IMG/VR virus record: IMGVR_UViG_3300006921_000120
Location: 1-26,417 of that record
Length of the DNA stretch: 26,417 nucleotides
Strand: one strand, 5' to 3'
DNA from: a virus
Of this stretch, positions 1 to 26,417 are shown piece after piece. The translations under genes and the position numbers were made by a program. Every line of letters starts with the position of its first letter. Positions within the stretch are counted from its first letter, which is position 1. The notes beneath the pieces are model-generated. The model was given only the letters and a program-made list of their open reading frames with translations, searched no databases and was not told the DNA's origin.

Positions 1-956
1 CAAGATGATTTTATAACTGCTTTTGAATATGCATGAGTTAGTTCAGTCATATCAATGTCGTAGAATTTTTTACCTTTCAACTCATCTTTAATTTTTATAG
101 TTTCAGAATATAAACTTACATTGTAGATGATATTGTCATTCTTATAATCTATGCTAATCATTCGCAAGAATCCTTTGAAAATAGTTGAGCCATCTTCCTG
201 CAATACAATGTTAGTTTTTCTATACGGATTGAAGTCAATACTATTAGTTTTAGTAACAGATGTAATATCAAAAATATTTCTAAAGATTTTATTATTTCGA
301 TCAGTTCCTGGTAGTTTGAATGCCTTAGAATATGATTGAGTTTTTTCTGCAGCATTTTGAAAGTTATCTACACTCAAAGTCAAAGGGATTTGCTTCTCAT
401 CAAAAAGATCAATTAATACTTGACCATCACTCAATGTTGGTGCTACATAGTTTTGGATTCTCCAATTCTTAGTTGCAGATACATCTCCATTTGCTGCAGA
501 AATGCAGATTGTAGTAGTTGGATTTTGCACATAGAATCCCCATTGAGCAGTTGCTCCTGCTACACCTGCAGGGAAAGTATAAGATGCAGTTTGAGTTGTT
601 CCATCATAAAGTGAAATTGTCAAAGGATCAGAATTGATCACATACTCAAATCTTGCTTGATAGTAAACTGCAAAAGCACTACCCATGTCTGTTGCTCTCC
701 AAGATACCCCACCATTCCCAGGTAGAATAAGTTCATTAGAAGCCATCATTGGATAACCTGCTGCAGTAACTCCCCATCTATAAAAAGTATAAGGAGTAGA
801 TATAGGAACGACTGTGTTTATATGATCCTGCTCATTTGCTTCAATTGCTTGGTATGATGCATTCAATGTTGTCCATTGATAGTCCGCCAAATAGTCAATA
901 GGCACTGCCTGTTGATCAGCATAAGATTGAGGATATATGTATAATTCTACACTCAT
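1..956 (-). CDS. Putative tail/baseplate structural protein, 3' end beyond window
   Basis: The frame is open from an ATG at 956 to the window edge, about 318 codons, so the C-terminus is missing. It starts one base after the TAA of the upstream tail gene (TAA-T-ATG), which fixes the start and shows translational coupling. The N-terminal half is rich in aromatic residues, Ser, Thr and Gly, like virion surface proteins. From about residue 160 there is a pattern (an N-N-K-I-F segment, then F-N-P-Y-R-K, then an ED-G-S-T-I-F-K-G-F-L segment) that I associate with conserved tail/baseplate proteins of Bacteroidetes phages. No enzyme motif is seen. Position after the tail genes supports a tail tip or receptor-side role. 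Family assignment is by recollection of pattern and is moderate. Confidence 0.7.
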   Translation of the reverse strand, partial: MSVELYIYPQSYADQQAVPIDYLADYQWTTLNASYQAIEANEQDHINTVVPISTPYTFYRWGVTAAGYPMMASNELILPGNGGVSWRATDMGSAFAVYYQARFEYVINSDPLTISLYDGTTQTASYTFPAGVAGATAQWGFYVQNPTTTICISAANGDVSATKNWRIQNYVAPTLSDGQVLIDLFDEKQIPLTLSVDNFQNAAEKTQSYSKAFKLPGTDRNNKIFRNIFDITSVTKTNSIDFNPYRKTNIVLQEDGSTIFKGFLRMISIDYKNDNIIYNVSLYSETIKIKDELKGKKFYDIDMTELTHAYSKAVIKSS

Positions 957-957
957 A

Positions 958-2751
958 TTATATTGGTTGGGTATTTAATGTTCTTGATTCTTCAAACTTA
1001 AAAGTATATTGGATTACATTGTCATTTACTCGAGTCTTAACTTTAAAAGATGATGTCATTAATCTAACTGACTTAACATACTGCTCATAGGTACTATTGA
1101 TTTGAGAAGGATTTTTAAATTGATAGTGAGGATGTATAATATAAATCTCAGGCGAGTTGATCAATTTAGTAAACCAATCTGCTTCTGCTTCAGATACTAA
1201 ATCAGTATTAACTATGATCGTACTTTTAGCATTAACTGTGAATGCCTTTTTCCCACCTTTCCATCCTTGAGGATTCCAAGATACATCATTCCAACTTCCC
1301 TCAAGTTGTGTCCAATCATTTCTTTTAGTTTTAATTTCTTTTTTAGATTTCATGTTGAAAGTATAGTAATCCCAACCACCCATGGAATTTAACCATGCAA
1401 TACGAACAGGCTCATAACCTTTTGAACTAGGACATCTTAGGCAAATCCAATGAGGAACAGATAAGTATTCAACACCACCTGCAGGCTCATCATGTGCATC
1501 TTCACAAGCAGACTCTGACAAATAAACACACTCGCCCTCAGGACCCCATCTCCAAGTTCCAGGCTCTTCACACTCCTCGCATCTATAGTTGGCTCTTTCA
1601 CAGGCAGTTCTTGTATCGTATCTACACTCCTCTCCCTCTTTTCGAGTATCCCATTTATAATCCTCGCACATTTCACAGATTGGTTGTTCCTCATCTCTTT
1701 TTTTTCTCGATCTTGATTCTCCTGATCCTGCTTCTTCCTCTCCACCACTATTGTCATCTTCATCTCTTGGGTCTCCACCATCTCCACCATCTCCATCTTC
1801 ATTGACTAATCTAAATGTGTAGCATTCCAAAGATCTATCTTTATCAACTATCCAATTCTCAAACTTTACATGGGTTTGTCTTAAATTGCCCGGAAAGACA
1901 CCAAAATAAAGTATGCTTTCAAAACAATTAGGAACTCCAGGAGTGAAAGTAGTTGTTCCACCATTTGCATCAATATTATCTACTATGAAACTATCAGTTG
2001 AGCCATCACTAAAATATCCCATTATTTCTACTCCTGTTGGTTTAGTGAAGTTAGTAAATATCGCATTGAAAAAAGAAAAGACACCATAGTCATGAGGTCC
2101 TGCATATTGCATAGTAGTACCACCAATACCAACTTGAGGAGTATCAGATAAAATTCCATAACTAAACTGATTCAAAGGAGCGTACTCAGTTTCATAATCA
2201 TAACCAAAATCCCAACCTATCCTAGTTAAAGCAAAGTCATTTTGTAGATAACCATTGAATACCATTTGCTCTACAGATGGAGCAATTGTACCACTAATTA
2301 CTGTAGCAGGTAAGTTTGGTTGAGCAGACCCTTCCATCTGACATCTTGCTTCTATATAACTAGCATTCTTGTCATTTTGAGAAAACTTGTCGATCACATG
2401 AATAGGAAAATAAATGCCTTGGTATGTTGCTGCAGTTCCTTGAAGTGTAACCGGTCTTGATGCAGAAGTATAAGCAAGATATTGAGGAGCAGTATAAGAT
2501 TCAGCATATTTTTGAAAATTAAAGATTCCTGCTCCTGTGTTATTTGGTATAGTTTTGGCTTCTGCAATCAATGAGTTAGCACTACCTAAACTACCAAAGA
2601 CAGGATTCATAAAAACTGCAGAATAAAAAGAAACATTCCAATAGGGAGTAGGAACTCCTGATACTATTGCATCATTTCTAAAAACATATATCCACTTGAA
2701 TGTTGCAGGATTAATGTCGTATAAAGGTTTCTGATCTTGTTGTGTAGCCAT
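958..2751 (-). CDS. Large tail structural protein with cysteine-rich insert
   Basis: 597 residues in three parts. Residues 1-315 form a Gly/Ser/aromatic-rich beta-type virion domain. Residues about 318-357 are a very acidic, low-complexity linker with a short RSRKKR basic patch. Residues 359-440 hold a cysteine-rich insert: C359-x2-C362-x13-C376-x7-C384, then C391-x2-C394-x13-C408-x7-C416, then C437-x2-C440. The C-terminal part (about 445-597) contains an R-I-A-W-L-N-S-M-G-G-W-D-Y stretch and a V-N-T-D segment that I recognise from conserved Bacteroidetes phage tail/baseplate proteins. The same cysteine module occurs at the N-terminus of the prohead protease-like protein at 25612-26331. The ATG lies one base after the stop of the upstream gp10-like gene. 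The exact role (baseplate, receptor binding) is inferred from position only. Confidence 0.75.
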   Translation of the reverse strand: MATQQDQKPLYDINPATFKWIYVFRNDAIVSGVPTPYWNVSFYSAVFMNPVFGSLGSANSLIAEAKTIPNNTGAGIFNFQKYAESYTAPQYLAYTSASRPVTLQGTAATYQGIYFPIHVIDKFSQNDKNASYIEARCQMEGSAQPNLPATVISGTIAPSVEQMVFNGYLQNDFALTRIGWDFGYDYETEYAPLNQFSYGILSDTPQVGIGGTTMQYAGPHDYGVFSFFNAIFTNFTKPTGVEIMGYFSDGSTDSFIVDNIDANGGTTTFTPGVPNCFESILYFGVFPGNLRQTHVKFENWIVDKDRSLECYTFRLVNEDGDGGDGGDPRDEDDNSGGEEEAGSGESRSRKKRDEEQPICEMCEDYKWDTRKEGEECRYDTRTACERANYRCEECEEPGTWRWGPEGECVYLSESACEDAHDEPAGGVEYLSVPHWICLRCPSSKGYEPVRIAWLNSMGGWDYYTFNMKSKKEIKTKRNDWTQLEGSWNDVSWNPQGWKGGKKAFTVNAKSTIIVNTDLVSEAEADWFTKLINSPEIYIIHPHYQFKNPSQINSTYEQYVKSVRLMTSSFKVKTRVNDNVIQYTFKFEESRTLNTQPI

Positions 2752-2752
2752 G

Positions 2753-3322
2753 TTAGTTGTTTTTAAAATTTATTCCTTTTATAGTATCTCTAATATCTTT
2801 TGCTATTGCAGTTTCCATTTGACTTTGCATTGTCTTATATGCTATCCTCAAAGGCTTTTGAAAAAAGTTTAAGGCAGGTATTCCATCTCTATTAATTTTC
2901 CTAGAAATTAGATATGCTAATCCTGAAACAAATCTGCCTGATTTTTTATCTCGTCCTTTGCCTAATCCTTTTGGTTTCAATCCTTTTTTCTTAATCCATT
3001 TAGATAAGATTTCAATAGGAGGACCTTTGCCTTTATATGAGAAGTCAGTAGTTAATTTCTTGCCTTGGTAATTTGTGAATGATCTCTTAATCTTAACTCC
3101 TGAAACTCCCTTATCCCAAAACTCGCCATAGTATAACATTGAAAATCTAACCTCATAACCATTTTTAGTTTTTACGACTTTATAAGTTATAGAATTTTCT
3201 AAAGGACCTCCGCCTTTGCTATAAGGTTTTGCAGATTGTAAACCAGTCTTTGATCGATTCATAACTTGCTTACCCATCTCATTAAGATAAGTTTCTAAAT
3301 GTTTATGATATGGATTCGCCAT
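2753..3322 (-). CDS. HK97 gp10-like tail completion / neck protein
   Basis: 189 residues, basic, with a central Y-Y-G-E-F-W-D-K-G-V-S-G motif. This is typical of the HK97 gp10-like tail-component family, which sits at the head-tail or tail-completion interface, and the size fits the family. It follows the tail terminator-like gene, separated only by a 22-codon reading frame; its ATG overlaps that frame's stop as TAATG. The C-terminal region (about 140-189) looks like a long amphipathic helix. The function is inferred from the motif and the neighbourhood. A minor tail protein of another fold is the main alternative. Confidence 0.7.
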   Translation of the reverse strand: MANPYHKHLETYLNEMGKQVMNRSKTGLQSAKPYSKGGGPLENSITYKVVKTKNGYEVRFSMLYYGEFWDKGVSGVKIKRSFTNYQGKKLTTDFSYKGKGPPIEILSKWIKKKGLKPKGLGKGRDKKSGRFVSGLAYLISRKINRDGIPALNFFQKPLRIAYKTMQSQMETAIAKDIRDTIKGINFKNN

Positions 3323-3390
3323 TATAAGTTAAAAGTTATTTTTGGTGGTATTAATTGAATGATCATATTTCCTATTCTAAACTTAAACAT
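3322..3390 (-). CDS. 22-residue micro-ORF between tail genes
   Basis: This frame of 22 codons plus stop encodes a basic, hydrophobic peptide beginning MFKFRIGNMIIQLIPP. Its ATG overlaps the stop of the upstream tail terminator-like gene as TAATG at 3388-3392. Its own TAA overlaps the ATG of the downstream gp10-like gene as TAATG at 3320-3324. The double overlap fills the whole gap between two tail genes and suggests it is translated, either as a real small protein or as a coupling device. It could also be the remnant of a longer gene. No homology can be judged at this length. Confidence 0.45.
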   Translation of the reverse strand: MFKFRIGNMIIQLIPPKITFNL

Positions 3391-3935
3391 TATTCTACTA
3401 ATCCTTTATAATCTAAATCTGACTTTAATGGGATATTGCAAGATTGATAGTTATTGTCTGCATTCAAAGTAATCTGAAACACCCAACCTGTAAGTAAGTT
3501 GTCGAATCTTTCAGTAAAAGGCTCTAAATTAAATTCTTCCTCAGCAAAGATTATAGGTGCATTGATATCGCTATCTTGTTGGCTTGATTGATAGATACTA
3601 TTCCTAAACATTGATACTATATCTATACTAGTTTGCAATGTTGAAGACAATACCTCTTGCTCATTGTTTAAGAATGCAGCAGACTGAATATTTTGTTCTG
3701 TCCAATCTGCATCTTGACTAACTAAATCCATAACGAATATCTGAAAAGTATAATCTATGGTTGCTCTTTTAGTTGCAACTCCTACAGGGTTTATGTGCAT
3801 GAGTGGAAACAAAGTATTTTTAGATAAATCAATATCATGAATATCTCCTGTGGTTGTAGTAGTTAAATGTTTATGAACTGCACCTACATTCTTTAAAGTA
3901 TTTATTATATTGTTGTAAGTTTTATTTATTATCAT
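3390..3935 (-). CDS. Putative tail terminator-like protein
   Basis: 181 residues. The N-terminal part (I-I-N-K-T-Y-N-N-I-I-N-T-L-K, then V-H-K-H-L-T-T-T-T-T-G-D-I-H-D-I-D-L) and the following P-L-M-H-I-N-P segment match a conserved Bacteroidetes siphophage protein usually placed among neck or tail terminator genes. The middle contains F-Q-I-F-V-M-D, consistent with the mixed alpha/beta fold of terminators. It overlaps the frameshift frame of the tail chaperone by 14 nt and is followed by the micro-ORF and the gp10-like gene, a common tail gene neighbourhood. There is no catalytic motif. The role is an inference. Confidence 0.6.
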   Translation of the reverse strand: MIINKTYNNIINTLKNVGAVHKHLTTTTTGDIHDIDLSKNTLFPLMHINPVGVATKRATIDYTFQIFVMDLVSQDADWTEQNIQSAAFLNNEQEVLSSTLQTSIDIVSMFRNSIYQSSQQDSDINAPIIFAEEEFNLEPFTERFDNLLTGWVFQITLNADNNYQSCNIPLKSDLDYKGLVE

Positions 3936-4182
3936 ATTTCATGTTTACTTTTTGCGATTCATTTAAGTCAACCTCATAAGACATCCAAGTTAAACATTCA
4001 AGCAAACTCAGTTTTGTTATCCTCGCTAAATTAATTATCTCTCCATTAGTTAATCTATACATTATTCCAAACCAACCCCATCTTTTTCCAAAGGCTTCGC
4101 CAGGGTTTCTTGCATTGTCTTTCTCGTCTGTTCCATCAAAGATAATTGCAAAGTCCTCAGTAATCCTTTTCCTAAAGTCCAA
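3922..4182 (-). CDS. Tail assembly chaperone, C-terminal frameshift extension
   Basis: 86 codons in the -1 frame relative to the upstream 213-residue chaperone, overlapping its last 120 nt. The only start-like codon here is TTG inside the run of nine T residues, so this is better read as a frameshift extension than as an independent gene. A -1 slip on T-TTT-TTT at 4182-4188 would join 174 residues of the upstream protein to these 86, giving about 260 residues. The extension has a K-R-W-G-W-F-G-I-M-Y-R-L segment and then a short helical region, like the T-domain partner of Bacteroidetes phage tail chaperones. In long-tailed phages such G/G-T pairs guide tape measure assembly. Confidence 0.7.
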   Translation of the reverse strand: MDFRKRITEDFAIIFDGTDEKDNARNPGEAFGKRWGWFGIMYRLTNGEIINLARITKLSLLECLTWMSYEVDLNESQKVNMKYDNK

Positions 4183-4703
4183 AAAAAAACCATAGCATTT
4201 TGCACTTGTTCTCCACTCATCTCTTTCATTACTTCTCGCCTGACAGATATATTACCATCGTAGGCTGCGATTGAATAAACTCCATTCTTGTCTTCAGTAA
4301 TAGGTCTAAACAAAATAGCCATCAGATCAGGCATACAATTTCTCAAGTCCTCTTTGATCAAAGTTTCTATGTCAGCATATTCTCCTAAAGTTATGTCGTC
4401 TAAGTTAGGGTGGAATCCATACTCAATACCATCTATTGTCATTCGTTTAACTAACTCAGTATTTGCTTCGCTTTGCATCAATGCAATTCTACTTAGTATT
4501 TGTGAAACATCAGACAAGGCTAACTGCTTTATGATTTGAGTAGGAATATCTGTTAGAACTTTTATTGTATCCAATGCTTCATTAGATTTAGTATCAGTCC
4601 TCATTGAAATTAATTCTGCCCATCTTTTTAAATTGACATCAGACCATTTCTTGATCAAGTTGTAATTTTGTTCTTTACCGTCTTTATGGATTTTTAGTTT
4701 CAT
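4062..4703 (-). CDS. Tail assembly chaperone (zero-frame product)
   Basis: 213 residues, opening with M-K-L-K-I-H-K-D-G-K-E and then a W-S-D-V-N-L-K-R-W segment. The central Y-G-F-H-P-N-L-D-D-I-T-L-G-E-Y-A-D stretch is a pattern I know from tail-chaperone-like proteins of Bacteroidetes siphophages. Residues 171-175 (V-F-F-W-T) are encoded over GTT TTT TTT TGG, a run of nine T residues and a proper T-TTT-TTT slippery heptamer. Translation without a slip ends at 4062 in E-K-D-G-V-G-L-E. It lies after the terminase genes and a GC hairpin, and has a TCTATTAT promoter-like motif with 5 nt before the ATG. No tape measure gene is seen directly downstream, which is unusual. Confidence 0.75.
   Translation of the reverse strand: MKLKIHKDGKEQNYNLIKKWSDVNLKRWAELISMRTDTKSNEALDTIKVLTDIPTQIIKQLALSDVSQILSRIALMQSEANTELVKRMTIDGIEYGFHPNLDDITLGEYADIETLIKEDLRNCMPDLMAILFRPITEDKNGVYSIAAYDGNISVRREVMKEMSGEQVQNAMVFFWTLGKGLLRTLQLSLMEQTRKTMQETLAKPLEKDGVGLE
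4181..4189 (-). other. Slippery T9 site for -1 ribosomal frameshift
   Basis: Nine consecutive T residues (minus strand) read in the zero frame as G-TTT-TTT-TTT-GG split GTT TTT TTT TGG, containing the X-XXY-YYZ heptamer T-TTT-TTT. Immediately after it, the -1 frame is open for 86 codons with no ATG. The frame arithmetic fits -1: the chaperone codons start at positions with remainder 2 modulo 3 and the extension at remainder 0. I did not work out a downstream pseudoknot. Transcriptional slippage on the same tract would give the same fusion. Confidence 0.65.
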
Positions 4704-4720
4704 AGTATATAATAGAAAAT
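4704..4720 (-). promoter_or_regulatory. Candidate late promoter (TCTATTAT motif) before tail chaperone
   Basis: On the minus strand the sequence reads TCTATTAT-ATACT-ATG, with TATTAT at 4709-4714 exactly 5 nt before the start codon. The same arrangement occurs before the genes starting at 10759, 23141 and 26331, and a slightly shifted copy occurs before 25588. It follows a GC-rich hairpin downstream of the terminase gene. Read as a -10 element it would place the transcript start at or next to the ATG. A conserved translation-initiation context is the alternative. Confidence 0.45.
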
Positions 4721-4769
4721 TGGTTAGTTTATTTTTTTGTTTATATTTGCCTGAGTTTTCATAAGGATT

Positions 4770-4802
4770 AGGGGGTTTGCTTTGACATTTTGCATTCCCC
4801 CT
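4770..4802 (-). terminator. GC-rich hairpin after terminase, possible terminator
   Basis: An inverted repeat pairs AGGGGG (4770-4775) with CCCCCT (4797-4802), with a further inner T-G-C/G-C-A match, starting four bases past the terminase TAG. It is much more GC-rich than its surroundings. On the minus strand it lacks a run of T after the stem (AATCCTT follows), so it is not a textbook intrinsic terminator. On the plus strand a TTTT does follow. It could end the terminase transcript, stabilise a 3' end, or be bidirectional. Confidence 0.4.
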
Positions 4803-4805
4803 TTT

Positions 4806-6131
4806 CTATTGTAAAAAGTATTTTCCAAAGTTAGAATCTATTTCATAGTACATTCTCATTGCTAAGGCATCTGAGTAATCAGGCGACCTACCAAGTATCG
4901 CTTTCACATTATCTTTAGGAATCATTTGTAGTTTATTATCTTTGTCTGCATCTTTCATTCTCACTTGTTCTAACTCCTCAATGATATTGTTCTTGGTATT
5001 CACATCAGGACAAGTTATTCCTATTTGTCCTTTATTAATTAAGTCTGATAATTTGTAGTAGCATTGAGTTTTTAAATTTTGATAGTTTTCTTTTTTCAAG
5101 GCCCTAGCATTATTTGTGAATCCCTGACATCTTAAGAAATCTTTTGCTCCACCACCTACACCATCTTCATCTATTATAATATTCCTAAGAGGTACTTGGT
5201 TTTCCTGTTGCATAGTTTGAACTTCATCTACTACTTCATTCATTGCAGATTTTAATAGTGTTTTGATTTTCACAACTTGCAATCCATTCCAATATAAGAT
5301 AACTGTTTTATCACTACCAAATCTTGCAACATCAACACTAATGAACTTTTGCCCTGATACTCCTTGTATCTCAAAGAGTTTTATAATCGAATCATAGTCT
5401 ATAAGAGCATCATTGCTTGCATCATACTCCCAATTACCAAAAAGCAATCTTTGTTTTGATAACTCATCTAAAGTTAGTAATTGAGTTTTGTAATACTTAG
5501 ATATATACTCATTGTCATCAACAAGACTCTGAATAAATTTTCTATGAGGTTTTTGCTTACCATCTTTGCTTGGTCTGTAGTATTGAGTATAAACCCAATT
5601 CTTTGCAGGATTGCATGTCATCAACATTTTAGGAATCCTATTATACTGATCAAGTTTATATCTCATTCTACTTGCTACTATGTTTTTTGCTTTTTCAGTT
5701 ATTTGGTTTGCTTCATCAATGAATGCTCCTGTAATTTCAAGTGATCCCAAGTTATCAAAGTTTTTATCTGATGGATATAAGAATAAATCCTTTAGTAGTA
5801 TTTCAGATTTATTAAAAAAGGAAATTATATTACTACCTGCATTGAAGTTATAATCTCGTCCTGCTTTGATGTTCCAAGTTTCGCATACTTCAAAGAAAGT
5901 ATTTAGTGTAGTTTTTTTCAATGAATCAAGTTTACTCCTACCCATCAACCATCTAGTCTTAGGATATTTTATGCACATTAAGATTAACCAAGCACAACCA
6001 ACCCATGACTTCCCACCTCCTGCTGCACCCCCAAATAATACTTCAGTCGTTTCGTTATCGAAAAGATACTCTATTGCTTGTGCCTGAGTATGAGTAAAGT
6101 CAATTGATGTGTAGTCATCTTTAATACTCAA
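4806..6131 (-). CDS. terL: Terminase large subunit
   Basis: 441 residues, the usual size for the packaging motor. The ATPase half has Walker A GGAAGGGKS at about residues 34-42 and a Walker B-like AFIDEA near 135, followed by an S-R-M-R-Y-K segment and a coupling-type M-T-C-N-P-A motif. The nuclease half has S-V-D-V-A-R-F-G-S-D-K-T and I-I-I-D-E-D-G-V-G-G-G, the acidic residues of an RNase H-like headful nuclease. It cuts concatemeric phage DNA and drives it into the prohead through the portal. It overlaps the small subunit gene by 11 nt and lies directly after the DNA-modification operon. It ends at a TAG just before a GC hairpin. Confidence 0.93.
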   Translation of the reverse strand: MSIKDDYTSIDFTHTQAQAIEYLFDNETTEVLFGGAAGGGKSWVGCAWLILMCIKYPKTRWLMGRSKLDSLKKTTLNTFFEVCETWNIKAGRDYNFNAGSNIISFFNKSEILLKDLFLYPSDKNFDNLGSLEITGAFIDEANQITEKAKNIVASRMRYKLDQYNRIPKMLMTCNPAKNWVYTQYYRPSKDGKQKPHRKFIQSLVDDNEYISKYYKTQLLTLDELSKQRLLFGNWEYDASNDALIDYDSIIKLFEIQGVSGQKFISVDVARFGSDKTVILYWNGLQVVKIKTLLKSAMNEVVDEVQTMQQENQVPLRNIIIDEDGVGGGAKDFLRCQGFTNNARALKKENYQNLKTQCYYKLSDLINKGQIGITCPDVNTKNNIIEELEQVRMKDADKDNKLQMIPKDNVKAILGRSPDYSDALAMRMYYEIDSNFGKYFLQ

Positions 6132-6474
6132 CTCCTTTAATATTTATTTTTAACTTGATCGGCTCATCTCCTGAACTTAAATCCAATTCTGATCTTTCAA
6201 CATAACCTCTTTTCTTGCCTTTCGTTTTTAAAAAGAAAATAGTTGCAGAAGTATTACCATCTCCTATTTGTTTATGCAGTTGACTTTCCCCAAAGTCCAA
6301 TGCAATGTTCTCTATCTCTTTCACATGTTGAGCAAACTCCTCATCTTCCTTTAACCATTTGTAGTATGTTGATCGAGGAACACTGGCGTTCTTACAAGCA
6401 AGAGTTACTACTCCTAATGATTTCTCTAATGCTTCAAGTAAAGATTCCTTTTTTATGTGTCTACTTTTGTCCAT
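6121..6474 (-). CDS. terS: Terminase small subunit
   Basis: 117 residues. An N-terminal helix-turn-helix (about residues 10-42, with G-V-V-T-L-A-C-K-N-A-S-V-P-R-S-T-Y-Y-K-W) is followed by helices that would form the oligomerisation part (E-I-E-N-I-A-L-D-F-G-E-S-Q-L). The middle G-N-T-S-A-T-I-F-F-L-K-T-K-G-K-K-R-G-Y motif is common to small terminases of Gram-negative phages. It recognises the packaging site and regulates the large subunit. Its ATG overlaps the end of the FolE fusion gene by 14 nt and its stop overlaps the large subunit start, so packaging genes are transcribed together with the modification operon. Confidence 0.85.
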   Translation of the reverse strand: MDKSRHIKKESLLEALEKSLGVVTLACKNASVPRSTYYKWLKEDEEFAQHVKEIENIALDFGESQLHKQIGDGNTSATIFFLKTKGKKRGYVERSELDLSSGDEPIKLKINIKGVEY

Positions 6475-7288
6475 AGTTTATGATGTTTAAAAATTCTTGT
6501 CTAGTGTTTAAGTCATCTTTAAAAACTCCTATCATCTTTGAAGTTGTTGTCCAAGTGTCATGTTTTTTAACTCCCCTCATATTCATGCATAGATGCTGTG
6601 CTTTCAATGTTACTGCTACACCCAAAGGCTCTAACTCTTTCATAAGTCGTTCTGCAATTTGTGTAGTTATTCTTTCTTGATTCTGTAATCTATTTGCATA
6701 TAAGTCTAATGTTCTCGCTAATTTAGATAATCCAACAATTTTATCTTTTGGTATGTATGCAATATTTGCTACACCAAAGAATGGTGCTATGTGATGTTCG
6801 CATAAACTATAGAATGGTATATTAGTTTGTACTATCATCTCATCAGTTCCCTCTGCATCAAAACAAGTAAAGTTAAATTCTTTAGGAGTTAAAAACTCTC
6901 TCATAAATTTGAGGTATCTTTTAGGAGTTTCTCTTAATCCCTCTCTGTCTGTATCCTCGCCTAGATATTGTAATATGCGAACAAAGTTATCTTCAACAGG
7001 CTCTTCTTTCATTTCCCAAGGAAACACTAACCATTTGTCTTTTAATTCTGTTTCTTTTTGTTTATCGAAAATAGCAACAAAAGGTTTCTTATACTTTGCA
7101 TAATCTTTCCTAGTTTTTCCTGAATCAATTAAGTCATCTACTATTATGTCGCATTCTTCAATACTATCTACAGGATTCAACATTGCAGAAATATATTGTC
7201 CACCTCTCGGCACACCATAATACTTTTTAGATTTGTCTAATTGATTAACTCGATTTTTAATCTCTTTCCAATTTATAAAATATTCCAT
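6461..7288 (-). CDS. folE: Phosphoribosyltransferase-GTP cyclohydrolase I fusion (FolE-like)
   Basis: 275 residues in two parts. Residues 1-92 look like a compact type I phosphoribosyltransferase: Y-G-V-P-R-G-G at 24-30 and the PRPP loop DIIVDDLIDSGKT at 47-59. Residues about 98-275 are GTP cyclohydrolase I, with the zinc-site motif S-L-C163-E-H165-H166-I-A-P-F-F-G and the second cysteine in Q-H-L-C234-M-N-M-R-G. FolE makes 7,8-dihydroneopterin triphosphate from GTP, the first step to preQ0. FolE is normally about 180-220 residues without a PRTase, so the fusion is unusual. It overlaps QueE by 16 nt and the small terminase by 14 nt. What the PRTase does is unknown; nucleobase or GTP salvage to feed FolE is one guess. 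Confidence 0.92.
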   Translation of the reverse strand: MEYFINWKEIKNRVNQLDKSKKYYGVPRGGQYISAMLNPVDSIEECDIIVDDLIDSGKTRKDYAKYKKPFVAIFDKQKETELKDKWLVFPWEMKEEPVEDNFVRILQYLGEDTDREGLRETPKRYLKFMREFLTPKEFNFTCFDAEGTDEMIVQTNIPFYSLCEHHIAPFFGVANIAYIPKDKIVGLSKLARTLDLYANRLQNQERITTQIAERLMKELEPLGVAVTLKAQHLCMNMRGVKKHDTWTTTSKMIGVFKDDLNTRQEFLNIINYGQK

Positions 7289-7890
7289 AGTTTATGATCT
7301 TGCACACTTAGTTTCCATTTAGGATTATCCAAGCATAGATTAATACAATGTAGCACATTGTCATTGTTTATAGTATAACCATCTGAATGAGGACTAACCC
7401 AATAGTTTTCTGCTTCAATTTTAGGATTAGGTATCTCTTGTCCTTTGTGTCTTACATATCGCAACTCATGTACTTTAGTATCTTTAAAATTTTTCTTAAT
7501 GACATGTTCTGCAACTTTAGGACTTATGCATATAAAATCTATACCATCAGGACATGAATGTAAGCCTGAAGTTTCAATTGCTTGAAAATATCCTTTGTCT
7601 TTAAACCATTGAACTATTGGAACATTCAATTGATCAAGTGGCTCTCCACCTGTCCAAGTTATTTCCTTACAATCCTTATTTGCTTCAAGCATCCAAGTAT
7701 GTATTTTTTCTAATTCCCACTCAGACCCTGATTCAAACTCAGTATCGCATTTAATCCCTGAAGCATAACATGCTCCTTGTGCTTTGCATCCTTGCAAACG
7801 AATAAAAAAAGTTGGAGTGCCTGATCTCTTGCCCTCGCCTTGTAGTGAATAAAATATCTCACTCACATTTAAAGTATTATTTTGTTCCAT
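7273..7890 (-). CDS. queE: 7-carboxy-7-deazaguanine synthase QueE (radical SAM)
   Basis: 205 residues. The start V-S-E-I-F-Y-S-L-Q-G-E-G-K-R-S-G-T-P-T-F-F-I-R is the classic QueE opening, and T-W-T-G-G-E-P-L-D near residue 80 is the SAM-binding motif. QueE converts carboxytetrahydropterin (CPH4) to 7-carboxy-7-deazaguanine. The iron-sulfur cysteines are oddly spaced: C35-x5-C41-x6-C48 followed by D-T-E-F, instead of CX3CX2C or CX14CX2C. The last cysteine plus D-T aligns with other QueE proteins, so the second ligand has moved. It overlaps QueD by 14 nt upstream and the FolE fusion downstream. Confidence 0.92.
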   Translation of the reverse strand: MEQNNTLNVSEIFYSLQGEGKRSGTPTFFIRLQGCKAQGACYASGIKCDTEFESGSEWELEKIHTWMLEANKDCKEITWTGGEPLDQLNVPIVQWFKDKGYFQAIETSGLHSCPDGIDFICISPKVAEHVIKKNFKDTKVHELRYVRHKGQEIPNPKIEAENYWVSPHSDGYTINNDNVLHCINLCLDNPKWKLSVQDHKLWNIL

Positions 7891-8272
7891 TGTAAATTAT
7901 TTTTGAAGTTTCTGTTTCTGCTAACTCGATTTGTACTATTGGTAGTTCTCTTTTGATTTGTACGAAAATCCAAATCGCCATGTTCTCGGCACTAGTATCA
8001 AAAGGCAATTCTATGAAAGGCTCATTGTCTAGTTTTAGTAATGTGCATAGAGGATCTTTTTCATGCAGTAAAAAATAATGATCGTATTGCTTGACAATTG
8101 GCTCTACTATTTTATCAATGTCTCCAAATAACATAGTAACACCATCTTTCATTTTATCAAACTCAAAAGTACATTTTATCTTATAAGTATGCCCATGAAT
8201 CCTACCGCACTTCTCATCTGCTTTCTTGTTTCTATGTGCAGCATAAAAGTGATATTTTTTTTCTATTTTCAT
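7877..8272 (-). CDS. queD: 6-carboxytetrahydropterin synthase QueD
   Basis: 131 residues, typical QueD/PTPS size. Zinc ligands H13 (Y-A-A-H), H26 and H28 (C-G-R-I-H-G-H-T-Y) are present, C22 is the expected catalytic cysteine, and D-T-S-A-E-N-M-A is the family's substrate-site motif. It converts dihydroneopterin triphosphate from FolE to 6-carboxy-5,6,7,8-tetrahydropterin. The gene overlaps the upstream dehydrogenase-like gene by 4 nt and QueE by 14 nt. Gene order and context (QueC, DpdA, QueE, FolE) make the deazaguanine role much more likely than biopterin synthesis. Confidence 0.93.
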   Translation of the reverse strand: MKIEKKYHFYAAHRNKKADEKCGRIHGHTYKIKCTFEFDKMKDGVTMLFGDIDKIVEPIVKQYDHYFLLHEKDPLCTLLKLDNEPFIELPFDTSAENMAIWIFVQIKRELPIVQIELAETETSKIIYNGTK

Positions 8273-8958
8273 TTTAATTTAGTTGATTCAAATAATCTTT
8301 TCTCCTCATTGTAGTTAGAAACTATTTGATGTTTATAATTCTTAAGATATTTTAGATACCATAAAACAACATATCCCATTCCATACTGAGTATAGCCTTT
8401 TTTGTGAATGATCGCATAAGGAATTTCTGCAACCTCATCAACATTAACTTCTTCTTCAGTATAGATATTCAAATTATGTTGTCCAAGTATGTCTTGTGTA
8501 ATACCTATTGACTTTGCTCTCATATTGTCTAAGGCGATTCCTAAGGCACTTATTTTGTTTTTTGGTATGCTTGTATTGGAGAGCAGATAATGCGCTAAGA
8601 TGTCATCAGGATTAGTTATAACAATCCATTCTCCTTTCATGTCATTTCTAATGATTGAATCAAGATACTTTTTATTGCGATCAATAAGATTAATTCTTTG
8701 CTCTCCGTCTAATTGTTTTACTCCCCCTGCTATTATATTTATATCTGCATCAGGATAATTATTATAAAAATAAGAAGTTATTTTGGTTGTTGATGTGAAA
8801 GGAGCATGGTTAATAAAATCTAATTTAATCCCTTCAATGTCTTGGTTAGTTATAAGATTAACTTTACAAGCAAGGCCCTCATAAATTATAAGATTACAAA
8901 TATTTAAACCAATATTTCCTGCTCCAAAGATATTGATGTTTTTAAATCTCATAGCCAA
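8269..8958 (-). CDS. Lactate/malate dehydrogenase-like NAD-binding protein
   Basis: 229 residues, about 80-100 shorter than cellular LDH/MDH, yet aligning by motif along most of its length. Rossmann motif I-F-G-A-G-N-I-G is at 10-17, and D-A-D-I-N-I-I-A-G-G at 70-79. Q82 and R88 lie in K-Q-L-D-G-E-Q-R, T-N-P-D-D-I-L is at 115-121, L-D144-N-M-R147 follows, and H161 is in G-Q-H. These match LDH Q102, R109, D168, R171 and H195, so the catalytic set looks complete, and Gln at position 102 is the lactate-type rather than malate-type residue. It sits between QueC and QueD with overlaps of 17 and 4 nt, so it is part of the deazaguanine operon. I know of no described role for such an enzyme there. 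It may modify the deazaguanine side chain, regenerate a cofactor or tweak host metabolism. Confidence 0.8.
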   Translation of the reverse strand: MAMRFKNINIFGAGNIGLNICNLIIYEGLACKVNLITNQDIEGIKLDFINHAPFTSTTKITSYFYNNYPDADINIIAGGVKQLDGEQRINLIDRNKKYLDSIIRNDMKGEWIVITNPDDILAHYLLSNTSIPKNKISALGIALDNMRAKSIGITQDILGQHNLNIYTEEEVNVDEVAEIPYAIIHKKGYTQYGMGYVVLWYLKYLKNYKHQIVSNYNEEKRLFESTKLK

Positions 8959-9511
8959 ACATTTTAAAAGTATCTATTTTCTTTTTGCATGGAATACATT
9001 CTAGGCATTCTTGAGAATCTTTAGGAAAATGACATGAAAAACATTCTTGGTATGCTTTTTCTATATCGCCACCAAGTTTTAGATATTCATTCAATATCTC
9101 AATTTTACTTTTGTCTTGGTAAGGTATCTCAATTTTTATTTTCTTTGCAACTAATTCTTTTGTCAAGACAGAATTAAAAAGTTTTTGAGTTGCTTTAATA
9201 AATTTTTCTTTTTTATCATAGTGTAAATCATCTGCAGTAGTTCCTAAGATTATAGTATCAGCATAATTAACTGCAATAGATAAAAAGATTAAATTCCTCA
9301 AAGGAATAGTTAAAAGATTATCGTCTTGCACATATTCAGCCAAGTCTATTTTTTTTATAATGACATCTTTTGGTAACCTTTTCTTTTCTTGTTCGTTTTG
9401 TTTAGTGCCTATATCAAAGAATAGTTTATGATCAGGTTTTAGAATCTTATCAATTAAGTAAGAATCCATACCACCACTATACAATAAAACTTTAGAGATT
9501 TTCCTCGGCAT
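8942..9511 (-). CDS. queC: 7-cyano-7-deazaguanine synthase QueC
   Basis: 189 residues. The PP-loop Y-S-G-G-M-D-S is at 11-17 for ATP. A zinc site C160-x8-C169-x2-C172-x2-C175 near the C-terminus matches QueC exactly, with an extra C157. L-G-T-T-A-D-D near residue 90 is another family motif. It converts 7-carboxy-7-deazaguanine plus ammonia to preQ0 using ATP. It is slightly shorter than the usual 220-230 residues. It overlaps DpdA by 20 nt upstream and the dehydrogenase-like gene by 17 nt downstream. Confidence 0.92.
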   Translation of the reverse strand: MPRKISKVLLYSGGMDSYLIDKILKPDHKLFFDIGTKQNEQEKKRLPKDVIIKKIDLAEYVQDDNLLTIPLRNLIFLSIAVNYADTIILGTTADDLHYDKKEKFIKATQKLFNSVLTKELVAKKIKIEIPYQDKSKIEILNEYLKLGGDIEKAYQECFSCHFPKDSQECLECIPCKKKIDTFKMFGYEI

Positions 9512-10232
9512 ATTTTTGAAATTTATTCCATTCTTTAAAATTATGAATAAGCATCTCTAGTTTTTTATCCTCTCTAACTTTCATGCCTATTCCTACTGCA
9601 GTTCTTTTTTTAATTTTTGTTCCATCAAACCATTGATACTCTCCAAACCTACCTGCATTTAACCAAGTTGTCGAATCAACAGAATACCATTTTATTTTTT
9701 TAAGCCAATCCATTTTAGTAAATCCTAAACCATGCACTTTTGTTCCTTTTTTATTCGCATAGTCAACCATCATTCGCAAGTATTTATATTCTTTGCCTGA
9801 AACACCTGCAGAAACTAATCCACCTATTGCAACATAGTCATACTCCTCAACTAATTTATACCAATAGTCAATTCCCCTAGATTTATGCCAAACAGGAATA
9901 GTTGGTTTACCTATTCTTTGTTCGATTTTATCTCTTATGATTTCAACTTTATCTAAACCAATGATCGAATCTATATCTAGTTCAAAAAAGTAATTTTGTT
10001 TTGTCTTTTCAATGAATGAACAATACTTATCTACATATAAATCCCAATCTGCTTTTTTACCTCGCAAAAAACTAAATGCTCCTGAGTCTAAGATATGTTT
10101 GTCATGCAATACATAGTCGCCATACTTCCCATTCTTATGCTCATAAAAAGAACTTAATATCAAAGTGTCTTTATATTCTGCCTTTGAAATTTTATTCTCA
10201 ATTAGTTTAAATCCTGCTAGATAGATTTTCAT
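9492..10232 (-). CDS. dpdA: DpdA-like 7-deazaguanine DNA transglycosylase
   Basis: 246 residues, the size of phage DpdA proteins, which are compact relatives of tRNA-guanine transglycosylases. Seen motifs are L-D49-S-G-A-F-S-F-L, W-H-K-S-R-G near 115, V-A-I-G-G-L-V near 134, V-H-G-L-G-F-T near 165 and S-V-D-S-T-T-W-L near 185. They mark the TIM-barrel substrate and active-site positions of the family. It would exchange guanine in phage DNA for preQ0 or a derivative. The gene overlaps the ParB-like gene by 4 nt and QueC by 20 nt. An archaeosine/queuosine tRNA enzyme is less likely because it lacks the tRNA-binding extensions and zinc site. Confidence 0.88.
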   Translation of the reverse strand: MKIYLAGFKLIENKISKAEYKDTLILSSFYEHKNGKYGDYVLHDKHILDSGAFSFLRGKKADWDLYVDKYCSFIEKTKQNYFFELDIDSIIGLDKVEIIRDKIEQRIGKPTIPVWHKSRGIDYWYKLVEEYDYVAIGGLVSAGVSGKEYKYLRMMVDYANKKGTKVHGLGFTKMDWLKKIKWYSVDSTTWLNAGRFGEYQWFDGTKIKKRTAVGIGMKVREDKKLEMLIHNFKEWNKFQKYAEENL

Positions 10233-10759
10233 TTAGTTAAAAGATTATAGATTGCATTTTCTTTAGTTCCCCCTATCTCTGCAAGTTTATCTATTATGAT
10301 CGCATACTCATCTTGAGTATATTCTAAAACTATTTTTTGAATGTCAGAAATTTCCTCGTCTTTATCTTCAAAAAAGTCCCCATAATTTTCCTCAGTCGGT
10401 TGCCATACATCCATTCCCCATTCTTTCAGTTGAACTTCATCCCATTTATTTGCAAGAATATCCCACTCCCATTCTCCAAAACCAACATTGTCTTTGATTA
10501 TAAACTCATCTTTTTGTTCTTCAGTTAGATTCTCTACTTTTTCAATCCATACTTCTTTTAATCCTGCTTCTTTACATGCTCTCAATCGCATGTTACCACC
10601 TAACACTACATTGTTCTCATCAACAACTATAGGTCTTATTTGCAACATTTGAGGAAATTCTTTAATTGATGTAACTAATTTCTCAAATTTAGTGTCTTTA
10701 ATAATTCTTGGATTATTAGCATTTTGGTTTATAATGTTTATCTTAACTTTCTGTACCAT
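10229..10759 (-). CDS. ParB-like nuclease-domain protein
   Basis: 176 residues. Residues 1-100 form a ParB/Srx domain: N-N-P-R-I-I-K-D near 15, P-Q-M-L-Q-I-R-P-I-V-V-D near 36, and the signature G-G-N-M-R-L-R-A-C near 54. The rest (about 100-176) is acidic and has a helical region but no clear second domain such as a methylase. In phages this domain is often carried next to DNA-modifying enzymes. Here it starts the deazaguanine operon and overlaps dpdA by 4 nt, which suggests a DNA-binding or targeting role for DpdA. TCTATTAT and 5 nt precede its ATG, so the operon probably begins here. Confidence 0.82.
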   Translation of the reverse strand: MVQKVKINIINQNANNPRIIKDTKFEKLVTSIKEFPQMLQIRPIVVDENNVVLGGNMRLRACKEAGLKEVWIEKVENLTEEQKDEFIIKDNVGFGEWEWDILANKWDEVQLKEWGMDVWQPTEENYGDFFEDKDEEISDIQKIVLEYTQDEYAIIIDKLAEIGGTKENAIYNLLTK

Positions 10760-10776
10760 AGTATATAATAGATTTT
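10760..10776 (-). promoter_or_regulatory. Candidate promoter (TCTATTAT motif) of DNA-modification operon
   Basis: TCTATTAT-ATACT-ATG on the minus strand, with TATTAT at 10765-10770, is identical over 16 bases to the copy before the tail chaperone at 4703. Upstream, both copies also share an A-rich stretch with ACAAAAA and TAACC. It occupies the whole 21-nt gap before the ParB-like gene. See the matching entries at 4704, 23142, 25595 and 26332. Confidence 0.45.
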
Positions 10777-10780
10777 TAGG

Positions 10781-11008
10781 TTATTTATTTTTGTCAATGA
10801 TTCTGTCTAACTCAAAGTGTAAATGATTAATTGCTTTTCTTAAATCTTGGACAGGCGAATCATGTTTTCTGTCTGATCGCAAAAGATAACTTACTGCAGT
10901 TCCTACATTGTAGTTCAAGTCATAATCTTCAACAATTTTTCTTGCTTCATAACCATACTTTTTTCCTATATAGTAATTAGGAATCTTTTCTTGTTTCTTC
11001 ATTTTCAA
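10781..11008 (-). CDS. DUF3310-like small phage protein
   Basis: 75 residues. The pattern Y-Y-I-G then N-V-G-T-A-V-S-Y-L-L-R then D-L-R-K-A-I-N-H-L is that of the DUF3310 family, short phage proteins sometimes annotated as nucleotide kinase-like although no activity is established. The size fits. The ATG overlaps the end of the preceding hypothetical gene by 32 nt; the internal Met at residue 3 is an alternative start. It is the last gene before the modification operon. Confidence 0.6.
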   Translation of the reverse strand: MKMKKQEKIPNYYIGKKYGYEARKIVEDYDLNYNVGTAVSYLLRSDRKHDSPVQDLRKAINHLHFELDRIIDKNK

Positions 11009-11174
11009 TTTCTTTTAGTAGTTGAGTTGGTGTATAGATAGTTAGGTCGCTTCCATAGTTATTGTAAATCATAGTGAAAGTTTCATCTTTTCCTTTATCC
11101 CAAGTCCATAACACATTTAACTTGTTTTTAATTTGTTTTCTTAATATCGATTTTATATTCTTATAATTCTTCAT
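10977..11174 (-). CDS. Hypothetical protein, 65 aa
   Basis: I do not recognise this protein. The frame is open further upstream to 11258, but that would overlap the zinc-ribbon gene by 98 nt. The ATG at 11174 gives a 14-nt overlap like those elsewhere in the window and a normal start, MKNYKNIKS. It is basic at the N-terminus (K-S-I-L-R-K-Q-I-K-N-K-L) and acidic at the C-terminus, with a W-T-W-D core. It is probably a small soluble early or middle protein. Confidence 0.55.
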   Translation of the reverse strand: MKNYKNIKSILRKQIKNKLNVLWTWDKGKDETFTMIYNNYGSDLTIYTPTQLLKEIENEETRKDS

Positions 11175-11580
11175 AATAATGATAGATTTTAGATATTCCT
11201 TTGAAGCATGTATTAAGACAACCTGAACAATTGGTTGTGGTATTATACTGACCACCATAGATTATATTATAAAGTTCAATCATTTTTCTTTTAGTTGCCT
11301 GATCTTTTGCTTTGCCTGTTTTGATGTCAGGATAAATTTTTCTTACTTCATCTATTAAATCTTGAGGTAAATCTTTAGTTAATTCTTGAGGATCATAACC
11401 AAAGTCATGCATTTTCCAAAAATATTTAGGGCAATGTTGTTGAGAAATTCTTGCCTTGATTTTCATAAAGCAACCGCAAATTTTACAATTGCCTAAAAGT
11501 GATTGATAATACTCGCAAGATTTACATTGAGTAATTCTTTTCTCATAAACTTCTGATGGTACAAAAAAAGGTTTACTCAT
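11161..11580 (-). CDS. Zinc-ribbon protein of unknown function
   Basis: 139 residues. Near the N-terminus it has C-K-S-C, then C-K-I-C-G-C about ten residues later, then H-C-P near residue 50, a metal-binding cluster common in small phage proteins (DUF6171-like by recollection). A second group, C-S-G-C-L-N-T-C, lies near residue 118. The part between (about 55-110) is helical and charged. It overlaps the sigma-like gene by 8 nt. A nucleic-acid or polymerase-binding adaptor is possible but cannot be shown. Confidence 0.65.
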   Translation of the reverse strand: MSKPFFVPSEVYEKRITQCKSCEYYQSLLGNCKICGCFMKIKARISQQHCPKYFWKMHDFGYDPQELTKDLPQDLIDEVRKIYPDIKTGKAKDQATKRKMIELYNIIYGGQYNTTTNCSGCLNTCFKGISKIYHYYEEL

Positions 11581-12145
11581 TTTCTATTTTTTTTATTATT
11601 TTGTTTCTCGTATTTTGAATAGTAGTAAAAATATGATTTCGACTAATCCCTGTTTTTTCTGCTATTGAATCAAAAGTATTTTTTTCTGTATAGTACAACT
11701 CAAACATTCGTTTCTCATACCAATGAAATTTTTCCAAAATAAGATCTATCCTTTCTAACTTTTCCCATTTTGCTTCTTCAGTTTGATCTTGCTCTGGCAT
11801 ATTATAGATTGAGTTGTGGTACTCATTTTGTATTTTATCATAACTTGAGGAAGTATTTTTATGAGTCATTCCAACTAAATTTTTGTAATATTTTCTATAC
11901 TTATAATAAAAAGGAGAACGAACTGAAGTTAAACTTCTTTTCAATACAACTGCTCCATATCTTATGATCCCATCTTCCCCATCTTTGTCGTAGATATTTT
12001 TTAAAGTTTCAGGATTCATTTGCAAAAAATAAAGCATTAATTCTTGTACTGCATCATTTATTGCTTCCTCATCTTTAGTTAAACCAAAGCACATTTTCTT
12101 AAAGAATTTGCTCAATGATGCAATATGCTTATAGATTTTATTCAT
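11573..12145 (-). CDS. Sigma-70-like transcription regulator
   Basis: 190 residues. The N-terminal helices (D-A-V-Q-E-L-M-L-Y-F-L near residue 30) resemble sigma region 2. After a basic, Tyr-rich middle segment there is a region 4-like helix-turn-helix: W-Y-E-K-R-M-F-E-L-Y-Y then F-D-S-I-A-E-K-T-G-I-S-R-N-H-I-F-T-T-I near 160-180. This two-domain plan is that of ECF-type sigma factors and phage late regulators. No gene of another function fits better. It is a good candidate to recognise the TCTATTAT motifs before late genes. Overlaps of 8 nt on both sides place it in the middle operon. Divergence is high, so the call is moderate. Confidence 0.55.
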   Translation of the reverse strand: MNKIYKHIASLSKFFKKMCFGLTKDEEAINDAVQELMLYFLQMNPETLKNIYDKDGEDGIIRYGAVVLKRSLTSVRSPFYYKYRKYYKNLVGMTHKNTSSSYDKIQNEYHNSIYNMPEQDQTEEAKWEKLERIDLILEKFHWYEKRMFELYYTEKNTFDSIAEKTGISRNHIFTTIQNTRNKIIKKIENE

Positions 12146-12500
12146 TTTTAAATTCCATGAGGTCTATTTTATTAACTGTATCTTCAAGAAGTTTAGTTAA
12201 AACTGATCGAATCGAATAGATTCTTTTGTGGTTTTTTTTGTTTTCCATACCTGCTAAAAAACCATTAGTCATGACAGACAAGTTAATTGGTATAATCATT
12301 ATCCAATCGTACCAATTTTGTCGATTCACAGCATTTCCATAAGTGTTGTGGTATTCTATAATGATGTCATATATCTCAAGATATTGAGAATATTTTGAAT
12401 CTGATGCTAGGTCTTTGATGAGGTCTTTAGTAATTAAAATATAATTACCGACTAAGATTTGGTGCTCATGATTTGCATAGATCACTTTTCGCATGGACAA
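12138..12500 (-). CDS. Hypothetical protein, 120 aa
   Basis: I do not recognise this protein. It looks mostly helical, with a moderately hydrophobic stretch (W-I-M-I-I-P-I-N-L-S-V-M, about residues 66-77) that is not long enough to be a clear membrane helix. The C-terminus is charged. It overlaps the sigma-like gene by 8 nt and follows NinG by 14 nt. Tight linkage to the sigma-like gene could mean an accessory role in transcription, but that is a guess. Confidence 0.65.
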   Translation of the reverse strand: MSMRKVIYANHEHQILVGNYILITKDLIKDLASDSKYSQYLEIYDIIIEYHNTYGNAVNRQNWYDWIMIIPINLSVMTNGFLAGMENKKNHKRIYSIRSVLTKLLEDTVNKIDLMEFKNE

Positions 12501-12514
12501 ATCTAAGAAAAAAA

Positions 12515-12928
12515 TTAACTTATTCCTTTGTCTTTTTTTAACTTATCAACATGTTTCTTGTAGTAACTAATTTTGATGTCATAATCTACTCTAGTAAATT
12601 TGACTATTTGCCTTGCTTGATATTCTAACTCTAATGCTTTTCCATCTCCATACTTTGCATCTAATCCTAAAGCAAATTTAAACTGCTCTCCATACCTAAA
12701 CACATTGCAACCACTACATTGGATTTGACAATTTTCCTCATCAAATCTTGTAGGCAAAAATTTCCTAGATTGAAAGTGACCGCATTGCATACCATTTTTA
12801 TAGTGAGCAATTTTGTGGCATGTGAAACATTCAACCATGCCTTGATCATCTGCATTTCTTAATCTAATGAATAAACTAAACCAAGTGTCTAATTCTTTTT
12901 TTAATTTACTCAATGATTTCTTTCGCAT
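12515..12928 (-). CDS. ninG: NinG/Rap-like recombination protein
   Basis: 137 residues from the chosen ATG at 12928 (M-R-K-K-S-L-S-K-L); an ATG at 12952 would add 8. The family pattern is clear: W-F-S-L-F-I-R-L-R, C-F-T-C-H-K, M-Q-C-G-H-F-Q-S-R, T-R-F-D-E-E-N-C, then Q-C-S-G-C-N. These Cys/His residues form the HNH-like zinc site of lambda NinG (Rap), which acts on branched DNA during recombination. The shorter start is chosen because homologs open with this lysine-rich segment and because it reduces the overlap with the nuclease gene to 23 nt. Cysteine pairs are complete. Confidence 0.85.
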   Translation of the reverse strand: MRKKSLSKLKKELDTWFSLFIRLRNADDQGMVECFTCHKIAHYKNGMQCGHFQSRKFLPTRFDEENCQIQCSGCNVFRYGEQFKFALGLDAKYGDGKALELEYQARQIVKFTRVDYDIKISYYKKHVDKLKKDKGIS

Positions 12929-13400
12929 AAATTTTAGTATAAGTTGATTCAATTACTTCCCAATTAAAAACTTCAGAATGAGGAATCCAACAATATTTTG
13001 CTTTATGTTTAGTTATTGGTTGAATAAAAAAGTAATGAGTAATTTCTTTGTTAGAATTATTTTGTGCTTTGTAGTTGATTCTCAATTGATTAGATTTAGA
13101 TTTTACTCCTTTGACATCAATTAGATATTTTTCTCCTATTCCATGCAATATTATATCTGCTCCGACTATAGGATTTGCGTCTATTAATTTTGCTACTTCA
13201 ACATCTGAATCTTTAAAATAATGTCTTGCGATCAATTCTGCAAGTATTCCTAACATTGAAATCTTATGCTCCTGCTCTCCTCTATATTTTTCTGTTCCTT
13301 TCTTATAGACATGTTGTGAATGAAAAGTTCTTAAATGTGCAAGTTCGTCTGCTAAATCTACAAAACAACTTGGGTATTCAAATTCTTGCCATTTACTCAT
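12906..13400 (-). CDS. PD-(D/E)XK-type nuclease-like protein
   Basis: 164 residues. G-I-L-A-E-L-I-A-R-H-Y-F (about 50-61) would give the first acidic residue. P-I-V-G-A-D-I-I-L (about 77-85) and Y-L-I-D-V-K-G-V (about 91-98) then match the D...D-x-K arrangement of PD-(D/E)XK endonucleases, with a following basic strand. Small single-domain members act in phage recombination or DNA degradation, and the neighbour NinG fits that. The start ATG lies within the end of a small membrane ORF. Identification rests on the motif only. Confidence 0.6.
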   Translation of the reverse strand: MSKWQEFEYPSCFVDLADELAHLRTFHSQHVYKKGTEKYRGEQEHKISMLGILAELIARHYFKDSDVEVAKLIDANPIVGADIILHGIGEKYLIDVKGVKSKSNQLRINYKAQNNSNKEITHYFFIQPITKHKAKYCWIPHSEVFNWEVIESTYTKIYAKEIIE

Positions 13401-13476
13401 CAGTTGGGGGTGTAAAATATGCTTCCAAAATACACCAAACTATAATAGAAATCCAAATGCTTAACGCTATATTCAT
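13393..13476 (-). CDS. 27-residue hydrophobic micro-protein
   Basis: ATG at 13476 directly follows the TAA of the preceding gene (TAA-ATG with no gap). The frame runs 27 codons and ends in ATGAGTAA, where its stop overlaps the start of the nuclease-like gene by 8 nt. The peptide (MNIALSIWISIIVWCILEAY then a short F-T-P-P-T-D-E tail) has one membrane-like helix of about 18 residues and an acidic end. Exact fit between both neighbours argues for real translation. The function is unknown. Confidence 0.5.
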   Translation of the reverse strand: MNIALSIWISIIVWCILEAYFTPPTDE

Positions 13477-13695
13477 TTAAAAGTGTTCTTTACATTCAGG
13501 ACATATTCTTATGTCTTCAAGTATTCCTTTGACTTCAATGTTGCAACAAGTATATTCTATCTCTTCCTCGTCTGCATATTCACAAGCCGAGTTATAGATA
13601 TTTTTATCGCATTGCATGACATAATCTACAAAACGATCATACCATGCTAACCATTCTTCATCTGTAGTTCTTTTTTCGTACCAATCTGGATTCAT
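13477..13695 (-). CDS. Hypothetical protein with C-terminal cysteines
   Basis: 72 residues, acidic, Trp/Tyr-rich at the N-terminus (N-P-D-W-Y-E-K-R-T-T-D-E-E-W-L-A-W-Y). It ends in C-C-N then I-C-P-E-C-K-E-H-F, which may bind zinc. It overlaps the next upstream gene by 4 nt and touches the micro-protein downstream. I do not recognise a family. Confidence 0.6.
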   Translation of the reverse strand: MNPDWYEKRTTDEEWLAWYDRFVDYVMQCDKNIYNSACEYADEEEIEYTCCNIEVKGILEDIRICPECKEHF

Positions 13696-14057
13696 GTTAA
13701 AAGTTTTTGAGTTGGATAATGTAAAGTTTTATTAGGGTCTTTCCCTAATGTTCTAACTTCATAAATTGCATTGTCTATATCTTTTTTATGAGCATACACC
13801 CATTTATAAAAAGTTCTAATATTTAAAAAAGGATCATCTTTTCCAAATCTTACTCCTAATCTAAAAGCCATTTTGATTTGATCAAAAGTTAAATTTCCAA
13901 ATCTTTTTTCTTGGATTAAATCTGTTGCAAATATTTTACTTAATGTTGCTAAAGTTTTTGCATCTGTTCTATGACCAATCTCTACTGATGTCAATACTAA
14001 TAAATCTAAAATCTTTTCTGTTAAATGTTGCAAGTTTTCATTTTTTAGTAATATCAT
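13692..14057 (-). CDS. Hypothetical protein in replication cluster
   Basis: 121 residues, helical, basic, with F-D-Q-I-K-M-A-F-R-L-G-V-R-F-G-K near the middle and a Y-K-W-V-Y-A-H-K-K segment after it. It overlaps the winged-helix replication gene by 4 nt, as helicase-loader or primosome genes often do. I cannot see a Walker motif or any signature, so only the context suggests a replication role. Confidence 0.6.
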   Translation of the reverse strand: MILLKNENLQHLTEKILDLLVLTSVEIGHRTDAKTLATLSKIFATDLIQEKRFGNLTFDQIKMAFRLGVRFGKDDPFLNIRTFYKWVYAHKKDIDNAIYEVRTLGKDPNKTLHYPTQKLLT

Positions 14058-14701
14058 AACATTTTCTTGGCTAGTTCATATTGACTCAATTGAGAATCTA
14101 TCTTTGATGTTGAAGTTTTTTTATTCCATTTCTCCTCATTCTTTTCCCATCTGATCATTCTCCTTTTAATATCAAAAGTTTTTTCCATTTCAAACTTCAT
14201 TTTTTTGCCTGACTTATTTTTTTCTGTCCAATAAGAAATAAATTCTTTGCATGTTGAGTTATTAAAATTTAATGAGAAAACAATTTTACAAAATCTTTCT
14301 TGCCTATCTTGTATTGTATTAAGATTAGTTGTTATTGTTTTATTCTTATTAATATGATTCAATAAACTATCATTGCTGTTGTCTAGAAACTTAATAACTT
14401 GTTCTTCATTTATGCGATAGTGCAACTTTGCAGGTATTCCCATTTTTTTAGTTTCAATGATCAATGCTTTTTTAAGCGTTCTAAGGGCATTTCTTTGCTG
14501 GTAAGGTGTTAGTGTCGTGTCTTTCTCAATATTCTCTTGAGTATTAAAAAAATAGCCTTGAGCATCAATTAGATCATGATTCATAAAATACTCTTGTTTA
14601 CTAATTAAATCTGACAATAAAATAGTTGCTTTCAATCCTAATTTTTTTGCTAGTGTTTTGTTGCATATAATAAAAGCACTACTACTTAATAAGTGAATCA
14701 T
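14054..14701 (-). CDS. Putative winged-helix replication protein (DnaD/initiator-like)
   Basis: 215 residues. The first 110 look like a winged helix of the phage replication-initiator kind: A-K-K-L-G-L-K-A-T-I-L-L-S-D-L, a helix ending in F-F-N-T-Q-E-N-I-E-K-D-T-T-L-T-P-Y-Q-Q-R-N-A-L-R-T-L near 52-77, then a K-M-G-I-P-A-K-L-H-Y-R-I wing. The C-terminal part (about 150-215) is basic, with an F-I-S-Y-W-T-E-K-N segment as in DnaD-like proteins. It probably binds the phage origin or loads the helicase. It sits between the DnaA-like gene and a small hypothetical, overlapping both by 4 nt. No separate helicase gene is in the window. Confidence 0.6.
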   Translation of the reverse strand: MIHLLSSSAFIICNKTLAKKLGLKATILLSDLISKQEYFMNHDLIDAQGYFFNTQENIEKDTTLTPYQQRNALRTLKKALIIETKKMGIPAKLHYRINEEQVIKFLDNSNDSLLNHINKNKTITTNLNTIQDRQERFCKIVFSLNFNNSTCKEFISYWTEKNKSGKKMKFEMEKTFDIKRRMIRWEKNEEKWNKKTSTSKIDSQLSQYELAKKML

Positions 14702-15204
14702 AGAATTTCCATTTTGTATTTATAATCTTCAAGCGCAAATTTAATATTTTCTAATTGGTTACTAAAATCCATGTAAGAAGTTACTATAATTACACCAACT
14801 TTTCCACTCTTGATCATAATTCTAACCTCATTCTTTTCAGATTGTTTTACACCATTTTTTAAAAGATATTCTTTCATTCGATATTTATCTACAAAAATCT
14901 TTTTCTCGCTTTCCATTTTCTTATAAGCAATATAAACTTTATTAAAAGCATCTCTATATTTTTTCCAAACATAGTTTCCTTTATGCATTTTCTCATAATG
15001 ATAAACAAGTGTTCTATGTCGATTCAAAACATCTGCTATGATCGTATGAGGTATCTTATCTTCAATCCTCGCTACCATTGATGCAACCATTCTAGGAACT
15101 TGCAGATTTTGTTTTCTACTTTTCAAGGCAAGTGAGCCTTTTTCCAATCCCATTAAACTTGTAGTGAGATTGCAAATTTGGATAAAATTATCTCTCTCTG
15201 TCAT
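14698..15204 (-). CDS. DnaA domain IV-like DNA-binding protein
   Basis: 168 residues. Residues about 20-76 match the DnaA C-terminal (domain IV) helix-turn-helix: K-S-R-K-Q-N-L-Q-V-P-R-M-V-A-S-M-V, then I-P-H-T-I-I-A-D-V-L-N-R-H-R-T-L-V-Y-H-Y-E-K. The R-H-R-T-L-V core corresponds to the DnaA-box contact helix (usual form R-D-H-S-T-V). There is no AAA+ domain; instead a coiled, basic segment and a beta-rich tail follow. It may recognise DnaA-box-like sites in the phage origin or titrate host initiation. It overlaps the winged-helix gene by 4 nt and is 2 nt from the SSB-like gene. Confidence 0.65.
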   Translation of the reverse strand: MTERDNFIQICNLTTSLMGLEKGSLALKSRKQNLQVPRMVASMVARIEDKIPHTIIADVLNRHRTLVYHYEKMHKGNYVWKKYRDAFNKVYIAYKKMESEKKIFVDKYRMKEYLLKNGVKQSEKNEVRIMIKSGKVGVIIVTSYMDFSNQLENIKFALEDYKYKMEIL

Positions 15205-15206
15205 GA

Positions 15207-15557
15207 CTAAAATGGTAAGTCAGAATCAGGATTTGCGATTTTAACTATATCATCTTTCAGTTGATTTTCAGGATGTATTGAAGCATTCTTATTTGCAAAC
15301 CAATAACCATCTATGCTTGTATAGTATTTACCATTAAACTCTCTTGAGTATACATTGCATGAAACATCTATAGTATCTCCAACCTCAAACTTATTCAATG
15401 AATCAATTTTCTTTTCTCCAAAAGCACTAACTAAAACTAATGGATTATAGTCATCTCCTGTGTTGATCAAGACTCCTTGTTTTTTCCATTCTTTTCCTGC
15501 TTTACTAACTCCTGTTTCTAATTCTAATATTTTCTCAATTTTTCCATGTATTTCCAT
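15207..15557 (-). CDS. DUF3127-like single-stranded DNA-binding protein
   Basis: 116 residues. The opening M-E-I-H-G-K-I-E-K-I-L and W-K-K-Q-G-V-L-I, then V-G-D-T-I-D-V-S-C-N-V-Y-S-R-E-F-N-G-K-Y-Y, follow the DUF3127 OB-fold pattern found in Bacteroidetes. The acidic C-terminus D-S-D-L-P-F is the classic SSB tip that recruits replication and repair partners. It would coat single strands during phage replication. It is 2 nt from both neighbours, in the replication operon. This family is one of the clues to a Bacteroidetes host. Confidence 0.82.
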   Translation of the reverse strand: MEIHGKIEKILELETGVSKAGKEWKKQGVLINTGDDYNPLVLVSAFGEKKIDSLNKFEVGDTIDVSCNVYSREFNGKYYTSIDGYWFANKNASIHPENQLKDDIVKIANPDSDLPF

Positions 15558-15559
15558 AA

Positions 15560-15799
15560 TTATTTCTTTTTTGTTTTAAGTTCATAATTTAATTTAGGTA
15601 TTCTCAGTCTTTGTCCTTTTGCATTCAATATAGTTCCAAAAAGTTTTCCATTAAATTCTTGTTCCTTGATCAATACAAGTGGAGTTCTCCTAAGCATTTC
15701 ATTGAATGATCCTTCAATGCCTTCTGAAGTTGTGATTTCAACTTCTTTATTAAAATTCTCAGGTTTTTTGTTTTCTGTTTTTTTTGATTTTTTAGCCAT
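15560..15799 (-). CDS. Small basic hypothetical protein
   Basis: 79 residues with a lysine-rich N-terminus (M-A-K-K-S-K-K-T-E-N-K-K) and a C-terminal T-K-K-K. The middle (residues 30-70) has R-R-T-P-L-V-L-I-K-E and F-G-T-I-L-N-A-K-G-Q-R-L-R-I-P, a beta-type segment. The ends could bind nucleic acid. It is the first gene after an intrinsic terminator and is 2 nt from the SSB-like gene. No family is recognised. Confidence 0.6.
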   Translation of the reverse strand: MAKKSKKTENKKPENFNKEVEITTSEGIEGSFNEMLRRTPLVLIKEQEFNGKLFGTILNAKGQRLRIPKLNYELKTKKK

Positions 15800-15819
15800 G
15801 TTTTATTTATTTATTAATT

Positions 15820-15851
15820 AAAAAAGGAAGAGGAGTCATACTGCACTCCTC
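15820..15851 (-). terminator. Intrinsic terminator upstream of SSB operon
   Basis: On the minus strand a perfect 7-bp stem, GAGGAGT (15851-15845) with ACTCCTC (15836-15830) and an 8-nt loop, is followed by TTCCTTTTTT. It lies 9 nt past the stop of the annealing-like gene at 15860. It may be partial, letting some transcription into the SSB operon, since no promoter could be seen between it and 15799. Confidence 0.72.
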
Positions 15852-15859
15852 AACCTATA

Positions 15860-16291
15860 CTAGTTCTTTTTAAACTCATCTGATTCATCTTCCCCAAATA
15901 CTCCTAGTTCGTAGAATCCTGTCAATTTTAATACTGCTCTTGACAAGGCTCTTTTTTCAGCCATCTCCATGACATACCAAGTATTTGTATTTCCATCTTG
16001 ATAAGATTTTCCTTTTAATGCACTACCAAATGTTTGGACTGAGCCTGATGGAACTTTTCTTTTTGTTGCTTTTGCTTTAACGACTGCAAAATTTTCCTCA
16101 CATTTTATAACTTCATAATGTATTTCTATCCCCTCTATTGCTTGTATCTTTTCAATACCGCTCCTAGTGATAATGATGTAGTGTTGATGTTTAAAGACAT
16201 CGTCTTGTGTAAGATTATACTTAATGTATTTCTCTTTTAAAATTTCAGTTTTCATAAAAAATTTATTTGGTTGGCTACTTTGATCAGGCAT
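15860..16291 (-). CDS. Conserved phage recombination-associated protein (possible annealing protein)
   Basis: 143 residues from the ATG at 16291, which has an AGGAAAGG stretch before it; an ATG at 16255 (M-K-T-E-I-L-K-E-K-Y) is an equally plausible start. Seen motifs are Y-I-I-I-T-R-S-G-I-E-K-I-Q-A, a beta segment, and W-Y-V-M-E-M-A-E-K-R-A-L-S-R-A-V-L-K-L-T-G-F-Y. The last resembles the A-E-x-R-A-L-x-R-A element of single-strand annealing proteins such as ERF/Rad52-type families. The tail is acidic (F-G-E-D-E-S-D-E-F). The position next to the SSB-like gene supports a recombination role. The family is not certain. Confidence 0.6.
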   Translation of the reverse strand: MPDQSSQPNKFFMKTEILKEKYIKYNLTQDDVFKHQHYIIITRSGIEKIQAIEGIEIHYEVIKCEENFAVVKAKATKRKVPSGSVQTFGSALKGKSYQDGNTNTWYVMEMAEKRALSRAVLKLTGFYELGVFGEDESDEFKKN

Positions 16292-16329
16292 TGCCTTTCC
16301 TGTTTGCGAATATAAACAAACTTATTAAC

Positions 16330-16719
16330 TTATTTACTATCAATATGCTTTTTTATTTGTTTTTTTATGTATTGTATCTGATCAGTGTCTATCCAATTTA
16401 AGAAATCGTATGCATCCCACCAAACTGTAAAATCTTTTCCTTGCTCATCAGTTCCTCTTAAACATAACTCTCCCTCGCAACATTGGAAAGTATTGATGTC
16501 ATTCATTCTTTTAGTATTCTCAAACATTGATTCTTGATGCTCTTTTTTTAATCTCTCATAAGCATTATTCAATGATTCATATTGCAATCTTAAATTTGCT
16601 ATAGTTAAATCTGCTTCCTCAATTACATCATTTTTTTCTAGTTCAGGCATTTCCATTAATGCTTCTGATAACTCATCTTTACTCATTTCACTAATTTGAT
16701 CTAAAGTATTTTTTCCCAT
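16330..16719 (-). CDS. Hypothetical acidic coiled-coil protein
   Basis: 129 residues. Residues 5-75 are acidic and heptad-like (L-D-Q-I-S-E-M-S-K-D-E-L-S-E-A-L-M-E-M, then L-R-L-Q-Y-E-S-L-N-N-A-Y-E-R-L-K-K-E). Then comes C-C-E-G-E-L-C-L-R-G and an aromatic W-W-D-A-Y-D-F-L-N-W segment. The end is basic. It is the gene just before the third copy of the early-promoter element. No function is recognised. Confidence 0.65.
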   Translation of the reverse strand: MGKNTLDQISEMSKDELSEALMEMPELEKNDVIEEADLTIANLRLQYESLNNAYERLKKEHQESMFENTKRMNDINTFQCCEGELCLRGTDEQGKDFTVWWDAYDFLNWIDTDQIQYIKKQIKKHIDSK

Positions 16720-16723
16720 TTTT

Positions 16724-17077
16724 TTATATGTTTATGATTAATGCTTCACTTGATTTTTTAAGGTATAATTCTTTGTAGATTTCTAACCTTTTTTTGACAT
16801 GCAAATTTCTTGCTTCAGGGTCTTTGTAGATATCATACCAATAAGAGCCTTTCTTTTCAACTTCAAAACTATAACATTCATCTAAGGCTAGATTTGTTCT
16901 TTCGCAGTATTCATTCAATGCATCATCTATTTGCTTTTCTGTTCCAAAAATTCTGATCGATTGAGCAACTGCTTCAACATCTGCAAAATAAGAATTAGTA
17001 TAAGAATCTTTTTGTTTTGTAGTGCGAAAGATTCCATTAGGGTAGAAATGAAAATCTTGACATTTTAGTTTTTTCAT
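16724..17077 (-). CDS. Hypothetical early protein, 117 aa
   Basis: 117 residues, Tyr/Glu/Lys-rich, no membrane segment or recognisable motif. The middle (about 32-70) is helical with E-A-V-A-Q-S-I-R-I-F-G, followed by a charged F-E-V-E-K-K-G-S-Y-W-Y-D segment. It is tightly packed between other small genes (4 nt on either side), as expected of an early region with host-takeover genes. Confidence 0.6.
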   Translation of the reverse strand: MKKLKCQDFHFYPNGIFRTTKQKDSYTNSYFADVEAVAQSIRIFGTEKQIDDALNEYCERTNLALDECYSFEVEKKGSYWYDIYKDPEARNLHVKKRLEIYKELYLKKSSEALIINI

Positions 17078-17081
17078 GTTT

Positions 17082-17336
17082 TTAAAATTTATGGACTAAG
17101 TCCTGATAATTATAATACTCAGTTTTGATTTCAATAAAAAGGTCTCTGACATCTTCCCATGAGCAATGATTCAACCAAGACTTTCTTGATCGATTTGTAC
17201 TTAAAGATTTTACAACACAAAATAGTGGACTTGTGCATTTATTCAAAAATAATGGATTTCTTGCGATCACATCTAAAATTGATTTTACTGCTTCTGATTT
17301 GTTGGTTGCTTCCAACATGCGAAAATTAGTTTTCAT
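17082..17336 (-). CDS. Hypothetical early protein, 84 aa
   Basis: 84 residues, helical, with N-K-S-E-A-V-K-S-I-L-D-V-I-A-R-N-P near the N-terminus and a W-L-N-H-C-S-W-E-D-V-R-D-L-F segment. Three cysteines have no metal-site spacing. Not recognised. Confidence 0.58.
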   Translation of the reverse strand: MKTNFRMLEATNKSEAVKSILDVIARNPLFLNKCTSPLFCVVKSLSTNRSRKSWLNHCSWEDVRDLFIEIKTEYYNYQDLVHKF

Positions 17337-17361
17337 TTTTTAAAATTTAATTATTACTAGG

Positions 17362-17577
17362 TTAAAGTTTTTCAATTAATAGTTCGTATTCTTCTATCTC
17401 ATTTGATGTTATCCAATCATAGTCATTGCTTGTAAATTCTTTCATTTTTTCTATGATTGTGTTGTAGTCAAAATTTCTTAAAGATGTTCCTAAAATACTC
17501 TCGAACTCATAATGGTTGTTTACTAACAATCTTATGTATCTTCCTAAAATTTCTTGTCTGATCTCTTTTTTTGTCAT
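17362..17577 (-). CDS. Hypothetical early protein, 71 aa
   Basis: 71 residues, helical, with an N-terminal T-K-K-E-I-R-Q-E-I-L-G-R-Y-I-R-L-L-V and an acidic C-terminus. It is the first gene after the second early promoter at 17603-17634, whose predicted transcript start leaves a leader of about 20 nt. Not recognised. Confidence 0.58.
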   Translation of the reverse strand: MTKKEIRQEILGRYIRLLVNNHYEFESILGTSLRNFDYNTIIEKMKEFTSNDYDWITSNEIEEYELLIEKL

Positions 17578-17602
17578 TTCCTTTTCTTTATTGATTAATA
17601 CT

Positions 17603-17634
17603 CAAATTTACATAATATTTCTGATACTAACAAA
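17603..17634 (-). promoter_or_regulatory. Bacteroidetes-type early promoter P2
   Basis: On the minus strand TTTG (17634-17631), a 20-nt spacer and TAAATTTG (17610-17603) fit the Bacteroidetes primary-sigma consensus (TTTG at -33, TAnnTTTG at -7). The bases around the -33 box (AAAAGTTTGTTAGTATC, 17639-17623) are identical to those of P1. It lies in the 85-nt gap before the gene starting at 17577. Confidence 0.75.
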
Positions 17635-17662
17635 CTTTTCAACAACTTTCTGCTACTTACTT

Positions 17663-17968
17663 CTAGAAATCTTGTATTATAAAACCATCAGTTCCAACCG
17701 GTATTACTTGGGTATAATCATACAATGAATCAATATCTGGGTATTTTTCATGATCATTACCATAATTTAATTGAAACTCCTCAATATTTTCATACTCGGT
17801 ATATTCAACACATAATGCAATAGGATCAAACTCAACTTCTTCTCCTACTGATTCTTCCCATTCTTCCAACCAATCGAATAACTCAGTTAATCCTGCTCTA
17901 CTAAAATTGTTAGGTCTATGCTCCTCAAACCATCTACTGAACTCATAAAAATTTACTGTTTTTTTCAT
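17663..17968 (-). CDS. Conserved phage hypothetical protein, acidic
   Basis: 101 residues, strongly acidic. The pattern F-S-R-A-G-L-T-E-L-F-D-W-L-E-E-W-E-E and E-F-D-P-I-A-L-C-V-E-Y-T-E-Y is one I know from small uncharacterised proteins of many unrelated phages (in which a residue run like L-F-D-Y-L-E-E and D-x-I-A-I-C recurs). The family's job is not established; the charge suggests a DNA mimic or protein inhibitor, which is speculation. Confidence 0.68.
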   Translation of the reverse strand: MKKTVNFYEFSRWFEEHRPNNFSRAGLTELFDWLEEWEESVGEEVEFDPIALCVEYTEYENIEEFQLNYGNDHEKYPDIDSLYDYTQVIPVGTDGFIIQDF

Positions 17969-17996
17969 AATCGTTTTTTTTTTTATTAATTTTATT

Positions 17997-18257
17997 TTAT
18001 CTTCTCAGAATTTGAACGACTTCTTCTTCTGTTCTACATTTTTTTTCATGTTTATGCTCCTCGATTTTTTCCATCAACTCCTCAGCGATTTGTGCATAAT
18101 ATCTACCTTTTTCGATCATTTCCTCAAGTGCTTCTTCTTCCATTCTCGAAATTTCAACATCCTCGATATTTTCATAGTTCATCTCCTCAATTGCATCAAT
18201 GCAATCCTGTAGATCTAAATTTGTGTTGTGAAACCTGCAATAACTCATATTTGACAT
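17997..18257 (-). CDS. Conserved small phage protein (MSYCRFHNT type)
   Basis: 86 residues. M-S-Y-C-R-F-H-N-T-N-L-D-L-Q-D-C-I-D-A near the N-terminus is a widespread opening of short phage proteins of unknown function. The rest is an acidic helix. The ATG at 18248 (M-S-Y-C-R-F) is a likely true start, 9 nt inside the frame start at 18257. It is the first gene after promoter P1, separated from it by a leader of about 200 nt. Confidence 0.7.
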   Translation of the reverse strand: MSNMSYCRFHNTNLDLQDCIDAIEEMNYENIEDVEISRMEEEALEEMIEKGRYYAQIAEELMEKIEEHKHEKKCRTEEEVVQILRR

Positions 18258-18451
18258 TTTACTGATTTTTAATGTGATTTCATTTTATGAGGTTGAAATC
18301 TTCCCTCTATTTTTTGATTCGTTAATTGGGTAGGTGAATCATTCCTGTCTTGGATTTGTCACCGACATAACATTGACCGCCTGTTAGTTTTGTATGAAGA
18401 GTTCCGCTCCGCCAAGTGTGTGATTGTCTCTTGTCTTTTTCAATCCCTTTG
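18258..18451 (-). other. Long GC-rich leader downstream of P1 (possible structured RNA or leader ORF)
   Basis: This is the 5' leader of the early transcript and contains no tracked gene. Roughly 18340-18440 is close to 46% GC against about 30% for the window. A CTTGG (18416-18412) can pair with CCAAG (18354-18350), enclosing shorter possible stems such as GTCA with TGAC. Alternatively there is a reading frame without ATG, GTG or TTG: from an ATT at 18444 to a TAA at 18322, 40 codons, with a protein-like sequence (H-T-W-R-S-G-T-L-H-T-K-L-T-G-G-Q-C-Y-V-G). A second frame starts with TTG at 18455 and runs 23 codons. I cannot decide between RNA structure and leader peptide. Confidence 0.4.
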
Positions 18452-18457
18452 ACAATA

Positions 18458-18489
18458 CAAATATAAGGAGAATAAGTGATACTAACAAA
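18458..18489 (-). promoter_or_regulatory. Bacteroidetes-type early promoter P1
   Basis: On the minus strand TTTG (18489-18486), a 20-nt spacer and TATATTTG (18465-18458) match the Bacteroidetes consensus at the right spacing. It lies in the intergenic region between the late block and the early genes and would start transcription near 18451. The 17 bases over the -33 box (18494-18478) are identical to those of P2. Confidence 0.78.
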
Positions 18490-18509
18490 CTTTTTAACAG
18501 ATATTTTAA

Positions 18510-18525
18510 CAATAAGGTCTTATTG
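18510..18525 (-). promoter_or_regulatory. Palindrome upstream of P1, candidate operator
   Basis: CAATAAG-GT-CTTATTG is a perfect 7-bp inverted repeat with a 2-nt centre, located about 20 bp upstream of the -33 box. It could bind a dimeric regulator of early transcription. A hairpin or chance repeat in AT-rich DNA is also possible. Confidence 0.35.
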
Positions 18526-18557
18526 CATGAAGTAATGCTTTGTAAGGTGTAAGTATG

Positions 18558-18585
18558 AAAATGATAAGAAAATGCCTTAAAAGGC
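18558..18585 (-). terminator. Probable terminator of lysis block
   Basis: On the minus strand GCCTT-TT-AAGGC (18585-18574) is a 5-bp stem with a 2-nt loop, followed by ATTTTCTTATCATTTT. It lies about 85 nt beyond the end of the phosphoesterase gene and just before the early promoter region, the right place to end the late transcript. A second nearby repeat (GCCTTATAAGCC-like, 18594-18605) may enlarge the structure. Confidence 0.5.
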
Positions 18586-18670
18586 TTTAAAATGGCTTAT
18601 AAGGCGAATAGTAATACTATTAAAATGATCAATAAATAAAACAAGAATAGTTTAGTTGAGTCTGCTAATT

Positions 18671-19414
18671 TCATAAAGGCATGAGTAAATTTATAGGAGT
18701 TTGCCCATTGTTTAGAATTACAGAACATCCAATTGCAGGTTTTTTACCATACTTTGCATAAGCCATAGCATAGGAATCATGATCAATACCGCAACCAACT
18801 TGGACGCCAAAAACTCGAAACTTTTTTCCAACATAGTGTTCTATGTAGCATTGAGTATGTAAATGTCCTTGGACAGTATTCATCATGTCAGCACGACATT
18901 TAGTCCTTGCAGTTCCCCCCTCGCCATGAATATACTGAACACCATCAGACTCGTATCTTTCAACAAAATTCCAAGTAGGAACTTCTAATACTTCTTTATA
19001 TGATTTTATCCACTTACTAGGTATTGCAGAAGTTTGTGCCTTTCGCATGATAATTCTATCATGGTTTCCAATGATGACAGTTGCTACAGGAAAAGCCTCA
19101 AACCATCTTGCTATTCTTTTGATAGCATACTCTAGTTCATCTAATCCCCCCATCCCATCTGCACTTGATTCATGGTAGGAAGAAAAGTGGTTGTCAATTA
19201 CATCTCCAATGAAAACTACTTCAGTACATTGAAATCTTTTATACTGAATGATGCACCAATCAAGATAGTCGTCTAAACAGAAAGGCTCATGTAAATCTCC
19301 TATTACTAAAACATTCCTAGACTCCTTTTTTCGCATCTCCTCTAGAGCGACTATCTCATGTGGCTTTAATCTAAATCTATTACTTTTTTGCAACATCAGC
19401 AATACCTTGTCCAA
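18671..19414 (-). CDS. Calcineurin-like metallophosphoesterase
   Basis: 247 residues. All metal motifs of the family are visible: G-D40-L-H42, G-D71-V-I-D, G-N117-H118-D, H163-G-E-G-G and G-H184-L-H186. The binuclear site therefore looks complete. The substrate is not evident; such phage enzymes may act on phosphomonoesters, nucleotides or RNA ends. The gene overlaps the holin gene by 35 nt if it starts at 19414; a Met at 19396 would cut this to 17. It is the last gene of the late block. Placement next to lysis genes may be incidental. Confidence 0.82.
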   Translation of the reverse strand: MDKVLLMLQKSNRFRLKPHEIVALEEMRKKESRNVLVIGDLHEPFCLDDYLDWCIIQYKRFQCTEVVFIGDVIDNHFSSYHESSADGMGGLDELEYAIKRIARWFEAFPVATVIIGNHDRIIMRKAQTSAIPSKWIKSYKEVLEVPTWNFVERYESDGVQYIHGEGGTARTKCRADMMNTVQGHLHTQCYIEHYVGKKFRVFGVQVGCGIDHDSYAMAYAKYGKKPAIGCSVILNNGQTPINLLMPL

Positions 19415-19574
19415 CTATTAAGGTTAAGATTGCATAGTATAAATTTTTGGCTGTTTCTTCATCTACTCCTAAATAAGTAACTAAAGCAGGAACTACTACT
19501 GAACTGATAGCATACCAAAACTTTTTAGATTTAAACATTTGTCCAATTAAATACTTTGATAAGAAATTCTTCAT
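19380..19574 (-). CDS. Putative holin, two membrane helices
   Basis: 64 residues from the ATG at 19574 (M-K-N-F-L-S-K-Y-L); the frame is open to 19631 but that part would lie in the endolysin gene. After a basic N-terminus come two hydrophobic helices: F-W-Y-A-I-S-S-V-V-V-P-A-L-V-T-Y-L (about 19-35) and A-K-N-L-Y-Y-A-I-L-T-L-I-V-G-Q-G-I (about 41-57), with a basic end. Size, topology and position next to the endolysin are those of small class II-type holins, which open the inner membrane to end infection. Confidence 0.68.
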   Translation of the reverse strand: MKNFLSKYLIGQMFKSKKFWYAISSVVVPALVTYLGVDEETAKNLYYAILTLIVGQGIADVAKK

Positions 19575-19590
19575 TTTTTTTATTTTTAAA

Positions 19591-19944
19591 TTAATATAAC
19601 CAAACGACTTTACCATCTTTTTTATTATCACTATCTACATGAATGAAAGTATTAGCAATCCCAATTCTATTGAGTCCTGCTTTTATTAAACCATGCAATA
19701 TAAGATATCTTTCTCTAGACCCTCTATAACCTATATCTGCAGCGAGTCCTTTTAAATGTGATGAGCCAACTCGCCCACCAACTATTTCATTGTGCTTTTT
19801 TGTTCTATATCCTGAGTTTATTTTGAAAGGTATTCCTGCAGTTTCTCTTGCTAAATCTAATTGATCAAGAAATCCTTGATTCATTTTAGACCCTGATCCT
19901 ACCTCATCAGGAGAATCAAACTCAGACAAACTAAAAAATTTCAA
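19591..19944 (-). CDS. Endolysin, peptidase M15 (D-Ala-D-Ala carboxypeptidase-like)
   Basis: 117 residues from a TTG at 19944, one base after the TAA of the small membrane protein gene; a TTG at 19962 would add six lysine-rich residues. Homologs open with a short M-K-x-F-x-L-S-E-F-D-S-P segment, which this start reproduces (K-F-F-S-L-S-E-F-D-S-P). Zinc motif S-S-H-L-K-G-L-A-A-D and the final F-I-H-V-D, with S-G-Y-R-T before them, define the M15_3 peptidase. It cleaves peptidoglycan stem peptides. There is no signal peptide, so it needs a holin. The first codons lie by an A10 tract shared with the upstream gene. Confidence 0.88.
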   Translation of the reverse strand: MKFFSLSEFDSPDEVGSGSKMNQGFLDQLDLARETAGIPFKINSGYRTKKHNEIVGGRVGSSHLKGLAADIGYRGSRERYLILHGLIKAGLNRIGIANTFIHVDSDNKKDGKVVWLY

Positions 19945-19945
19945 T

Positions 19946-20104
19946 TTATTTTTTTTTTCCAATCCTAGAAAATTTGTAGATAGTATAAATAATTGCTAAA
20001 GACAATGAAACAAAAGTTAGTAGTTCATTGCATTGAGTTAGGTTTAAAGCAATAGCAGAACTATTTGCTACTCCTACCTGCAGTGTATCTTGGATTGATT
20101 TCAT
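19946..20104 (-). CDS. Small single-helix membrane protein, holin-like
   Basis: 52 residues, ATG at 20104 to TAA at 19946. It has a polar N-terminus (M-K-S-I-Q-D-T-L-Q-V-G-V), a hydrophobic helix L-L-T-F-V-S-L-S-L-A-I-I-Y-T-I-Y (about 28-43) and a basic tail ending K-K-K. The endolysin TTG follows its stop by one base. The lysine tail is encoded by a run of ten A residues that spans the overlap with the endolysin frame. Position and form suggest a second holin, pinholin or antiholin. A spanin is less likely because there is no signal anchor with a long periplasmic part and no lipobox. Confidence 0.62.
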   Translation of the reverse strand: MKSIQDTLQVGVANSSAIALNLTQCNELLTFVSLSLAIIYTIYKFSRIGKKK

Positions 20105-20175
20105 TTTTTGGCTTTAGTTTATCAAGATAATTTTTTAGTTTTATCTTATTTTTATTTTTTATTTTATACTGCTTT
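20105..20175. other. AT-rich spacer before lysis genes
   Basis: This 71-nt gap is almost pure A/T. It includes a short inverted repeat (TTATC-AA-GATAA) about 20 nt upstream of the small membrane protein ATG. No promoter consensus or terminator with a GC stem is visible. Confidence 0.4.
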
Positions 20176-20742
20176 TTATTTTGTTCCATTGAAGCAAACT
20201 TTTTTATTTTCTTGAGGATCACTTTCTAAGTTCATACCACCATAATAAGCATTTGTGTTAGGACAAACATCTGCTCCTGTATTGGTTGAGTATTCAGGAA
20301 AGTCACTTTCATTGTTGCAGATATATTCGATCATTCTCTCCATGTAATATTCTCCTGTATTGATAACCTCACTTCTTAAACTTTGTGCTTCCTCTGTACT
20401 TAATGCAGTTCCTGTTTCAGATGTCTTTGAATAGATATTACCATTTTCGATTTTAAATCTTAAGAATGGTATTGCATGGTATAAAGCAAAATTAGGTAGC
20501 ATATCTCCTATATATGTGTTAAGCAATAAAGCATAGGCTTCATTCCCTACATCATTTACAGTTCCTGCAACAATCAAAGTTTCTAATTTGTCGCATAATT
20601 GAGTTCCTAGTTTAGTTTCAACATATAACTTCTGAGCCTGTCTTACGAAAGGCAAAAGCAATTGGACATCTACATTTAAAGAAATTGCAGTTGAATCTTT
20701 TAGTTTCTCCTCACTTATAAAAAGTACATATCCTGTTGCCAT
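20176..20742 (-). CDS. Head-tail connector (gp6-like)
   Basis: 188 residues. V-L-F-I-S-E-E-K-L-K-D then N-V-D-V-Q-L-L-L-P-F-V-R-Q-A-Q-K-L-Y-V-E-T-K-L-G-T-Q-L-C-D-K-L is a helical pattern I associate with the DUF6712/head-tail adaptor proteins after the portal of Bacteroidetes phages. The C-terminus is Asn/Tyr-rich and probably extended. Its ATG overlaps the portal stop as TAATG. It would form the ring below the portal. There is no sign of enzymatic function. Confidence 0.68.
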   Translation of the reverse strand: MATGYVLFISEEKLKDSTAISLNVDVQLLLPFVRQAQKLYVETKLGTQLCDKLETLIVAGTVNDVGNEAYALLLNTYIGDMLPNFALYHAIPFLRFKIENGNIYSKTSETGTALSTEEAQSLRSEVINTGEYYMERMIEYICNNESDFPEYSTNTGADVCPNTNAYYGGMNLESDPQENKKVCFNGTK

Positions 20743-22649
20743 TAGTCTCTTGGGTTTAGGTAACCATTGTTCTTCATTCTCTGAGGAGCAATTGCTACAA
20801 GTTTATCATTCTTTTTTACTGTGAATCCCTCACTTATTGCTTTCACATGAGAAATAATCTGATCATCTGCTATTGGTTTTTTTGCATTTCTTAAAGATGA
20901 TTTGTAAATTCTCCTTAACCAAAAATGCCTGCATTGAGGTCCTCCTTTAAAAAGAAATAAATTGTATGCTTCTTTTCCATAAGGTCCAAAGCCTGGATTA
21001 ATTTGTAAACTATCAGCATCTAGGATATCTCTCTTGCGATAAACTTTTTTTGCTCCTACCATTAATTCGCAAAACTCTCTACTAGTACCTGATTTGTTTT
21101 CTAAAAAGTTGTCTGTTGCATAGACATATCTTACTTTATAGAAATCATTGAATGATCGGTTTACTCCATCTTGATCAATATAAGTATCTTCAGTTCCCCC
21201 CTCATTTTTTGCATTGTCTTTTTCTTTTGGATCTCTTGCTATGATGTTTGGATTACCAGGAATAACTTCTGCAAGTTCAGTTTTTATTTTGTTATTCAAT
21301 TCTTCCTCAAAGTCAAAGTCCATGTGTTCTCCATCTACAACTTCCTCATCTAACATCTCCCATTCTTCAGGCATATCCTCGCCAAATTTTTGCATCCAAG
21401 ATTCTAAATTGATTTTCTCTGACATTTTAGTTAAATCAACATCAATTCTTTCTTCAAGTGGTGGTAATCCTAATTCTTCTCTAATTTCATCTTGAGTCAT
21501 TACCGCCATTAAATCTTGATTAGTAAATCTTGTTGTAATTGGTTTAAGTTGAACGAATGACATAGGCAAACTCATTTGATTCACTTCAAAGATTTTTCTT
21601 AAAACTTTAATGATGTGATCTTGGTAAGGTTTTATAACTGTATTAAGATAATAGTTCGCTGCAGAATTTAGTTCGTCTGCATTGTTTCCTAATCCTGTGT
21701 CTGATTTTATTCCCATTAAGACAGGACTTGTGCATCGGTGTCCTGTTAGGATATTTTGAACAAGTAATTCTTGCAAGGCAAGATATTGTTTATCTGCATC
21801 ACTTACACTTATAGGATGGATTTCAGGTGTTCTTGTTTTATCATCTGAAAAAGTCAAAACAAATTTTCCTGAGTTATGAGCACCTGCAAACTTTTTTGCT
21901 AGGCTAGATTCAATTTGATGTCTTTCCTCTTGTGTAGGCACTCCATTAGCAAATGAGATGAAGTAACTCCCGGCAAATCCATTGCTAATATTCGATAAGT
22001 GAAACTCGGCTACTCTTTGATCAACCAATGCCCAATTATTTGCTGCAACATAGTCAGGAGTATGATAAACTGACATAGCAGGAGAATAAAGTCCTGAGTA
22101 TAAAATTTGATTAGGATTAGTGCGATCATTCACATTAAAAGCAGGAACAAACATTGGCTTATTCTTTCTTGTGTTAGTCCAATCTCCTGAGATAAAATAC
22201 CCCTCAACCTTACCCATCTCATTTGGTTTAGCACATCTTATCTTTTCGACAGGCACATGGTAGATTTCTGCGATTTGAGTTCTATCTTGTGTCCATACTA
22301 TATTCAATGCAAAAGCACCTTGTAGTTTGAAGTCAAAACTAATCTTTTTTATTACTTCATTCAATGTTTCTGAAGAGTTAGCACTAGCCATAAATTGCTT
22401 GAGTTTAACAATTGAATCTAACTGATCTCCGTCCTCATCATCTATAACTAAATCCTCGCCTGCAATCATCTCGCTTGTTGCATTTATAATTGCTGCTTGG
22501 GTACTTGAGTTGTAGTATAAATCGATTAAAAACTGAGGATATAAGTTTTTCCATTCCTCTGTTCCATACTCAATATATTCTTTACTTTGAACTTCTTGAA
22601 CTATAGGAGCAGTTGATGCTCCAAAATCTACTTTTAAAATATTTTCCAT
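20742..22649 (-). CDS. Portal protein with extra C-terminal domain
   Basis: 635 residues. Residues 1-400 follow the portal pattern: A-A-I-I-N-A-T-S-E-M-I-A-G near 55, G-A-F-A-L-N-I-V-W near 113, Y-H-V-P-V-E-K-I-R near 131, a central H-R-C-T-S-P-V-L-M-G-I near 310 and Q-D-E-I-R-E-E-L-G-L-P-P near 402. An acidic linker (about 430-490, E-E-W-E-M-L-D-E-E-V-V-D-G-E) leads to a distinct C-terminal domain (about 520-635) with P-G-F-G-P-Y-G, F-K-G-G-P-Q-C-R-H-F-W and a basic end. Such extensions recur in Bacteroidetes portals, but their job is unknown. The dodecameric portal passes DNA into and out of the head. Position after the capsid gene is unusual. Confidence 0.85.
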   Translation of the reverse strand: MENILKVDFGASTAPIVQEVQSKEYIEYGTEEWKNLYPQFLIDLYYNSSTQAAIINATSEMIAGEDLVIDDEDGDQLDSIVKLKQFMASANSSETLNEVIKKISFDFKLQGAFALNIVWTQDRTQIAEIYHVPVEKIRCAKPNEMGKVEGYFISGDWTNTRKNKPMFVPAFNVNDRTNPNQILYSGLYSPAMSVYHTPDYVAANNWALVDQRVAEFHLSNISNGFAGSYFISFANGVPTQEERHQIESSLAKKFAGAHNSGKFVLTFSDDKTRTPEIHPISVSDADKQYLALQELLVQNILTGHRCTSPVLMGIKSDTGLGNNADELNSAANYYLNTVIKPYQDHIIKVLRKIFEVNQMSLPMSFVQLKPITTRFTNQDLMAVMTQDEIREELGLPPLEERIDVDLTKMSEKINLESWMQKFGEDMPEEWEMLDEEVVDGEHMDFDFEEELNNKIKTELAEVIPGNPNIIARDPKEKDNAKNEGGTEDTYIDQDGVNRSFNDFYKVRYVYATDNFLENKSGTSREFCELMVGAKKVYRKRDILDADSLQINPGFGPYGKEAYNLFLFKGGPQCRHFWLRRIYKSSLRNAKKPIADDQIISHVKAISEGFTVKKNDKLVAIAPQRMKNNGYLNPRD

Positions 22650-23141
22650 TTAATCTCCTGTATAAATATAATTAGTGTTAGTTGGCTCTACATATTCAGT
22701 ATATTGAACTTCCTCTTTTCCTGTTATTTCTTTTGCATACATTTTGCCTATTGCTACCAAACCTTTGACTACACCATTAGTAGGATCAGCAGGTAAGATA
22801 TCTGTTTCTGATGTTGGAGAGGTGTCATCATAAGACATTGGTTGTTCTTCCCAATACACCTCGTAAATTTCATACTTCCAATATCCTGCTAATTTTAAAT
22901 TTAATTGTCCACCAAACATATCAGGACTAGCATTATACTCAAAGTCAAAGTTAGTGAATCGATTATAGACAATAGGATTATTAGGATAAACATAAATAAT
23001 CTTCCCTGACATGTCATTAGTAAACTTAAACAAAAATCTTAATACACCATGAGGTGGATCTATAACATTGTTAGGCATAATTTGATTTGCCTTAGTATTG
23101 ATTTTAGCATTAAAATTACTCTCAACTATACTTTGTATCAT
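22650..23141 (-). CDS. Conserved structural protein upstream of portal
   Basis: 163 residues, beta-rich. F-L-F-K-F-T-N-D-M-S-G-K-I-I-Y-V-Y and later G-Y-W-K-Y-E-I-Y-E-V-Y-W match a conserved protein between the tail tube and portal genes in Bacteroidetes phages. The C-terminus is acidic, Thr-rich. It ends immediately before the portal start. It is preceded by a terminator and by TCTATTAT with 5 nt to the ATG, so it heads a new operon. It is probably a head or neck component. Confidence 0.62.
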   Translation of the reverse strand: MIQSIVESNFNAKINTKANQIMPNNVIDPPHGVLRFLFKFTNDMSGKIIYVYPNNPIVYNRFTNFDFEYNASPDMFGGQLNLKLAGYWKYEIYEVYWEEQPMSYDDTSPTSETDILPADPTNGVVKGLVAIGKMYAKEITGKEEVQYTEYVEPTNTNYIYTGD

Positions 23142-23158
23142 AATCTATAATAGAAAAT
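23142..23158 (-). promoter_or_regulatory. Candidate promoter (TCTATTAT motif) of portal operon
   Basis: TCTATTAT-AGATT-ATG on the minus strand; TATTAT is at 23147-23152, again 5 nt before the ATG. It lies just after a strong intrinsic terminator, so a promoter is needed here and this motif is the best candidate. This is the strongest single argument that the repeated motif is transcriptional. Confidence 0.55.
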
Positions 23159-23179
23159 TTTGCTTTTTGTTTTATATGC

Positions 23180-23209
23180 AAAAAAAGGGTAGCCAAACGA
23201 CTACCCTTT
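23180..23209 (-). terminator. Intrinsic terminator after capsid-tail tube operon
   Basis: On the minus strand AAAGGGTAG (23209-23201 complement side) pairs with CTACCCTTT over 9 bp with an 8-nt loop, followed by seven consecutive T. It lies 22 nt beyond the tail tube gene stop. It is a textbook Rho-independent terminator. Confidence 0.9.
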
Positions 23210-23230
23210 CTTAAAAAATTTATTCTAAAA

Positions 23231-23851
23231 TTATACTTTAATAATGTTGATTGCTCCTGCAGGAAGATTGTCAAAAGGATCAGTACCATAATCTATAACT
23301 TGAGTACAAGGAGTCGCTTCAACTCCGTCCCATGTCAAATCATAACCGTTCCTGTCCCCTAGGGCTGCCCCCGAGGTATCTGTTCCTGCATTCAACTGCA
23401 TACCATTTATTGCTCCTAGACACATGATCACATTATGATCATCTGCAACACTAGGTCCTCCCATTTGGTTTAGTTCACAAAATACTACAACTTGAGTTGC
23501 TCCTAAAAGTCTCATCTCATTTTGCATTGAAGCATCTAATTTATCTAAAACCATCTGAACTGTTGGAGTGTAAAAAATAGTACCATTTTCTCTTGATCCC
23601 ACTAAAGTATCTGTGAATGATGCAGTACCTCTTGGTAAAGCATATCTATAAAGAGAAGTTGCAGTTCCTGTTGATAAAGGATCCATGTCGATATCAGTAG
23701 TCCAACCTGCAGTCGCTCCTGTCCATGATTGAGTAACTGCAGTAGTATCAGCAACACCAAAGTAAATATATTGAATCCCACCTGCAATTCTATTGCAATC
23801 TAGTCCTCTACCTTTTGTGATTAATGCACAAGCATTTGGATTTTCTGCCAT
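23231..23851 (-). CDS. Probable major tail tube protein
   Basis: 206 residues. C-A-L-I-T-K-G-R-G-L-D-C-N-R-I-A-G-G-I near the start, then Y-R-Y-A-L-P-R-G-T-A-S-F-T-D-T near 70, R-E-N-G-T-I-F-Y near 88 and G-D-R-N-G-Y-D-L-T-W near 165, match a conserved Bacteroidetes phage protein normally coded just after the major capsid gene. A tube-like beta fold and high copy number are expected. It lies in the capsid operon before a terminator, so high expression fits. A capsid decoration protein is the alternative. Confidence 0.6.
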   Translation of the reverse strand: MAENPNACALITKGRGLDCNRIAGGIQYIYFGVADTTAVTQSWTGATAGWTTDIDMDPLSTGTATSLYRYALPRGTASFTDTLVGSRENGTIFYTPTVQMVLDKLDASMQNEMRLLGATQVVVFCELNQMGGPSVADDHNVIMCLGAINGMQLNAGTDTSGAALGDRNGYDLTWDGVEATPCTQVIDYGTDPFDNLPAGAINIIKV

Positions 23852-23885
23852 ATATTTTTTCTTTTATTGTTTATTAATACTATTT

Positions 23886-24824
23886 TTACTTAACCCAAAC
23901 TATATCTGCTCCTGTTCCATGTTGAACACCACCAGTATATTTTGCGATCATTCTTATGTTGTTGCTACCATCTAAATCAGACATATCTAAAACTCTTACT
24001 TCAGTAGTATCTGAAACTAAGTCAGTACCAAAGAATAAGTTAGATTCTTGAGCAATTACTAATTGATCATCTAACATTCCATTTGCTACACAAACTTGAA
24101 CACCATTTACTATAGGTCTGTAATCTGCTTGCATGTTGTAAGCATTTAAGTAACCTAATTTAGAAATCGCAGCAATGTAAAGCATATAAGATTTTTGATT
24201 CATGTAGATTCTTAAATCATCTGAACCTAATACACCACTTGGTATATCAGCAATTCCTGCTTCAATGTTTGCTATAATGTTTGTAGCATCAAAAGGTGCA
24301 GTTGCAGCAACTGTGTTTACTGTTGCATCAGTAGCAAAAGTTCCTGTAGTTGCAGTTGTGAATCCTTCAAACTGTCCTGCAGTAGCATCTGCTCCACCCC
24401 AAATAGATGACTCAACTCCTTGTGCAATATTTTTTGCTAATAAAGAGATAGCATAATCATTGAAACTAGGCACATCATTGTTCCATGCTCCAGGTCTCAT
24501 TCTTAATGCTTCCCAAGAAGTTAAAAGATTGTTCTTACAAAGTTGTAAGTTAATCATTAAGTTTTTAGGCTCTAAGATTTTGTCAGTTAAAGTTAGTGAT
24601 CCTGCTGCAGTAAAGTCGCATGCCGCATCTTGTACTAAGTCAGCACCATTCATTGCTTGAATAGCAGTTTTATATTTCACATTCTCTATAGTAGTTAAGC
24701 AATCCAATGAAGATACTTGCATAAGTGCCTTAGAAATGTAAAAACCTGCATCAGTTCCACAGAAATTTTCAGTCACCACAGGTGGTCTTTCTTCTGCTAA
24801 TTCTAGTCGATTAGTTTTTTTCAT
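23886..24824 (-). CDS. Major capsid protein
   Basis: 312 residues. The N-terminus is charged (K-K-T-N-R-L-E-L-A-E-E-R-P), then comes an ordered region with W-E-A-L-R-M-R-P-G near 105 and L-A-K-N-I-A-Q-G-V-E near 130. The C-terminal V-R-V-L-D-M-S-D-L and D-G-S-N-N-I-R-M-I-A-K-Y resemble the P-domain and spine of HK97-type capsid proteins. Location directly after scaffold and protease genes is decisive. It is rich in Ala/Thr/Asn, without the Lys/Arg clusters of DNA-binding proteins. Confidence 0.82.
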   Translation of the reverse strand: MKKTNRLELAEERPPVVTENFCGTDAGFYISKALMQVSSLDCLTTIENVKYKTAIQAMNGADLVQDAACDFTAAGSLTLTDKILEPKNLMINLQLCKNNLLTSWEALRMRPGAWNNDVPSFNDYAISLLAKNIAQGVESSIWGGADATAGQFEGFTTATTGTFATDATVNTVAATAPFDATNIIANIEAGIADIPSGVLGSDDLRIYMNQKSYMLYIAAISKLGYLNAYNMQADYRPIVNGVQVCVANGMLDDQLVIAQESNLFFGTDLVSDTTEVRVLDMSDLDGSNNIRMIAKYTGGVQHGTGADIVWVK

Positions 24825-24844
24825 TTTTTTGTTCTTTAAATTAA

Positions 24845-25588
24845 TTAGTTATTTTGTAAGTCATATAAAAATCTATCAGAACTACTCATGTTTAAGTAAT
24901 CTTTCCTAGATAGTTTCTTTGTTTCATTTGCTCCATGTTTACTAAATTTCTCTGCATTCACAGGAGCGTCTGCAGGTAATTTTGCAAGTTTTTCTTTCAA
25001 CATCTCATTTTCTGCTTTCAATTCTTCAATGCTAAATTCTTTCACTTCTTTTGTTGTGATAGTCTTAGGATTAGTTCCTGGCTCAGATAATTCTTCAACC
25101 ATTTCTTCTTCATCTCCTCCTACTTTATCCTCTTTTAATTTTGCAACTGCATCTTCAAGATTTTGGATTCTTTTTTCCATTCCCTCCCAATCTTCAACAT
25201 CAGCCATATCTTTGTCTTTTTCGTCTTCATCCTCGTCCTCATCTTCTTCCTTTTTTTCCTCATCATCTTTTGCTAACTCTTCAGATGCTTCAGTTTCCTC
25301 AGTTGTTTCTTTTTCCTCAGTTTCAGATTCGCTAACTGATGCAACAACTCCCTCTTCCTCTACAACAAATGAAACACCATCTTCAGTCTTATAAGTGCCT
25401 ATTGGTAAAGGTATTGTAGTACCATCTTCAGTTAATACTGATACATCTGATCCTGTTTCTAAAACATCTGCAGTTGAAACTAATATAGTTCCATCTTCAG
25501 TTTTAGATTGCCATTCAAACTTTACTGCATCAGAATCATTGATTCCAAGTGCTATTTTTATTTGTTTTTTTAAATCCATGTCTTTCAT
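24845..25588 (-). CDS. Scaffold-like acidic coiled-coil protein
   Basis: 247 residues. Residues 1-85 include K-F-E-W-Q-S-K-T-E-D-G-T-I-L-V and I-P-L-P-I-G-T-Y-K-T-E-D-G-V, a small beta domain typical of Bacteroidetes phage scaffold genes. Residues about 90-135 are a very acidic repeat region (E-D-E-D-E-D-E-D-E type). Two coiled-coil parts follow (I-Q-N-L-E-D-A-V-A-K-L-K and L-K-A-E-N-E-M-L-K-E-K-L-A-K). The end is basic (S-R-K-D-Y-L-N-M). It would guide capsid assembly and be cleaved or leave. The frame starts at 25588; a TCTATTAT-like motif lies 6 nt further upstream. Confidence 0.72.
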   Translation of the reverse strand: MKDMDLKKQIKIALGINDSDAVKFEWQSKTEDGTILVSTADVLETGSDVSVLTEDGTTIPLPIGTYKTEDGVSFVVEEEGVVASVSESETEEKETTEETEASEELAKDDEEKKEEDEDEDEDEKDKDMADVEDWEGMEKRIQNLEDAVAKLKEDKVGGDEEEMVEELSEPGTNPKTITTKEVKEFSIEELKAENEMLKEKLAKLPADAPVNAEKFSKHGANETKKLSRKDYLNMSSSDRFLYDLQNN

Positions 25589-25594
25589 TTGTTT

Positions 25595-25606
25595 AGTATA
25601 TAATAG
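25595..25606 (-). promoter_or_regulatory. Candidate promoter (TATTAT motif) of capsid operon
   Basis: CTATTAT-ATACT-A on the minus strand, TATTAT at 25600-25605. The predicted start would be at 25594, leaving a 6-nt leader AAACAA before the scaffold ATG, unlike the other copies that sit directly at the ATG. Upstream bases (AAAATCAAATAAAA, then 12 nt, then TATTAT) match the copy before the protease gene base for base in the first 14. Confidence 0.45.
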
Positions 25607-25611
25607 TTAAT

Positions 25612-26331
25612 TTACTTTTTTATTTGATTTTCGTTTATTATTTCATTCAATGCAGTTAGAATCTCCTGATCAGTTGGTTGTCTATTTGACATGTTTTCCA
25701 TCTTGTCAGTAAAGTAACCCTCTATACTAAGTCCTTTCAATTCTCCCTCTTTTATTTTTTCCCAAAGTGCATCATTTTCAATCTTCATTTTTACAAACCA
25801 AGTTCCATTAGGCAAGTCAAAACCATAAAGTTTAGACTTATCTTGATCGCCCTCTTTTATCCAACTTTCAATTGTCAAAACACCACTAACTCTTTCCTCA
25901 TGTTGATAGGTTGCCTTATGATGGTTGTTGTGTTTAAGATAAAGTTCAGATGCTTGTCTAACAGTTTCAGGACTAAAATACACATAGTAGTCAGAATCGG
26001 TGTTAGGATCGTATCGGTATATCTGTTTGTTAGGAATCAATGCAGGACTAACTAACATTCTTTTTTCCTCATCAACTTTAGCAAAAGTTAAATTGTTTTT
26101 TTCTTTTCCAAAAAATACAAAGTCTTGCTCAATCGCAGGACTAGTAACTAAGGATATTGCATCAATTGCTAATTCCTGAGATTCGTCCTCAATTATGAGT
26201 TCAACTATCTTAGTAGTTTTTTCATAGTCATGATCAGGATTTGCTTCTTGACATTCTTCTATGGTAGAGTATTCACATTCTCCTGTTTCTCCCCATTTAT
26301 ATTTTCCATCTTCACATTTAGTACAAGGCAT
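25612..26331 (-). CDS. Prohead protease-like protein with N-terminal cysteine module
   Basis: 239 residues. Residues 1-30 hold a zinc-type module C3-x2-C6-x12-C19-x7-C27. Residues 50-210 carry the protease-like part: D-A-I-S-L-V-T-S-P-A-I near 57-67, L-V-S-P-A-L-I-P-N near 93-101, a Y-Q-H144-E-E-R-V segment and L-K-G-L-S202-I-E-G-Y-F. His and Ser would be the catalytic pair of the HK97/XkdF-like serine proteases that cleave scaffold. The C-terminus (about 215-239) is polar. It is immediately upstream of the scaffold and capsid genes, as expected. The cysteine module also occurs in the tail protein at 958-2751. Confidence 0.72.
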   Translation of the reverse strand: MPCTKCEDGKYKWGETGECEYSTIEECQEANPDHDYEKTTKIVELIIEDESQELAIDAISLVTSPAIEQDFVFFGKEKNNLTFAKVDEEKRMLVSPALIPNKQIYRYDPNTDSDYYVYFSPETVRQASELYLKHNNHHKATYQHEERVSGVLTIESWIKEGDQDKSKLYGFDLPNGTWFVKMKIENDALWEKIKEGELKGLSIEGYFTDKMENMSNRQPTDQEILTALNEIINENQIKK

Positions 26332-26348
26332 AATTTATAATAGATTAA
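26332..26348 (-). promoter_or_regulatory. Candidate promoter (TCTATTAT motif) of protease gene
   Basis: TCTATTAT-AAATT-ATG on the minus strand, TATTAT at 26337-26342, again exactly 5 nt before the start codon. AAAATCAAATAAAA lies upstream at the same distance as in the scaffold copy. Confidence 0.45.
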
Positions 26349-26367
26349 TTTTTATTTTATTTGATTT

Positions 26368-26417
26368 TTAGATTGTTGATCGATTTCTAATATCTTGAAG
26401 TTGGTCTTGACTATCAG
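26368..26417 (-). CDS. C-terminal end of an upstream gene (partial)
   Basis: About 16 codons are visible to a TAA at 26368, ending D-I-R-N-R-S-T-I, a polar helix-like C-terminus. A second frame is open to 26352 and gives a different, lysine-rich end. Codon content favours the first, but with so few residues this is a guess. The gene's start is outside the window. Confidence 0.35.
   Translation of the reverse strand, partial: DSQDQLQDIRNRSTI

What the first reader, a model, noticed from the sequence alone, without database searches (positions are those of the whole stretch)
6461..10759. Complete preQ0-to-DNA pathway in one overlapping operon
FolE, QueD, QueE, QueC and DpdA are all present with their key residues, joined by short overlaps and led by a ParB-like gene. 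Together they suffice on paper to make preQ0 from GTP and insert it in DNA. No QueF, DpdL, DpdM, DpdN or Gat-QueC-like gene is visible, so the expected mark is dPreQ0 unless the extra dehydrogenase changes it. Linkage to the terminase genes suggests modification is made late, just before packaging.
Basis: partly seen in the sequence, partly recalled or inferred. Interest (0 to 1): 0.72.

Follow-up and report, generated by a model that had tools for sequence, protein, structure and literature searches.

The report
Phage DNA-base-swapping cassette with altered QueC
A virus of bacteria carries a complete set of genes to build a modified guanine and swap it into its own DNA, in a gene order already known from other phages, but with an unusual last-step enzyme and an extra dehydrogenase that make the exact final base uncertain.

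Summary
Eight overlapping minus-strand genes encode a ParB-like protein, DpdA, QueC-like, a lactate-dehydrogenase-like (LDH-like) protein, QueD, QueE, a PRT-FolE fusion and terminase small subunit, followed by terminase large subunit. All are under purifying selection. The order ParB-DpdA-QueC-QueD-QueE-FolE-TerS-TerL is not new: it is annotated in isolated mycobacteriophage Saguaro and recurs in many viral contigs and prophages. DpdA keeps every conserved catalytic position. The weak point is "suffices to make preQ0". The window's QueC lacks Tyr35 and Tyr189, shown essential in E. coli QueC, and Tyr131 is not aligned, whereas QueCs of phages with proven dPreQ0 or dG+ keep all four. This divergent QueC is a small DpdA-linked clade in related phages, including one in cultured Phocaeicola plebeius. 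The LDH-like gene, known only from this phage group, sits where relatives carry probable tailoring enzymes. I read it as a DNA 7-deazaguanine module whose final base is open (dPreQ0, dADG or a new derivative). Terminase linkage is conserved, but late timing is not shown. New variant of a known kind.

The parts
10229..10759 (-). ParB/Srx-like protein, 176 aa, first gene of the cassette; inferred partner of DpdA
   Evidence: ParB_N 2.3e-07; best phrog_498, the N-terminus of phage DNA methyltransferases; adjacent to DpdA in 50 of 53 distinct loci with enough upstream DNA
9492..10232 (-). DpdA, DNA guanine transglycosylase, 246 aa
   Evidence: phrog_887 1.7e-52; D49, H167, D186, W190 in 88 of 88 aligned DpdA; H167 aligns to 9g H196
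8942..9511 (-). QueC-like ATP-pyrophosphatase, 189 aa, divergent DpdA-linked subtype
   Evidence: PF06508 3.3e-17; model pLDDT 87, Z 15.9 to QueC, 14.7 to Cap9, 13.2 to QatC; lacks E. coli Tyr35 and Tyr189
8269..8958 (-). Lactate/malate-dehydrogenase-like protein with shortened catalytic domain, 229 aa (TTG start; ATG at codon 3)
   Evidence: PF00056 9.1e-17; PDB LDH 4lmr 3e-20; dN/dS 0.19
7877..8272 (-). QueD, 6-carboxytetrahydropterin synthase
   Evidence: PF01242 2.9e-26; TIGR03367 5.5e-21, below its cutoff; PDB QueD/PTPS matches
7273..7890 (-). QueE, 7-carboxy-7-deazaguanine synthase, Cx5Cx6C cysteine spacing
   Evidence: TIGR04508 2e-32, below its cutoff; PDB 4njg 4.7e-21; spacing
6461..7288 (-). 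PRT-like domain (about residues 1-98) fused to FolE, GTP cyclohydrolase I
   Evidence: PF01227 8.9e-64 at 99-270; phrog_8995 phosphoribosyl transferase 3.3e-05 at 48-96
6121..6474 (-). Terminase small subunit
   Evidence: phrog_309 7.9e-09
4806..6131 (-). Terminase large subunit
   Evidence: PF03237 1.5e-08; phrog_2 1.1e-31

Best explanation
A phage DNA hypermodification cassette. FolE turns GTP into dihydroneopterin triphosphate, QueD makes 6-carboxytetrahydropterin, QueE makes 7-carboxy-7-deazaguanine (CDG), and the QueC-like enzyme activates the CDG carboxylate with ATP to make the last free base. DpdA then cuts guanine out of finished DNA and puts that base in, with the ParB-like protein as its DNA-binding or NTPase partner. 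The likely use is protection from restriction enzymes. The final base is not settled: the QueC has lost residues needed for preQ0 synthesis in E. coli, so preQ0, the amide ADG, or a derivative are all open. The LDH-like protein most likely acts on the pathway (tailoring, or keeping a pterin intermediate reduced), because it lies where relatives carry probable tailoring genes. Shown: gene identities, operon structure, conserved linkage, residue losses, purifying selection. Inferred: all chemistry, ParB's role, the LDH-like protein's role, and protection.
For: Family hits. DpdA catalytic positions invariant and matched to 9g and CAjan. Same gene order in isolated phages Saguaro and Sour. ParB next to DpdA in 50 of 53 and TerL downstream in 28 of 33 distinct loci. 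Where the biosynthetic genes are missing (5 of those 33), the gap holds a Vut_1-family transporter gene instead, the kind of gene annotated as queuosine precursor transporter close to DpdA in phage phiFN37. [quoted passage not shown]
Against: No mass spectrometry was found for this group. QueC lacks Tyr35 and Tyr189, QueE has unusual cysteine spacing, and DpdA scores far below NCBIfam's DpdA cutoff. The LDH-like gene occurs in only two distinct lineages, and its model failed (pLDDT 35.5). ParB shows no match to a DpdB model in the PADLOC or NCBIfam scans.
Confidence: 0.85

Rival explanations
1. The QueC-like enzyme is a fully functional preQ0 synthase despite its residue changes, the LDH-like protein is incidental, and the mark is simply dPreQ0 as in CAjan and Rosebush.
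For: Same cassette and order as mycobacteriophages; SGGxDS, IPxRN, the conserved Asp and the C(x)8CxxCxxC zinc motif are kept; the nearest solved structure is QueC.
Against: Tyr35, Tyr131 and Tyr189 alanine mutants of E. coli QueC are inactive (PMC13329287); the window has Ile, His (with a Tyr next to it) and His there, while CAjan and 9g, whose nitrile-derived bases are proven, keep all.
Confidence: 0.35
2. The QueC-like enzyme stops at the amide, so the phage inserts ADG (dADG).
For: QueC works through an ADG intermediate (PMC13329287); the losses are at substrate-pocket positions of E. coli QueC; dADG is a known phage base (PMC6884629).
Against: No test separates amide from nitrile synthesis by sequence; the same DpdA clade also works with canonical QueC.
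Confidence: 0.25
3. The genes serve tRNA queuosine or folate in the host rather than phage DNA.
For: FolE, QueD, QueE and QueC are shared with the tRNA pathway.
Against: The cassette travels with DpdA in 28 of 33 loci; DpdA matches phage DpdA, has the DpdA histidine and its 246 residues end without the C-terminal zinc site of TGT (that site is recalled).
Confidence: 0.04
4. The LDH-like protein is an auxiliary metabolic enzyme unrelated to DNA modification, picked up by chance inside the operon.
For: Clear LDH ancestry with lactate-type residues kept; only in this phage group; fastest-evolving cassette gene.
Against: It overlaps queC and queD, is under purifying selection, and has lost a large part of the catalytic domain, which makes a normal LDH unlikely.
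Confidence: 0.35

Closest known systems
Mycobacterium phages Saguaro (NC_051583), CRB2 and Rosebush (cluster B)
   Same: Saguaro has the same order ParB-DpdA-QueC-QueD-QueE-FolE-TerS-TerL; the CRB2 paper notes ORF1 as a possible dpdB (ParB), ORF2 DpdA, ORF3-5 QueC/D/E and ORF7-8 terminase (PMC6392294, passage seen); Rosebush carries dPreQ0 (PMC6884629; Rosebush DNA not examined here).
   Different: Canonical QueC residues in Saguaro, longer DpdA, no LDH-like gene, no PRT on FolE.
Queuovirinae: Escherichia phages CAjan and 9g
   Same: Same enzymes; the dPreQ0 and dG+ marks are measured (PMC6884629).
   Different: Order QueE-QueC-QueD-FolE-DpdA next to DNA polymerase genes and terminase elsewhere; no ParB found by our profile in CAjan (9g not scanned for it).
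Phocaeicola plebeius DSM 17135 prophage-like locus (L099) and gut phage MT835752 (L008)
   Same: Same order and same divergent QueC subtype.
   Different: No LDH-like gene, FolE without PRT, DpdA 46-47% identical by tblastn.
Bacterial dpd restriction cluster (DpdA, DpdB, DpdC)
   Same: DpdA with a ParB-superfamily partner (DpdB) inserts preQ0 (as told in PMC12839542).
   Different: The phage ParB matches methyltransferase-linked ParB domains, with no DpdB model hit.
QatC and Cap9 (deazaguanylation in phage defence)
   Same: QueC-fold relatives of the window QueC, Z 13.2-14.7.
   Different: They modify proteins in defence systems; no QatB- or CBASS-like partner was recognised among the window genes scanned.

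Membership tests
[quoted passage not shown]
   no Gat domain on QueC (189 aa). The record is a fragment.
Phage preQ0 group (Hutinet 2019 group 2) | dPreQ0 in virion DNA | not testable with these tools
   No virion DNA.
DpdA (phage type) | TGT-like catalytic Asp pair and the DpdA histidine (9g His196) | tested here: met
   D49/D186/H167 align with 9g D72/D215/H196; 88 of 88 conserved. That these Asp are the catalytic pair is recalled.
DpdA (NCBIfam NF041059) | Score above the curated cutoff | tested here: not met
   25.5 bits against 200. The phage claim therefore rests on phrog_887 and the residue match, not on this model.
Canonical QueC | SGGxDS loop and C(x)8CxxCxxC zinc motif | tested here: met
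Canonical QueC | Tyr35, Arg99, Tyr131, Tyr189 (mutants inactive in E. coli, PMC13329287) | tested here: not met
   Window: Ile, Arg, His (Tyr adjacent), His. So filed as QueC-like, not canonical QueC.
QueE | Radical-SAM cysteine triad | tested here: inconclusive
   Three Cys before CDT, but Cx5Cx6C, not Cx3Cx2C; 24 of 77 QueE rows share this.
FolE | GTP cyclohydrolase I domain above cutoff | tested here: met
   TIGR00063 206.9 bits against 181.6.
L-lactate dehydrogenase | Two-domain LDH with full catalytic domain | tested here: not met
   Ldh_1_N only; deletion after the active-site His and truncated C-terminus.
DpdB | Match to a DpdB family model | tested here: inconclusive
   No hit in PADLOC or NCBIfam; I did not confirm that a DpdB model is in those libraries.

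The most novel reading that the evidence does not exclude
In this phage group the divergent QueC and the trimmed LDH-like enzyme together make a 7-deazaguanine base not yet described in DNA. More widely, phages keep ParB-DpdA-terminase fixed and swap the QueC slot and the tailoring gene to vary the base their host's restriction enzymes see.
Probability: 0.2. Interest if true: 0.75.

Novelty: new variant of a known kind. Interest (0 to 1): 0.5.

Why it matters
It shows that 'QueC present' does not by itself predict dPreQ0. A whole DpdA-linked QueC clade lacks residues needed for preQ0 synthesis in E. coli, and QueC types alternate on the DpdA tree. A cultured host (P. plebeius DSM 17135) and an isolated phage (BS162P1) carry this QueC clade, so the base can be measured. 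The conserved ParB-DpdA pair, present whether the base is made or apparently imported, is good evidence that ParB belongs to the installing step in phages, which I found only suggested in print (PMC6392294).

Tried and rejected
LDH-like structure prediction from two sequences failed (pLDDT 35.5), so no fold claim is made. A search for further viral LDH-like relatives with profile A2 found only the known group; protein hits in 'phages' are weak (21-31% identity) and in records without annotation, so they were not counted. DpdA profile A1 found no PDB chain at E 0.1. Promoter and terminator scans gave no more than shuffles (42 against 41.4; 3 against 2.4). The PRT-FolE fusion looked novel but 46 phage records hold a match covering at least 80% of the protein. 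The cassette order looked novel but is in Saguaro and Sour. Rosebush (AY129334, NC_004684) and Qyrzula (recalled accession NC_008204) are not in the collection; Saguaro was used instead. The Cui 2023 and Thiaville 2016 papers are not held, so DpdL/M/N and bacterial dpd details are recalled or second-hand. Literature searches on the novelty points: dehydrogenase; one search lists one preprint, not opened; ParB with DpdA; PRT; Bacteroides phage and deazaguanine: 0 papers; CX5CX6C: one unrelated paper. They cover only open-licence PMC papers.

Weak points: family HMMs were trained partly on the loci they then counted (E 1e-4). The 80 loci are the best 80 of 265, so counts describe this DpdA clade. 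In the tree, the 18 'none' rows include contigs cut before the QueC position, and type C pools zinc and zinc-less forms. Rows dropped before counts: duplicate loci of the window group and identical proteins, QueC hits above E 1e-10 or under 150 aa, DpdA under 225 aa.
Full report
WHAT IS THERE. The window is a 26,417-base virus record. In 4806-10759 nine genes run on the minus strand: ParB-like, DpdA, QueC-like, LDH-like, QueD, QueE, PRT-FolE, TerS, TerL. Each of the eight junctions overlaps by 4 to 20 bases. Identities come from Pfam, PHROGs and NCBIfam. No internal promoter or terminator stands out against shuffles. Compared with contig L003, dN/dS is 0.03 (ParB, TerL), 0.045 (DpdA), 0.067 (QueC), 0.19 (LDH-like), 0.044 (QueD), 0.11 (QueE), 0.055 (PRT-FolE), 0.066 (TerS). 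All are kept by selection; the LDH-like gene least.

HOW COMMON THE ARRANGEMENT IS. A profile of five DpdAs found 265 relatives in IMG/VR, of which the best 80 were kept. With profiles made here the gene maps give ParB-DpdA-QueC-QueD-QueE-FolE-(TerS)-TerL again and again. After reducing to 57 distinct DpdAs (under 90% identity), 53 have 400 bases or more upstream: ParB is adjacent in 50, within 30 bases or overlapping in 47. Of the three misses, L066 and L085 do show a ParB in the map and L049 shows none. Of 33 with 4 kb or more downstream, TerL is found in 28, QueD, QueE and FolE in 28, QueC in 26. Five of the 33 (L014, L021, L072, L086, L090) have no pathway genes, and all five carry a TerL and a Vut_1-family transporter gene, checked by Pfam for L021 and L090 and by a shared PHROG family for L014, L072 and L086. 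So ParB-DpdA-terminase is the constant part and the supply of base (made or apparently imported) is the variable part. The order is not new: isolated phages Saguaro and Sour have it (Sour has no annotated TerS), and the CRB2 paper describes it and proposes a dpdB role for ORF1 (PMC6392294, passage seen).

DpdA. The protein is short (246 aa), but D49, H167, D186 and W190 are invariant in 88 of 88 aligned DpdAs and align with 9g D72, H196, D215 and W219. PMC6884629 names His196 as the conserved DpdA residue absent from DpdA2 (section read). The DNA-type assignment therefore stands, although the NCBIfam DpdA model scores low.

ParB. The protein is of the kind found at the N-terminus of phage DNA methyltransferases. 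PMC12783734 (passages) notes ParB domains fused to DNA methyltransferases and near CmoX, function unknown. Bacterial DpdB is described as a ParB-like ATPase that drives preQ0 insertion, with its dispensability debated (PMC12839542, passage). A partner role for the phage ParB is inferred from linkage alone.

QueC. PMC13329287 (section read) shows E. coli QueC mutants Y35A, R99A, Y131A and Y189A inactive. In an alignment of 59 QueC rows, 9 rows lack Tyr35: window, L003, L008, L031, L038, L040, L041, L043, L044. The window and L003 have Ile35, Arg99, His at 131 with a Tyr beside it (a one-residue shift could align it), and His189; the other seven keep Tyr189. CAjan, 9g, Saguaro and Sour keep all four. 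The same clade lies next to DpdA in P. plebeius DSM 17135 (L099), Bacteroides phage BS162P1 (L129) and MT835482 (L130). An AlphaFold2 model (18 rows, pLDDT 87) is nearest to QueC (Z 15.9), then Cap9 (14.7) and QatC (13.2), which shows the fold, not the product. On the DpdA tree (71 rows) QueC types alternate: type A (10 rows) needs 7 changes, at least 6 forced by well-supported branches, and the window type (7 rows) 2. So the QueC position has been exchanged repeatedly.

LDH-LIKE PROTEIN. It matches LDHs (4lmr 3e-20). By that alignment the nucleotide loop GAGNIG, R88, N116, D144, R147, H161 and T190 stand where LDHs have Arg109, Asn140, Asp168, Arg171, His195 and Thr246 (numbering recalled), and Gln82 stands at the lactate-type position 102 (recalled). 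About 27 residues after the active-site His and about 59 at the C-terminus of 4lmr have no counterpart, so part of the catalytic domain is gone. It occurs in the window, 3300025099_002675, 3300037585_002122 (both 100% identical to the window) and 3300012953_003705 (80%), that is, two lineages. Comparable positions in relatives hold DUF6884 (YaaA-related; five loci L014, L057, L062, L083, L091, plus a hit in L009), DUF5591 (L058, L060, L061) and MT-A70 (L064) genes. Pfam was run on one DUF6884, one DUF5591 and the MT-A70 member; the rest are profile hits or read by eye. DpdC, which turns dPreQ0 into dADG, is of the PF03883 family (PMC12839542), to which DUF6884 is weakly similar (E 0.0018). That DUF5591 belongs to archaeosine synthases is recalled. 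Hence the reading of the LDH-like gene as a tailoring or pathway-support enzyme; its substrate is unknown.

FolE FUSION. The N-terminal domain has a PRPP-type motif (IIVDDLIDSGKT) and a YGVPRGG loop only 24 residues upstream, so it looks too short for a full transferase (motif meaning recalled). 17 of 74 distinct FolE in these loci carry it. Full-length PRT genes follow FolE in L080, L083 and L084 (Pfam run on L080 and L083), and FolE of L080 and L083 lacks the domain (L084 dropped there as a duplicate). One idea is salvage of the guanine that DpdA releases back to GMP. Not tested.

VERDICT. Real, functional-looking DNA 7-deazaguanine cassette; known architecture; unusual QueC, QueE spacing and LDH-like gene; final base open. 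Late timing is unproven.

Noticed in passing
window 7273-7890: QueE has cysteines spaced Cx5Cx6C before CDT; 24 of 77 QueE rows in related loci share it, 9 have Cx3Cx18C, 29 the usual Cx3Cx2C, 15 others not readable by the simple pattern. No paper with CX5CX6C and 'radical' on this topic was found.
   Followed up: partly
L014, L021, L059, L072, L086, L087, L090 between DpdA and TerL: A Vut_1/YhhQ-type transporter replaces the whole preQ0 biosynthesis set between ParB-DpdA and terminase.
   Followed up: partly
L080:4427-4966, L083:9354-9869, L084:9081-9620: Separate full-length phosphoribosyltransferase genes follow FolE, where other relatives have a PRT domain fused to FolE; possible guanine salvage.
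   Followed up: partly
L058:5435-6091 and same gene in L060, L061: DUF5591 gene between QueC and QueD; possible archaeosine-type tailoring.
   Followed up: no
L015, L030, L032, L035, L050, L073, L077, L081, L089: A QueC-like family with GG[AM]DS and KDSNW and no zinc motif fills the QueC position; QueC Pfam score barely above cutoff in L032.
   Followed up: no
L063, L046, L053, L056, L016, L024 and others: QueC with canonical YPDC but zinc cysteines replaced (DYNG...NNPATELR-like C-terminus).
   Followed up: no
L066, L100, L106, L117, L118: Two or more DpdA reading frames in tandem.
   Followed up: no
L009 2054-2560 and 772-2043: In Fusobacterium phage phiFN37 another ParB-like gene follows a PAPS-reductase gene, a hint that ParB partners several DNA-modifying enzymes.
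   Followed up: no
window 11573-12145: Sigma-factor-like gene upstream of the cassette, also in L004 and L008.
   Followed up: no
L108: ParB-DpdA-Vut_1-TerL in a contig binned as Archaeoglobus.
   Followed up: no

Follow-up and report, generated by a model that had tools for sequence, protein, structure and literature searches.

A shortened lactate dehydrogenase-family gene paired with a divergent queC in phage dpdA cassettes

Deazaguanine cassette of the window and its LDH-like gene

The window, i.e., the whole 26,417-nt stretch analyzed here (IMG/VR record IMGVR_UViG_3300006921_000120), belongs to a phage whose TerL and portal relatives are found in flavobacterial phages (Flavobacterium phage 11b, Cellulophaga phi10:1 and a Nonlabens phage). 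It contains a deazaguanine cassette with dpdA, folE, queD, queE and queC all present and, as the initial annotation had noted, with a lactate dehydrogenase (LDH)-like gene between queC and queD (Table 1).

Table 1. Genes of the deazaguanine cassette and assigned residues of the LDH-like protein
Feature	Position	Strand	Remarks
ParB-like gene	10229..10759	minus	constant first gene of the cassette
dpdA-type DNA guanine transglycosylase	9492..10232	minus	phrog_887, 1.7e-52
Divergent queC (PF06508)	8942..9511	minus	partner of the LDH-like gene
LDH-like gene	8269..8952	minus	227 aa from ATG at 8952
GxGxxG dinucleotide-binding motif (G12-A-G-N-I-G17)	8908..8925	minus	alignment
Q82...R88 = LDH Q102...R109, substrate loop	8695..8715	minus	LDH-type Gln, not MDH-type Arg
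N116 = N140	8611..8613	minus	alignment with cellular LDHs
D144...R147 = D168...R171	8518..8529	minus	alignment
ILGQHN, H161 = probable H195 equivalent	8473..8490	minus	family motif GEHGD
T190 = T246	8389..8391	minus	alignment
queD (PTPS/CPH4 synthase family)	7877..8272	minus	ATGA overlap with the LDH-like gene
queE (radical SAM)	7273..7890	minus	Cys spacing CX5CX6C
folE fused to N-terminal phosphoribosyltransferase-like segment	6461..7288	minus	

The window shares with phage dpdA cassettes (PMC6884629) the five gene types and the order parB-dpdA-queC-queD-queE-folE, which is that of dozens of related contigs, and differs from them in the additional gene, which was detected in the phage group of the window and in one divergent phage described below (L293) only. 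The phage dpdA cassettes described in PMC6884629 carry amidotransferases or QueF-type enzymes, and a dehydrogenase is nowhere mentioned in that work.

Translation of the LDH-like gene from the ATG, whose position is conserved in an 81%-identical copy on contig L003, yields 227 residues; an alternative TTG start at 8958 would give 229. Depending on the start, the gene overlaps queC by 11-17 nt, and it overlaps queD by 4 nt. The previously annotated ORF with overlaps on both sides is confirmed; it lies on the minus strand. Near-identical copies are present in L001 and L002. A chimera or assembly error was ruled out, since the junctions are common to two 99.9% identical contigs and one contig with ca. 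90% DNA identity. Comparison with the L003 copy gave dN of 0.116, dS of 0.626 and ω of 0.185; the frame is open, the overlaps are conserved and the QDILGQHNLNIYT block is invariant. Other cassette genes have ω of 0.03-0.11 in the same comparison, making the LDH-like gene the fastest evolving of the cassette. It is a functional gene under purifying selection.

Several features of the neighboring genes can be mentioned separately. QueE of the window and of most cassettes has the CX5CX6C spacing (GCKAQGACYASGIKCDTEFESG) instead of the usual CX3CX2C, and another QueE group (L006, L025 and L036) carries GCNLMCGG...WRCDT. The phosphoribosyltransferase-like segment of FolE is ca. 90 residues long and is common to many flavophage cassettes, while shorter FolE versions (ca. 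181-197 aa) are devoid of it. Small membrane proteins of 75-84 aa are encoded between queD and queE in two contigs (L062:3505-3759 and L091:2227-2454). A second dpdA type lies after folE in the related contig L192 (2892-4711), preceded by a gene that by eye resembles a glycosyltransferase, an arrangement that suggests further base tailoring.

Fold of the LDH-like protein, and residues kept and lost

The Pfam Ldh_1_N domain was detected in the window protein with an E-value of 9.1e-17 (61.8 bits; gathering score 27) and scored 57.2 bits in the L003 protein and 97.4 bits in the L293 homologue. Ldh_1_C produced no match in the window or L003 protein at E<=1 and was present in L293 (31.1 bits; cut-off 22.6). 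The best NCBIfam model for the window protein, L-LDH (TIGR01771), scored 88 bits, far under its cut-off of 303.55. Sequence matches in the PDB were all LDHs or malate dehydrogenases (MDHs), with LDH 4lmr at 3.3e-20. An AlphaFold model built on a 51-row alignment had a mean pLDDT of 83, and the best 50 Foldseek matches to it in the PDB were all LDHs, with query TM-scores of ca. 0.7-0.76 (LDH match at 4.6e-13, probability 1.00). The same picture was obtained with the L003 protein. In both models the Rossmann domain is confident, the C-terminal part has low confidence, the C-terminus looks disordered, and beta strands are absent beyond residue 136 (139 in L003). A BFVD fold search returned nothing convincing. 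The Pfam, PDB and Foldseek matches rule out chance Rossmann similarity, and the fold search did not place the protein outside the LDH/MDH family, so that the LDH-type fold claimed earlier is borne out. By its N-terminal domain and predicted fold, the protein is a member of the LDH superfamily. Because it has no Ldh_1_C match and stays below the L-LDH cut-off, the name lactate dehydrogenase should be avoided.

Residues were assigned by alignment with 49 cellular LDHs. Compared with L-LDH (PF00056 and PF02866; PDB 4lmr, 6j9s), the window protein shares the NAD-binding Rossmann domain with GxGxxG, the predicted fold and the equivalents of Q102, R109, N140, D168, R171 and T246, the latter six being kept despite an overall identity of ca. 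28%. In total, 27 of the 43 near-invariant columns are kept. The differences are the length (227 aa vs. ca. 315), deletions of the R171-H195 and H195-T246 segments and of the C-terminal sheet, with loss of its conserved columns, replacement of GEHGD by GQHN, i.e., loss of its E, G and D, and loss of the acidic residue that ends beta-2 and contacts NAD ribose (an Asp in each of the 49 cellular sequences, replaced by Asn or Lys in window-type proteins). The initial annotation spoke of intact catalytic residues. This stands for the six equivalents listed above and probably for H161, and it does not stand for GEHGD, the ribose Asp and the C-terminal domain, which is mostly missing. Since GQHN is present and the ribose Asp is replaced, catalysis may be lost.

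Equating H161 with the catalytic H195 is the weakest of the residue assignments. MAFFT and hhalign both align the two, phmmer places the His elsewhere, and a motif shuffle test favors the equivalence only weakly (p of ca. 0.02-0.13). With a profile HMM of cellular LDHs, the alignment is limited to positions 4-157 and 211-253, which do not include the His region, and AlphaFold models the segment around ILGQHN as coil with a confidence of 55-67. The equivalence is probable because in L293, where GEHGDS is intact, the R171-H195 spacing (19) lies between that of cellular LDHs (23) and that of the window protein (13). An alternative reading, in which H161 pairs instead with the PHNIH His and no catalytic His is left, lost weight with the hhalign and MAFFT alignments and with the intermediate form in L293.

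Distribution of the LDH gene and its association with a divergent queC

A DpdA scan retrieved ca. 80 loci with the order parB-dpdA-queC-queD-queE-folE, and none outside the window's own group had an LDH gene. Scans with QueE and QueC profiles added ca. 100 loci with one new case, L293 (IMG/VR 3300038307_000128). A PF00056 search of 50 cassette records found the three window-type contigs only, and 50 further records yielded only L293, so that the domain is present in 4 of 100 records, each time in the queC-queD slot. No LDH was found in ca. 140 other cassette loci. Two LDH-bearing cassette lineages were thus found, the window group and L293; the PF00056 and ORF surveys rule out a wide spread of LDH genes near dpdA.

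In L293, a divergent phage, queC (3965-4567) overlaps the LDH gene (4548-5408), which is followed after a 28-nt gap, without overlap, by queD and then by queE and folE. The suggested search near dpdA in other phages therefore did reveal a recurrence in the same slot. The L293 protein (284-286 aa) is intermediate in length between cellular and window LDHs, has both Pfam LDH domains, keeps GEHGDS, D168 and R171, and has Ser at the T246 position. Its H195-T246 spacing is 34, as compared to 47-55 in cellular LDHs and 28 in the window. The shortened length had been taken as a hint of a new subfamily, and the homologue and the graded spacings agree with this. In a phylogenetic tree, the three cassette LDHs group with 89/90 support on very long branches; a single origin of the window-type and L293 proteins is likely, with moderate, not strong, support. 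Cellular LDHs, L293 and the window would form a three-point series along which an LDH has been pared down within a DNA-modification operon.

Tblastn matches in INPHARED and PLSDB were ordinary full-length bacterial LDHs, many of them in unverified metagenomic "phage" bins. Scanning a genome collection with the two phage LDH sequences revealed no cellular relative, and a mixed profile retrieved only standard-length LDHs, mainly of Bacillota, with 24-36% identity; no donor can therefore be named. The truncation of the window protein is severe and has no like among ca. 80 cellular LDHs.

The QueC protein of the window shares with canonical QueC and the repurposed family members QatC and Cap9 (PF06508; motifs as defined in PMC13329287) the SGGxDS, PxRN and Cx8CxxCxxC motifs (SGGMDS at 9461-9478, IPLRN, and the Cys motif at 8987-9034, CHFPKDSQECLECIPC). 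Unlike these proteins, it has neither YxQxHxxE nor YPDC and is paired with an LDH-like protein; its score against TIGR00364 is 45.5 bits (cut-off 150.3). Both motifs are also absent from the QueCs of L003, L293, L008 and L031, and YPDC is present in those of L016, L077, L090 and L057. In E. coli QueC, both motifs are needed for preQ0 formation, and mutations of their tyrosines inactivate the enzyme, as does Y189A in the zinc region (PMC13329287). In LDH-linked QueCs, SCH stands in place of the SCY that L008 and L031 have retained. QueC relatives have been repurposed as carboxydeazaguanylation ligases (PMC13329287). The divergent QueCs of L008 and L031 occur without an LDH gene. Since the motif loss is common to these cassettes, it preceded the link with LDH, and LDH is not needed for retention of this QueC type.

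The QueCs of LDH-bearing phages form a clade with 100/96 support. Between the window and L293, QueC is 61% identical, whereas DpdA, QueD, QueE and FolE are 25-48% identical (QueD 25%). Conversely, between the window and the LDH-less cassette L016, dpdA, queD, queE and folE are 53-76% identical and queC only 31%. Near relatives of the window phage (L195 and L196; TerL 82-83%) have a QueC-like protein of 141 aa and lack an LDH gene. These comparisons are most simply explained if queC and the LDH gene have been inherited or exchanged as a pair, behaving as a two-gene module, and if in the window this pair stands where relatives have a different queC. Such pairwise inheritance speaks for a functional link of the two proteins. 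Because the pairing recurs in a distantly related phage, the LDH-like gene is probably a dedicated helper of the deazaguanine pathway rather than a stray gene.

Other variants were seen in the queC slot. The 141-aa protein of L195 (3233-3658) and L196 (1207-1632) is devoid of the C-terminal half, and the QueD of these contigs looks unrelated (34%). Most QueCs of L016, L020, L025, L036, L049 and many other cassettes have TDYNG...NEWG...YYEAK instead of the zinc motif Cx8CxxCxxC; the L016 protein, the only one of these included in the alignment, has retained YPDC, opposite to the window QueC. In six contigs (L015:6899-7639, L030:5852-6622, L032:6753-7493, L035:1581-2321, L074:6897-7637 and L076:1127-1867), a PP-loop QueC-like domain without the zinc site follows an N-terminal membrane domain that looks YdjM-like.

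Possible roles of the LDH-like protein

The initial annotation knew of no 7-deazaguanine system with an LDH/MDH-type enzyme, and our literature searches combining LDH with deazaguanine or phage terms likewise found nothing relevant. To our knowledge, all known phage 7-deazaguanine chemistry relies on FolE, QueD, QueE and QueC together with transferases, amidotransferases and QueF-type reductases. A decarboxylase, a formyltransferase and a methyltransferase were reportedly added to this list by Cui et al. in 2023. A dehydrogenase-family gene travelling with a QueC devoid of canonical substrate motifs points to an unrecognized step, possibly leading to a new DNA base.

We tentatively propose, giving it somewhat less than an even chance, that a phage-captured, progressively shortened LDH-family protein and a divergent QueC form a two-gene module that handles 7-carboxy-7-deazaguanine (CDG) in the dpdA cassette. 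In at least two phage lineages, the module would have moved into, or persisted in, dpdA cassettes that are otherwise of the common type, and in the window it would stand in for the resident queC. CDG would still be made by FolE, QueD and QueE. The QueC variant, in which the ATP loop, the RN motif and the zinc site are kept and two canonical substrate-site motifs are lost, would activate CDG and most likely process it jointly with the LDH-like protein. The latter could bind NAD(P)(H) via its intact Rossmann domain, use the conserved Q102/R109/R171/T246 residues to hold a carboxylate, and perform or gate hydride transfer on a pathway compound at the QueC stage. DpdA would insert the final base into DNA, and its side chain may differ from the preQ0 nitrile. 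A more far-reaching version, which we consider rather unlikely, is that a neofunctionalized QueC, together with an NAD(H) protein derived from LDH, constitutes a transferable two-gene module converting CDG to a 7-deazaguanine derivative new to DNA, e.g., one with a reduced or conjugated side chain.

A joint role with QueC does not have to be catalytic. The LDH-like protein may be a structural or regulatory NAD-binding subunit of the divergent QueC that, for example, senses NAD(H) or shapes the active site, a possibility to be taken seriously, albeit on the unlikely side. Loss of the C-domain sheet, of GEHGD and of the ribose-binding Asp fits it, as do the N-terminal domain being the best kept part and the tight overlap and co-inheritance with queC, but it does not account well for the retention of all six LDH-type residues at such low identity or of GEHGDS in L293. 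Coupling to the other neighbor, queD, by ATGA in the window would instead suit a carboxypterin reductase that delivers hydride to C6=N5 of oxidized 6-carboxy-dihydropterin and so restores the QueD product for QueE, the C-domain deletion opening a pterin pocket. Conceptually, a carboxylate beside a C=N bond agrees with LDH chemistry. However, the module tracks queC and not queD, QueD being only 25% identical between the window and L293, and in L293 the LDH gene and queD are separated; such a repair role is very improbable.

Other explanations place the protein outside the pathway. It could be an auxiliary LDH of general redox or host metabolism that acts on pyruvate/lactate or on the NAD balance and is located in the cassette by chance, for which the unrelated temperate phage contig L187, with a full-length LDH and a lactate permease, offers a parallel. 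The identical slot and queC lineage in two distant phages and the unmatched truncation speak against it, and we consider it quite unlikely; the link to one queC lineage and the mosaic origin likewise favor a pathway role over the earlier suggestion of an effect on NAD balance in the infected cell. The Rossmann domain and helices alpha2G/alpha3G, which in the LDH family include dimer contacts, are the pieces retained here, so a decoy forming mixed oligomers with host LDH/MDH and altering host metabolism can be imagined, but the gene location and the module behavior point to the deazaguanine pathway, and this option has hardly any probability. Finally, the large deletions and the highest ω of the cassette might indicate a decaying, functionless remnant. 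This is also very improbable given the frame open in two species, ω well below 1, the conserved overlaps and the invariant QDILGQHNLNIYT block.

The L187 genes (3390-5882 of IMG/VR contig 3300013901_000032) lie beside a serine recombinase. Their LDH, while also of the LDH family on a viral contig, differs from the window protein in being full length, having GEHGD intact and adjoining a permease, with no deazaguanine genes in the stretch examined. They may be metabolic cargo of a lysogenic phage or part of flanking bacterial DNA.
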